Assembly: GCA_030295235.1 (NCBI GenBank)
Contig: AP026172.1
Span: forward strand, 372,001 to 436,000
Length of the DNA stretch: 64,000 nucleotides
Reading direction: 5' to 3'
Source of the DNA: Fistulifera solaris
Lineage: Eukaryota; Bacillariophyta; Bacillariophyceae; Naviculales; Stauroneidaceae
The position numbers were made by a program, and so were the translations under genes. The notes beneath the pieces are model-generated. The model was not told the DNA's origin. It worked only from the letters and a program-made list of their open reading frames with translations, and made no database searches. This document shows positions 1-64,000 of this stretch, piece after piece. Numbering within the stretch: the first letter of the stretch is position 1; each line of letters begins with the position of its first letter.

Positions 1-1361
1 GGGTTTCTATCGAGGGTGGCTTTGGAGATTGTAGCATGGTGTTTATCTTGGTATACTTTTGTTTAATCGTCTAAATGAATGATTGCTGAAGGTGATGAGA
101 CGCTTCGTATTCGCGTTACTGGTATAGAACGGTTAGGAGGTCTTTGCCGTTCCTACGAAAACTCTTGCCCTTCCGTACTGGTACCAGGTATTGCATTCTA
201 CGTGCTTCTAAGTAGGTCGGCGTTGCTGAAGATACGGGTTTTAATAAGTGACGTCCGATACGTGATACCACTACTAGAGTCTGTCAAACCAAAGAACACG
301 ATGGTGAATTGATGAAATGGTGACATCCTTGTTCAAGCTGACGCCTACAATCAAGAGCTACATTCTTCTTTCGGTTTTTCTCCACGCACTTTTTAGTTTT
401 AGCGTTTGCGGTTCTGCGGGTTTCGGTTTCTTGGATTTTCTGTTTTCTGTCTTCCGTGGCGGACCACGGAACTTTTGCGAGAAATAAATAAATATTCTAC
501 TCCGTGTCCTTGTAGTTCGAAATCCATCGCGCAATTCTTCCACGTTGCAGTGAGCCAGATACCGGAGCGAATGAATACCTGAAAGGCGGACTGATGGACT
601 GACGCTTACGAATGTTTGCGCACGAGATGTTGACGAAAATGACGACATTCGATCCCGAATGAATAAGTAGACCTTGATATCACATTTCGAGTACAGAAGA
701 GAATTATGACTTTCTCGTATGACCTGTCGTCTGTCGTCTGTCGTCTGTCGCTGAACGCTGAAGTCGTACATGTCGTTCAAGATTCAAGACTCAAGACTGA
801 ACATGTACTGACCACAGGAAGCTGTTTGGGTTTAGGGACTTTTAAGGAACGATACAACAGTACATCTTTGACTATAAGTCTCGAGTCACGAACGAGTACT
901 CTATTGTGGAATAATTATGGCCAAAGAACAAGCAGGGTTGATGGGGGCGATTGGTTGGCTGTTGGCTGGTTGACGGTTACAGGAACCGTGAACGTTCCCA
1001 TTGACATTTCTCTACTTTTATGAGACGAATGACAAAAATTTACGTTTACTATGTACGATGTAAAATGCAAAATGTCAATGATCTTGAGAAGGGAGAAAGA
1101 AGAAAGCCCTTTCGTCTTTCATTCTCGCACTTCACGTCTCGCTGCCCACAGCCTGTTCCCGGACTTTTTCCAGTAATGCGCTGCTTCCTATCGGTCATCC
1201 ATTTTATTTTCTCCCCCAAAACATTCATTTTCTAGTTTCAAGTTTTTCTGGTTAAATCAATTTAACCAAGCTATGGCTCCTTTACTGAGATATAATTCTT
1301 TCGAAAGCTACAATGGAACTGTACACAATGATACGTTCAGCAGCGAAAGATTCGCCGCCCC
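1..1361. other. Left-edge region without a supported gene
   Basis: Short open frames occur on both strands, but none resembles a known family and they overlap each other. A 7-base tandem repeat (unit CTGTCGT, about four copies) lies near 723-751. A near-perfect palindrome of two 9-base arms (TGGTTAAAT and ATTTAACCA) separated by two bases lies at 1249-1268, about 95 bases before the next start codon. No promoter element is recognised with confidence. Confidence 0.5.
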
Positions 1362-2006
1362 ATGAAATCGCAGCTGGAAGCGATTGTGCCGATTTTATGC
1401 ACGCTCACAAAGAAACGCGTTCGCTTCAATGAGCACCTAAATGTAACATTTGACCCAGTGAATCCCTATTATACAGACGACGATATTGCAACAAAATGGT
1501 GGGGCGAAAAGACTTTATTGGAAGTACGGCAAAGGGCGAGAAAGCTCAGCACTTCACTTCGACAGTCCTCACGAAGTCACGATTGCGACCTTACGATGGC
1601 ACACCGAAAAATCACGTTGATTCTAAAAAGGGATTTCAATTCATTGTTAAAACTGACAAGAACTTCTCCGGATCAAGATCTTTCCTCCTGGTGTTCTCAC
1701 GACGACGGTCGGCGGGGGTTGGAACGTTTTACGTCAAAAGTGTATGCCAGTTTTCGAAAGCGAGACGTGGCCGGAACGGTCTCTGCGGTTCTAGAAGAAC
1801 AGCAACGTCAATCTCTCTCTCATTTCAAGGACCCCGAATTGATAGCGCAGGCTTCCAGAAGAGTATCGCAAAGGTCAAGGTCACTGGCAAACTTCTTTGG
1901 TGCAGCGGATGCAAAGCAAGCGTTGTCGAAAAGAGTTAAAGAACCCACGCGCACTGCACCTGCTCGGAAGAAGAGTAAAATTTGTGAAGAAAGTAGCATA
2001 TTCTGA
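1362..2006 (+). CDS. Diatom-type conserved hypothetical protein
   Basis: A 214-residue protein with no function I can name. Its layout matches a family common in diatom genomes: an N-terminal KKRVRFNEHLNV-type segment, a Trp-Trp pair near residue 46, a central RGLERF motif, and a helical C-terminal part rich in Arg, Ser and Gln (EEQQRQ, then SRRVSQRSRSLANFF near residue 170). The tail is basic (KKSK), compatible with nuclear location. The start chosen is the first ATG of the frame. An overlapping short frame from an ATG at 1314 could mean that an upstream exon or a frame break has been missed. The family assignment is from memory of diatom proteins. Confidence 0.6.
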   Translation: MKSQLEAIVPILCTLTKKRVRFNEHLNVTFDPVNPYYTDDDIATKWWGEKTLLEVRQRARKLSTSLRQSSRSHDCDLTMAHRKITLILKRDFNSLLKLTRTSPDQDLSSWCSHDDGRRGLERFTSKVYASFRKRDVAGTVSAVLEEQQRQSLSHFKDPELIAQASRRVSQRSRSLANFFGAADAKQALSKRVKEPTRTAPARKKSKICEESSIF

Positions 2007-2500
2007 TAATTTGGTAAAGCTAAACCTACATTTTACTTCGACCATTGCCTGTGCTTCAAGGAATTTGACGCGTAGATCAAGGTGCTTTGCTGCTTTTATG
2101 GATGGAGCTCATGCTGCGTGCGCTCGGCCAGAACTATCAAGGTGAAGTAGATCAAAGTTTGCCATTTTGTTAATGTTGTCGCTCGACTACATTAAAAGTA
2201 TTATTTTTGGTAAGTTAGTTTTACAGAGTTTTATAACATCTATGGTGGTTTGACGGCACGTCTAAAGGTTCAAAGAGAACATGTTTGCGTCAGATAAGGA
2301 CCCTTGCAAGCACAGAGACAAAGATATAAGGGCTGTGATCGACGATTTCACTCTTCCAGGACCTTTGGCACAATTTATCAAAGACAAACTCCTTTCGGAG
2401 GTTTCAAAATTGTATTCGGCGGACTTCCTTTTCAAGAAATTCCTCCATAAGGATCTGGTACAAGTTCAGCGTATTACGTGGTCTTACCTTGACTTCGCAA
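2007..2500. other. Intergenic, converging 3' ends
   Basis: AT-rich spacer between the hypothetical gene on the plus strand and the methyltransferase on the minus strand. A plus-strand open frame begins at 2281 but runs into the methyltransferase coding region and resembles nothing known. No RNA gene or repeat is seen. Confidence 0.45.
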
Positions 2501-3957
2501 TTAATTTGCCTCGTTTGGCTTGCGGGCGACGAATCGAGAACACCTGTATTGCAAGCTCACCATCGAACGCCGATCGGATGTATACAGGGCCGGATGGCCG
2601 CACGACGACTCTAATATTTCAAAACCGATGTTTTTCAAAATCTCCATCATATCATCCAGCGATAGATCAATTGATGTGAGATACTTTGAGTCGAGATGGC
2701 TTAATCGTTGGTAATAATCGTCCACAGATTGATCGTCGGGTCTCATCGCAGGACCCGACCAGTGCCACAATAAAGGGCCAAAGTGGAAAAGAACGCCCCC
2801 GGGCTTCAGCATACGATATATGACGAGTAGGTACTCCACCACATTCGGACTTGCATCTAAGAAAAAGCATGCGACTACCCCATCCCACTGTCCTGCTTCT
2901 CTGTCGTCGCTATAAATCGAGACGAAATCGCCAGCTGCCATACTAAACCCTGTTGACGTCTCCGCGCTACTATCTTCTTCGGTTTCATTGACTTTCCTTC
3001 TTTTTCAGTTTCGCTTAATGGATTGTCGGTTTCCATTTCATTATCCAAGTTTTTGCGAAGAGGGTGCGAGCCTTCTCCCCCTTTTTTCATGATCATCTTA
3101 TACGGATCGACGTCTGGGATGTGAACTACTCTTACTGGATCGTCTACAGAGTGCACATTACGACTCTCCAGGAGGTAAGGAGAGATGGCCAGCGGAGTCG
3201 ACGGCTGCAACGGCCCGTTCAGAATGTAGTCCGAAGCCAATAACATGTGCAATGAAAACTCGTTGCCTTGAACTGCGTACCCAGACGCTGCTAATTCGCA
3301 AGCGAGCCTCCCCACTCCGGCACCAGGAACGCATAATCGCAATGATCTGTTGTTCAACGGCAGGTACTTTTGTACCATCTGTAGGAGCGCGGCATACGCC
3401 ATATCTCGCTCAACCTTACCTTCAATAGACCAGTCGCGAGCTAAACTTTTGAGCACCGATGATACTTTGGACATCTGCGCATCGGTCGAAAATTGCTGGT
3501 GTGCCATTTGTTGTGAATGAGGCTGACCTGCGTGCCGAAGGATGCAGTCGAGACAGAACTGATTTCGAATCGCCGCATCCTTATACGCATTTGCACGCTC
3601 TTGAAATTCATTCGTTTCTTGTCGTAGTCCTGCAGGTAGCAAGTTTCGTTGCGCCTCGGGTAACGAATGCAAACGATATTGGCTGTTAACCCATTGCTGC
3701 ATAGCAAATGTCGCGTATTGACGATACGCGCGGCATACATCTTCAAAGTGATTGTGTTCCTCGCGATCGTCTTCCATATAGGTCTGGTAGGCCTGAGACA
3801 GCGAATGAAACGGCCTCGCTGCTATCGGTGATTCATTGGAAAGCGATGCCTGTGTAGAGCTAGGAATTTGATTCGGTAAACTCATGGCGTTGACGAGGAA
3901 AACGTGACTAGCAAAGCAACAAACAAAGGAGTGTGAGATTCTATCAGGACGCCTCAT
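2501..3957 (-). CDS. CARNMT1: Carnosine N-methyltransferase (N2227 family), one intron
   Basis: SAM-dependent methyltransferase of the CARNMT1/N2227 family, which methylates the imidazole of histidine in carnosine and in proteins. Seen: the SAM-binding motif VPGAGVGRL, then the family signature QGNEFSLHMLLASDYILN, then FPDVDP-type residues (IPDVDP), and after a frame change GFSMAAGDFVSIY, LKPGGVLFHFGPLLWHW and a C-terminal FVARKP. The two parts join cleanly if an intron is removed at about 2967-3103 (GT-AG, 137 bases; phase agrees: two bases before, one after), giving VDP-AETSTGFSM. The intron is unusual in being open in the upstream frame. A frameshift is the alternative. The start could be the internal ATG at 3885, because the first 24 residues look unlike the family. 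Family call is strong; the exact splice sites are inferred. Confidence 0.85.
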
Positions 3958-4555
3958 CGGTAAGGAAGCACAAACCGCGAGTGTCAGACAAGACTCTCAA
4001 AGCTTTAATTTTCCAGAGGAATCGGCCTCAGTCAGCGGTAGGTGGATAGAACGCTGATCAAGTTTTGACAGTCTCTGGGAGGGTGAAATCTGGAAAAGTG
4101 AAAATCGCGAAAAAACGACACTAACCTTTAACGCTCGAGAACGGAAGCTATTGAGAGCATCGACGACCGTGTCGTTGCTGATCTGCTATGCTCTGCATTG
4201 ATAAAACGAAAATGATTCAGGAGATTGGCTGAATGATAACACAAATAATGTGTATTTCGATCAAATTATAGTTTATGGTCTATTTGCGACGGCGGCGATC
4301 TTTTTCGAGTGGCTCTGGCTGCTGCTCTAGGTGTCATAAGTCATGGTACGACATCGTCCCCTTCATTGCTAAATTATTCATTCCAGTTATACCTGCTAAA
4401 GCTACGGAGTACTAAACAAGTAAATTTATCCTCGAGAGTGGGAACAACGAAAGATCAATGATAAACTAAAAATTCTTAGATCATAACCAATGTTTTCTTT
4501 TATTTGCTACTGGAATCCTATAACCGAGTAGAGTGACGAGAAAAGTTACAGGTTG
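3958..4555. other. Intergenic region
   Basis: About 600 bases between the methyltransferase start and the 3' end of the secreted repeat protein, both on the minus strand. It holds no convincing open frame. It would contain the methyltransferase promoter and the terminator of no plus-strand gene. Nothing else is seen. Confidence 0.4.
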
Positions 4556-7500
4556 CTAATAGGGCAACTCGTAAGAAGCGACGTAGTTGGGAAAGGCAAG
4601 CGGCGCACTCGCAGCAATGCGTCTACCGTCAGCAGACATGGCCGTTGCGTACCCAAACCAGCTCTCACCAATGAGGTCATCTCCAAGAATAGATCCTCCA
4701 ACCTGCTGCCAAGCACCGTCAAGCCATTCAAAGATACGTACATTTCCGCGGAAAAGACTGGTGTCCTCTCCCAACGAAGTGGCGTCGCGGTAGCCGGTAT
4801 TCCCATAGACAATCTTTGTTCCGTAATCCGACATGGCAACAGAGGTATCGTAAGCGAAGAAAAAGCAACAATTATCAAAATCCTCCACATCCTCGCCCAT
4901 TTGAGTCCATGAACTAGTCTCAGGTATCCACTCGAGTACCTTAAAGTAGCCAATGCCAGAGTCACGGCGTTTGTTTGTGACCACAACCCGGCTTCCACTA
5001 GCAGACAAAGCAAGCGTATTCGTGGACGAAGTTGCAACGGTACTCTCAACGACAATATTACCACCCATTTGCACCCAAGATCCAAATGCGTCTTGCTCGA
5101 ACACCTGGTAGTAGGGATCTGTATCTGTGGTTCCTTGAGAAAAAGCCGCGACTCTCAAACCGTTCCGAGAAATAGCAACTGCCTGACCGAGCTGGCTACC
5201 CGGCTGTGAGCCTGTGATGACACTTCCGACTTGCGCCCATTCTCCGCCGTTCACAAAGTCAAACACTTGCACAATGCCTCGTTTAGAACCATAATCAATG
5301 TCGTTGCATCGAGCGTCGCCGGATCCAGCCACGTCTGGGGTACCAATCACCCAACGGTTACCGTCTCCCGATAAAGCAGTAGACCATCCCAGAGAACGGC
5401 ATTGAGTACCCACAATACTTTGCCCTTTTGAACCCACCTTCCGTTTTCGTACATGTTCACTTGAGCACGACCAGCAAGCGGGTTAGAAAGCCCATTGATG
5501 TCGGGCACGCTGCGACTGTAACCAGAACCACCTGCCACGGTCATTCCGTCGGCGGATATCGCGACAGAGCTTCCAAAGCGAACGCTTCCTTCTCCGATAG
5601 TATCAAAGATTTCTCCGCCCACGTCATCCCACACTGATGCTGTCTCGTTGTAACGGTAAACACCTATGTGACCGGGAGCGTTGCCAGGTGTTCCAATCGC
5701 GATTACCGATCCATCAGCAGACATTGCCATATCAGTCCCGAGCAAACCTTCCCACAACGGTACAATCGGCTGGCCGACTTGGAGCCATCGTTGGCCTGGT
5801 GTACCTGAATGCAGCGTAGGAATGGACGATGTGGACCAGCTAGGAGCAAGGACGTCGCTACTAGGAATTGCTGTTGGGTCGGCCGTGTGACTCGCTACAG
5901 GCTCTGTCGGGGCATCAGACGGAGAAAGACTTGGGAAATCACTAAAGACATGTCCACCAGAGGGTTGCACACTTTTCGGAGCCAGACTGGGAAAGTCGCT
6001 CGGTAAATCCGGCGTGGGTCTGGGCGTTGCGGCAGGGGCGCGTGTCATGGACATGCTCAGGTAATGTTCATCGCTCAGGACACGGCCGTATTCGGAATCA
6101 AAGACGCTGGTATCTTCAAGAGAAAATTCGATCTTCTCGGAATCAGTCACGGTAAGCAATGTTCGAGATCTTTGACGACGCAAAAATGATCCAGCACTGG
6201 GAACTGACGACGGGGACGAGCTCGGCGCCAGTGCATCGGTTGCAGGAATCTGAACAGGAAACGAGCTCGGCGACGAACTTGGAGCGAGCGCGTCACTGGC
6301 CGGAATTGCAGAAGGAGAGGAACTAGGTGCAAGGGCATCACTGGCTGGAATCTCTGTCGGGTTTGAGCTTGGGACAAGGGTGTGACTTCCAGTTGGCTTT
6401 GTCGGACTAGGAGATGCCACCGAGTAAGTCGGCAACGAACTCGGTGCGGCTGTATGAGACACGACGGCTACCGACGGCGACTCTGACGGTGATAAACTTG
6501 GGAAATCACTTGTAATGACAGTGTCAGACGGCTCCGCGCTTCGCGGAAGCAAGCTCGGGATGTCGCTGGGAAGAACTTTTGTCGGCTCCGAAGTAGGTGC
6601 AACAGGAGCGTTCGTCATCGACATACTAGAAAAGTATACATCGGTCAACATGCGACCATATTCCAAGTCAAAAACATTCGTTTTTTCAAACGACCCTGCT
6701 GCTTTGTCAGCATCATGAAGGGTCAACAGTGATCGCGATCGTTGACGACGCAAGAGCAATCCAGCGCTCGGAGCTGATGACGGAGACAAGCTCGGAGCAA
6801 GCGCATCACTGGCTGGAATCTCCGTGGGTCGGGAACTAGGCGATGAACTCGGAGCAAGTGCATCACTGGCAGGAATCTCCGTCGGGGCCAAGCTGAAAGA
6901 AGCGCTCGGGGTATCACTGACCAGAACCACCGTAGGCGACGAGCTTGGCGCAAGCACATCGCTGGCAGGAATTTCAGAAGGGAAGGAACTTGGCGACGAG
7001 CTTGGAGCGAGCACATCACTATCTGGAATCTCCGTTGGGGCTGAACTGAAAGAAGCGCTTGGAGCATCACTGGCTAGAATGACCGTGGGCAACGAGCTTG
7101 GAGAAGAACTCGGAGCAAGGACATCGGGTATATCTGTCGGAGCCGCGCTGAGAGAAATGCTCGGAGCATTGCTGGCGGAGATCTCCGTCGGATTTGAGCT
7201 GGGAAAAGAACTGGGAGCAAGTGCATCACTGTCGGGAATCTCTGTCGGGGCAACGGATCCTACCGTCGGCAAGGCACTCGGTGTCAAACTCGGAGCATCG
7301 GAGAGTGCCTGCCCGGTCGGAACGAAGCTTGGGAAGAGTGTGTGACTGACTGCAGTAGGACTTGGAGATACAGCCTCCATGGGAGAGGAACTGGGGAAGA
7401 GCGTATGAACGACGGCCGACTTGGTAGGACTCGGGGAAGCTGCGACTTCAGTCGGGACGCTCGAAGGAGCCAAGCTCGGGAAATCACTGACAATGACATT

Positions 7501-7797
7501 GCCGGACGGTTCCGCGCTTCGTGGCAGCAAGCTCGGAATGTCGCTGGGAAGAACTCGCGACGGTTCCGGCGTTGGGAATCCGACAGGGGCGGTCGTCATG
7601 GACATGCTCAGGGAATACTCGTAGCGCAACATGCGACCATACCCCGCGTCGAAAATATCTTCATGAGGAACTTCTGCGCGAGGTTCCTCTTCAACCTGCA
7701 CCAAAGAACGAGATCTCTGTCGACGCATGGGGTCAACAGAGACAACCGAGACAAGAAGGATGCACGAGAGTGCGGCGACGAAGTAGCGTGCCATCAT
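4556..7797 (-). CDS. Secreted Ser/Pro-repeat protein with C-terminal beta-propeller
   Basis: A large secreted or wall-associated protein of unknown function. Residues 1-21 form a signal peptide (hydrophobic core ALSCILLVSVVSV). Three related modules follow near residues 23, 347 and 537, each opening with RRQRSR(S/T)L, then a FD-x-EYGR(M/V)L motif and SMSMT. Between them lie long stretches of SSSPS, PTEIPASDALAPS and PSDIPSLLP repeats, probably extended and O-glycosylated. The C-terminal part has at least seven repeats of the form (A/V)(M/L)S-x-DG-x-x-(I/V)A-x-G, typical of an FG-GAP or WD-like propeller. The frame changes at the run CCCTTTT (5423-5429); restoring one base continues the propeller repeat in register (WVQKGQSIVGT), so I treat both parts as one gene of about 1,080 residues. 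RRQRSR resembles a furin-type cleavage site. Confidence 0.75.
6020..7735 (-). repeat. Triplicated RRQRSR-EYGR-SMSM module and Ser/Pro repeats
   Basis: Internal repeats of the secreted protein. The three module heads lie near 7713-7729, 6730-6757 and 6160-6187, reading leftwards. Each is followed about 40 codons later by the SMSM motif, and then by PSD(I/F)PSL(L/A)P. The first spacer is about 970 bases and the second about 570. The Ser/Pro units between them (roughly 15-25 residues, APSSSPSS core) vary in number, suggesting expansion by slippage or unequal crossing-over. Confidence 0.7.
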
Positions 7798-8218
7798 GAT
7801 GATGATGAAGCAATAAATTTATGAGGATGAATGATGCCCCATTCTGGGCCGTCTGCGCGGTTAATTCCTCCATTCTGCAATACTTGCTCTTCTTAAAGAT
7901 TTGAATGTAAACAAAAGTCTGTCTTAAGTTGTTTAAGGGAAACGGTTTGATTTGCAAAGTATGCTCGATCAAACACAAAGAATGCTTTTTTGCAACGGTG
8001 TAAACGTTCTTTTGCAACGGATGCAATGAGTACCGCTTGGAGTACCAAAAAGACAAATATATAGGGCACCTCCACCGGGACTGACTGCAGACTCGGGACT
8101 CGCAAATTATCGGTTGACAATCGACAAAAAGAAAGAAAGGGTCAATTAACATCGCAACAACCACCCAATTATTTCAACTATATTATTCATAAACTCCTTT
8201 GCCAGTGATAATAGTCAA
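7798..8218. promoter_or_regulatory. Divergent intergenic region (shared promoter)
   Basis: A 421-base spacer between two genes transcribed away from each other, the secreted repeat protein (minus) and the fusion enzyme (plus). It must hold both promoters. Open frames on the minus strand here lack any family resemblance. An ATG-rich CATCATGATGATGATG stretch lies just upstream of the minus-strand start. No defined core promoter element is identified. Confidence 0.4.
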
Positions 8219-10156
8219 ATGACCGACTCGGGGAACGATCCCGTCATACGTCGTCGCCCCGTACGCAGCTTGCGTTGTCGAAATGGTCTCATCCGATTCG
8301 CCAACAACAGGACCAGTCAAAATGGTGAAGACGGCATAATCGAGCGTCTATTTGAATTGCTTCCCAATGGCTCCCATACCAGCTGGTGTGTCGATGTAGG
8401 GGCGTGGGATGGAGTACATCTCAGTAATACCCATTCTCTGTTGGTGGGAACGCCGACACGAAAATGGAAGGGGGTGCTCATTGAAGCGGACGTTCACAAA
8501 TATGAAGAGCTCATTGCCTTACATCAAACCCTAGGGAATATATGTTTACGAGAAGAAGTTTCCGGTCTGGAAAATAATCCCCGGTCGCTGACAAATCTTC
8601 TGCGATCAAGTACGATGAGTGGGAACGAGGTGCCTCGACACTTTGAATTTCTGTGTATTGATATTGACGGGGCAGACTATTGGGTATGGCATGATTTATT
8701 GATGGAAGGTACATATCGATCAAAAGTCGTATGTATTGAATTCAATCCTACCATGCCCGATGACTTGATCTTCATTCCTTGTCGGAGCGATAAAGTGCGA
8801 CAAGGAGCCAGTTTGTCGGCCCTCGTCGAGCTCGCCAATCGCTTTGATTACGTACTGGTCGAAACGACTCTATACAATGCATTCTTCGTAGAAACACAAC
8901 TTTACAATGCATATCTCAAAGAGGAAATACCGGATACTTCCATCGAAGCGCTTCACAACATTACCATGGGGACGTCTCTTTATCAACTATACGATGGAAC
9001 TTTGAAACTTTGGGGCTGCAAAAAACTACTGTGGCACCGAATACCCTTGGATGAAAGCAAATTACAAATGGTTGCCTCAGGTCAGAGATCATTTCCTTTT
9101 GAACCGAACGTACACATAGATAATTTCGACTTTTCCCCGGTCGTTGACCTTGCACCTTTCGTTGCAAGGGAAGGCGTCGTTGACGACCGACGTCAAGCAA
9201 GAATACGTTGCACAGGACTGCTCATCGATCAACTGAAGAAAGACGGTTTCTGCTACGTCAGGGGACTTGGATTGTCGCAGCAAATATGCCAGGACGCTCT
9301 CATGCAAACGAATGCTCTTTTACAAGATGCTAGTGAGGATGTTCGACGATTGTGCTTGACCAAAGACCGTGCGAGACGAGGGTATAGCCCCATGAATGTG
9401 GAAAACTTTGCTTCGTTGGTAGGTGAGAATGGGCCGAATGATCTCGTTAAAAAGTACCGAATTGGGCCACTAGATCCGAAACACTCGGGTCCACTTTTAC
9501 AGCCCAATATTTGGCCGCCCGAAGATCAATGGCAGAATGCGGCATCCTTCCGACAGACCATGGAGGGATTTTACAGTAAAATGTGCAGTGCTGGGGCCAT
9601 GATAGTAGACGCAATATGCGAAGGCTTGGTGGATGAAATACCGGAAATGAAGTCTGCTTTGAATCCGTTGTTGAGTAGCTCCGATGAAACGGAATCGAAC
9701 AAGACTTCCATATTAACCCTGCTGAGCTACCAAGTGACAAGTCGCCACAAGAAAGCTCGGAAAAAACAAATGGCTCCATTGGTAGCTGCTCACACGGACG
9801 TAGGAGTGATCACAATTCTCTTGTTTGACCACGGCGATTGTGCTACGCTGCAGCGAAGTAACGGTAAAGGGGGATGGGTTGATGTCAGACTACCCAAATC
9901 AATGACCGGCGATCCTGTTTTTGTGGTAAATATGGCCGATTGTTTTTCAGACCTAACGGGAGGACGTGTCCCGTCAACACTCCATCGTGTTGTTGCCAGT
10001 GATGGGACTCATCCTCGAAACTGTTGTGCGTTATTTGTGGGTCTCGAGGCGAACACAATACTTCAGGTAGATGGAAAGTCCATGACATACGAGGAATGGA
10101 GAAGAGATCGAATACAGAAAGCTCAAAATGTGCTTCAAATGAAGGCGAAAGAATAA
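8219..10156 (+). CDS. FkbM-like methyltransferase fused to 2-oxoglutarate/Fe(II) oxygenase
   Basis: A 645-residue, intronless, unbroken two-domain protein. Residues about 25-270 look like an FkbM-type SAM methyltransferase: SQNGEDGIIERLF, the SAM-binding CVDVGAWDGVHLSNTHSL, an acidic IEAD, and FLCIDIDGADYW. Residues about 320-645 match the isopenicillin-N-synthase-like 2OG/Fe(II) oxygenases: DGFCYVRG at the start of the fold, RRGYSP, the metal-binding HTD (His525, Asp527) and TLHRVV (His589), and an Arg at about residue 600 where the co-substrate-binding Arg is expected, though followed by NC rather than the usual x-Ser. No signal peptide or transmembrane segment is seen. The natural substrate is unknown. 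Successive methylation and oxidation of one small molecule is an inference from the fusion. Confidence 0.8.
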   Translation: MTDSGNDPVIRRRPVRSLRCRNGLIRFANNRTSQNGEDGIIERLFELLPNGSHTSWCVDVGAWDGVHLSNTHSLLVGTPTRKWKGVLIEADVHKYEELIALHQTLGNICLREEVSGLENNPRSLTNLLRSSTMSGNEVPRHFEFLCIDIDGADYWVWHDLLMEGTYRSKVVCIEFNPTMPDDLIFIPCRSDKVRQGASLSALVELANRFDYVLVETTLYNAFFVETQLYNAYLKEEIPDTSIEALHNITMGTSLYQLYDGTLKLWGCKKLLWHRIPLDESKLQMVASGQRSFPFEPNVHIDNFDFSPVVDLAPFVAREGVVDDRRQARIRCTGLLIDQLKKDGFCYVRGLGLSQQICQDALMQTNALLQDASEDVRRLCLTKDRARRGYSPMNVENFASLVGENGPNDLVKKYRIGPLDPKHSGPLLQPNIWPPEDQWQNAASFRQTMEGFYSKMCSAGAMIVDAICEGLVDEIPEMKSALNPLLSSSDETESNKTSILTLLSYQVTSRHKKARKKQMAPLVAAHTDVGVITILLFDHGDCATLQRSNGKGGWVDVRLPKSMTGDPVFVVNMADCFSDLTGGRVPSTLHRVVASDGTHPRNCCALFVGLEANTILQVDGKSMTYEEWRRDRIQKAQNVLQMKAKE

Positions 10157-10937
10157 AGAAGCACTTAAAAATGGACCCCCGCTGCCATAGGCTACAGCGC
10201 CTTTCCATGCCTGGCGACGCAGAATCTTGGCTGCTGTTTCCGCCACTCTGTAATTACTTGATCTGTACACATCGTGTGGGTCTATCACTAGCGCTCTAAT
10301 AGATGGACTCTTGGAGATGAATAATTTGACCTGGAAGAGCGGAATGAACGAATGAATCTTCATCGGCCATCCGAAAGGCGGTCGTCGTTCTTGCAAACTA
10401 TTGAAAATGCGTCCAATAGTATCTGTAAAGTGAATTTCATAACTATGAAAGGAGTGATCTTTTCAGAACATTTGGCTGGTATACGCGAATAGAAGTGACG
10501 AGAATCTCTTTTAAGAACTAAATTTTACGGAGCTGTAGTAACCTTGGTATTACATCGTACTCCGGGTATTTTGTCACGGAGAAACACAATTTTTCTCAAC
10601 GGAAAACCCATGAGCCAATTCTGTGTCGTACAGATTTTCTAAAGCTAACTACTGAACCTCATAAGATTGCCAGTATCTATTTTATAGTTGGGTGGGTACC
10701 TTACCTATTAAACTGGTAGGCATTGCCGTAGCGGTGCGCGGTGCAACTTCGGCACCCGTTGAGAAAACAAACTCAACAAGTTTCATCCAACCTTTGCTAA
10801 CGTCGAGCATCTTTAATAATTGGCTGAAGAAAGTCGTCGGATTGCAACAACGTTTCTCGTAAACAATCAGGTTACATGGCAGCAAATTCGGCCATTTCAA
10901 GACGCAATTTGCTTTCCTCGTTGCTTTGACTTTTGCA
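10157..10937. other. Intergenic region
   Basis: About 780 bases between two plus-strand genes. Minus-strand open frames at 10031-10396 and 10682-10975 lack family features and the latter overlaps the next gene. No RNA gene or repeat is seen. The last part should hold the promoter of the SH3-like repeat gene. Confidence 0.4.
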
Positions 10938-13900
10938 ATGGAGCACGTTGCACCAGAAAACAATTCGCACAGCACTCCCGGTCGGAATTTTTTGCCAGCT
11001 TGTTCAGAAGACTCCGCCGATACGCCTATTCAATACACTTCATTCGATGAGGCGACGTCGAAACGCTTCGACAATGTCCAAATAGGGCTATCCGATTCGC
11101 AAAGCCCTATTAGTGAAGAAATGGACGTTTTCCCCTTACATGCACCAACACCGGCCCGATTACATTCGCTAAACGTCGAAGAAGCAACGCCACTGGTTTC
11201 CAATCGAAGTTTCTTGTCTCATGTGCGTGGAATTCATCGTCCCGCGTCGCCTTCGGGAACGTTTCCTGTTGAATCACCCAATCGAATGAATCATCGTCCA
11301 AGCGAAACGAAAAGTTTGGTTGACTCCGAAGGAGATTTTTCGGTTGAAGAAAACACATCCGTACTACCGCAGCACCTCATGATCGACCCAAACGCAAAGT
11401 CCTTGCACTATCAAATCGTTTATCGAGGTACGGTTTCACTACTGGCTACGCCTTCCATCAACGGGACGCGGAATGGTTCCTATTTGAGTTACGGTGATAT
11501 TTTTGAGAGTTCATGGTGCAGTACAATGCACGAGACAATTTCGGAAAGTGAAGCGCGGCAACTGAAGCCTAGATCCAACGTCGAAAGGCTTCATTCAGGT
11601 CCCCCTACCATGCCATTGCTGCAGAATCACCCCACCAGTGAAATGAATTGCTCACATTCCTTTGTCCGTGTAGATCGTGTGTTGACTAGAGGCTATTCGC
11701 TCAATCCGAGTTCGCAGTCTATTGACTACAATGGATCTAAAACTTCATTTGGTGGGCAATTCTCCGGATTTGTCGTTTCGCATGTCCGCGACCAATGCAT
11801 TGCCAAAAGGCTAGATACCGTACCAGAAATCGAAGAAAGAATTATACTGCTAAAGGTCACCTCATCCTCACCTATACCTGTTTTCTCGGGTCCTTCATTC
11901 GATGCCCCCCAATTGAAAGCAATGGCTTTGCCAGGGACGATAGTGGAAGCATCCTTACGAATTCGACTGCTCAATGACACAGGCGAGGACAGGAGAGTTT
12001 CTTTTCTGCGGCTCAATCATCGGCATGGGTGGCTGGCTGACCGCAGGCAAGGATCTGACGTGCCCACTGTAACTGAAATCCCTATCCATGCGTCGGGAGG
12101 TGGTGATTGTGACGAGTCGATAATGTCGACTGCGTCTACTATGACATCCTTCAGCATGTCCTCTCATGCAAGGCGCAAGCACCGCCCTCCGCGCCGAAGA
12201 ACGGATGCGTCCATTGAAGCTCCTGCATTAAATATCTCTCGAATCAACAGCGAGATTGGTCCCAGTGGTACCCCGGAGAGAAGTTCGTCCTTTCAGGATT
12301 CTAGTCAGTGTTCGAAGAAACTGCCTAGTCCTGTCTCAAATGTATCGCTGCTTTCTGACGAGTCCTCAATAGATCATAACACGTCCGATTTACGCCATCC
12401 TCAATCTCCAGATGTTTCACACTCAACCAATAAAAGCACTGGCTCATCGAAGAGCAAATCAACCGTATGTCTGTATCTCATGCGAGTGACATCACCACGG
12501 GGTCTCAAAATTCTCGATACGCCTCATTTTCAGGTCAATCGCTTGATTCGTAAGAATTTAAATACTTTAGAGGTCATTCCCTCTTCGCACTTGGTAAGCA
12601 AAATGGAATCCGGTCCTCCAAAGAAGCACCATTCTATTTTTCACACCATGTCGGGACGTACAACAACAACGAGCCCTAGTAGCCGTACGGGCAATCCAGC
12701 AATATTCGATTCCGGATCAAGAACTAGAATATTACCGCGTGGTGTTTTTTTCGAAGCTGCAAGCCGGCTAGAGCAAACAGGAGCTTTTATTGACGGTGAG
12801 GGATTAATTAAATTGTCGGATAATAGTGGCTGGGCGATTGTCCCACATGAGGGAGTTGTAATTGATCAGTATTGCGGCTATCAGGGCCAGACCTTAGCAA
12901 ATCGTCGAGCTTTTGAAGAGGTCGGAAACGCAGTTATGCATGAATCGGGTTCCCTTGGCGATGACAACAGGTCGACTATTTGGTTACGTGTAGAAGTCCG
13001 GTCGGGCTTGCCCATTGCTTGTCCTCCGCCAATGGACATCTTCAATGACGGGGATACTTCACCGACATCGTCGCGAGATTCGTCTTCGATCGGCGGTTCT
13101 CATACAGGCTCCAATGTTATTGTTGGACATGAGTCTGATGTGGCTTCCTCTGTCGGAAGCACTTTCATAGATTCGGTCTTTCGGACCCCGGGGAAGAATC
13201 GAGAAGCTGAAGAAAGGCAATCCGAGGTTCCTAAGCCCTTAACTCACGCAGATATTGCTTCCTCTTTGATGAGTGACTCGGTGGCGTGTGGAACATGTGT
13301 TGAGGTACATAAATGGTTTGCACCCAATGATGGAAGTCCGGAAAGACAAGACTATGCACGATTACGAGGCGGTCAGGGCTGGTTACCAATGTATATTAGC
13401 GGAAAAGTGACATCTGTTACAATACCAAAGCCCGAGTTTCGCTTTGGATCGTTCTGGTTTCGAGTCAAATCATCGCGCGGTGTCAAAGCCCGACAGGGGG
13501 CCTTCAAGGAAGGCACCCTCTATTCGCTCTGAAGACGGCGCACGTGTGATGCGCTTCGAGTGCGGAGAATTTTTGAGGGCGTCCGAAATTGTGACAGTTT
13601 TTGCTCTGGACGGTAAAGCAGTGGAGAGTTTCGCCAAGCTGTACAGGAATCGCCATGTACAGCTCTATAGAGGACATGAGCCATTCCGGCCTCTAGCTTC
13701 GTTAGCAGCACCAGCAGAATGGGTTCCTATTTTTGCATCTTCTGAGCAGTTTTTGGAAGAGTGCACAAATGCCCCAAGAATCGAACGTCACAAACAAGGA
13801 TGGAGGTATAAAGTTGTCCCTGAAACTGGTATTGCTGTGCGCAAAGGCCCTTCCTTTGCGTCGGAAACAACAGGAGCCGTCTTGCTTGGTGGGGAGAGTG

Positions 13901-14139
13901 TGATTGTCAACGAACGCGTGACACCAGGAGGCGAGACTATTGCCTGGTTGCGTCTTAATGACGGTCAGTGGGTTCATGACACAGATGACGACGGAATTAA
14001 GGTAATGGCTTCGCACTCGTTGTTTCACCGATCAATCCCCAAACCAAAACGAGAGCAGACGGGTACAGGCACCTTAGACGGGAAGGAAGCGGCTTATAAC
14101 AGAATTGTCTCTCGCTTATTTCACGGCGTAAACAATTAG
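10938..14139 (+). CDS. Large protein with repeated SH3b-like modules
   Basis: A long protein of unknown function, about 1,060 residues. At least five modules share the pattern of bacterial-type SH3 domains: a leading strand, a G-(I/V)-x-(V/A)-x-x-G-P-S-x-x-A-P turn, a hydrophobic GE(S/F)-x-x-(V/A) strand and a closing (W/F)LRL-x-x-x-x-GW. Clear copies: PIPVFSGPSFDAPQLKAM (near residue 315), a GLKILDTPHFQV copy (near 525), LPIACPPP (near 700), GVKARQGPS (near 855) and GIAVRKGPSFASETTGAV (near 965). Between them are Ser-rich disordered stretches. The frame changes at five Gs, 13496-13500; dropping one G continues VKARQGPSRKAP in register, so the two frames form one gene. The start is the ATG at 10938. 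Scaffold or ligand-binding roles are possible, but no partner is implied by the sequence. Confidence 0.65.
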
Positions 14140-14866
14140 ATATTCCGGAGTAATGCGCAGCACATTGACCCTTAGGACGGTTAACATAATTTCCCAGTCG
14201 ATAAAGTTAACACTCTGGAGACTCCGTACGGTAATTTATGCATGGGTGTTAGGTATCGGTACTGGGATGTTTAGCTAGGTATATGGTAGACAAAGATTAA
14301 GGAGACTGGAGACACCAGCCTTTCAAAGTCACAGAAGACAGTCATCACGATGGACAGTAGCGACAAACATTGAGCGCCCCACTATTTTTGTTGTGTCGAT
14401 TTGATTATGAAATACGGGGGCACATCGGTGTAATCTCATCTTTTTAAGGAGTGAGTGGTAAGCACTTCCTTTTGCGTTAAAAAAATTTGTTGGCGTCTCT
14501 TGCAGGCCATCCGTCAACTTTCAAGCATAATCGATGTTACGAAACAAAGCATCCGCCATCACAACTGGACTCTCTAGCTGGAAATAACTTAGTCAGCAAA
14601 GGGCTGCTTTTGCGCATCGGTACTCAGTCCAATAAGTAGAATTGATCTTCAGAGAAGGGAACATAAAAATGTGCGTGGTCGTGTAGTGACCATGACCCAT
14701 GACCATGACCGTACAGTCATTTTCCAGCGGCTTCCTGTTGCATGTTGCAACTGTTCGAAAGAAAGCAAGAACCCTTCCACAATGCCAATACGGGGTAATA
14801 ATTTGCATTGCTTTGCTAGGAATTGGGAACTGTATCGGCCTAGCTCGCCGTCAACCAAAGCCCGTC
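14140..14866. other. Intergenic and upstream region of first selenoprotein U gene
   Basis: About 730 bases. The frame of the next gene stays open back to an ATG at 14699, and this extension contains a hydrophobic stretch (VIICIALLGIG) that could be a targeting sequence. I prefer the ATG at 14867 because it matches the start of the tandem paralogue (MP-x-L-x-x-PKKT). A GACCATGACC repeat lies near 14688-14710. Confidence 0.4.
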
Positions 14867-15634
14867 ATGCCTCACCTGTTTTGTCCCAAGAAGACAAAAC
14901 AGGCTCTCGAGGCATCGCCTGATTTGGGTCACATGAGTCCCTCTGTTCAGAAACTGGCGGAAGATGGAAAACTCGACCATATTTACAACATACCTCTATT
15001 GGAACTCAATTGTCAGTTCGGAATTGTTCGAAACCGCACGGACGAACAAATTCCACTCCAAAAGGCAGTAAAACGGGAGCGTTCAAGACAGAAATCAAAA
15101 GTAACTTTGGTGTTCGCCGTTCGGCGCCCTGGGTGACCTGCGTGCCGCGAGCACGGCCAACAGTTGGCTGAGCTCGTGGCGGAAGAACCGTCCACGGCCC
15201 TTCTCGCCACTGTCAAGGAGACAGGTGCCGATGACGAAGCCCTCCTCGACTTCTACGAAAAGTATTTTGCAAGGCATGCCATTTACCAAGACGAAAAGTG
15301 GAAGTTGTATCATGCCATGGGAGGCAGAAAGATCGGTATAGGCAAGGCGGTGCTTGGATCACTGAAATCCTTCAGACGGTATCGAGCGAAGAAAATTCAG
15401 GCGAGCCATAATATCACTACTGTAGATACATGGATGCTGGGTGGTGTCCTCATATTCGATAGACAAGGAATTCTGCAACATGTAGTTGAAGAAGATTTTG
15501 GTGAGCCCCTTGATGTCCACGCAATTAAAAAAGTTATTGAAGACATCAAGAAGAACCAAGAAAATAAGGATACGGGTAATTCAGCTTCACAATTAGCCGA
15601 GGCTGGCAGTGAGAGTCACCTTACCGAATCTTAA
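14867..15634 (+). CDS. SELENOU: Selenoprotein U (PRXL2/FAM213 family), copy 1, Sec at TGA 15134
   Basis: Thioredoxin-fold protein of the peroxiredoxin-like PRXL2/SelU family, which acts as a thiol redox protein. The frame continues in register through TGA at 15134-15136 (residue 90) into the conserved rest of the domain, giving 255 residues. The motif is FAVRRPG-Sec-PACREHG; in the family this is RRPG-C-x-x-C-R, so the TGA replaces the first redox cysteine. Downstream are TVKETG, a FYEKYFARHAIYQDEKW segment and GGVLIFDRQGIL, all matching the family order. A hairpin resembling a SECIS element lies about 160 bases past the stop. The next gene is a tandem paralogue with the same TGA. Reading the TGA as a plain stop would discard the whole catalytic domain. 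The start at 14867 is inferred from the paralogue. Confidence 0.88.
14993..15158 (+). repeat. 166-base block identical to 16908-17073
   Basis: Every base of this segment matches the segment 1,915 bases downstream in the second selenoprotein U gene. It covers the middle of the coding region including the TGA codon. The sequence diverges immediately on both sides: about seven differences in the 32 bases before it, and differences from the first base after it. Such a sharp block points to gene conversion. Confidence 0.8.
15134..15136 (+). other. In-frame TGA read as selenocysteine, copy 1
   Basis: The codon follows CGG CGC CCT GGG and precedes CCT GCG TGC CGC GAG, giving R-R-P-G-U-P-A-C-R-E. 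The redox pair is Sec-x-x-Cys. No base need be added or removed to keep the frame, in contrast to the single-base breaks elsewhere in the window. Confidence 0.87.
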
Positions 15635-15792
15635 ACTGTTGATTGGAAATTAGAAGGACAGAAATATATAGCTGTGATGGTCGCTTGTTGATGATGTGTG
15701 AATGATGTCCATACATTTCAAAGTAATGGATTGATCAACACTCCTTGATCGCAGTCACTCGGCATGAGCACGAAGTGCGGTAGTCTGGAATG

Positions 15793-15864
15793 ATCATGGA
15801 ATCTGTGAATGACGGTTGTTCTTTTCATCTTCGATGGAACAACTTGATAAGCATATTTTATGAT
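15793..15864 (+). promoter_or_regulatory. SECIS-like element of copy 1, lacking the apical AA
   Basis: RNA hairpin in the 3' flank. Helix I pairs ATCATGGAAT (15793-15802) with ATTTTATGAT (15855-15864), ten pairs including two G-U. The non-Watson-Crick core is ATGAC (15809-15813) opposite TGAT (15845-15848). Helix II is eight pairs, GGTTGTTC with GAACAACT. A UUUU bulge follows, then a four-pair helix CATC/GATG with loop UUC. Eukaryotic SECIS elements usually carry unpaired AA in the bulge; here it is U-rich. It is aligned base for base with the element of copy 2. Confidence 0.65.
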
Positions 15865-16780
15865 ACGCCCTGGCTTTTCCGCCTGTGTGAAACTCCATCG
15901 TCGATGCTTGCTTTTGGCATTTGAATCAATGAATCACCTGGTCAGTTGCGTAGTGAATTATGATACTTATAGAATCGTTACTACGGAAGAAATGGCTCAA
16001 GTTCCGTCGGCTTTGAAATAGAGAAAGCTGTACGAGAGGCTGCGATGGCTTTCTACCACGACACTCTGCAACGATTCTCGAACAGCAAACGCACCGCCTA
16101 CGAAACGATGTCACTAGAGAAAACGCTTGTTCTTTTGGGATGCTCCCTTACATACACTAGCCTCATTCTTCCTTTTCCCACCCTGATCATTCATTAAGTC
16201 GATACCAGCACATCGACGTCGAAGAACGGTCAAAGCCAATCCAAGAAGTGGTGAGCAGGTCAGAGATGATTAATGAGTGATGAGAGATGATAGATGATTA
16301 ATGAGTAATGAGTGATGAATGAACGGTGAACGGTAAACGGTAAACGAATGAGCTTAAAGTTACTTGTTTTAAAACATTATTGAACATTGAACCTATTAAT
16401 AATATAGGAATTTATGTACACTTAAGTTTCGCTACTCCGTATATATTTTAGATGTCATATGACCCGTGAAGCAGTGTATTCTCTTTCCCAACTCCCAACG
16501 GTTTGCATGGTACATTACAGTCTAGTGTCCCTTAACCTTTTCTGTTTTCCGTACCTGGTAACTGGTAACATGTTACGAGCAGCAGAGAGCAGGGGCATAG
16601 CATAGCGGGCTCAAATACCAGGTACGCAGAAGCAGAACACATCATTTGTGATGCATGATGCCTGAGTCATCCTTTCACCTTCTAACGACTTCGTTTCACT
16701 GCCTTCCATCCGTCTATGGCATAAATTTTTGACTTTTAACTTGTATTTGTAAAGCAGCTTGTGGCGATTCGAGTTCCATC
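15865..16780. other. Intergenic region with ATGA-rich low-complexity stretch
   Basis: About 900 bases between the tandem selenoprotein genes. At about 16262-16352 there is a degenerate repeat built from GATGA, TAATGAGT and GGTAAAC units. No open frame of note is present. The promoter of copy 2 should lie in the right part, near the AT-rich stretch before 16781. Confidence 0.45.
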
Positions 16781-17555
16781 ATGCCCAGTCTCGTTTCTCC
16801 GAAGAAGACGAGGCAGGTGGTGGAGGCATCGCTTGATACTAGTCAATTGAGTCCCTCCGTCAAAAAAATTGGTGGAGGATGGAAAGCTTGACCACGTTTA
16901 CAACATTCCTCTATTGGAACTCAATTGTCAGTTCGGAATTGTTCGAAACCGCACGGACGAACAAATTCCACTCCAAAAGGCAGTAAAACGGGAGCGTTCA
17001 AGACAGAAATCAAAAGTAACTTTGGTGTTCGCCGTTCGGCGCCCTGGGTGACCTGCGTGCCGCGAGCACGGCCGACAGCTGGCTGAGCTCGTGGCGGAAG
17101 AATCGTCCGCGGCCCTTATCGCGACGGTAAAGGAGACAGGAGTTGACGACAAAGCCCTCCTCGACTTCTACGAAAAGTATTTTGCGAGGCATGCCATTTA
17201 CAAGGACGAGAAGTGGAAGCTGTATCATGCCATGGGAGGCAGAAAGATCAGTGTCGGCAAGTTAGTGACTGGACTGATGAAATCGTTTCGACGACACCGA
17301 GAGAAGAAAATCGAAGCAAGTCCTAACATTACTGCCGGAGATGGATGGATGCAAGGTGGCGTCCTTATATTCGATAGACGAGGTAATCTGAGACATGTAA
17401 TCGAAGAGGATTATGGCGAGCCCCTCGATACACAAGCCATCAAGAACGTTATTGAAGAAATTAAGCGAAATCAAAGTATCAAGGACACTGATGATTCGGG
17501 ATCGCAATTCGCCGAGGACATCAGTGAGAGCCTCCAGGATACCGAGTCATCTTAA
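16781..17555 (+). CDS. SELENOU: Selenoprotein U, copy 2, Sec at TGA 17049
   Basis: Tandem paralogue of the gene at 14867, with the same order of motifs and the same RRPG-Sec-PACREHG centre; TGA is at 17049-17051. The C-terminal half (ATVKETGVDDKALLDFYEKY, then GGVLIFDRRGNL) is about three-quarters identical to copy 1. The frame from the ATG at 16781 is interrupted at a run of seven As, 16862-16868: with six As it reads VKKLVEDGKLDHVYN, as in copy 1. This fits the homopolymer errors seen across the window, but a real inactivating insertion cannot be excluded. The 3' flank carries a well-formed SECIS-like hairpin with the apical AA, which argues that the gene is or was functional. Confidence 0.82.
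16908..17073 (+). repeat. 166-base block identical to 14993-15158
   Basis: Partner of the identical block in copy 1; see that entry. Includes the TGA codon and the UPAC motif. Its first base follows a T where copy 1 has an A, and it ends just before a G where copy 1 has an A. Confidence 0.8.
17049..17051 (+). other. In-frame TGA read as selenocysteine, copy 2
   Basis: Same context as in copy 1: GGG TGA CCT GCG TGC. The frame downstream of it is open to the normal stop at 17553-17555 and encodes the conserved rest of the domain. Confidence 0.85.
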
Positions 17556-17618
17556 TTATTGGTTCGAATTCAAACGAAGCGGAGCCTTTGGGTAGCACGA
17601 AGCGAAAGATTGGCATGA

Positions 17619-17686
17619 TCATGGATCTGTGGATGACGGTTTATCTAAGCCTTTTGGTCGAAAAACCTGATGAATTTATTCCATGA
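17619..17686 (+). promoter_or_regulatory. SECIS element (form II type) of copy 2
   Basis: Hairpin starting about 63 bases past the stop. Helix I pairs TCATGGA (17619-17625) with TCCATGA (17680-17686), seven Watson-Crick pairs. Core: ATGAC (17633-17637) opposite TGAT (17668-17671). Helix II pairs GGTTTATC with GAAAAACC (eight positions, one A-A mismatch). The unpaired AA sits at 17647-17648, followed by a small helix GCC/GGT closed by a TTTT loop. Every diagnostic part of a form II SECIS is present. Compared with copy 1, both helices differ in sequence but stay paired. Confidence 0.8.
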
Positions 17687-17928
17687 CGCGCCTCCCTTGC
17701 CAACTTTGTGCCGAGCCTATATTATTACTCCAGAGTAGACCAAAATAAGCACGTAGTGTTATTTATTATGAGCGACTTACGACGACTCCGTATCAGTTAG
17801 AATGAACTAGACACTAAAATAATCATCAAGAAAGAACAGTTACATAAGATAACGTTGCTCTTAGTTTTGCAAATGCCCCGAGACTGTCGCTCACACCAAC
17901 GCTCTACCGTATACATGGTATTCTCTTT

Positions 17929-20237
17929 TTAAAGATCGTCATCATCAATGTCGTCATCATCACCATCATTTTCATAAAAGAAGTAATTTCCGCTAGCTTT
18001 TTGCTCCTGATCCTTTTGCGATCCTCGCTTATTGATTCTGTGGGTAGAAGATAAGAAGAAGTTGTGAGTGACGCAACATTTCTCAAATGCAAATGCTTTC
18101 CGAGAGCCATAGAAATCACGCTGGTAGGAAATTAAAACATAAGACTTGAAGCTTTCATAGCCGACACTAGAACAGTGCTCGCGTTTGCGAAAAGGCGTAA
18201 AGAATTGTTTCTCGTCATTCCAGTCAAACACTCACTAGTCACCAATGGAAGACTCACCGAGGACGGAAGTTGACAGGATCACGACGAAATGTAACCTGCA
18301 AGCTCTTGAGAAACGTGTTCATACCCGTGAGAAGCGACTGCGGAGAAGTGGCCGTAGCTTCCACACCAGGCTTTCCCTCGTAGACAACTACTCGATCAGC
18401 CAAATACGTAGCCATGATAAAATCGTGTTCCACGACAAACGCTGTCTTCTTGCTATGCATGATGAAACGCTTAATAACTTTGGCGCAGTTGACGCGCTGC
18501 TCCGAATCCAGATAAGCGCTGGGTTCATCAATCAGATACACATCGGCTGGTTGACCTAGAGCCAAAACGATAGCAAGTCGCTGTAATTCACCGCCCGAAA
18601 GGTTCTGGACACCATTATCGATGATGTTGTCAATTACCAACGGTTTCATCACATCAGATATGAACTGAGGGTGAATGTACGCATCTCGAACGCGTTTGTG
18701 AAGAAGTTGCCGAACCGTGCCCTGGAATTTAGGTGAAATCTTCTGTGGCTTATAGCTTACATTCAGTTCCGGTACTCCAGCCAGCGACGCTTCGTAGTCG
18801 AGTCCCTCAGCTTCAAGCTGAACCTGCTCGTCGCTCTTCAGCAAGCCTGCTAACATTCGCACGAACGTCGTCTTTCCGGTTCCATTTTCTCCAAGAAGCA
18901 CAATAATTTCAGAATCCGTGAATTCGCCCTTTTGAACGTGCAAGATAAACTTCGAGTCATCTCGTGATTGCGTTTTTGTCATGTCTGGATAAGAATAGTT
19001 TTTCAAGATATCGTTCTTGTCGCTACCCGCCTCGGCGCGTTCCGATACCTATTATAAATAAAAATGTTGTAGTCAGCAAACAAATGTCATCTACCGAAAG
19101 CATCGCAACAATATCTCGTGCATACCTTAAACGTCAGTGCATGATCTCGGAATCGCATATTCTCCGACTGAACAAAACCAGCCAAGAAAGCATTGATACC
19201 GTTGCGAACACTATGGGGCATCGTCACTACACCATAACCACCGGCTTGACCGTAAAGAATGCAAATATAATCACTGAGATAGTCCAAAACCGCCAAATCG
19301 TGCTCCACGACCAATACGTAACGCCGATCGGCTCCGGTGCCCTCTAAGATTTTGCGAATCATCGCGGCAGCCGTCAAACGCTGCTTCACATCGAGATACG
19401 ACGACGGTTCATCGAACATGTACACATCACTGACTTGCACAGCGACGGCAGCAATCGCAAATCGCTGCAACTCCCCACCACTCAGTACACCGATCTGACG
19501 ATCGACCAAATGTTCCAATTCAGCTTCTTTCAAAGCCCAGCCCAGCACGTCCCAACCTTCTGCTTCCGTGCGTTCGTCTTTCGATTTGAGTACATCAATG
19601 ACCGTTCCTTTGACGGCGCGGGGGATGTGATCTACATACTGTGGCTTGATGGTGGCTTTCATGGTATCTTCCAAGATGCGGGTAAAGTAGTTTTGCAACT
19701 CACTTCCACGAAAGTACACCAAGATTTCTTCCCAATCCGGAGGCGTCTCGTATTTTCCCAGATTGGGCTTCATTTTTCCTGCCAGGATTTTCAGTGCTGT
19801 CGACTTACCGATACCGTTGGTTCCGACCAAGCCGAGTACCTGCCCCGGACGAGGCATAGGAAGTCGATGCAGCTTGAATGAGTTGGGACCGTAACGGTGT
19901 GTCGTGTTTTTCTCAAGATCTTTCGGGAGGTTGATGATATTAATGGCTTCGAACGGACACTTTTTGACGCAAATACCACAACCTGAAGAAAATGAAAAAA
20001 AGAAATGCAAGAATGGGCAAGATAGGGTAAGAAGGCGTCTTAGAAAGTCAGAAAGGAAGAAGTTGATTTTGCAAACGTACCGATGCAAAGGGGCTCCGAG
20101 ATGAAAGCAATTTTACTCTTCGCGTCGACTTCGATGCACATCTTTCCCAATTTGACGACAGGACACGACTTTTTGCATTCCTGACCACACTTCTTGGGCT
20201 TGCATCTCTCTGCCCCGACGATGGCAATACGTGTCAT
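17929..20237 (-). CDS. ABCE1: ABCE1/RLI1 ribosome-recycling ATPase, four exons
   Basis: Cytosolic twin-ATPase that splits ribosomes after termination and carries two 4Fe-4S clusters. Exons (minus strand): 20081-20237, 19126-19982, 18258-19048 and 17929-18037; introns of 98, 77 and 220 bases, all GT-AG with matching phases, giving 637 residues. Seen: N-terminal cysteines [15 protein letters not shown] and [10 protein letters not shown]; first Walker [10 protein letters not shown] and signature [11 protein letters not shown]; second Walker [10 protein letters not shown] and signature [11 protein letters not shown]; hinge and C-terminal [14 protein letters not shown] and SGNYFF. The last exon, coding for the conserved SGNYFF end, is followed by an acidic tail (DDDDIDDDD) longer than in animal or yeast proteins. 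The start is the ATG before TRIAIVG, as in all family members. It converges with the selenoprotein gene on the plus strand. Confidence 0.96.
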
Positions 20238-20778
20238 CGTCTCTTCCTCCTGCTGCTGGCGGCTTTTTTTTTCGGCGCCATGATGCTGAATTCTATTGGG
20301 GTAATTTATTAACTTGGTATTCAAAAGGTTTGCTTGAACGTTTACTGAATTGAAAGACACCAGCCGTCGAATGCTGCTCCGCCGTGCCTGTACCTTGACA
20401 TTCATATCAAATCAATAATGTTACGGAGTACTTCATATACCTTATTTAGCGTTCATTTCGAAGTACGAAGTACGAACGAACGGTTCGAAACGCTGCGTCT
20501 GGGCGCTTGGCCGTCATCACACAATCCGCGATTTGAACTCTCCGTGATTGCCAACTAAAGAAAGGGGAAATGCGCACCCACTAACAAAGTGGTACCATAG
20601 TCTGGCAGCGAGAGCCTTCTAGGCAAGTTCCCAAATACAAAACAGGTGACAAACAGCAGTACCAGGTATATATTCTAAATTATGGCTCTAGAAAATCAAA
20701 ACCGTAAATTGTCGAGGTAATTCTACTAAAACAACGGTTAAAAATCACTGCAGCAACGAATCCAGCAGAGCAGGATCT
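20238..20778. other. Intergenic region
   Basis: About 540 bases between ABCE1 and VPS29, both on the minus strand. Open codons upstream of the ABCE1 start look untranslated. A repeated GAAGTACGAAGTACGAACGAACG stretch (written here as AAGTACG units) lies near 20459-20480. Otherwise nothing is seen. Confidence 0.4.
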
Positions 20779-21463
20779 TTAGAGACGACCGTTTCTTTTT
20801 TTCACTTTTGCGAATTCTGTCTTGGAAACTTCAACGTCGTTACCCTTTAATTCGTAAACATAGCATACAACTTTATCTTCCTGCACCGCCAGCAGGACGA
20901 ACGAAGGTACGACATCGGATGTCACCGTCGATGTTGCGCCCGTGATGGATCCCTAGAGAGTTGCGTGATGATTGTTAGGTTCAAAGTAAAGAAGCAAAAG
21001 ATTTGAGACTGGCGTGCAACGATCGCAGCACAAGATGCCCGGATGAACTCACCGGATTGATGTAACAGCAATCATCTTCAATCACCACCGAGTTTTGATG
21101 CGTGTGTCCGGTAATCAATATGTCAACATTCAATTTCCGCCGCGTTGCTGCCAGTGCAGCATGACTCTTCCACGGCACAATTTGATGTCCGTGTATCACA
21201 CCAATTCGAAACGGTCCTACTTGCACGACACGACTTTCCGGATACGTGGCAGAAGTATCATTATCCCAATCTCCGGCCACAAAATGGAGATTCGGTGCCA
21301 ATGACTGCAATTCTGCATCGTTCGTGGGACAATTGCCCGTACAAATGACGTGCTGCATACGACCGGGAACGAGCATGCGTTTGAAGGGCGCGGGGATCTT
21401 GCTCGCTCGCGAAGGGATGTGCATGTCGCCCAGGACCAGTACTAATTCTCCGAAGCTTGCCAT
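20779..21463 (-). CDS. VPS29: VPS29, retromer subunit, two exons
   Basis: Phosphoesterase-fold scaffold subunit of retromer, which sorts cargo from endosomes. Exons 21053-21463 and 20779-20952 are joined over a 100-base GT-AG intron, giving 194 residues. Seen: LVLGDMHIPSRA at the start, VICTGNCPTND, FVAGDWDND, IGVIHGHQIVPW and ITGHTHQN, followed across the splice by YINPGSITGA, a hallmark of VPS29. The C-terminal exon ends in a basic tail (KVKKRNGRL). The usual metal-site positions are mostly kept (GDMH, GHTH), though the His expected in the GNC segment is Cys, as in other VPS29 proteins that lack phosphatase activity. Length is normal for the family. Confidence 0.95.
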
Positions 21464-21793
21464 GACTCAAAATTGTTTGTAGTTGTATAAAATTCAAAGT
21501 ATAGTCGATTAGAAGAGCGATGTGTTGTAGTCTATCATCTCCATGCTTCGAGATCTTTTTTTGTTGTTGTATGTTGCTCCGCGTTTTATTTTAGGCGGTC
21601 GAAACGCGACGATGGACAGACATGAATCGCTGCGGTAATCGGACCGACAAATTCAAGGATTACTTGGACTGTATGAAATCACGACGTTGCGGTTTTCCAT
21701 CGCCATGAACAACATTTATGTGTATTTTCAGATTTCTACTTTGAACGACTGGTATTCTTCATCCAGACAGCTTCTATTGCCTTTTTTCCACAA
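21464..21793. other. Divergent intergenic region
   Basis: Spacer of 330 bases between the VPS29 start (minus) and a plus-strand gene. The frame of the plus-strand gene is open back to 21677 without an ATG, and TATTTTCAG at about 21722-21730 resembles a splice acceptor, so a short upstream exon may exist here. Confidence 0.4.
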
Positions 21794-22597
21794 ATGCCAC
21801 AATTACGAGCCCTAGGATTTTGTGGAGCCGATGATTCCGTTCATCCGCATCATTTAGTTGTCTTGGCACAAGCGTATCCACGCGTCGAATTTGGTGTCTT
21901 GTTTCGACCCGATCTCGAAGGTCGACCCCGATATGCTACCACGGCGTGGGTCGAACGCTTGTCCCATGCCATGGCTTCTGTTTCGTGCAGTAATATGAAA
22001 TTAGCCGCCCATTTGTGTGGCAGTCGCGTCAATGATGTTTTGCGAGGTGATACTGCTTTCATAGAGCAATTGGAGAAGTGGGGCTTCAAACGTGTGCAAA
22101 TCAATGCCACTGCCGTCAATGGCGTTGATACGAGCCGGCTTGCGGAAGCAGTACCGGCATTATGTGACATAATAAGCAAATACTCTGCTCTGGAATTCAT
22201 TCTGCAAAAGAATGACGAAACCGAGCCCTTGTGCAATGGCTTATCATCGCATTATCTCAGTGGCGAAAGAAAACTTCCATCTAATCTTTCCTTCCTAGTA
22301 GACGAATCGAAAGGAACCGGTGTAGCACCTATAAAATCTTGGCCGTCTGCAACGGGTGCCTATCCGATTGGTTACGCCGGAGGCATTGGGCCGGCAAATA
22401 TACAACAAGTTTTAGAGGAGACGTCGGCTGCGGCAGGAGAACACCCATTCTGGATCGATATGGAAAGCAGTCTACGCAGTATCAAGAATGGTGTCGATGT
22501 ATTTGATCTGGATAAGTGCTTTCTGGTTATGGAAGCAGTGTGTGAGGCGGGTCTCATGGAACGTCCTCACTATCTTGTTATGTACAACAAGGAATGA
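21794..22597 (+). CDS. TIM-barrel-like protein, PRAI-related, function unknown
   Basis: A 267-residue protein that I cannot name with certainty. It begins with a barrel-like strand and loop (LRALGFCGADDSV), then VEFGVLFRP, KLAAHLCGSRVND, FKRVQINATAVNG, LEFILQKND, and near the end IGYAGGIGPANI and FWIDMESSLR. The last two recall the phosphate-binding loop of phosphoribosylanthranilate isomerase (G-G-(I/L)-x-P-x-N and (L/I)D-x-x-S-x-(V/L)), so it is probably a distant relative acting on a phosphorylated substrate. The start is the first ATG of the conserved frame, but an upstream exon is possible because the frame is open before it. Confidence 0.5.
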   Translation: MPQLRALGFCGADDSVHPHHLVVLAQAYPRVEFGVLFRPDLEGRPRYATTAWVERLSHAMASVSCSNMKLAAHLCGSRVNDVLRGDTAFIEQLEKWGFKRVQINATAVNGVDTSRLAEAVPALCDIISKYSALEFILQKNDETEPLCNGLSSHYLSGERKLPSNLSFLVDESKGTGVAPIKSWPSATGAYPIGYAGGIGPANIQQVLEETSAAAGEHPFWIDMESSLRSIKNGVDVFDLDKCFLVMEAVCEAGLMERPHYLVMYNKE

Positions 22598-22688
22598 TGA
22601 AACGCTAAGGATTAGCTGAATGAACGAACCGTAAATTAACTCCTTTGTCACAAAATGATGTTTTAGGGTGCCAGAGCTCAATTTAATG

Positions 22689-23352
22689 TCATCTACTGTC
22701 TTTTATGTCATTCTTTTCGAGTGTACCTTCAGCCTCTCCTTGGTTTAATGATTGCTGTTCTTGTAGATAAAAATTCCCCGCGTCGATTCCAGCTTGTATG
22801 GTTCCAAACAAGGCTCCCAACAAGGCTCCTACACCCAATCCCCATGCCACCATGATGGGAGGGGGGACGCACATTACCCACGACAAGCCGTCTACGATAT
22901 TGATTCATCCCAATGACGCCCGCCAATCCAGCGACGGTCCCTCCCACCATAGAATCACCAACTGCTGTCACTGCAATTTTTCCGTAATCGTTTTGTATCC
23001 ACGAATTTTGACCCGTCGCCGACAATAAATAAGTCATTGCGGAAGACGTCGGGGACACGAGGCGACTCGTTTCCATTACCCAAGCAAAAAACATACACGA
23101 AATTGCCCATGTCATCGGCAAATGCTTGTTCTTGTTCACTAATACCACAGGACGAGGTATGTTGGTCGATGCTAATTGTTGTTTTTGTAAAGCGAGACCG
23201 ACCAAGGAACCACCCGATCCGGCGAACGTAATTCGCACGAGACTTTCCATCAGACGTTCCCAGGAAACGCCCTTCGCGTTCGTTGTCGGCGAGGTAAAAT
23301 TTGCGACCCCTTCGCCTTCTTGTGGTCGTTCATCTGATGGGCTTTGCATCAT
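22689..23352 (-). CDS. Predicted membrane protein, frame broken once
   Basis: A small integral membrane protein of unknown function, about 220 residues. The N-terminal 25 residues are polar; hydrophobic segments follow near residues 40-55, 80-110 and 125-150 (WAISCMFFAWVMET, VTAVGDSMVGGTVAGLAGVIG). After about position 22905 the hydrophobic character continues only in another frame (INIVDGLSWVMCV, then GLGVGALLGALFGTIQAGIDA). Dropping one A in the GAATC stretch joins the two smoothly. The C-terminal 30 residues are charged. Gly-rich helices recall mitochondrial inner-membrane Tim17-like proteins, but the signature is not clear enough to claim it. Confidence 0.5.
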
Positions 23353-23999
23353 TTATTTCTAATATCAGTGCAACATGAGGCTTCATTTCTATTGCAGCGT
23401 TTTATTTTAGGCGGACGCGCTTTGATTATTATTGCGCGTGAGAAAAATCCGTGCCCATGACTGAAAATCCAGTCCAGTCGTGCAATAAAGTCGTTTACAC
23501 TTTGGATGATAGTCAAATTTCACCAGCACGATCTGCGAGAAAACTGAAGTGAAAAAATCAAGGGATGCGTCATAGACTTTAATCAACTGTAGGTGTCATG
23601 AATAAGTTAATGAAGTGTGTATTGTGAAGGATGTCACAGCTTGGGTTAAATCTCAAGGCTTCCTTTCTACAAATATGTTTTGTTGATGCGTGCATCAACA
23701 GCATAAAGACTCACAAAACAGTCATGACTGAAATCCGGTCTTGGCAAAAAACCATCAACACTTTGGGGCTATAGTACATTTCGGATGCCAACACGTTTGT
23801 TCTTTTCGGCGACCGAACATGACGACACCGAAGTGCGCCGCACTCAACGGTCACTCCTCGTCTTCTCTTTATTTCTCCTCTTTGATCATACTTCATAACA
23901 ATTAAAAACGAAAAAGCTATAAAACTACAAGAGATCGGACGCAAGACCTGTTTTGCATCGCATTCGCTTTACGCAGAAAAGTTTCTCACAAGAAAAATT
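23353..23999. other. Divergent intergenic region
   Basis: About 650 AT-rich bases between the membrane protein (minus) and the amino-acid transporter (plus). It must hold both promoters. A minus-strand open frame at 23711-23944 has no family features. No repeat or RNA gene is seen. Confidence 0.4.
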
Positions 24000-25592
24000 A
24001 TGACTCTACGCTCTCCTCCGACCGAACAAGGCCATTTTGCCAATTCTTTCGATCCTGCCGTCAACCTTAAAGGGTCTTCTTTAATCGGCACAATATTCAA
24101 CTTTACAAATTGTATCGTTGGCGCTGGAATGATTGGATTGGGTGGCGCAGTCGCCGTGTCGGGAGGATTGATTTCGGTCGTCACAATTGCCTTTTTTGCC
24201 GTTTTGACCAAAATTTCCCTGGATTTGGTCATTGAGCTTTCGGTTCAAACGGGTCATTCCTCCTACGAAGAACTTGGCAAGGCGGCATTCGGACGGATGG
24301 GTCGCTTCATGGTCGTGTCGGCCAAATTTTGCTATTCCGCCGGCTGTCTGATTGCTTATATTGTGGTTATTAAAGACAATATGGGATCTGCCATTCGTGC
24401 CTTGATCAAACACCACTCTTCAGTGGGGGTGTTCCCATCTACCGATGCTTTGCTGAGCTTAGGGTCGCTCTCTGGATTTTTTCATTGGTTGGTGCACAGT
24501 GACTTTTGGTTGACATGGACGGTCAGTACGTTGGTGATACTTCCTCTCTGTCTCTTGCGAGACATGACGCCGTTATCCAATCTGAGTATGTTAAGTGTCA
24601 TCTGTTCCATTACAATAGTGGGCATCGTCATGTCCCTCTATGTTACCAATCCCAACCACGAAATTCGTCACCCGGGAGGTTCTCTCTATGACAACTGGCT
24701 CGAGGTACGATGGGGGTATCTGGAAAGTTTAGGAACGTTTGTCTTCACCTTTGTTTCACAACACACGGTACATTTGACGTTCGGATCGTTAAAGCCGGAA
24801 CTACGAACTGTATCGAATTGGAAGAAAGTATCGTCAGTCGCTCTGTTTTTAGCGGCATCGGTTTCTTTGTTGGTGGCTGTCTTTGTCTATATATCCTTTT
24901 GGCAAGAAGCTGAAAGTGATATATTTTCAATTTACCCCTCATTACACGTTACAAATATGGCGAGGCTATTGCTCTGTATAACGATGCTCCTGACCTTTCC
25001 GCTACCATTCTTTACATGCCGCGAGCTACTTATTTTAACCTTCTTCCCAGCAAATTTGTGCGCTCTTTCGGAGGTGATATCTGAACAGGATGATGATAGC
25101 GATGAACAAGGTACCAATGAATGTGGAATGTCGAGTTTGCAGGAGCCGCTTTTGGGAGAAAACCGGGACGTCGAAAACAATACTTCTGTTGTTTCTCTTT
25201 CTTCGGCTAGCGACCAGGCCGTGGGTATGTCCGAGAGTTTGGTGGACATCAGCAGCGTTCTTTCTGCACATGCTGCTTACGTGATCAATGAGTGCTTACT
25301 TCCCGACAATGATCGGCAGTTGAAGTTGCCTTATCACGTCGCGTTGACCTGCAAATTGTGGTTTGTGATAACCGGTTTTGCTGTCGCTGCTCCGAATCTA
25401 GGCGATGTATTGAATCTGGTGGGTTGTGCATCGGGCACGATCATTGCCTTCATCCTTCCAGCTTGTCTCAGTTTCCGATTGAAGGGCTTTTCTTTGACGG
25501 CTTTGTTAATACTACTGGTAGGAGGTATCGTCGGTGTATTTGGCACCTTCTTCAGCGTGAAGCGATTGTACATAGACATCTCGAAATTATGA
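24000..25592 (+). CDS. SLC38/AVT-type amino acid transporter
   Basis: Proton- or sodium-coupled amino acid transporter of the AAAP superfamily, 530 residues with about 11 membrane segments. The first membrane helix carries the family motif: GSSLIGTIFNFTNCIVGAGMIGLGGAVAVSGG, given here only as the segment at residues 28-58 with core NCIVGAGM. Later parts include YEELGKAAFG, FCYSAGCLIAYIVVIKDN and a final set of helices ending LLILLVGGIVGVFGTF. A long acidic loop (residues about 360-430, EQDDDSDEQ and LLGENRD) separates helices 8 and 9 and would face the cytosol. The substrate cannot be told from the sequence. Plasma membrane or vacuole are both possible. Intronless and unbroken. Confidence 0.85.
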   Translation: MTLRSPPTEQGHFANSFDPAVNLKGSSLIGTIFNFTNCIVGAGMIGLGGAVAVSGGLISVVTIAFFAVLTKISLDLVIELSVQTGHSSYEELGKAAFGRMGRFMVVSAKFCYSAGCLIAYIVVIKDNMGSAIRALIKHHSSVGVFPSTDALLSLGSLSGFFHWLVHSDFWLTWTVSTLVILPLCLLRDMTPLSNLSMLSVICSITIVGIVMSLYVTNPNHEIRHPGGSLYDNWLEVRWGYLESLGTFVFTFVSQHTVHLTFGSLKPELRTVSNWKKVSSVALFLAASVSLLVAVFVYISFWQEAESDIFSIYPSLHVTNMARLLLCITMLLTFPLPFFTCRELLILTFFPANLCALSEVISEQDDDSDEQGTNECGMSSLQEPLLGENRDVENNTSVVSLSSASDQAVGMSESLVDISSVLSAHAAYVINECLLPDNDRQLKLPYHVALTCKLWFVITGFAVAAPNLGDVLNLVGCASGTIIAFILPACLSFRLKGFSLTALLILLVGGIVGVFGTFFSVKRLYIDISKL

Positions 25593-25888
25593 GCTAGGAA
25601 ACTTTTTCTGATGAAGAAGGACCTCGGCACACGCGCTTTTGTTGTCCGGTTTGGAGGATTAAAATTGGAAACAACATCATAATAATACCGTCCTAGTTTC
25701 AACCGGCACCCAGAACAGCCTCCTATTACCGGTGCGATGCGGAACTTGATGGTTGACTCTTTTTATTTTTTTGTGACCGTTTTGGATCGGTTCCCTTCGT
25801 TTCTCAAAACGGCAAATGCCGATGATCACGATTCGGCTTCAGACGTGTTATTCTAAGAATCAACATAACTCATAAAGAAAGAAAAAGC
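25593..25888. other. Intergenic region upstream of the LOR cluster
   Basis: About 300 AT-rich bases between the transporter and the first LURP-one-related gene. No gene, RNA or repeat is seen. Confidence 0.35.
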
Positions 25889-26560
25889 ATGTTTCAGCAA
25901 CCTGCCCCAATCCCGACGGTACAAGACTACATTTACGTTCACCATGTGGCTGGGACGTTGTTATCGGATCAAATAATTCCCTTTTCTCAGCCGGGACAAG
26001 TCCATCATCTCAGAATGAAAGCACATTTGTGGACGGGCTGGAGCAACGATAAGTACGGCATTCGCTTTGCAAATGGAAATGTTTTTGGAGCAGACATAAA
26101 AGGGCAAACATTCACATTTCGTGACCGTATGGTCCTGCGCGATTCAACAGGAGCTGTGATTGGAGTTATGGTAAAACTGATGCCTCGAACCCAACAAACA
26201 TTCAAAATCTACGGTCTACGGCCCTTCACAGAAAGTCAAGTTTCCAGCGAACAAAGGTACAAAAGTAGTACTCTCTACCTATGGGCGGAAGTTTCGGAAC
26301 AATTGATGTCCGACCGATGCGTCATGACCATGGCGGATGGCACGGAATATTTGGCTGATCAGGTGGGTGGACATGTAGGTTCACAGAACATGCGCCTAAC
26401 GCGCAACGGGAAGGTGTGCGCCGCTTTGAAACACATCAATTGGGCTGCGGACTTTGAAGGCAGGACATGGGACATTACTGTTGGTCCTGGAGTGGATCCT
26501 TGTTTAATATGCTGCTTCATTGCTGTGATTGACGAAATGAACGAGAACCGCAGAAAGTAA
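25889..26560 (+). CDS. LURP-one-related (LOR, tubby-like fold) protein, copy 1
   Basis: Small protein of the LURP-one-related family, which shares the tubby C-terminal and phospholipid-scramblase beta-barrel fold. Seen: an N-terminal strand pair, LRMKAHLWTGWSND, the paired strands NVFGADIKGQTFTFRDRMVLRDSTGAVIGVM (residues about 70-100, core RDRMVLRDS) and TFKIYGLRP. A hydrophobic C-terminal helix GVDPCLICCFIAVIDEM closes the domain, as expected for the central helix of this fold. Function in algae is unknown; in plants some members act in defence. It is the first of three copies in 4 kb and about 60% identical to the copy at 29071. Confidence 0.75.
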   Translation: MFQQPAPIPTVQDYIYVHHVAGTLLSDQIIPFSQPGQVHHLRMKAHLWTGWSNDKYGIRFANGNVFGADIKGQTFTFRDRMVLRDSTGAVIGVMVKLMPRTQQTFKIYGLRPFTESQVSSEQRYKSSTLYLWAEVSEQLMSDRCVMTMADGTEYLADQVGGHVGSQNMRLTRNGKVCAALKHINWAADFEGRTWDITVGPGVDPCLICCFIAVIDEMNENRRK

Positions 26561-26695
26561 TTGAACGTGGCGGGCTCATACGAACTACACAACACACTTT
26601 TTCCACAGATCATAGTCGAACAATTTCGTCATTCGTCCATTAAGTAAAATGTAAAAGTCATTTTACGAAATCACATGATAGGTACCAGGAAACGG

Positions 26696-26759
26696 CGTTA
26701 AAATTCTGTCTCTTCGTAGAGGCTACGTAGAATCTTGTACTGGCGGCAGAATTTTAACG
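26696..26759. repeat. 13-base inverted repeat
   Basis: CGTTAAAATTCTG at 26696-26708 is the exact reverse complement of CAGAATTTTAACG at 26747-26759, with a 38-base spacer that itself contains CTACG/CGTAG. It lies between LOR copies 1 and 2. It could be the ends of a small non-autonomous element or simply a hairpin. No flanking target duplication is evident. Confidence 0.6.
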
Positions 26760-26982
26760 TCCTTTTCTGGTACTGGTACTGCTAAGACAAACGTGTGATA
26801 TTCGTGCTTGACGCACGTTTCAACTTAACATCCGAGTTTTCCGCGAAACAGAAAGGATCGCCATCGCATGTTGTCGAATCAAAATCTTACTGGTACCAGG
26901 TACCAGGTATTATTTTCGTTACCAAAGATGACATTCGTTACCAACGAGGACATATCTCTTACCCGGTACGAAACGAAAACAA

Positions 26983-27234
26983 ATGTTCCACCATTTCACC
27001 CCAATTCCTAAAGTTCAGGATTTTGATCATGTACACCAGGTGACTGGGCCGATTTTCACGGAAGAAGTAATGCCTTCGTCTCAGCCACGAGTTTATCGTC
27101 TTCGAATGAAAGAAAAAATGTGGACGAGCTGGAGTCGCGATTCTTATAACATTAGGTACAAAGATGGCACTCCTTTTGTGGTCGACATTAAAGGACAGGT
27201 ACTCACACTGCGCGATCGCATGTACAATTATTAA
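26983..27234 (+). pseudogene. Truncated LURP-one-related copy 2
   Basis: The first 80 codons are closely related to the copy at 29071 (for example EKMWTSWS-x-DSY and DIKGQVLTLRDRM, with near-identical DNA over 27170-27221). Just after GCGATCGCATG at 27221 the similarity stops, and a stop codon appears four codons later. The C-terminal two-thirds, including the central helix that closes the barrel, are absent here and are not found downstream. The remaining fragment could not form the fold. It is therefore a truncated duplicate. Confidence 0.8.
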
Positions 27235-29070
27235 TTTTTGGGTGCGGCTCCGGTTAGCCGATCTTTTCGAAAGTGCACCAAGGACATTCTGCAAGTAAAA
27301 AGTGCAGTATTGCTTAGGCATTTTCACTTTGCACTTTGTCGCACGGTTAGCATTGACCTTAGTAGGTCTTCTATCCAAGAGTCGGGACGCGCCCACGCAA
27401 ACACGGAACATAGTACGTAGTAATTGAAAACGTGTACCGGTACCAGGTACGGTACCGTACAGCCTCCCGTACATTTATACCACTTCTACGTCTTTTCTAC
27501 GTCTCGCTATACCAATTTGGTATGTTTTTCCAAAAATACTCGAAGTAGTTTCTGCGCTTAATATACTACTTTTGGCATAGTACGTTGAGTATTTTTGGAA
27601 AAATATACCGTCGGGGTATAGCGGGTGAAGAAATACCGGTGCCGTTTCGAAAAGTACCACCATGACGTGAACTGTGAAAAAATCGTGGGAGTCCTTCAAT
27701 CACTAGTAATACGTCTGCCGCATTTTTCTCGAAAAGCCAGTAAAAAAATGAGCCATTAAAAGGAAAGAAACCATGAGAAAGCCGACAAGTCGTTGCTACG
27801 CGAAAAACTATGTTAATGTAAAGTCGTCCTTCGTCACAAAGAGCCCGCTGCTTCGCACTATCGTGCCGTGATGCATCAATTCGATCTGCAATGAAGTGGT
27901 GTTCATAGTTCGTCATAAAATTCCGATCTCCGAACCTTTCGCTGAACACGATAGTGAATGACTTCACAGAGAAACTCTTACTCTGGAGCTACCATTGCAC
28001 ATAAAGTACACAGCAAAGGCAAAAACGTCGTTAGCACAACGCGTTTGAGCAGTGTTCAACAGTTTAAACGTGACAGGAGGCGTTCTTTAATAAATCATCA
28101 GAACGACCTAAAGCAATTGAAACAAATCTACGCTGGTTCATGAAACTTCAGAACCACAATTTTGTGTGTCTGCAAGTATTCAAAGTATTTTCAAGATTCA
28201 TACAAAAATGGCAGTCGGGCAACGGAAGTTTTTTGATGCGAAATTTTTCTTTTCTCCAGATAGAGCTGAAGGGTATTTTCGACAAGATCTTATTTAAGAT
28301 TGAGGTGGTAAAGTGTTTAATATTTATCAATAGCTCTCTAGATGATCTTTTTTAAAAAATTATTTTTATCTTAGCTTAAGTCTTAGCTTAAGGCGCCTGA
28401 CGACGCCTGGTTTCTGTAGTAATTTGGTTAGCATCGACTCTCCTTGTTGCTTACTTGTTCAACAGCATTCTATCTCTTTGTAGATAGACCCTTTGTATCG
28501 TAACTTCTGTTGTTGCCGAGTTTGCTGAGCTATCCGTGCGCAGTAAACTTTTGTCATCGACTTTGGTCATCACGTAAGCTTTTGTATGATGGCGGTATAA
28601 TTGATGCGCAGAAAGGTGAATCGGAGGAACAGTGACCTTTATATATCGACTTAGACCTTTGCCTAATCTAACTGCGAGTTACTATGCGGTCGGCTACTAG
28701 AATACAACCTACAACTAAATTCATCCTTGTTAATTGCAAAAGGATAAGAATCGTTAGGGTTTAGGTTAAAATTCCTCTCCGTTGCTGTACAAAAAAGTGC
28801 GTAGAAAATACGTAGGGAAATCCTATACCAACCGGCACTGCTTCTGGTATATTTTTCCTGCTCATTATACAGTGCCAGCTAGTATTTTTTGTTCTGAGTA
28901 CGATTTTATTACCGCGACGACGAATACGAAACTGATTCGTGTTTTGATGATTTCAACTTCCGAGAAACGAAAAGTGCCACCACGCCACGGGGTGCGAATC
29001 TTTATCTTCGTCATAAATTAGATCAAGCTGTCATCGGTCACCAGTCCTTCAGCAAACGAAAAAATAACTC
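27235..29070. other. 1.8-kb region without a supported gene between LOR copies
   Basis: AT-rich DNA with only short open frames; a 133-residue minus-strand frame at 27566-27967 overlaps the hairpin described separately and has no family features. GGTACC-type motifs cluster near 27430-27465. A short direct repeat of CTTAGCTTAAG occurs near 28371-28391. The region begins exactly where LOR copy 2 is cut, so it may derive from the rearrangement that truncated it. Confidence 0.45.
27506..27623. repeat. 118-base hairpin-forming inverted repeat (MITE-like)
   Basis: Two 37-base arms, 27506-27542 and 27587-27623, are inverted copies with about 31 matching positions; 17 of them are continuous next to the spacer (TTTTTCCAAAAATACTC and its complement). 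The 44-base spacer can pair further (AAGTAGT with ACTACTT). Arm ends are CGCTATACC and GGTATAGCG. Form and size fit a small non-autonomous transposon or a structured RNA. I see no target-site duplication. Confidence 0.65.
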
Positions 29071-29799
29071 ATGGTCCACCATTCCACCCCTTTTCCTACA
29101 CTCCGGGACTACGAATACGTACACAATGTGACGGGGCCAATTTTTACGGATCGAGTTATGCCTTCGTCGGAGCCACAACATATCTATCGTCTCCGAATGA
29201 GAGAAAAGATGTGGACGAGCTGGAGTGGCGATTCCTATGGCATTCAATACAGAGATGGCACTCCTTTTGAGGTCGACATTAAAGGACAGGTACTCACGCT
29301 GCGCGATCGCATGATTCTGCGCGATTCGAAAGGAAACGTAGTTGGAGTCATGCTGAGAATGTTCTTACGTTTGCAGCAAACGTTCAAAATCTACGGTTTA
29401 CGGCCGTTCAAGGACAGTCAAGCTCCAAGTGATCAAATGTTCGAAGGTAAAGCACTATATACATGGGCCGAAGTAGTGGAAAAGTTCATGTCGGTTCAGC
29501 GCATCATGACCATGGCCGATGGTACAAGATATGTGGCCGATCAAGTGGGTAGCTTTTTAGGTCCACAACATCTGCGACTCACGTACAATGGCAGGGTATG
29601 CGCTAGTGCGAGACAATTGAATTGGGCCGCAGACTTTGGAGGCACGTCGTGGGACCTTACGATCGGTCCTGGAGTGGATCCCTGTTTGATCTGCTGCTTC
29701 ATTGCTGTCATTGACGAAATGAAAGAAAATCGCAAAAACGAAACCAACTTAGGATGTGCCCTATCCTTGTTACTTGCGGGAGCGGCCTTGGAGATGTGA
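29071..29799 (+). CDS. LURP-one-related protein, copy 3
   Basis: Intact LOR-family protein of 242 residues with the same order of motifs as copy 1: LRMREKMWTSWSGDSYGI, DIKGQVLTLRDRMILRDSKG, a TFKIYGLRPF strand, MADGTRYVADQVG and the central helix GVDPCLICCFIAVIDEM. It differs by an extra C-terminal hydrophobic tail of about 20 residues (LGCALSLLLAGAALEM) after the point where copy 1 stops, perhaps a membrane contact. Copy 2 is its closest relative, so the order of events was probably duplication of copy 1, then duplication and truncation. Confidence 0.75.
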   Translation: MVHHSTPFPTLRDYEYVHNVTGPIFTDRVMPSSEPQHIYRLRMREKMWTSWSGDSYGIQYRDGTPFEVDIKGQVLTLRDRMILRDSKGNVVGVMLRMFLRLQQTFKIYGLRPFKDSQAPSDQMFEGKALYTWAEVVEKFMSVQRIMTMADGTRYVADQVGSFLGPQHLRLTYNGRVCASARQLNWAADFGGTSWDLTIGPGVDPCLICCFIAVIDEMKENRKNETNLGCALSLLLAGAALEM

Positions 29800-30100
29800 A
29801 ATGTATAACCTTAACGATATTTTGTATTTTGTGCTATGCGTTCTAGAGATTCCGTCCTAGCACAGACTCCACTCTAGAGACTAAAAAAATACTAGTACCG
29901 GTAGTTGAAAACTCCGAAAAATTTGTCACTCCGAGAAAAATAGGGGCGACGAAACCAACCGGGTATCATCACCCGAAAAATCAACAATACTACGTAACAA
30001 CCGCAATTTATAATAAATTCCAGAACTTTCTAATTGACTCACCTGCTCTCCCTTTTTCTTCATTGAGGATAAGCAATTTGAATCGTTCCCTCATCAATAA

Positions 30101-31305
30101 ATGAGTGTCGCACACCGCAGTATCGTCCGACTACCTCTGGAGATTTTTGAAGGCCTTTGTGATGATGGAAATGTTGCCGCAATCGATCTGCGGACCGCCA
30201 TTTCCAAGCAACTGAAAAATGTCGCCAAGAAGAAATCCTTTCGAACCGTTTACGTCAAAGTACTCACCGTAGGACCCATGCTACAAATGTCGGTCACTTC
30301 TTTGATGCGAGCACTCGATCCCCTTTTGACATATCAGGAATGTATCGAATTTCGACGACGTGTGGCGGAAGCATGTTCGCCGCAACCGGTCACCGCACTT
30401 CATCTTTTGCAATATAACAGTCCCCACACGAGGGTGCTTTCGACGGGGCTTTTGCCACTCGATACGAGCTTGGTGGGCGGTATTCGCGTCGGAACTCTCA
30501 CGGAATTGGTCGGGTCGGCGGGTTCGGGAAAGACACAACTGGCGATGCAAATGATCGTTCAAGCGGCGGCGAAACTACAAGGGGCTATCTTCATTGATAC
30601 GGAACGAAAATTAAGTTTGCCGCGATTGCAAGAGATCGCACTAGAAAAGTACACTGCTGGGGCGGCACTTTTGTTGCATGACGACAGCACAACGCAAACA
30701 GCGGAACAACAATTCACAACGGACGACTATGTCGATCCAAAGTTAGTTTTACAGAATCTCTCGGTGTATTCTCCAGCCAGTATGGATGAACTCACAAACA
30801 TTTTATCCTCCATGGAAGAAGAAATTCTTTTACGCAACGAAGACGCGGAAAAGACCCCCATCAAACGTTCCCGGTACGGTTAGTTGTGCTGGATAGCATT
30901 GCCGCTCCAGCTCGTCGTGACTTCGCTCCGGGATCCGGTCCGCAACGAGCCGCGGCCGTCATGTATTGCTCACAGAAACTGAAGCAAATAGCCGATCATT
31001 TGCATCTGGCAGTCCTGATTATTAACCAAGTAGGAGGTAGTTGGAATTCGGATGACAAGCAATCCGATGTCGCCACTCGGGCCGCATTGGGAACCACTTG
31101 GCATCATTGTGTCACAACTAGAATTCAACTAGAAACCGTATCGAACGTGTCTTCGACAGAGATGACGAATGGTTGTTCAGCAAGTAACCCACTTCGGTGG
31201 GCCTCCGTTGTGAAGAGTAACATTGTGGGACATGGTTCGAAAATTCCATTCACTATTGACAAGGCAGGCCTTGCAGACAATCACCTTGTGAGTAGCACAA
31301 ACTAG
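30101..31305 (+). CDS. RAD51B: RAD51B-like recombinase paralogue, frame broken once
   Basis: RAD51 paralogue acting in homologous recombination as part of a paralogue complex that assists RAD51 loading. Seen: an N-terminal helical region (LLTYQECIEFRRRVAEACSP), Walker A GSAGSGKT (residues 138-145), AIFIDTERKLSLPRLQEIA, and in a second frame the Walker B strand VRLVVLDSIAAPARRDF, AVLIINQVGG and AALGTTWHHCVTTRIQLE. These match RAD51B better than XRCC3 or RAD51C: the DTE-x-x-(L/F)-x-x-xRL-x-EIA stretch and ALG-x-TW-x-H. The frame is lost at the run AAAA at 30849-30852; adding one base reads through into FPVRLVVLDS. The two frames form one gene of about 400 residues. Confidence 0.82.
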
Positions 31306-31717
31306 TTCTTGAGATTTTTGTTTTCGCTCTCTGCTCGATATCATAAGTCTGTAATACTATCATCGTAACGAATAAGTTTTTCCCCGACAATAATTTTCTC
31401 CATGACTGGCTTTCAGTAACGAATCATCATCATCATCTCAATATTATTATTTTGAAACCACAACGGACAAATCTGCCGAGTACGGAAACGTGATATTCCC
31501 CCGTTGACGTTGAATGTACCTCGTTTTCCAATGATGACCGCGTCTTTTTGTCTTCCTTCTTTATTCTATTCATTCGTCTTCAAACATCCATCTCTCAAAC
31601 GTGCTAAACGTTTTTGTGTGTTGCCTTTCCGTGTTTCCTCTATCAAATAATCTTATCATTGCTGTCCACCAAAGCCTCATCCTTCCGATTTTCGCTTCTG
31701 CAATCCGCACAAACAGC
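31306..31717. promoter_or_regulatory. Intergenic region with pyrimidine-rich leader
   Basis: About 400 bases between RAD51B and a membrane-protein gene. It holds an ATCATCATCATC microsatellite near 31424-31437 and a long pyrimidine-rich stretch before the next start. The frame of the next gene is open from an ATG at 31601, but I favour the ATG at 31718. Confidence 0.4.
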
Positions 31718-32625
31718 ATGAGTTCTGCGACCTCCTTTGTGCTCGAAGACAGAAGTCAGCCACTAGTCAACAATAATCCGTCGGCACTCATAATAAATGA
31801 TCGTCTTTTAACGCAATATGTCGACGTTGCGGAAGATGACTACTCGTGTCATGCCCACATAGTACGGGCCATGGCTTACTTGGTGGGGTCGATTTTTGCC
31901 CCTCGACAAATACTCGCGATTCTTCGGGTTTTAAAAGCCGTCAGCTTGCTTTTCATTGTCCTGGTGATCCTGGCCAACACCATGTATATTCTTTTTGTTG
32001 AAGTGTTCAAGAGTCAGGAATTACAAGAAATGACAGGTGGGGTGCGTGACACGCTGCTGCGTCTATTTGCGTTACTGTTATCGCTTATTGCTCTAGCGAT
32101 TGAAGTCGATTACTCCAAAGTTGTGAAACTGTACATTGGCTTAAAGGCATTTATTCCTCGGGCGCTCTTATATCTTTTCATCGCGATTATCACTTCGTCG
32201 CATCCAGTCGCGCCCGATGCCATGAATCAGAAAAAGTATCACCATTCGAATGGTAACGACGGGAATCAAATGGATGATGCTTTTCAAGACGATTCCTACT
32301 ATGAGTCTTTCAGCTCTGAAATACCATCCAGTGCCGTGGTCTTTCAGATGGTGGCATCTTTTGTGCTGTAAGTTACTTGCACAATAACGCTAGTTTCTTG
32401 TGCCATGAACATGAACTCATCACGACTTCTCGTTGTCAAAGTGGTGGTTGTGGGCTTGGATATTTCGTTTGCGGAACACTATGTTTTGATCGTTTTACGG
32501 CACTGGCTTTTATCTCCACCAAAGACCCACGCGTGACGACAGCTATTCCGCCGACAATGATGGAGAGCGGAAGTTCTCTGGATCAAGAGCATCTGAGCGA
32601 TCTGTCGGAGGGTGTATATTCCTAG
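31718..32625 (+). CDS. Predicted four-helix membrane protein, two exons
   Basis: Membrane protein of unknown function. Exon 1 ends at 32367 (donor GTAAGT) and exon 2 starts at 32442 (after CAAAG); the 74-base intron keeps the frame. Joined, the C-terminal part reads MVASFVLLGGCGLGYFVCGTL at the splice, extending a hydrophobic segment, which supports the intron. Membrane segments lie near residues 65-85 (VSLLFIVLVILANTMYILF), 105-120 (LLRLFALLLSLIALAI), 140-155 (FIPRALLYLFIAIITS) and across the splice. The loop before the last helix is acidic and polar. An alternative start at 31601 would add a hydrophobic N-terminus. No family is recognised. Confidence 0.55.
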
Positions 32626-33105
32626 CCCCTGTCGTGAAATGCACGAAACTGAGGCTTGTTTCTGACTGTATAAAGATATTATGAGCGCTCAGGTCGCTTT
32701 ATTCTCACGGATAAACGTTTCTCTTTGGATACTTCGCTTCTTAAATGAAGCGCTCTCCTTCTTATATCGTGGTGATTGATGTAGAACGCTGACCAACCCG
32801 GTTCCATTTAGCTTAGGTGCTCCATTTCGATTGTTCGAATAGTCAATGAAGGGGAGTGACGATCTTAGACCAGCATCATCTAGCAAGGCGTCCGAAGTTC
32901 GAAGTGTTTATAAACCAGTAACTCTAAACGGGACTCCATATGCCACGCGACCCCCAAAAAAAGATGACGCGATTGCAGTAGCCCTTTACCTTGACAAAAA
33001 TCATCCTACTTCTTATACTTTCGCAATGAACAGCAAGCACCATTCATCTCATCGTGTATTTTTATCATACCGTGGAGAGTGGTTTAGGGATCACCGGCAG
33101 AACCT
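32626..33105. other. Intergenic region
   Basis: About 480 bases. A plus-strand open frame of 87 codons at 32846-33109 has no family features and lies directly upstream of the next gene, so it is probably leader sequence. Nothing else is seen. Confidence 0.4.
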
Positions 33106-34305
33106 ATGATGCGCCGAAAACTGGCAGGTAGATGTCTCCTCTGTAGCGTCCGGATATTCGCGAACGGGTTTCAGCGCCCACCGGTGGGGTTTCTTTCGCG
33201 AAGTTTAAACCACGTACGCTTACGCTTCCAGTTGCAGAGTCGGCCTTTCATTACTTCTGCAGCCGAGAGGACGACGTATCTAGTAGTCGGCGATGGGGAC
33301 TTGTCTTACAGCGCTCAGCTGTCAACTGAACTCCACAAGGAAAAGATACATTTGATTTAGAAGATCAAGAGACGCACCATTCCGTTTATCGATGCTCGCA
33401 ATTCAACTCTGAGATCATCTCGGTGGCGCAACAATCGATACGGTTTGGGGTGGATGCTACACGTCTTTCTACACATTTTCCCGAACAACGTTTTGATCGA
33501 ATTATATTTAATTTTCCGCACTGGAGGGAAATCCAACAATCGTTACAACCGTCAATTACTTAATGATTTCCTGGCGTCTGCAGTGACGAAACTAAAACCT
33601 TATGGGCAAATACATGTCGCTCTTTGTAAAGGACAGGGTGGGACCGAGTCCAAGAGCTCGACGGAATGGAACGCCAGTTGGTATGCGGCAGCCTTTGCCG
33701 CGGAACACGGTCTACTTTTACGCCACGTTCAACCATTCCAAAGCCACTACAATCGGAGCTCTCATCGAGGAGTCGATAGACCCTTCAGTATAAGTGATAA
33801 GCCGCTGCTCTATGTGTTTCGGTTGCCGAATGGAGAGACAGTGGATGACGGCTTGCAAATAGCTTTTCGACATGAATTGCGTATGGAATTACAAGGCGAC
33901 GACTTTTTTCGAAAGCTTTCATTTTCGAAAGAGGATCTAGAGATTGGAGACGTTATTCCGAAGCTAGTTCAGGAAGTTGTCAGCAAGTATCCTGGTATAG
34001 AAGCAAAAGTCCCGTTGAGAGAGACATATGTGACCAAAAAGCTAGCAAAAGACCAAATTGTGTTTCTTGTTGTATACAAGGGCGCTGCAAGCCCGTTGAC
34101 CCGTCGTGTGGCTGATGAAATTCGATGTCGCTTGGAGTCACTTGCAGTTGAAAGAATAGGACTCCGTTTAGCAAAGGCGGGGAGAATGGTTTCGAAACCC
34201 TTTCCTTATCCACTTCTAGATTGCTTAATTGACGAATTCTTCAGTCGAAGGAATCTACATGACGTTGATGCAAACGAGTTGGAAACGCGCACCATGGGCT
34301 CTTGA
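33106..34305 (+). CDS. DUF2431/BMT5-like protein (FDXACB1-related), frame broken
   Basis: Rossmann-fold protein of the DUF2431 family, which includes yeast Bmt5, the 25S rRNA m3U methyltransferase, and the animal FDXACB1. Seen: an Arg-rich N-terminus of about 45 residues that could target mitochondria, the SAM-site strand YLVVGDGDLSYSAQL, then in a second frame FDRIIFNFPH, and in a third GGKSNNRYNRQLL and QIHVALCKGQGGTES. The order and spacing are those of the family, so all three frames are one gene. The breaks lie at about 33341-33344 (AAAA) and about 33518-33522. A C-terminal region of 150 residues has no assignment; in FDXACB1 a ferredoxin-fold anticodon-binding domain sits there, but I do not see its signature. 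Confidence 0.7.
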
Positions 34306-34362
34306 TCGTGCCTAATGTTTAGAGGAGCACACGGGTCAAGTAAAATCCCAATAGCTATAGTG

Positions 34363-35457
34363 TTACACAACTTTACAATACAGCTGAACTGCAGCAAACA
34401 AGCATATCATGTCATTTTCCTGTATCAAAAAGGAGATACGATAGGCTTCCAGTCTCTCTATTACTTCGGCATCCAAATATGCCTCCATGGCTTCTATAGG
34501 CGGTGGAGCATGGATGGTAGCCGGACCCGTGAGAACGCCGATCTTTTCGGCGGTCATCGGGTCAAGACATCGATGCACCAATTTCCACACCCACTCAAAG
34601 GATGGAGGCATCGGATATACATAGCACTTCGCCAATCGTTCTGGAAATAGCGACAGCAGTAGCGAAGATGTGGATTGAATGAATGGCAGAAGCTGCGCTC
34701 CGTTGGGATTCCGCCAACCGAGACCTCCCCGGACATCGATCAAAACAGTCAAGCACTCTAGCGTCTTCGGATCCATTTTCTGGTCCATATACAGAGCACT
34801 CGCTAAGGCATATGTACGCAAGCTAATCAGCCTGTCGTCCATTCGCCCAGGAATAATATGAATAATACGATTCCCTTCCCTGTCCTTCATAGGTTTCCCA
34901 TTCATCATGGTGTGAGTAGTCCCCATCTGAGGGACTTGTACCACATCCACTGTTTCTCCGCGAGATTTCGCGGCCACGGCCACTGCAATTCTCCAATCGT
35001 CAATGTCTTTATTCCCCGTGAGTGCCACGGAGGATCGAATCTCCCATTCCAACTTTTTGTGCTTAGTTTTCCACTCCATGTATTGTTGCAAATTATGAAT
35101 AGCGGAGCGGAGGTCGCCCTTGGTACCGACATAAAACCTCTGTCGTTCCTGCGGTGTTGCCGAAGGAACTTTGACATTCCAGAGTGGGTCTGTCAGAGGC
35201 TGATTGACTTCGGATGCGTCCGATAATGACGAATCATACGATAGGTCATCCGAAACAATACTCGGTACAGTACATGTCGAGTCGTGAAGACCTTCAAAAG
35301 ACGAGCTAGTCTTGCGACGCGGTTGTCTTCTATACCACCAAAACAGGATAAACGCTGCTACAAGATAGGAAGTGTCGAGGCATTTCACAGAAGCCCACAC
35401 CGTTGATGCGACCAAATGAGTCACGTCCAGCAGCAAAATACCCAGTTGATTGATCAT
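34363..35457 (-). CDS. Sec14/CRAL-TRIO lipid-binding protein with N-terminal membrane anchor
   Basis: A 364-residue protein. The N-terminal 40 residues include a membrane segment (YLVAAFILFWWY), followed by basic residues (RRQPRRK), so the rest should be cytosolic. A Ser-rich linker follows. From about residue 120 there is a CRAL-TRIO-N-like helical part (AIHNLQQYMEWKT), and then the lipid-binding domain: NRIIHIIPGRMD, AL-x-MDQKMDP, LTVLIDVRGGLGWRNP, LFPERLAKCYVYPMP and LDPMTAEKIGVL, matching the order of Sec14 family strands and the lipid-exchange helix. It likely moves or presents phosphatidylinositol or another lipid. Start is the first ATG at 35457; a GTG lies upstream in frame. Confidence 0.8.
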   Translation of the reverse strand: MINQLGILLLDVTHLVASTVWASVKCLDTSYLVAAFILFWWYRRQPRRKTSSSFEGLHDSTCTVPSIVSDDLSYDSSLSDASEVNQPLTDPLWNVKVPSATPQERQRFYVGTKGDLRSAIHNLQQYMEWKTKHKKLEWEIRSSVALTGNKDIDDWRIAVAVAAKSRGETVDVVQVPQMGTTHTMMNGKPMKDREGNRIIHIIPGRMDDRLISLRTYALASALYMDQKMDPKTLECLTVLIDVRGGLGWRNPNGAQLLPFIQSTSSLLLSLFPERLAKCYVYPMPPSFEWVWKLVHRCLDPMTAEKIGVLTGPATIHAPPPIEAMEAYLDAEVIERLEAYRISFLIQENDMICLFAAVQLYCKVV

Positions 35458-36242
35458 TTCAAAATGAAAACGTGCAATTAACAAAAAAATCACCGTTGCA
35501 AATGGGTTGAATAGCGTCTACTCTAGGTTCAGCAAATTACAATGAGGCTGCCAGTCAAGTCACGATACGCAACAGTGGTCGCCTCGCCCCTTCAGCACTC
35601 CGCCTCGTCACCTTAATTTTCTGCGTTTCAATGTGTCTGATTTCTTGATGATTTGATGTGACTTATAATAACCATGTGGTGGTTCATTTTCACACGCTCC
35701 GTTTTGGTCTTTTCGCCAAAACAAACCGCCGCAGCCACTTGCTTTTTGTTGCTCGTCACTCGTCACGAAACGGTTGATGGCATCCTTCGCGAGGCGACTG
35801 TAAAGCGAACGTGTAGTGGGCTTATGCAACGACTTTCCGTCTAGCGTGAAGTGCACAGTCACATGGCTATGGATAGAAAGTACCACAATGGTACTCACGT
35901 CTGAATGACCAACTATGATACAAAAGTCATCCCTTATTCAGGGTGATTCTCTGGCTGAGTGCCCTTAGAATTGTCCGTTGAAAACAATCCGTTGACCGTT
36001 GTGTTTCTTTTTGTTAAGAAACATAACGTTATTATGTCGTAGTGGCTCAAACAATGGTGTCGCACTGGCTCGTGGCAGCTGGCAGCCGATCTTGAACGCA
36101 ACCTGCCCGTGCACGAAACCTCGCGTCCGGCGGTGGGGGATGACTGTTCGCAGCTTGCGAGCGTGACAACCATTCTTTCAAGCCTTCGAAAGGCATCCTT
36201 TACTCCACACATCTACAAATAATAGTTTGAAACGTATCGACC
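35458..36242. other. Divergent intergenic region
   Basis: About 780 bases between the Sec14-like gene (minus) and Sec1 (plus). Minus-strand open frames at 35608-35898 and 35934-36212 have no recognisable family and atypical composition. Both promoters should lie here. Confidence 0.4.
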
Positions 36243-38504
36243 ATGTCCTCGGCACGGCCACGACGGACTCGGAAGCCCGTAGAAGTCTCCGAAACGGCGA
36301 AAGAAGTAGTGACTCTGGGATTGCGCAGCTTGGTGCAGGAACGGATCTTGGAAGATGTGTTTGTATCTGCTTCAAGTAAGTCTTTGCTTCTGTAACACGT
36401 CTGTTTGTCAAGAATCAAATTGTGGGGCATATAAAAGCTGAAACGGAGCTTCAGCTTCATCAGCTTGACTTCCTTTTTATACCTGGTAATCACTTTGGGT
36501 TCTCAACGGACACATTCGTTATAATCCAATTGTCGCTTTTTTCTTTCTTTCTCGCATGTCTCTCAACTGCCACTCTTTCAACAGACAAGTATCCAGGATG
36601 GAAAGTCCTCATTCTAGATGACCTTTCGATGAGAGTCATTTCGTCAGCTGTCGGTATGTATGATATCATGGAACGAAAAATCACGATTGTTGAGTCTTTG
36701 AACAAAAAGCGTGCCCCTTTCCCCGATATGGGAGCCGTTTACGTACTGGAACCGTCATCGGATAGTATTTCCAAGCTATTGCAGGATTTTGATAAAGGAA
36801 AAGTCCTTTACGGGAACGCGGTATTCCTCTACTTCCTCGGTCGTTTGCCGGATAACTTGTTGGATCAAATCAAGGGCTGCAAACAACTGCTCAAGCGTTT
36901 GAAGGCTTTGGCTGAGATTAATATTGACTTCTTGGCAAAAGAGGAACGAGCCTTTTCGTTTGATATGCGTGATTGCTTCGGTTCGTTCTATTTGCGCAAG
37001 GCCGCGAACGCTGAAGTTCGAAAAATTGCGGATCGACTCGTGACCGTTTGTGGAACTCTTAACGAGTATCCTCACATCCGATACAAACAGTCGTCTACCA
37101 TGTCCAGCAGCTTGGCTCAAATTTTTCACCGAAAAATGGACGACTTTGTAGCGCAGAATCCGAATTGGTGGTATCATGGTGGGCCCAAGAAAGGGGCGGG
37201 TGCGGCGAAAGAACGTGGTACTCTCTTGCTGCTGGATCGAGCCGATGATGCGTTGACGCCGTTGATGCATGATTTTTACTATCAGTCTATGGTTCGTGAT
37301 CTTCTCCCGATGGATGGAGACCGCATCACGTTTAAGGACGAATCTGTGGATGATCCGAACAAGACGGAGGATAAAGATGTCTTGTTGGATGAAAAAGATA
37401 AGCTGTGGGTTGAGATTAGGGGCTTTCACATTGCCCAAGTCATTCACACATTGTCCGAACGCATTCGCGAAATGGTGAATTCCTCTGCCGGAAGTGCATT
37501 CGGTGGAAAGTCAAAGGGTGATATGACTCTCGCACAAATGGCTGCGGCGATGAAGGCTCTTCCCGAGTACAAAGAGGTCATGTCGAAGCTTACACAGCAC
37601 ATGCATATCGCTCATGAGTGCATGGATGCGTTGAAAAAGGATAAGTTGATGGACTTGGCCAATTTAGAGCAGACATTGGCGACTGGTACGGACGAAGACG
37701 GAAATGCTCCCAAACTTCCCGACCTCATTGACGCAGCCGAAGATCTCATCATGAATATGAAGAATGTGAAAGACCGTCTTCGGTTAATTCTTATCATCAC
37801 CATCAGCCAGGGAGGACTTCGTCAGCAAGATCGTCGGAGACTTATGAATGCGGCTGAGCTTACCAGAAAAGATATGAGAACGTTGAACAGCTTAGAGGTA
37901 CTTGGTTTGTCTTTATTCGCATCTCCCGCCGAAAAGAAAGGCGGCCTGGCCTCGTTGTTTGGGTGAGTGTAGTACGAGTCGATATTCGAGGAAACATGAA
38001 CGTCGTCATCTTACTTTTTTTGCTTGCAGTCGTGGATCGTCGGCTGGAGAGGATGACGAGGAATATGCTGCTACACGATACAAGCCCAGGATCAAGGCGG
38101 TCCTTGAGAGTTTGGCCAACGGAACGCTCAGCTTGGAAGAATATCCGAGCGTCTTGCCCATGCCAGAGAGCGCAGCGGCGGCGTCGAAGCGTGGTAGTAC
38201 AGCACGCGGTGCAGCTACGCGACGGGGTGTGGAAAGCGCTCGCAAAAAATCGGACACTTCATCACGTTGGAATAAATCCAGCGTGTCTGACCGAGGAAGT
38301 GCCACTTCTGGTACCGGCGCCGCGTTTGGTGGAGGACGATGCATCGTCTTTATGCTGGGAGGTTTAGCCTACTCTGAAATTCGCGTGGCTCGCGAGGTGA
38401 TGAAAAGTGAGTCCACCGAGATCATTATTGGGTCGACGGCGTTTGTTTCACCCAAGGAATACATGAATGAATTAGAATCGCTTGGGGAAGATGTCGACGA
38501 GTAA
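36243..38504 (+). CDS. SEC1: Sec1/Munc18 family protein, three exons
   Basis: SM protein that binds syntaxins and SNARE complexes in exocytosis. Exons 36243-36375, 36585-37962 and 38030-38504 joined over GT-AG introns of 209 and 67 bases give 661 residues with all phases matching. Seen: WKVLILDDLSMRVISS and ITIVESLNKKRAPFPDMGAVYVL at the N-terminus, as in Sec1 domain 1; LLLLDRADDALTPLMHDFYYQSM in domain 2 (core DRADDALTPL); LTQHMHIAHECM and a C-terminal GRCIVFMLGGLAYSEIRVAREV near residue 610. A basic, Ser/Ala-rich insertion (RGSTARGAATRRG) lies before this. It resembles Sec1/Munc18-1 more than Vps45, Sly1 or Vps33. The short first exon explains why the N-terminus is easily missed. Confidence 0.93.
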
Positions 38505-38621
38505 AAGGTTTGATTTTGTCGACGAAATGCGAGGAAAATAAGACAGGAAGAGGTCTTTACAATACGAAAGAAGTAACCTAGTTTAAGGTAAACATTGAAT
38601 TGTTTTGCCATTCTAAAGTTC

Positions 38622-39633
38622 TTAGTCTTTGGATTGGACTTTAATCTTTCCATTCTCATCCATCTCCATATGCTTTAAAGGAGCAAATGTTCGGCGATGA
38701 ATGATGGTGGCTCCATGGTCTCGAACCGCTTTCATATGAAAGGCCGTCGGATAACCTTTGTTTTGTTTGAGATCATATTCGGGATAGAGCGCGTCGTACG
38801 CATGCATGAGCCGATCACGTGTGACTTTCGCCAGAATGGAAGCCGCCGCAATGGAAAACTCTCGACTATCTCCTTTAACGATGGCCTCTGCTTCGCAGGG
38901 CATTGATTTGGGTAGACGATTCCCATCAATCAGAGCGTACGCTTTTTCAGTTACTGGCTTTAATGTGGTGAATTTCCCTGCCGCATCCGTGGCTCCACAA
39001 ACAATATAACAACCTTTATGTTGGATGCTCGCTTCGGGCTGTGTCGGGTAATCCTCGACCTGCCCCTGCAACACCGCTTGGGCACAGATGCGCATGCCTT
39101 CCAACGTCGCCTGCAAAATATTGATTTCATCAATTCTGACAGCATCGATGACCGCCACCGCCCACCGTAGATTAGGACTCTGTAAAATTCGCTCAAACAA
39201 TTCTTCTCGTTGTTCTTCTTTCGTGATTTGTTTGCTATCGGTGATACCGGCAATGTTCGTGGGGATGATGGCGGCGGCCGTGACGACCGGTCCACACAAG
39301 GGACCACGGCCGGCTTCATCAATGCCCATGACGAACGAGTATTCTTTTAAAGAGTCTTCTCGTGTTCGTGGGAGGCAGGTCGTTTCTGTATTGTCAAGGT
39401 CACGGGTTTCTTTCTTCTTTTTTGTGGTAGTTCGAGGCTTTTTTTTCGGCAGTATTTGTTGTTGTTGTTTTGACACTACGTGATCGCTTCTTGGGTTTTT
39501 TCTGCAACAAAGGATTCTCATTCTGTTCGTCTTCACTATCATTTGTTACAACAGACACTTGTGTAGCAAGGAAACGCGGACTCCGGCGTGGCGGTTCCGA
39601 TGGAGTGCGTTGTTGTGATGATCGTCGATCCAT
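38622..39633 (-). CDS. Bacterial-type RNase HII with nuclear-type N-terminus
   Basis: Ribonuclease HII, removing ribonucleotides from DNA. The catalytic domain begins MGIDEAGRGPLCGPVVTAAAI, in which the DEAGRGPL(A/C)GPVV form is bacterial RnhB rather than eukaryotic RNASEH2A (GVDEAGRGPVLGPMV). Other motifs: TDSKQ, RIDEINILQAT, LIDGN, a VKGDS Asp, ILAKVTRD and KGYPT near the end, all in the normal order. The N-terminal 90 residues are Lys/Arg-rich (KKPKKRSRS) and lie in another frame; the break is at eight Ts, 39439-39446, where dropping one restores AEKKPRTTTKKKK. The start may be the ATG at 39633 or 39705; the longer form has a positively charged, possibly organellar, leader. Confidence 0.85.
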
Positions 39634-40092
39634 GATAGGGATGATGATTCGCGACTGATAAGAAACAAGACCAGCACGATAAAGAAGGAGTCGGGCAAAG
39701 CGCATGAAATGATGAATGTTTCGTTACAACAAAAAGACACTTGCCGCAACAAAGATAGCTTTTTATTGTTGCATCATGCTGATGGGCGCATTGGTTTTCT
39801 CAAAATCCGGAAATCACAGTACCAGTACCGGATGCAAAAGCACATGCTGTTTTTAATACGGGACTTGATCAGTCCTTTTGGCGGACGAAGACAGGACGCA
39901 ACTTGATGTTTTTTCTTCTCTGGCGACTTCGGGTTTTTGCGTTGCAACAATACAAAGTACCGGTACTCGTACTGGTAAACACGAAGGAAAAACACCATCC
40001 ACATTCTCGTTGTGCTTCGCATTCTTCACTTCCATTTGAATCCATCGCAGAGTTCTCACATTCCTCTATACACGACAATATAATCATAAACA
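39634..40092. other. Divergent intergenic region
   Basis: About 460 bases between RNase HII (minus) and the next plus-strand gene. Several overlapping short frames are present on both strands, none with family features. Includes two GTACCGGTACTCGTACTGGTA-like motifs near 39957-39978 (TACCGGTA core). Confidence 0.35.
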
Positions 40093-41004
40093 TGAGTTTA
40101 CGAACTGCCATGAACAGTCTTTTCTCCCCCAATGGTGGCATCGGCTGGAATTGGCGTTCTCGCCGCCATGCCCTGGATGTCTTCGGGTGTTTCCTTGGCT
40201 TTCTTACAAGGCGCCAACGTCGCAGCCTTTTGTGCCAATTGTTTGGCCGTGTCGATTCCAGGTCGTATCGATGGCATGCAAGATCAAGAGATGCGTCCCG
40301 GATTGTTACGCGCTGACGATGATCCAGTTACGTACGAATCTCCCGATTATACGAACGTCTATTCTCCCTCCCGAGGACGGACCATGGTGGCGCCATCGGG
40401 TTGGGCGTTTGCGATATGGGGTCCCATTTATGCCGGTGAAGCAATATTTACTGTAGCACAATTCTTTCCGCAATCGGGTTTGGTCATTTATCTTCCTTCG
40501 ATATCGGCTCCGTTCATTGCGGCCAATCTCTTTCAGTCCCTCTGGTGTGCGTCCTTCCGTCCGCAGTATCAAGGCTGGGCGAGTTATATCAGTGTAGCCA
40601 TGTTGGGAGGAACAGCGTATTCCCTTTCCCAAGTACATGCGGTGGCTTTTACGGCAACGGGTCCGGCATATTGGTTCCTGTTGCCCTTGTCGATTCACTT
40701 TGGTTGGACGACGGCGGCGACCTTGGTCAATTTGTCAGGTTCTGTCGCCATGAGTCCCGAAAATTCGGACGAAGCCGTCACGGCGATGGGGCATTCCTCG
40801 GCGGTTTTGGCGACGGCACTCGGAGTGGGACTCACCCTTAATCATGCGGCGCCGGTCTATGGCTTGACATTGGCGTGGGCGTTGTCGGCGTGTGCCGATG
40901 GAATGAAATCTCGTGATGCGCCGGCAGCTAAAATTATGCAGAAATTGTGCTGGACGGGGGCACTGGCGTGTGCTACGGCGGCAGCTTCTACTTTTGTTCT
41001 TTAA
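40093..41004 (+). CDS. TspO-related membrane protein (tryptophan-rich sensory protein-like)
   Basis: Membrane protein of about 300 residues. Its first conserved part is PSGWAFAIWGPIYAGEAIFTVAQ, whose W-x-F-x-IWG-x-IY pattern is shared with bacterial proteins annotated as tryptophan-rich sensory or TspO-like. Five or six hydrophobic segments follow (ISVAMLGGTAYS, YWFLLPLSIHFGWTTAATLV, SSAVLATALGVGLTL and others). The last strand of helices carries LCWTGALACATAAAS. The frame surely open from the ATG at 40132 lacks an obvious beginning. An ATG at 40093 in another frame gives a basic leader (MSLRTAMNSLFSP) that joins it if one C is dropped from CCCCC at 40126-40130. That would give a targeting peptide, but it is not certain. 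Function unknown. Confidence 0.6.
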
Positions 41005-41081
41005 AAACGAGAGATGAGAAAAAGAAGAATGTGCTTACAATTTATGAAAGATAGATTACGAAACAAGAAGGAGTCACTTCA

Positions 41082-42874
41082 TTATGAATTCACACGAGGG
41101 CGCTTGCTATTGCCGATCGTTGACGTTTCCACGTGTTCCGCGTCGTTTAATTGTGCACGTTGTGAGTCTTGTATATCCAAGTCGATTTCATTTCCTTCAT
41201 CTTGTATGTCATCTATATCAATAGCATTTTCATCTTGCTCACTGTCGTACAAGTCGATCACATTTGCATCGTCATCATCCTCGACTGGCAAACTAGTATG
41301 TATCGTACTTCCGGCTTCTCCATAATCGATTATAATTTCGTTCTCATCAACTGGCGCCTTGGCATCTTCAACTCGGTTCACGGAATAAGGAATCGTGATA
41401 ATGTGGTCCAAACCTAGTTTCCGAAGGAAATCATCGGTCTGAGGATTCCCCATGGGATGTAGAGGAGGTGGAAGTTGTCGAGGAAGTGGGGCGGGAGGGC
41501 CTTGATGGGCCGGTACTGTCGGTTGGAAAGCAGTCGGATCAATGTTTAACGAAACAGAGGAACGAATAACATCGATTTCTTCGCGGCTGATGGACACGGC
41601 ATCTACGGGGACTTGGACCGGTCCTCGACTAGTACTCGAAAAATGATGCGTTTTCCGAAGCACTGCCAACCATTCTGGATCATACGAAAGGCCACTCGAC
41701 TCGTCGTCTTCACCGATTGGCTTTTCAATATGAACGATGGAGAGAAAGTGCCTGCGAGGTAAACATTTGTCTAGCGAAAGGAATTGTGTCATCATGTCGG
41801 TCAAGTCGTCCCCTGAACATGGATCTTTTCCTGTCATGGCAATGAATTCAGTCGTTTCATTGGATTTTTCGTCTTTCGTTGAAGAAGGCGGAACGCTTGT
41901 TGGCGATGACTTAATCACTTGCGACGGCGTCAACTGCAAGTTGTTTTGTTGCTTAACGTCTTTTTTCTTTACTGTGTCTCATAGTTGCTTTGAATTTGAC
42001 ATGCAAATGCGCCGAAAACCACCACGGTGGCTTAATCGCCTGCAACAATTCTTCGTTTGGAGGACTACCCAGACAATTATGTTGAACTTCGTCGCGAAAG
42101 AAGGGCTTCTTTTCAACAATCCTTCAGTATTTCCGTGTTGCTCAATACCACGAGGCCAATCATGACTCAACATAATGTTCACTACGGATGATTCTGGGCG
42201 AAAAGTTTTCGCTGTCTGAGCATAACACTTCATTCGGTACACATCCACTTCTCGAACATGGTAGATACTTCGTAACGCCGATTGATCCAAAGGAAACGTT
42301 TCAAAGCGTCCTTTCTGGTAATCATGCGGTTTGTAAATCCCGCTGATCCCCCCCTATGCGGATTCCTTTGTAACGCACCACTCCCGCGGCTCCTAAATAG
42401 TAAATGTTGGGTGCCACCCATCCACCACAATACAACTCCTGCAAAGGCTGTGAAGCTTCATGATTGCCTCCTATAAAGACGGTCAAGGTAGGAGCCCGTT
42501 GCTGTCCACTGTAATAGCGATAGAACGAGCCCAAGGTCCGATATTTGGGAGGTACTGCCATACTGTGAAAATCTGCTGTATTCCGCACGGATTGAAAATC
42601 GCCACAACACAACAACAAATCAACGAGACGTCCCGTTGCTTGCTCATGACGTGCTAAACGTTCGTAAATCACATCTAATTCTCCGTGACAACACCCTTCA
42701 ACGGCAATCGTCACGGAAGTTTCGGAAACTACCCCGAGTTCTTCAATATCTAAATCGATGGGAGTGTCGTTTCTCCGACCGTTGTTGTTGTGAAATCTGC
42801 GTCCGCCACGTCGTCCTCCTCTTATGTCGCGGCCGCTTCCTCGGGAAGGACCTCCCCGGTAAAAAAGATCGCAT
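41082..42874 (-). CDS. DBR1: Lariat debranching enzyme DBR1, frame broken four times
   Basis: Nuclear metallophosphoesterase that opens the 2'-5' bond of excised intron lariats. Seen in order: an Arg/Gly-rich N-terminus ([19 protein letters not shown]), [85 protein letters not shown] and, after a shift, [11 protein letters not shown]. The C-terminal region follows ([25 protein letters not shown]) with an acidic, disordered end. The frame changes at four homopolymers: 42861-42866, 42348-42354, 42110-42113 and 41961-41966. In each case one base added or removed gives uninterrupted, family-consistent protein of about 596 residues, and there is no in-frame stop. The extended C-terminus is acidic ([11 protein letters not shown]). 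This is best read as an intact gene with sequencing errors. Confidence 0.87.
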
Positions 42875-42992
42875 GTTAAAAAGCAAGTAGCAGTTCTCTG
42901 GGTGATAAAACAATAGAAGACAGACCACAAACTGTTGCAGATACACAAAAAGTCAACAACGAAACGAGTGATAAGACACGAAAGGCAAAATG

Positions 42993-43065
42993 TGGAGGAT
43001 GCCGGAATCGAACCGGCGACCTTGTGCATGCTAAGCACACGCTCTGCCAACTGAGCTAAACCCCC
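42993..43065 (-). tRNA. tRNA-Ala (AGC)
   Basis: The reverse strand folds as a complete tRNA of 73 bases without an encoded CCA. Acceptor GGGGGTT pairs with ATCCTCC, with a T-T mismatch at 6-67 and the G3-U70 wobble that identifies alanine tRNAs. D stem GCTC/GAGC, anticodon arm TGTGC-TTAGCAT-GCACA with anticodon AGC, T arm GCCGG-TTCGATT-CCGGC. No intron. A-box and B-box (GGTTCGATTCC) are intact. It lies between the DBR1 start and the Obg gene. Confidence 0.96.
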
Positions 43066-43154
43066 TCTCTCAGAATGTGGCACCTTTACATTTATGTTTA
43101 AGTCAATTGGTTTAACATCAACCGCACAAAAATAATAATGTGAAGCAAAGGAAC

Positions 43155-43230
43155 AACATCGCTTCAATTCTTTACCTGATGATTTCTTTGTTAACATCGC
43201 TTCAATTCTCTACCTGATGATTTCTTTGTT
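43155..43230. repeat. Two tandem copies of a 38-base unit
   Basis: Units at 43155-43192 and 43193-43230 differ at one base. The unit begins AACATCGCTTCAATTC and ends TTTCTTTGTT. It lies just before the Obg start codon at 43245, so it sits in its leader or promoter. Confidence 0.85.
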
Positions 43231-43244
43231 AACATAACAGTATT

Positions 43245-44680
43245 ATGGTATTTCCTCTCAACTCCACAGGTATCGTTCTTCGAAGATGCCTAGCACACAC
43301 GAAACTGTACGTTCGATACATTGACACTTCGGCCTTTGATGATGTGAAGAAAACGCTACCACCACCACCACAACCCAAATCCAAAAGCTCCAAACCCAGT
43401 TATCGCTTTGTGGATCGCACACGCGTTCGCGTGGCAGGAGGGATGGGTGGGAAAGGATCATTGTCAATGAAACCATCCCGGAAACGCTATAAACTCAGAC
43501 CCGACGGTGGACACGGCGGCAATGGAGGGAGTGTCATTCTCGTGGCAGATCCGAACGAACAATCTTTGCGATGGTCGCATCCGCACCTGCAAGCGGAAAA
43601 AGGTAGCAATGGGGATAGTCAGGATTGTCACGGAAGGAATGGTGAAAATTTGATTGTGCGAGTGCCTTGTGGAGTGTTGGTCAAGCGAGTATTGAATCAT
43701 GGAGAAGTATGGGATGAAGATAGGGAAATGGTATTGAATAGTAGAACCGATGACAGTCCACTTTACGAAAGTGAAGATAAAGTCGAAGTATCACGTGAGG
43801 TACAGGCTTTATTGGATGCCATGATTCATACAGACGACAATGATTTGGAGGATGCCGATGATGAAGAAGAGGACTGGGATAGTGATGATGATAATGCTGA
43901 TATTCAAAAGAGCGCGATAGAATAATACTGGCCGATCTCGACAAACCTGGCGCGCATGTGATGGTGGCCAGGGGCGGTCGTGGGGGTCTAGGTTCATCCA
44001 TTTACGGCGGCGAGTCGGGCCCCATGCCCGATCCTCGTGAAATGATTGCCAAGTCCAAGCCACAACCCGGCGAAGTCGCCTTTCTGGAATTAGAACTGAA
44101 ATTAATTGCGGATATTGGCTTAGTCGGCTTTCCTAATGCTGGAAAATCAAGTTTGCTGAGGGCAATGAGTCGAGCTACGCCAGAAGTGGCGCCCTATCCA
44201 TTTACAACGTTGCACCCTATCTTGGGCAGTGTCGATTACCGTGATGGTATTCGCATTCGAGTGGCGGATATTCCGGGATTAATTGACGGTGCATCCGAGG
44301 GGCGAGGCAAAGGTTTCGACTTTCTTCGGCACATTGAGCGTACCAAAGCGCTTCTTTACATCGTAGACGCTGCTGGAGTTGATTTCCGTGATCCTGTGGA
44401 AGACATTCGAGTATTAGCGAACGAGATAGCCTCGTATGGAGATGGGGCTATGATGGATAGGAGGGCGCTGATTGTAGCCAACAAAATCGATCTTTTGACC
44501 GAAGAGAGTCTTCCTGAGCTTAAATACGCTATTTCACAGGCAGCCAAGGATATGGGAATACTGACGGATCATGAAATCTTTGCCATTAGTGCCGGTGTCA
44601 CAGGGACAGGACTGTCATCGCTTTCGAAAGCCATGCGGGAAATTGTTGCCTTTGTAGACGAAGAAAAAGACTTATGGTAG
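43245..44680 (+). CDS. Obg/GTPBP5-type GTPase, frame broken once
   Basis: GTPase for large-subunit ribosome assembly, probably in mitochondria or plastid. Seen: N-terminal presequence-like 50 residues, then the glycine-rich Obg fold (VRVAGGMGGKGSLSM, RPDGGHGGNGGSVILV, KGSNGDSQDCHGRNGENLIVRVP). A long acidic insertion follows (DDNDLEDADDEEEDWD, residues 200-225), longer than in bacteria. After a frame change at AAAA (43906-43909) comes ILADLDKPG, VARGGRGGLGS and the G domain: G1 GFPNAGKSS, G2 TTLHP, G3 DIPGLIDGASEGRGKG, G4 NKID and G5 ISA. One added base joins the parts as QKERDRIILADL. The complete protein has about 478 residues. Confidence 0.88.
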
Positions 44681-44730
44681 GGTAAATCTTATTGATTAGC
44701 TTTCAAATAGAAGTTAACTTGTTCTAGTTT

Positions 44731-47700
44731 TTATGCAATTGCATTAAATGGTAGAGAGATAACATGCCCCTTCTGTTGAATGTAGTTTAAGATAGGTTCA
44801 AGTACAGCACTGCCTTTTGACAAGGTAGAAAACGATCCGATCAAAATCAATTTAAACTTTGCTCTGGTAATCGCCACATTGATTCGGCTGAGATCTTCGA
44901 GCAGTCGTCCCGCTTTAAATTTGGAATTACTGCGAACGAAGGAAACCACAATAACGGGCTTATCACGTCCCTGATAGCGGTCAATCGTACTGACTTCCAG
45001 TCCGTCACTGCTATGTTTAGCGATGACATTGTCTTCCTGGAGTCGGTGCAGCTGAGAGAAAAATGAGTTTAGTCACAGCAAGCACTGCGTGCTTTAAAGC
45101 GGCCCCACTCAAACGTACCTGTGCCCTAAACGGAGAAATTACACCGATAGACGACGGTGGGAGACCACAGGAAATAAAATCATCAACAACTTGACGAACA
45201 ACTTGTACTTCGGTTTCGTTGATAATGGGGCTCCCTCTTGCTTTACCGGAAGAACTTTCTAAGTCAGCGTGTTTACTTGAGGAAATGGCGTCGGTATTCA
45301 GGAAAACCAGAGGTAAAGAAGGATCTATAGCTGGCTTGCGCCAAGCACTATTCGGCAAGCAAAGATGGCTACCGTCAAGGAAACCCGGCAAATGCAACGT
45401 GGTTTTTGCCACTTGATCATTCCCACATCTCATTTTCCCGTCGTAGACGAAGCGACTGCTTAACTCGCAGATATCATCGTGCATACGATATTGGTAAGTT
45501 AATGGTGCAATCGACTCTGGATGACTTTCGGCTAGATGTTTCAACAGTGACACTCCGAAGCCTGCAAAAAAGTGAGTCGATACAGATATGTAAGCAACCA
45601 CTATTATTCTCTATACGCAACCTACCTCCTTCTGCCGCGAGGTCACTAATTACAAGAGGTGGAAGCTGTTTGTGATCTCCGACAAGCACAAACGAATTCG
45701 ATGCCATGATTGCGCCAAGCACAGCAGGTTGGCTTATTTGACCCGCCTCGTCCACGATAACGACATCAAACTCTTCCCCCCTGTAGCAGCGGGGACCTCG
45801 GTATTGACAGGGCGGTGGCACCAACAATGCGAGCCGATCTAATGACACGTCGAAGGGATTCGACCCGAGGAGGAAGTTGATCCTGTGACTCTAAGGTCTG
45901 CGCAGCCGCTGGAGCCAATATGAGATGAACTCCTGGATGACAAGATGATTCGAGGCCAACTCTGATGACAGCAGAAGACGGACGTAGTGGGCTTGTTTCG
46001 TTCACTCCCTTCTCAATTAGTTTGAGTAGAACGTTGTCGACTGCGGCGTGTGTATATGCTGTTATCAGAACGCGTTTTCCGTGCGCCGCCAGCAACCTGG
46101 CAACGAACGTAATAATGGAGGTTTTTCCAGTTCCTGGCAGACCTTGTATGATACCATAATCTTGCGCTGACATGACCTGGTGTATGACCGTTGTAAATTT
46201 AGACGGGGCACCACACCCGCATGCCACATACTTTACCATCCTACTTACCATTTTTGTTGCTGCTTGTTGATCAGGATTCAATTCCGCATACTCAGCGGCC
46301 AAATCCATCAAGTCACAACCTGGGACCAACGCAGGAAGTTCGGACCCGCTCTTTTCAGGTGAGAATATAGAATGGAGAGAAGTTCGTAGTCGGGGAGCGC
46401 TTCGCCGAATCACTATGTCGCGAAGGTTTTTGAGTCGAGATGCAGCGAGCAACGTTTGCTTTCCCTCTATGGCCTGTCGTGTTTCCAATGACAGAAAGTT
46501 AATTAGATTTCGCCTTAAAGTCCCAGTGCCACAAGCCACGTCGTCGCTGTCGATCCGAAAAACTAATGATTCGTCCGAGCCTACGAATCTAATCATTCGA
46601 GTAAGGTCGTCCACGGACGACCGAACTTCAACTTCGTCACTTGCTATACGATGAATGAAGCCCCTTACGATGTGCATTTGATCCTTCGATGACCTGGGAT
46701 TGCCGCAAGTTGTCACTCTGTCGACACTGATCACCGCATGAGTCCCAGGCTGGATGGAGAGATTATGTAAGTTTTGCTGGCTGTGCATTGGTATAAATTT
46801 AGATTTTCTGAAAAGAGAATGGCGGATGAGCCCTCCTTGCACGCGCCTTTTGTTGATTTCAAGGCGTCAAATTGAAGCCGAGAAATGCAGTTGCCGGAAT
46901 TTGCTTCTCGCTTTTCTGAACGCTCTAACCAGGTCTCAGCAATCAACGATCTACTGGCATCGGCTTCAAGATCAATCAACCGATCCCACCGCGAAAAATA
47001 TTCGAGATCTTCAGGAAGCAGGTGTCCTGTATATCGATTTACAAGATCGCTACGACTCTCGCGTGCGTTGGAAGCCCCCGCAGAAATAGAATTGGCTCTC
47101 ATGTATGTCATGCACTCTCTATTTGAATAACACTTTTCGCAAGTAAATCCGGATTGGAGCACTTCCGGGAGAACGGTGGGAGTGGATGCATCAAGTAGAC
47201 CTAACTTTGAAATTCCTTCTGCTTCCTGAACAACTGTAAGACCACGCAGTTTAGTAGCACGAACTTGTGCACTGGCGACTGTATTTCGCACTCCAAGTAA
47301 TGTCTTGAGATGGGGAAGCGCCGGTGTAGCGTGCACTGCACGCAGATTTTCTTTATTCATGTAGAGCAACAAACCATTGGGAGCAGTATTTTGTTGGGTT
47401 CCGTATCGCGTTTGCATCATTAGTAAGTACAGGAGCAATTGAGCCATATGTGATTCGTGTGTCTTCTGGCTATGACCCGTCTTGAGTTCAACTCCAAAGA
47501 GGCTTCGTCCTGCACGGCCTTGGTGAATTACCTCAGCGTCGACAATCATATCAATATTTCCTTTCAGTCCCAGCTCTGGAGATATACAGGGCTCCTCTAC
47601 GGCTTCAACAGACTTGGCTAAGAACTGAACGGAAGGTTGTTCAAACATGTTTCGAAGAATCGCTCCACCAGATCGGCTGCTTTTCAAGTCTGTGTATTGT

Positions 47701-49499
47701 TGTGCAAAACTCACGAGTGTCGGAATAAATTGAGCAAGCTCACGGGTCGCCTCGCACGAAGACACGCCGCAAGCCAGCAGGCTTTCAGCGTGCTGTCGAA
47801 CAATAAGGTCGATGTGACTTTCCGCTTCTTGTTGTGTAAAGTGTTGATGTTTGAGAACTTCTTCAAACAGCTGATGGCGCATTGTACCGAACAAAGGAGC
47901 CTTGTCTTCAATCGCGATGAGTGAGTGTCAAAACAAAGCATGCGTGCTTTAACAGCCATACTGCTGCTTACCTGAAATACCGGTAGAGCCTAATCGATCT
48001 TTCAATACTGCGCGGCGGGTACAGGCCACAGCTTCGCTGATCGTAGTAGGGGTCAGCAGCAAATCAGGATGAAGGACTACGACCATGTCGTCGAGTACGT
48101 CCATGGTGGATAGTGTTAGAGGAAGTGCTGACACATCCGTCCTGCGGTTCCCTGTCAGTGAACAAACATGGATGACATCTCCAGCTGCCACATCGGATTG
48201 GTACCATTCACCTTTCAAGAAAATCAGTCCGTCTGCTGGCCAGAGTGGCTCATCACGAACTCTGAATAAGCCGTCGGAATCAGCTTTGTGTGCTTGTCTC
48301 GAATTCCAGTGGAGCATTTCTTCTTTCCAAGCTGCGACAGAGAGTATTAATGTAAAATCTCCTCTCGCCTGATCTCTGGACACATTTATGACTTTGTAGC
48401 GAGAAAAGACCACGAATCCAGGATTTTGAGGCTTCACATTCATCGTTAAAGCCTGGTTCTTGGCAAGAATCTCCATGTCATGCTGCAACGCGTCCATGGC
48501 ATTGTCGGGCTGCGATTGAGCTTGCATTATAAAGTCATCCATGGCATCGAAATCGATATCAGGAAATTCTCCAAACAGATCTGTGTCCTGTTGGGGCGAA
48601 CTGGATGTGTTATTGCCAGGTGTAGCAGCTGCTTGTGGAGCAGGCATGTGACTTGACTGAGGTTCGTCGCTTGACTTGTTTGAAGGCAGCATATTCGTAG
48701 CAGTAGTCTGACCGGTTGGGACTGAGACGTTTGGACGTTGTACATTTTGAAGATAGGTATTTGCAACAGCAATAGCGGGCGAAACTCGTGAATCGACAAG
48801 TTTAGCGGTCTTGTCACTTTGTTGTGACAATGTGTCTTTGCTCACACAAAAGGAAGCCGATTGTGTGGCCTTGGATACCAGGGAATCGATTGCCTCGATA
48901 TCATCTACACTGAAGTTAAACTCATCAAACGCGTCGAAGTTATCTTCTGCTGTAGCGCTTGGGCTTTGATACGATGTTATGACTTCTGAGGAGGGATTAT
49001 TCGAAGGAACGTTGGAGCTTTCTGGAGACGGTGTCTTAATTTGTTTCAGTATGTCGTCAAAGTCAGAGGTTCCGCTGACAGCGAGCGGTGTGCTTTTACA
49101 AGAATTACCCTTATTTTGAAGGCGCGGGGTAAAAATGTTATTGAAATTCTTTTCTTTCAGCTTTGCCATTATCGAAACTTCGCGACGCTGTCGTTTTCGG
49201 CTCTTGACGATGCCCGGAAAATGTGCGGTCGTATCCTTCAAGATACTGATTTGAGAAACCAGATTTGGGTTCTTTTCAATGGGTAGCAACGGTCGCCGAA
49301 CATCTCCCGGAGGACTTTCATCTAACAGCGGGTCAGGCGAGTCAAACTCCGCGACACGTCGGACTGTCTTACTTTCGTTCCATTGAATGGTGTCTTCCTC
49401 CTGCGTGTGCGCGTATCCGGACACAGTTTTCAAATCTCTCTTTCCGATAGGTGTTGTTTCATCTATTTGAGATTCTTTTATGGGACTGCTTCGATTCAT
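44731..49499 (-). CDS. DNA2: DNA2 nuclease/helicase, four exons
   Basis: Nuclease and helicase that trims long Okazaki flaps and resects double-strand breaks. Exons: 47972-49499, 45626-47905, 45119-45561 and 44731-45051; introns of 66, 64 and 67 bases with GT-AG borders and agreeing phases. Exon 1 begins with a disordered region containing basic [10 protein letters not shown] and acidic motifs, then the OB-fold and the first cluster cysteine (ACTRRAVL). Nuclease motifs: [29 protein letters not shown], and cluster cysteines [11 protein letters not shown]. Helicase motifs: GLPGTGKTS (I), DEAGQ (II), GDHKQLPPL (III), YQYRMHDDI (IV), [17 protein letters not shown] (V) and NVAITRAK (VI). Frame breaks at about 46862-46866 and at CCCCCC 45776-45781 are repaired by one base each. 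Length is about 1,520 residues, with a larger N-terminal region than in yeast or human. Confidence 0.94.
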
Positions 49500-50170
49500 T
49501 ATTCAGGTAATCAGAAGACCATCATCCTTTCCATCGGATCGATCCCTCGTGCCATTCCAGTTAAAATGAGGCAATAACCGATACCCGATACCCACCATAA
49601 TGTTCCCCACAAAGGGCACCGTTTGAATGATCGTACGTGGGAACTGGTATATTTTGTACGAGGAAAAGTCGTCGCTTCGGCTGGCGCGCGTCACAACGCA
49701 GGTCGATGAGGGTCGAGAGCCTACATACAAAAGTACTTGTACGGGGTGGTAGACGGACCCCGGGCCTATGAAGCTTTCTGGGCAAGGGGCTAGCGGGGTG
49801 AAACTTCTTGCATCCTTAGTAAGCAACCCCGAAAAAGTCTATTCTGTTCGTTTGATCACATCACGCCATACGATGAAGATTTTGGCTTGATGCAATGAAT
49901 TGTTGTTGTTGTTCATGGTCCTTTGGAATGAAGTACGCGTAAACAACGTTTCTTTTAGGTTTTTTAACAAACCGCCGATGTTGATTTTCCGATTCAAGTT
50001 TCATCCAGTCCCGGAAAATGTCAACAAGTGCGCGCGCCTATTTCTCGCCATCACATTTATTTTTCGAGTGCAGCATAGCGAATCTCATGGATACTGCATA
50101 TGTATATGCGAGCTTTTGAAGAACAAACCAACGGTACCCTGAAATCACAAAATCAGTCACCTTAGCGAGA
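49500..50170. other. Divergent intergenic region
   Basis: About 670 bases between DNA2 (minus) and the pseudouridine synthase (plus). Open frames of 60-107 codons on both strands lack family features. Both promoters should lie here. No repeat or RNA gene is seen. Confidence 0.4.
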
Positions 50171-51142
50171 ATGTTTTCTTGGTCACCAGTCGTTGTTTCC
50201 CGTGTTCTTCTCTTCGCATGTCTCCACATTTATTTGACCCACAGCTTTACTGCATCATCGCGCTCCGCCTTTCCGCCTTTGAGAAACTCCGTTCGAACTT
50301 TTGCAACTGCTCATGAAGTAGCCGTTCAGATTGAAGGAAACATTACCATACTTGCCAAAAGTGATGATTATCTTGTGGTGGATAAGCCGCCTTCGGTAGT
50401 GTGTCATCATTCCGACTGGACGGGGTCGCGAAGTCAGCAAGAAATCCCCATGCTGCAACGAGTTCGTCAGGCCGTGGGATCACGTATCAACCTCGTTCAT
50501 CGACTGGATCGTGGCTGCAGTGGCTGCTTGCTCGTGACGTACCAAAAAGACGGTAAGACCGCCACTTTGAGCCAAGCCATGGCGGAGAATGCGACCAAAA
50601 CGTACATTGCAATAGTCAGAGGAGAAGGTATTTTACGCGGCGAAGATTTAAAAGAGAAAGGGTGGTTTCTAGTTGACAGGCCTATCAAGAATGAACGAGG
50701 CGTTCTACACGAAGCCAGCACTTGGTTTCGCTTTGTAGCTGGGCAACCTGAAGTTGATGGCCAGCCTCGGGCCTCTCTAGTACTAGCAAGACCAATGACG
50801 GGGCGTTGGCATCAGATACGAAGGCATTTGAATGGTTTATCTCATCCGATTCTAGGTGATAGTTCTCACGGGAATAGCAAGGTGAATCAAGAATGGAGGG
50901 CGCAACGCGGTATGCTCCCTGAACGAACCTGTCTCCACTTGGCCAGATTGCAGCTTTCCACTGAGAGTTTCCAGATTGACGCTCGATCGAATTTAGCACC
51001 GGATATGCTAACGCTATTGCAAGTTCATCTCCCGGCAGTCTTAGAAGAAGCATTGCCGATTTTGCACGAAGAGGGCATAACACTTGTGGACAACGATCGG
51101 GATGTTGAAATTCTATCTTACAGCTTTGCAGATGAATCATAG
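50171..51142 (+). CDS. RluA-family pseudouridine synthase with targeting presequence
   Basis: Pseudouridine synthase acting on rRNA or tRNA. Seen: hydrophobic N-terminus (VVVSRVLLFACLHIYLTHSFTASS), strongly like a signal peptide; the S-F at the cut site is close to the diatom plastid ASAFAP motif, so plastid or complex-membrane targeting is possible. The catalytic domain runs from ITILAKSDDYLVVDKPPSVV, with the catalytic Asp in INLVHRLDRGCSG, then TKTYIAIVRG, LVLARPMTGRWHQIRRHL and PILGDSSHG. The order and motifs match RluA/TruC enzymes; no S4 domain is visible. Unbroken and intronless. The specific RNA target cannot be told from the sequence. Confidence 0.88.
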   Translation: MFSWSPVVVSRVLLFACLHIYLTHSFTASSRSAFPPLRNSVRTFATAHEVAVQIEGNITILAKSDDYLVVDKPPSVVCHHSDWTGSRSQQEIPMLQRVRQAVGSRINLVHRLDRGCSGCLLVTYQKDGKTATLSQAMAENATKTYIAIVRGEGILRGEDLKEKGWFLVDRPIKNERGVLHEASTWFRFVAGQPEVDGQPRASLVLARPMTGRWHQIRRHLNGLSHPILGDSSHGNSKVNQEWRAQRGMLPERTCLHLARLQLSTESFQIDARSNLAPDMLTLLQVHLPAVLEEALPILHEEGITLVDNDRDVEILSYSFADES

Positions 51143-51219
51143 CCAGATGATATTTAAATATGGCGAAAAGAATCTCCAAATTGTGAAGAAGTCGTAATTG
51201 AACTGTATTTATGAATTCT

Positions 51220-52133
51220 TTATGCGGTCGCATTTATACATCTTTCGTGACAACCACTAAGGAAAGCCACAAGAACGCCACACATGCTAAGAATATTTCC
51301 GTTTGTCCAAACAAAAGAAGGCCAAACCCGCAACAATCGCGTACTTGAGAATGATGCATTGTTCCAAAAGTAAATCAAACGCTTCGGTATTGACGGTTTT
51401 TCCGTCACGCGTGGCATCGATCGCTTTGTTTAACTCGGCATTTTGAAGTTGCAGAACCATGTTTTGATCTTGCGCATCTTGCAGATCCTTGAAAAGAGCT
51501 TCCATGAGGTCATCCGAGGCTTCCAACTTATTCGTAAGAAACTCAACTCGATGTTCCGCGTCTTCTAGCAAACCAGCAGTACTGCAGGATTTATCGGAAA
51601 TACATTTTACTAGGACAAGAACTTCATCGACTGGAAGGAACGTTGACAGTATGTGTCGTGGGCTGTGTGTTGTTGACAGCTTGATGGGAAACTTCGTTGA
51701 CTGTCTTGGAGCGGGATGATGATGTATCCGTAGAACCAACGTGAGTCCCCGAATGATAGGACAAGACTTTGTTCCCGATTTGCAAAGGTTGGTTTTCTAA
51801 GGAAACAGCGTCCCTGCGTCTTGTCCGGATGACATTGATTCTGCTTTGTGTTTTTGAAATTTCTCGTTGCAGATTTACTAGTAAACTACCATGGTCCACG
51901 CGTTTCGGCGAGCTTGGCGAAAGTATTGTTTCTTGGTTTTCGCTGGTCGGAGCACTGCCTAGCTTCTGCTCGCTAACAGCCGGAAGGTGCACGGTGATCA
52001 GTTCACCGTTCATTGGTTCCGTGGAGCGGCCCATTTCACGGAAATGTTGGCTATTCCAGGACGAATCTGTAACGGCTCGTTCAAGTTTCCTAGAGATCAC
52101 GGGGGTTAGAGTCACAAATCGGCGTGAAGTCAA
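51220..52133 (-). CDS. Coiled-coil protein with C-terminal membrane segments, frame broken twice
   Basis: Unrecognised protein of about 305 residues or more. The N-terminal 160 residues are polar and Ser/Thr-rich. Then comes a predicted coiled coil (AEHRVEFLTNKLEASDDLMEALFKDLQDAQD, residues about 205-235 of the joined protein; heptad Leu pattern), followed by two hydrophobic stretches: ILKYAIVAGLAFF and ILSMCGVLVAFLSGC. The frames join if one base is dropped near 51633-51645 and one A from AAAA at 51313-51316. The first codon of the frame is TTG, and TTTCTAG directly precedes it (minus strand), which is a good splice acceptor; a short upstream exon is likely. The design (tail-anchored coiled coil) recalls tethering proteins, but no family is claimed. 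Confidence 0.5.
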
Positions 52134-52774
52134 CTAGAAACAGCAGGCGGAGTTTAATTATTAGACGGACAAAGCCCGGGATACAGTTTTGAATACTACA
52201 TATGTTGGAAGAATCTAAAGAATCCAAACAGGATGAACACAACGGACTTGACTGAGGCAAGATCGATGGTTGTCCTCTTTCTTCGAACGAAACGAGTAAT
52301 TTATACTCACAATATTTGTCGTTGCTTCTCCACAAACTTTGGTGATGTTCTAAAAGCGTTCAGACTCGTTGGATATCAGCGAAATTGCTCTGCTTTTTAT
52401 TTTTGTCGTCGCGTTCCGTTTGTGCTTTATTCATGTATTGTTTTGGATGATGGTTGGAGGACGAGATGACTTTTGATAAAATTTGGCGGGCTCCTTTGCC
52501 GTACGTTTGACCAGTGTCATTATTTTGTAGATCGTGGAGTGAGAAACCGTTCTTGTTCTGATAAAGCTAGTACAATTTCTTAGTCAGTCAAACGGAAATA
52601 AGAATGACTACGTTAAGTTCGTGAATCAAAGCGCTCGATGATGATTCACGAGCACGATCATTATTATTATTATTTCGTCGCTTTCGTATGTTGAAAGGTA
52701 ACCGGTGTTACCTGATACTCCGGAGTAAATAAATACTGCAATCGTTCTTTAACGCATTACTCTTCACAAATAGG
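52134..52774. other. Divergent intergenic region, may hold a first exon
   Basis: About 640 bases between the coiled-coil gene (minus) and NDUFAF5 (plus). The left end probably contains the intron and first exon of the minus-strand gene. An ATTATTATTATT microsatellite lies near 52660-52674, and an ACTCCGGAGT palindrome near 52717-52726. Confidence 0.4.
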
Positions 52775-53833
52775 ATGTCACTGTCTACCAAATCACTTTC
52801 CCGAGTCGTCGTCGTCGTCGCCGCCACGCGAAAGCGCAGTCTCTCTACTCGTGAAGCAGCCTCCGTCACGTACGCCTTTGATCGATCCTTCAAGCAATTG
52901 CAACGCGACAACGCCGCCCGTGCCACCCAAAAATGGAGCCACGACGCAGTATCGTACGACTACTTACGCGATGAAATAGCCCGACGACTGGTCGATCGAC
53001 TCGATGATATTCGGAGGGACGAAGGATTTTCCCTCGCGTTGGATTTGGGTTCTGGACCGGGCTACGTGCACCGGGCTATTTGTGCGGACGATTCTCTGCA
53101 GGGCGAAGGAGGAATTGGAGGTGTTCGGAAGCTCGTACAAGTCGATTCGAGTGCGGAAATGTTGCATCGAGATGTTGATATGGATTTCGAAGGGAGCCAT
53201 CGCTGTGACACGTATCGACTTCATGCCGACGAAGAATCAAAACTGCCATTTCCGGACGGTACATTTGACTTGGTCATCAGCTCAGCGTCATTACATTGGA
53301 TCAACGATCTCCCTTCTACCTTTGCTGAAGTACGACGAGTCCTGAAGCCGGATGGATGTTTTATGTTTTCGATTATTGGTGGTACAACACTCTCAGAGCT
53401 ACGTGCTGCCATGGTCTTGGCAGAACTGGAAAGGGATGGTGGAGTGAGTACGCATGTGGGACCGTTTGTCGAATTATCGGACGTAGGAGCTCTGCTCCAG
53501 CGTGCCGGATTCGCGCTGCCAACCATCGATACCGATACGATTCATGTTGGTTTTCCAAACGCTGGGGTACTTATGGAACATTTGCAACGGATGGGCGAAA
53601 ATAACGCGGGGATTAAGCGACGAGACCGTACGTCACTGGATACATTTCTCGCTACGGCATGTCTCTATGATGAACTCTTTTCAGTGGAAGGTAGCGATGA
53701 TATCGAAGCGAGTGTGCAGGTGATTTACGCTATCGGTTGGACTCCCCACGAATCTCAGCAACGCCCGTTGGAAAGAGGCACGGCTACACACAAAATGGCG
53801 GATATGGTTGAAGTAACAAAAGCGATTACGTAA
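52775..53833 (+). CDS. NDUFAF5: NDUFAF5-like complex I assembly methyltransferase/hydroxylase
   Basis: Mitochondrial SAM-dependent protein required for complex I assembly; the human protein hydroxylates an Arg of NDUFS7. Residues 1-30 form a mitochondrial presequence (Arg, Ser, Val rich; RKRSLSTRE). Then come the family start VTYAFDRSFKQLQRDNAA, YDYLRDEIARRLVDRL, the SAM motif ALDLGSGPGYVHR, a variable part, LPFPDGTFDLVISSASLHWINDLP, and RRVLKPDGCFMFSIIGGTTLSELR. The C-terminal part shows HVGPFVELSDVG, LMEHLQRMGENNA and IGWTPHESQQRPLERGTA, all as in NDUFAF5. Full length, intronless and without frame breaks. Confidence 0.95.
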   Translation: MSLSTKSLSRVVVVVAATRKRSLSTREAASVTYAFDRSFKQLQRDNAARATQKWSHDAVSYDYLRDEIARRLVDRLDDIRRDEGFSLALDLGSGPGYVHRAICADDSLQGEGGIGGVRKLVQVDSSAEMLHRDVDMDFEGSHRCDTYRLHADEESKLPFPDGTFDLVISSASLHWINDLPSTFAEVRRVLKPDGCFMFSIIGGTTLSELRAAMVLAELERDGGVSTHVGPFVELSDVGALLQRAGFALPTIDTDTIHVGFPNAGVLMEHLQRMGENNAGIKRRDRTSLDTFLATACLYDELFSVEGSDDIEASVQVIYAIGWTPHESQQRPLERGTATHKMADMVEVTKAIT

Positions 53834-53933
53834 CACAAAGTTATAGTTAGAGCGATGTAGACGTATTGTTACTTCACTAAATAATTCAATTGTATCCTAC
53901 AGCAATACTATTTCCTTTAGAGCAAACAGCAAC

Positions 53934-55733
53934 TTATCGTGAATTCACAGATCCGCCGTCCGCAATATGGTAGTTGGAGCGGATAATAGTCCAAGTCAAA
54001 AAGCTTTCCGTGTCTTTGGAATGATTTTGAATGCGGTAACAGTTACCAGGTGGCACACGGAAGATATCCCCGGGGTTCAGTAGAAACCTTGAGGCAGATT
54101 CGTGCTCCCATTCGCCTTCGTTGACATCGGGGTCGCCATAAGAGATCTCGAGGGCATTCTTCTGTCCTGTAACGACAGTAAATGTCTGTGCACAAGCGCC
54201 AACCGACTCAGGGTCCTTGATACCTCCTGGTGGAAGGGTCAGATTCCCCATAATATAGCTTGGGTATACAGGATTACTATCTGTGGAAACATTGAAAGCT
54301 TGAGATGCAACACCGACAACTTTGCCATCCGACTTGTGACGTCGCTGCATCGGTAGTTTTCTGGCTACCATGCGATCTTTATAACCCACAACAGCTAGGA
54401 AGAGCAGAATAGCCGAAAATGTGAGAGTCAATGTTACGCGATTGTGACATGTTCAGCCCCAAGTCAACTTACCCAAGTCGTCTGCTCGTTCGTAGCAGTC
54501 GTCCCAGACGTATGCAGTGTCACTGTCAATGTATTTGTACTTCTTTTTCAATTTGGAGCTGTCAAACTCAGCTTCAGCTGGAATTGATGCTTTCGAAGAT
54601 ACGGATTTTTTAGTCTTTGTATTCTGCTCTTGATGATTTAAATCAGGGACTTTTTCTCTTCTTGTAAGGAGTCTTTTCCGCGATACGGTAAGCTTTAACC
54701 ACTGGCATCGTCTCCAATCCGTCAATGAGATCATCGTCAAAGTCATTCGGTACATAATCCGCGCCCTCGTTCTTCCAGAATGCCAATGGCGCGATACGCA
54801 TGCGTTTCGATCGACGAAGACCTTCCGCGGGCTCATCTTTCGGGTCCGTTACGGGCACTACATGCTTGTAAGTCAACGGACCTGATTGCATACCTTTCGG
54901 AGAAAATGTGCGGTTCTTAAGCTTCTTCTTCTGTTTCCTTTGAAACTCATTTACATCAGTTGTATCGTCGGACGTGGATTTATGTTTCTTTTTTCTCTTC
55001 TTCTTCTTTTCTTCGGATACTTCCCTGGAAGATAGCATTGGTGTTTGATGATCATCATCACCAATTTGGAAACCAACTCCATCGTCTTCGTCGTCGGTAT
55101 CATCTAGAGCCGGTGTGGTTGCTGGCAATTGACCGGGTGTCTTATCGACGGGAGCGGGAGAAAGAGCCGGAGTTTTGGGACTGAGAAAGTCTGGATTTTC
55201 ATCCTCCGTGTCAGAATTGTCGTCTGGCGCCGGTGGGATCATGTCATCGTCCATATCATCTTGCGTGATCGGAAGATCGGCAATTTCTTCCCCAATCTTT
55301 GCTTTGAGAAGCGGGGAAAAGTCGTCCTCGCCTCCGTGTTCCTGAAGGTTACGCCCGATTTCTTCATCATCAAACTGCGCTACAGTCGAGCGATCGAGAG
55401 AAGGCGGGGCAGTCGATACCTTACTGAGTTCTGACGGGCTGAGTGATTGTCGTGTAGCGCGTTGGAGACCAGAAACGAGTCGCGTCACATCGCCTCCATT
55501 CTCTGTGCTATTTTTGCTTGAATCGTCGGGCCCTAAGGAAAAGCGCAACTGCTTCTTTTCCGAGTACTCCGTTCCACTGTATATTGCACTGAATCTGCTT
55601 CGCCGTCTTGAGTTGCCGGCGGGGAGGTTGCCCCAGCGAACACATTGTCCAGGTCATCGTTATTTGACTCTGGGATCTGGATTCCGGTTCGCTTTCCGCG
55701 CAGACTCCTCTGTTTTCCTGCTGCTGTCGCCAT
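53934..55733 (-). CDS. CENPC: CENP-C/Mif2 kinetochore protein, one intron
   Basis: Inner kinetochore protein that binds the CENP-A nucleosome. Exons 54473-55733 and 53934-54394 flank a 78-base GT-AG intron. Seen: a basic N-terminus, a long acidic disordered part (DDMDDDMIPP and DDTDDEDDG), a Lys-rich stretch (EEKKKKRKKKHKS), then the CENP-C motif LRRSKRMRIAPLAFWKNE followed by DYV, which contacts the histone H2A/H2B acidic patch and CENP-A tail. The C-terminal region is the cupin dimerisation domain (PPGGIKDPE, CAQTFTVVTG, LLNPGDIFRVPPGNCYRIQN). Two homopolymers break the frame: TTTT at 55556-55559 and TTTTT at 54651-54655; each is repaired by one base. Motif and cupin together leave little doubt about the family. 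Confidence 0.9.
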
Positions 55734-56385
55734 CTTCTTTGATTAAAATCCTTCTGTCGACAAATAAAATGAATGATTGATCGACTTCAAGCAATCTGCG
55801 AAAGCTTGCAGTTGCTGTGTTCTGTTTTGCTGTTCTCCTGCGATGATCGCGTTGCCGTCGAAAGACGTTGGCGTGCAGGTGCGGCCGCCACTGTGATGAA
55901 ACATGTGACAACCGGTATTTCATGAGAAATTTACTTAGACAGTTTTTCAAATATTCCTCATGAAGTCGAACGAGTTTCTAAACACAGATTTTCCTCTTTT
56001 CATATTGAGCCATACTCTATACGAAACATGCGCTGCATGGGAATCCTTAACCTTACCGTCATTACGATACGCACTTACGATTACGATGGAGCTAAGAGTT
56101 ATACAAGGTACCAGGTACGGAGTAATCAACACGGAACAAAAAAGAAGGAAAGGGTCTAGGTCTACGATCTAGGGAGATTTGCCTATGATTACTTTGCTTA
56201 TCTTTTCTTGTTTTGGAGTAGTTTGATCTCAGGATGATTGGCTTTTCTAGCGCCGGAAATCATTTGCGATTAGACGCCCTGTACTAGAAGATAGACAAGT
56301 ATCTTTCGTCAAACAACGATGAATGCGACAAGTTTACACGTGATAGTCATATCCCCTCAATATTTCCTATCATTAATTATAATGA
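55734..56385. other. Intergenic region
   Basis: About 650 bases. It contains GGTACCAGGTAC near 56107-56118, a motif that recurs in other spacers of this window. Open frames on either strand are short and without family features. The right part is the 3' flank of the TMEM223-like gene. Confidence 0.4.
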
Positions 56386-57155
56386 CTATCTTCTTCTTTG
56401 ATGTTTCTGTCGCAGTTTCGTTACAGTCTTCAAACGACTTTCTTGTCGACGACCTTCGTCGCCCATGGCCACAAAATGCTTGGGATTCAGTAATGCCTGT
56501 AATAGACGGTCTGGGTGCGGTATGTTAGAGCTATCTCGGAAATCTAACATTAATGGAGGCCACGATATTTTCGGATGTCGAATTGGGAGATAGCCCCGAT
56601 AACTTGACAACTGATCCGCATAATCCGCCAATACCTCTTTGGCTTCCGGGGAAGAAGGATTCAACAGACTCGCCATACTGCTTGCCACAGGAACGATCGC
56701 GGCCGGTTTCGTGGCTGGCAGCACCCCCAGAAGGGTATGCGTATAAATGCGAAATTGCGCCGGCTGTTCCTCAGTGGCCGGTCGAAAGGTCAAACGCGAC
56801 ACCAATCGTTTGGGCCAGGCAAAAAGATCAATTGCAAACCGGTTGCAAAGATCGTACCGGTCACACCCAACATCGGGTCGACGTACAACTCGGGAATGTT
56901 GGCCGCATTGACCGCGGGCACAAAATCCGTCGTGTACCAGATCCAATACGCGGTATGAAAGCTGGAGAAACCCAAACCCGTCCGAATGAGAGCGAATTGT
57001 TCATTGCCGCGCTCAAATAATGGTTCTTCGTCGTTTCTTGGAGAAGAAGATGAAACGGAACGACACGTCGAAAGGACAGAAGCGGGAGATGATGTATGAA
57101 ATGTAGGGAAAGTCAGCTGACAGCGAAGCAAACGTGAACCTAAAGCCCTTAACAT
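56386..57155 (-). CDS. TMEM223-like mitochondrial membrane protein, frame broken once
   Basis: About 256 residues. Residues 1-45 look like a mitochondrial presequence (MLRALGSRLLRC, Ser/Arg rich). Then come PLFERGNEQFALIRTGLGFSS, a first membrane segment (HTAYWIWYTTDFV), and a second (MLGVTGTIFATGLQLIFLAW). The frame changes at AAAAA 56821-56825; one extra base joins the second segment to PKRLVSRLTFRPATEE. The later part repeats a TMEM223-like layout (THTLLGVLPATKPAAIVPV), ending in a basic tail. The family call rests on order and on the short LFE-x-F-R motif, so it is moderate. Complex IV-associated roles are known for human TMEM223, but cannot be carried over with confidence. Confidence 0.45.
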
Positions 57156-57615
57156 GATTGCGAGCGTCAGTTCAGATAATTCATGCAGTCAATTAGTCTC
57201 TTACTACAGGTATTGCAAGATAACAACGAATGATCATGATGAAAACAAGAAACACGCATGCTTTTCATATTATTTATTACCCCAGAGTACGGAGTACGTA
57301 GTATTATTTTTTCGCCTGTCAGTATTTTCTTTCCAGTAGAGTTAGGATTATCGGTTTTTGTCGTCCGTCGAGTAGCGAGTAGTGCGACCACCCGAACGGA
57401 TCGATCTGGGGCAATTTCTACGGAAACTCTGGTACATTTTCTACAGAGCCTGCGAACTGCGGCGCTTCAAGACCAATAAGCATACAAAGTAGTCACACGC
57501 AGACTTTATGAAGGCCGCGTTTTCAGCGTCCGAGCAAAAAGGGAGTTTGCGTCGCAAAAGAAAACGGATCCAATCGCATTGCTTGTAATTGCATTTTCAC
57601 GTCCAAGTAATAATC
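57156..57615. promoter_or_regulatory. Divergent intergenic region
   Basis: About 460 bases between two genes pointing away from each other. It contains the palindrome-like GAGTACGGAGTACGTAG near 57285-57301. Both promoters should lie here. Short frames on both strands are discounted. Confidence 0.4.
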
Positions 57616-58365
57616 ATGTCCGATAGCACCGATGAAGAAGAATTTACAGGTAATGTTGGTGACGAAGAATCATCCAATGACGACGCACCCTTGTCGAGTT
57701 TAGCCCGATCGGCCAAGAGATCAGCACCCAATTACAATGAAGATGATGACGACGACGACGACGAGGATGATGATGATGACGTTCCTTTATCGTCCTTGAT
57801 AAAGACCAAGAAGTCTGAAAAGAAAACAGCTGTTGTAAGGAAGAAAGAACCCGTTTCTCCGAAAAAACGCAAAGTATCAGCGACCTCTGTCCCCAAACCT
57901 CCTTCGAGCAGCAGCAGCAACAACAACAACAACAAATCGTACGAATTTGCTTCGGCGGCATTGTACGGAATGGAATCCGCGAAAGGACTGTTAATTCAAC
58001 GATTGCTTTGTCGTTGGTGGTATGCCATGACGTGGCCCGATCCCGCTCAATTACCATCGCAACCACCGGCCGGGTACGATTCCTTAGAGGGCTTTCCGGG
58101 CGTTTACGTGCGGACGTCCGGGGAAAAAGTGGGCACTTTGAAAGATGTACGGGATTTGCAAAGGGCTCCTTCTTTTCTCAATTTCGCGAAAAAGCCCGCG
58201 GAAGAATTGCAAGTGTTGTTGAAACAAGCGTTGTTGAAGCAAAAGGAGGAATTGATTCAGCGTGAGGGAAAGGGGACGGCGTTGGAGAAAGAATTAGATG
58301 CTTTGCTGAAATGGACCGAGAAAGTGAACCCAACCAAAGCCGATAAGGACGCACAAAGATACTGA
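57616..58365 (+). CDS. Acidic, Lys-rich nuclear-type protein
   Basis: Protein of 249 residues without an assigned family. The first half is low-complexity: a Ser/Asp/Glu start, a run of Asp and Glu (EDDDDDDDEDDDDD, residues about 42-55), then basic stretches (KKTAVVRKKEP and SPKKRKV; the last is a good nuclear localisation signal) and a Ser/Asn run. The second half is compact: ESAKGLLIQRLLCRWWYAMTWP, LEGFPGVYVRTSGEKVGTLKDVRD, and a C-terminal helix (ELQVLLKQALLKQKEEL). The compact part may be a protein- or nucleic acid-binding domain found in algal and protist chromatin proteins, but I cannot name it. The ATG at 57616 is chosen over the upstream TTG. Confidence 0.6.
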   Translation: MSDSTDEEEFTGNVGDEESSNDDAPLSSLARSAKRSAPNYNEDDDDDDDEDDDDDVPLSSLIKTKKSEKKTAVVRKKEPVSPKKRKVSATSVPKPPSSSSSNNNNNKSYEFASAALYGMESAKGLLIQRLLCRWWYAMTWPDPAQLPSQPPAGYDSLEGFPGVYVRTSGEKVGTLKDVRDLQRAPSFLNFAKKPAEELQVLLKQALLKQKEELIQREGKGTALEKELDALLKWTEKVNPTKADKDAQRY

Positions 58366-58482
58366 AAGCACAAGGGCTTTCTCTGGATTGAAAGAATAAC
58401 TTTCTAGGATTGTCTTTCTCCTCGTTAACAAGCGGGTGTTATAAAATGTGTTTAGCTATGTGTTCTAATGACGAATGGACTC

Positions 58483-61400
58483 TTACCGATCGTCGTCGAG
58501 AAGAAGTCCTCGGAGACTAGCTTCCTCTTCTCGGAGGATATCGGGTCGCAATTGATTTCGTATGGCCAGCAAGCTGAACGAGATAGCTTCGGCGACGCCA
58601 CTGGCCGGTGCTGCGATGGCCACAGGGATACCTCGAATCAGACTGCTTCCGGCCCCGGCTGCGCCACTTCGGTGATATTCGCGATACGGCACAATCACAA
58701 TACGATAGTTGGCCGTCTGCAAACCCCTCGAAAGACTCTCGAGTGCGTGCTGTGACGCATCATTGAGAGTCCTCGGTATGTGAATGGGCCGAGAAGGCAG
58801 TGTGCAACTAAAACCGCCCGTATTTAGTACAGCATGACGAGGGCTAGTAAGACTGGCAACTGTGCTAGCGAAAAACTCCGTCATTCGCGATGAAAGTGTA
58901 AATGTTTCATAAGATACAGCGTTGGTGAAGGAAGTCGTGCCCGCACGAAAAGCCCTTCCAATGCTTTCCCCGTTTTGCAATGCTTCCCAAGGGAGAGCTA
59001 CGAGATCGATCGCACTGCCTCCTACGTGCGTAATAGGTTGAAAAGGTGCGGCGTGTGTCACAAATTTGTGCAGCTGGGTGGCGCACACGTCTTGAATGTA
59101 TTGCCTTAGAAGGATCGAAATATTGGGCCCAAACCCGACTTCATTGTTGACGATAACTTCTTGAAGCGTAACAACCATCCCGTCGAGTGGACTCAAATTC
59201 ACTAGCTCTACCACAGCTCCATTCTTTAAAGCATCTGTGTTAATCTTCTCGGGTTTGTAGTCTACCTTTACTTTCAACGGGCGGACTCGAAAAGTTTTAA
59301 ACAATGGCGGAGGAAGGGCGTGCAAACCTTCCGGCAAAGGCTCATCAGCTTTGTCGGCATCACAGTCGTCACCTGGATTGAAAAAGGCCAAGGCAAACCG
59401 AATGGCTCGCTGGTCGAGCGAACATCGTAGCGGGAGTAGTTTCAGCGCAAATTCCGCTTCGTCATTGACAACATCATTTTCCGGTGTGACGCGTACTGCC
59501 GGGTGCCAACTGACCATCTGAAAGAAGCATTAGTAAACATGCAGAGCAAAATGCCAAGAAGCAAAAAGTCCTTACCTTAATAGCACCCAAGCCGTCGTTT
59601 GTATTCCGCGGATGCTCTTCATCGTTTACCCATTCGCCAATCATCTTTGTGGGCCTGTCCTTGCTGATCGTTTCAGCTACAAAGAAATCGCCTATTTTCA
59701 TATCCAGGCAAGACGCTAAGCGATGATCCGTCGAATCCTCAAAACTATCGAGTCGCAGTTGTGTCCCAGAAACCGATATCTGAATGTATTTATTTGTGCG
59801 GCGAGAAAGTCGTCGAATATCACTTTGATCTTTTAGTTTTTTGGTACGGTCTTCTGGCAATGGCAAATCATTAAAAATAGCAGATGAATTGGCTTTGTCG
59901 TCCAAAAGAGTACTCATGAGTTTGATTCTCGTCTCCTTTTCGCTATCACGATTGCGATCAGAGCTGGGTCTTTTAAATGTAGCGTCGCTCAATTCCACTT
60001 CCTTTTCGCTCCGATCTTTCGGGCTTGTACTCCCCGACAACGAAAGGGGAGCATGTTGCAATACTTCGTAACTTTTCATCCAGCATCTCAGGCCAGTCAT
60101 ATCCATCGAAACAACGGATTTTCAAAGCGAAATCATGGATTAATATCCGACTTTTCACGTAGCATTGTGAACTATTTCCGGAATATTTTGATGCACCCAT
60201 GTCACCCTCGCCCAGAGGATCTGATACGGGCTGAAGCCGAAAGTGATGGTTGATAATTGGTGGAATTTTCGAAGTTGTAGATTTACTTTGTAGAATCACT
60301 GTTCTTTCATCGTTTTCAATGAAGGGTGCTGTGAACCATCGGGCGGATTGCTCTTCGCCAGCCGGTATATCATTAACTAAGAAATCTGCATCAATGGTGG
60401 TCCAATCGTACCCATCAAGAAGGAAGTCTTTCGACCGATCATGTCTTGAATCAGTTCCAATTTGTGGTCGTAGGACACTTTGCTGTTTCAATAAACTAAG
60501 CATTGGTGTAGATAGTTCACGACCATCGTCATCATTGTCCAACTCTGTGACTGAATCTAAGAAAACTTCGTCGTCTCCAAGTGAGTTCAGACTTTTCAGT
60601 GTCCGCAACGCTTCGTCATCGATGGCACTTAATTCACGCGACATTTCGCCGATTGTGGTAAGTAATATCGAAAATGAGTCTCTACAACAAAACAGAGCGA
60701 GCTCACCGATTGTAAGACTGACGGTCGTTGATGATTCGGTTGAGGTTTTTCGGGTGTGGTTCGACAAGGAAATGACAGCATCGAGCGAACTTAATGTCAG
60801 CAGCGTGCGGAAGTTCATCTTTCGCTGTACATCGTCCGGCGAGATCTCAGCTTTTACCTGTGACTTCCATGCATCCAAAGATGTTTGCCACGATTGAAAT
60901 AGGGTGGTGCCCCCAGCATACTGCTATTTTCATAGTTGTATGGAAAGCGACTGTTGCACAGATAGATTGAGACATCACATAGGGTCACGGAGAACGACTG
61001 TGACGGTCCTCGAGGTAGCAGCATGTTTGTAGAAAAGCGTAGATCACCAAGTCGAACTATTACACGAGATGGCGTTCTGAACTTCACTGGCGAAACATAG
61101 TCCACATTACAATCGGCAAGAGAGATTCCAATTCTCGAAAGGGAAGCACCGGTACTTGATGGATGCCCACTTTCATTGTGCATGGTACTGGTGGAGTTTC
61201 CGCTAGCCGAAACGAAGATAGCCCTCAGCTTTGTCGGCCAGTGTCTTGATTCATAATCAATTCGAAGAGTCATATCGTAAAGAGTTATTTGAAAGTGGGT
61301 TTCCAACATATCATTGTTTGAGTCAGTCCTTTCAGGCAACGAGAAATCCAATAATACGCATGGACTTGCTGGTGAAATCGGTTTGAACAACTTAGAACGG

Positions 61401-64000
61401 TGAAATATCGATCGTGTAAGCGAATCCTGAGTCAAAGAGAGCCTTTTCCTAAGCAAATACGCCCGTCTTCTTATACAACCGGAGCGATCATTGATTTTCT
61501 GTTTGACAAGTTTACCAACTTGAATCGAAAAAGCATTGTAAGAGGAAAAGGGGACGTCACAGTCTTCCTAGTGACAAGAAAATTACCTTCGACAAAATTT
61601 ACATCTTGTACCAGCAAGCGTCCCTGGATCAAGTCATTTCCACAAACAACTCCGTGTAGTTTCAATCCATGTCCCATGATGACAAAGGATTGACTCAGGC
61701 TAGCGTGTGCGATTGTGTCATCGTGTACACCTAACGTGGTCGATGTGACGGATACAAGCAAAGAAGTAGAGTGAAGGCCCGCTCTACATTTCCTATTGTT
61801 TCCAGAATCAGGACCAGCAACTGAAGTCTCCGGTTTTGAGATACATCGGAAGATCGACAGCAATGTCGAAAGTTCTGTAGACGTCACGTCTCCGACAAAT
61901 TCGGGAATTTGGATACTGATGACAGTGTTACTTTTCGCCGCGTTTTCTAGCATTTCTTGTTGGGCGCCAACTTGCCGTATCCGACTACGTGAACGAGGGT
62001 CTACTCCACCTAGCTTAGAACAAAGGACACGATCTATCCTAGCATCATCATCTTCGTCCTCTTGACGATGCTTGAATGAAGAAATCGGGGGTACCATTGG
62101 GAATTCTATTTGTCCTCTTGATTGACAACGTTGACCTTCCTCATTCGAAATTTCAATACATTCTCGCCATAACTTTATGTTTACTGGGATTGTTGGTTGG
62201 ACTTCCGACCTACCGGCCGTTGTGAGGATATCGAACCTCCGACAATAGTGACCGGCACTTTTCGCATTATTTGGAAACGAAACAAACGCTATCGCATCGT
62301 CGAACCTAAGCGATAAATCTTCATCTGTAGCTACTTGCTTGCAATTTACAGCGATCAAAACATTTTTTGCGTCAATACCGACATACGTGTTGTTCGCGTT
62401 ACATGAAACCACCTCATACACACTTCGCTCAAACGAATTTTCCCAGTTTCCTGCTTTCAAAATTGGTAGCTTAAAATGAACGCTTGGACATGAAATTGAA
62501 ATTCGTAATGAAGCACCTTCTGTCTCCTGCTTCAAAGATTCTTCCTCGCCTTCGCTTTCGATTGCTTCGATGTTTTGTATAGCAGCAGCAAATTTCGACA
62601 TTCTTGGCAGGGTGTGGAGATCACATTCGTACACCAGAGGTAGCATTTCGAGATCGATATCGAGTTCCCCTTGGCATCTTTTCCGTACGTTCAGCGAAAT
62701 ACAGGGCGATTGTACTAGTATCTCTTCGTTTCTCTCCCTCAGACCATCAGAGCCACATAAAAAGGTAAATATAGGACGAATCTCTACCTTTCGAGAGACC
62801 TGAGAGTGTACCTTGCTGATCAGCGAGTCGTCAACCCCAAAATTGCCTATCACCAGTACGTGCTCCTGTGAGTTTGCAAAGATGCTCGATGTACAATCGA
62901 TATCTTTGACCGAAGCCAGTGCATAAGCTTCATCTCTTCGACCGGAATGCTCCCCGTCATTCGAGAATACGATTTTCAAACCTATCTCCGCAATGTGAAA
63001 TCGGATCGTCGCGATTAGGGCGCCAGAATGTTGGGGTGATTCATTTCGACTCAATGCTATAGAATCATGAAGCATAGCTGAATACTGATAGAAGCTCGTC
63101 TCATTGGCATCAAAAAACATATCAAACGATACTTCGTCCTTCGACCCATTCTGTGAAAAATCAGGGACCAAGACACCATTTCTCAATTCATTTCTTTCCA
63201 CTTGCTCACGCGCTGCTCGATACTGCTCCATCATCGTATTAAGAAAGTCTAAGTCTTCCGCTTCGTAGTTCGACTCCACCTCAGACTGTGACAAAGTCTC
63301 GACTTCGCGTCTGTCGTTCTGTCGAAAGTGCACCGAGTAAGTGTGAACAAATTTCCGCAAAAGGAGCAAGGAAGTTGTATCGATTGATATATTCAGTTTT
63401 TGACTCAAATTGACTTCACAGTCCGTCTCTGTCCTGTTTCCGGTGCTGGCTGACACCGAGTCGCAAGCATTCGAGCTATATTCAATAACCCGCAAGGTGA
63501 TGCGGTTGACACCTTCCAACAATACCATTGAAGCACGATACGCATCCCGTTTCGAGTTCCCCTCTCGTAAAACTTCTCCAATACAGAGAGAAGTCTTTTG
63601 AAACAGAACCGTCTTGTGAAATTTCGTTTCGTACAGCGGGGTGCCTTCGGTTGACTTCCCGACGGCGGCCGTTTGATACGAGAAACTCTGACAGCGCATT
63701 TCAACCCAAGCCTGTTTGACTCCTTCCTCATCGTTCTCCCAACACCGTATTGAAATATCTCTGATTTCGACCGATAATTCCAGTGACTTCAAAGCCGCAT
63801 CGAGGTACAGAGACAGCAAACTTTGCGTCGCAGCACTTGGAGCGACCGGAATTGTTGTTGCGGACGCAGGGACTTGTGGTTCTAGCTCCAAGAAAACACC
63901 ATCCAACTCAATTTTTGCCGCCAAAGCAATACGAGGCAAGGCTGTTCCCCAAGCCGTTCGTACTGTTTCCCACGCGGCATGATCATTGGACGCATCTTCT
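58483..64000 (-). CDS. ATG2: ATG2 autophagy lipid-transfer protein, partial at window edge
   Basis: Rod-shaped lipid-transfer protein linking the ER to the growing autophagosome. It runs off the right edge, so the N-terminal chorein part may be incomplete; the frame is open at 64000. An intron of 58 bases lies at 59518-59575. Seen: ALPRIALAAKIELDGVFLELEP near the start, the tip motif CFDGYDWPEM near 60100, TKMIGEWVND, FRVRPLKVKVDYKPEKI, LSPLDGMVVTLQEV, VGGSAIDLVALPWE, GTTSFTNAVSYETFTLSSR and VPYREYHRSGAAGAG, the last four in the order of the ATG2 C-terminal region. The frame breaks three times, at about 61564-61570, 60910-60925 and TTTT 60073-60076; single-base repair restores continuity. At least about 1,810 residues are in the window. 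Confidence 0.92.

Follow-up and report, generated by a model that had tools for sequence, protein, structure and literature searches.

The window analysed here, a stretch of 64,000 nucleotides from the diatom Fistulifera solaris, carries what we are confident is a tandem pair of selenoprotein genes of the SelU type (PRXL2, AhpC/TSA-like) in an allodiploid-looking genome, with a TGA codon at the first redox position predicted to be read as selenocysteine (Sec). Judged from their sequences, these are very probably working-looking SelU genes of an already known family. Contig C20, which holds the window, belongs to a 51.7-Mb genome of 61 contigs, in which many matches come in pairs across contigs (for example C1/C2, C9/C10, C11/C12, C13/C14, C19/C20 and C30/C31). 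The first gene, copy a (C20a), occupies positions 14867-15634 of the forward strand and encodes 255 residues when TGA is taken as Sec, its frame being open except for that codon (15134-15136), the predicted Sec90 at position 1 of U-P-A-C. The second, copy b (C20b), lies at 16781-17555 on the same strand, with its own TGA (17049-17051, predicted Sec) in frame with the conserved part and, near the N terminus, what looks like a break in the frame. The tandem pair recurs on contig C19 (C19a and C19b), where both copies have the TGA. Upstream of the window pair, the two homoeologues of a neighbour gene (10863-14139) each have their frame broken by a single base, at a different site in each, a sign of indel errors left in the assembly. 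Downstream, on the minus strand, lies a gene (18167-20112) that, judged by its sequence, would encode an ABCE1/RLI-like ATPase; its homoeologues differ by a dS of about 0.26.

Both window TGAs stand in frame between RRPG and xxCREHG, as the earlier note had described for these two adjacent genes, and RRPG-[U/C]-x-x-C-R-E is the SelU/PRXL2 motif of other species. A degenerate DNA pattern for RRPG-TGA-x-x-C-R-E, with arginines written as CGN, matched four times in the 51.7-Mb genome, twice on C20 and twice on C19, with no match on the reverse strand and none in the backward control, arguing that the pattern is not due to chance. The TGA is thus conserved in all four copies on two paired contigs, and the [U/C]-x-x-C redox pair after RRPG is likewise present in each, the second redox codon being TGC in 4/4. 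The redox centre reads UPAC in both window copies, UASC and USGC in the C19 copies, and the cysteine paralogue found in the same genome on C30 and C31 reads RRPGCVLCREHG. Beyond the TGA, dN/dS ranges from 0.12 to 0.22 in all six pairwise comparisons of the four copies (146-167 codons), values that are not expected for a frame lying past a true stop; purifying selection acts on these codons. The two window motifs do not support each other independently, since both TGAs fall inside an identical, gene-conversion-like tract of 166 bp (14993-15158 in copy a, 16908-17073 in copy b, forward strand) and count as one observation. The independent observations of the TGA are those of the C19 copies.

Copy a is open on both sides of its TGA and shares the low dN/dS past the codon; copy b leaves the frame when read from its ATG at 16781. 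Here one extra base in a run of seven A (16862-16868, forward strand; six A in C19b) shifts the frame before the conserved part is reached. Two extra bases were found in C19a, beside runs of C and of T, and its frame ends at a TAA 14 residues short of where copy a ends. In the assembly, C20a and C19b are thus open and C20b and C19a shifted, the very arrangement expected if each contig kept one working copy and the other had recently been disabled, a reciprocal loss between subgenomes. We regard such a loss as unlikely, although it is the most serious of the alternatives: the shifts are run-associated extra bases of a kind that is found in other genes of the assembly, and dN/dS is still low in the shifted copies. 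One-base homopolymer indels break the frame in four of nine other homoeologous coding comparisons (the upstream neighbour, a Sec-containing glutathione peroxidase (Sec-GPx), the Cys-PRXL2 gene and one MsrA), a fraction that is not an unbiased error rate, as the four broken cases were chosen after their breaks had been seen. The five unbroken comparisons are two GPx, MsrA on C13/C14, a SelT-like gene and the SelU exon of C1/C2. Two ABCE1-like rows were excluded because an intron is likely, the Sec-GPx and Cys-PRXL2 queries end before their break, and the frame-by-frame comparison of homoeologous loci, being noisy, was used solely to pick candidates. These cases show that homopolymer indel errors are frequent in the assembly; the +1 break of copy b is probably one of them, and the breaks of C19a are probable artefacts too. 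Pseudogene status for copy b and C19a was weighed and not adopted.

The family assignment was examined at the level of profiles, single sequences and predicted fold. Against the Pfam family PF13911, with a cut-off of 27 bits, copy b scored 32.1, C19b 30.7 and copy a 24.3, the matched part lying after the Sec; no PF13911 match was found in the first piece of C19a. A profile of six sequences matched human prostamide/PGF synthase (PRXL2B) with an E-value of 3e-13, and with copy b over the Pfam cut-off the search proposed in the earlier note came out in favour of SelU/PRXL2. Copy a alone aligned with PRXL2B over residues 72-217, active site included (E 1.4e-4), which places Sec90 opposite Cys44 and Cys93 opposite Cys47, the two cysteines being the residues altered in the 9usa double mutant; the TGA does sit at the first redox cysteine of the family, as had been claimed. 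In an AlphaFold model of modest mean confidence (pLDDT 58, core blocks about 70-82), residue 90 comes after a strand (79-85) and before a helix (91-106), an arrangement like that of a thioredoxin fold. In the PDB the model matched PGF synthase best (E 7.8e-7, TM about 0.4), and most of the next matches were peroxiredoxins and thioredoxin-like proteins.

A relationship to SelL, a protein with two Sec residues in UxxU, has in its favour that the only NCBIfam match of copy a is NF040769, a SelL-related redox protein (E 1e-8). We consider it improbable that the family is SelL rather than SelU, given that this match scores 34.9 bits where the cut-off is 120, that the second redox codon is a cysteine codon throughout, and that PGF synthase/PRXL2B is the top match in both sequence and fold. 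Relatives were also sought among viruses and prokaryotes. The viral fold library gave no match at E <= 0.001; in protein-alignment scans the pattern matched in 273 viral and 362 prokaryotic stretches, none of which encoded a relative; and the DNA motif scan hit 3 viral and at least 118 bacterial stretches, for which tblastn with three query proteins over 121 loci gave a best E-value of 0.036. These viral and bacterial DNA matches are taken as chance. As a SelU-type protein, the product would be a thioredoxin-fold protein in which, by analogy with the family, Sec90 would attack a peroxide or disulfide, Cys93 would resolve the selenenyl-sulfide, and thioredoxin or a similar donor would provide the reduction.

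Downstream of each gene we found a candidate SECIS element, and in 4/4 copies the 3' region contains the SECIS core, ATGA ... GA, along with a stable helix. In copy a the hairpin (15809-15848, forward strand; ATGA ... TGAT) starts 175 nt past the stop codon and has UU at the usual AA position; in copy b it lies at 17633-17671 on the same strand, 78 nt past the stop codon, and has an unpaired AA. A scan for RTGA-hairpin-TGA gave one match in each of the two window 3' regions, against shuffle means of 0.05 and 0.0 (20 shuffles each), and at corresponding places on C19 it gave one match in C19b and two in C19a. When the whole window was scanned on both strands with the core ATGA[CT]GG, which was picked only after the candidate hairpins had been seen, three matches were obtained, two in the 3' regions of copies a and b and the third at 13045 inside the upstream gene (shuffle mean 0.1 per strand, 10 shuffles). 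The hairpin by itself is not distinctive, as a plain-ATGA scan of the window returned 11 and 7 matches per strand compared with about 5.7 per shuffled strand. Over the four copies, 93.5% of the cells of the helix are paired, against 25-58% in slid controls, and one pair is compensatory (G-C in C20a and C19a, U-A in C20b and C19b); with four sequences shuffling is a weak control, the pairing being reached in 84/500 shuffles and the covariation score in 59/500. The Rfam models recognised no SECIS, either in the window at the gathering threshold or in 14800-18000 at a relaxed one.

The most unusual detail of the locus is the apical loop predicted for copy a. According to the SECISearch rule as given in PMC2375036, an unpaired AA (or CC) lies 10-13 nt past the quartet. 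By eye, copy b has AA 10 nt past the quartet, copy a has TT (UU) at that position, departing from the AA/CC consensus, C19a has CA then CC, and C19b has AG then CC; the CC of the C19 copies lies 12 nt past the quartet by its letters, yet within the predicted mini-stem, and AA is absent from the apical loop in three of the four copies. It is conceivable, though on balance doubtful, that copy a yields a selenoprotein by means of a UU-type SECIS and that the apical loop is perhaps generally relaxed in this diatom, which would rely on the quartet and an ATGA-Y-G start. Should this be so, the tandem pair would be a natural experiment, with two paralogues at one locus whose Sec centre is held identical by gene conversion, one served by a SECIS of the UU type and the other by one of the AA type. 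Other SECIS candidates also begin with ATGACG, namely those of SelU on C1, of the Rdx-family SelT-like genes on C13/C14, of the selenophosphate synthetase gene SelD on C16 and of a PRXL2-type gene on C4; the SelT-like genes are candidates by family, with the position of the Sec codon not located. In the Sec-GPx genes of C19/C20, a conserved 3' hairpin (ATGATGG, with AC in the loop nearer the quartet, about -4 kcal/mol) was missed by the first scan, has further matches within the same stretches and is tentatively a candidate SECIS; because this element proved weak on re-check, we lowered our confidence in the UU-type reading slightly.

The possibility that translation really stops at the TGA and that the frame behind it is a relic, making these genes pseudogenes, can be judged very remote. 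It draws on the frame breaks of copy b and C19a and on the early TAA of the latter; against it stand the low dN/dS past the TGA in every comparison, the TGA kept in 4/4 copies, the conserved hairpins, and the appearance of the one-base homopolymer breaks elsewhere (the four comparisons chosen for their breaks) as assembly errors. That the TGA lies in a short intron and is spliced out can be practically dismissed: splicing does apparently occur nearby in the family, with an intron seen by eye directly before the Sec codon of the C1/C2 SelU gene, but RRPG and xxCREHG align without gaps to the cysteine paralogue and leave no insert of usual intron length between them.

Regarding the history of the pair, 38 informative sites past the TGA group the a copies together and the b copies together, compared with one that groups by contig, and the protein tree supports the a pair at 95 and the b pair at 55; the duplication therefore predates the split of the C19 and C20 contigs. 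Before the TGA, 5/5 informative sites, in codons present in all four copies, group by contig. Between the window copies, which share the 166 identical bases, dS is 0.03 before the TGA and 0.79 after it, and between C20b and C19b it is 0.97 before and 0.23 after. For C20a and C19a it is even, 0.86 before and 0.83 after, and this difference between the pairs makes b the likely recipient. Most likely, then, the active-site part of copy b was later overwritten by copy a through gene conversion, with 14993-15158 as the likely donor tract and 16908-17073 as the likely recipient. A side observation concerns the a copies themselves (window 14867-15634 and L009 4717-5438), whose dS of 0.85 exceeds that of the flanking genes by a factor of two to three, the 0.23 of the b copies past the Sec codon looking normal. 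The value of 0.85 exceeds all ten comparison rows, nine of which fall between 0.17 and 0.38 and the remaining one, Cys-PRXL2, at 0.68. Together with the UU-type SECIS of copy a, this high divergence is among the most interesting loose ends of the locus.

The genome also encodes machinery for Sec, which the earlier note had named as a check and which was found for tRNA-Sec, eEFSec and SelD, plus SepSecS. Six tRNA-Sec loci scored over the cut-off, with a TCA anticodon by eye; they include tandem pairs about 0.2 kb apart (C27:330126-330416 and C29:316339-316634) and single genes on C3 and C4. SepSecS was over the cut-off on C9 and C10, eEFSec on C11 and C12, and SelD on C16, where two TGAs occur, one of them in LKGUACK, the expected Sec place of this protein. 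PSTK-like matches on C30 and C31 were weak and under the cut-off. In the SelU pair, Sec would be inserted at UGA by eEFSec together with a SECIS-binding protein.

Several other candidate selenoprotein genes were seen. GPx genes with an in-frame TGA lie on C19 and C20. A second SelU gene, with RRPG|UFYCREQ, is present in L013 (about 3477-4351, C2) and L014 (about 3537-4410, C1); by eye, a phase-1 intron ends right before its Sec codon in both homoeologues, and ATGACGG follows shortly past the stop in both, with a hairpin found by the scan in C1 (-14.2) and none in C2. A third, PRXL2-type gene with an in-frame TGA (SLGUPLCQE) was found on the minus strand of L010 (C4, about 5061-4114) and at C3:792639-793165. 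Its TGA is conserved in both homoeologues, its N terminus resembles a signal peptide by eye, its open frame contains a second, probably intronic TGA, and on C4 a stable ATGA hairpin (-18.0) lies past the stop. An MsrA match with TGA on C7 was dropped, as by eye it has Cys for its active-site residue and its TGA resembles the end of an exon.

Neither a SelU in a diatom nor a tandem SelU pair proved as unusual as had been supposed. In the accessible parts of the published surveys, two SelU are reported among the 16 selenoproteins of Thalassiosira pseudonana (PMC2375036), and SELENOU is among the most widely distributed algal Sec proteins, its Sec-containing form being present in over half of 36 genomes of algae (PMC7539508). 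F. solaris is mentioned once in the accessible main text of the latter, for PDI_e. In vertebrates, every Sec-containing SelU falls in SelU1, according to the available part of a further study (PMC3316567). Among the matches listed in our literature search, which covered mostly papers outside subscription, none describes this particular pair.

In conclusion, diatom selenoproteomes gain a well-supported, predicted pair of Sec-containing SelU genes on two paired contigs, whose proteins would come out truncated wherever gene prediction takes TGA for a stop. The pair also provides a probable example of a gene conversion that spans a Sec codon, and with its two hairpins a natural way of testing which parts of the SECIS apical loop are required in diatoms.

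Compared with known systems, the predicted proteins resemble the Sec form of SelU/PRXL2 (FAM213) in having an AhpC/TSA-like thioredoxin fold with Sec at the first redox position, and differ in that x-x is PA, AS or SG and that a long N-terminal part precedes the domain; within the genome, the tandem proteins are 37% identical to the cysteine paralogue (C30) and 30% to the second exon of the C1/C2 Sec paralogue. Human PRXL2B (9us9/9usa) has Cys where the diatom protein has the predicted Sec. With SelL (NF040769) they share a Prx-like protein and a redox motif of two-residue spacing, but they score under its cut-off and have a single Sec. As far as the available part of PMC7539508 describes it, and compared by that description only, the closest precedent for the arrangement is in Emiliania huxleyi, a member of another lineage, where two adjacent SELENOU genes likewise form a pair of the same Sec family.
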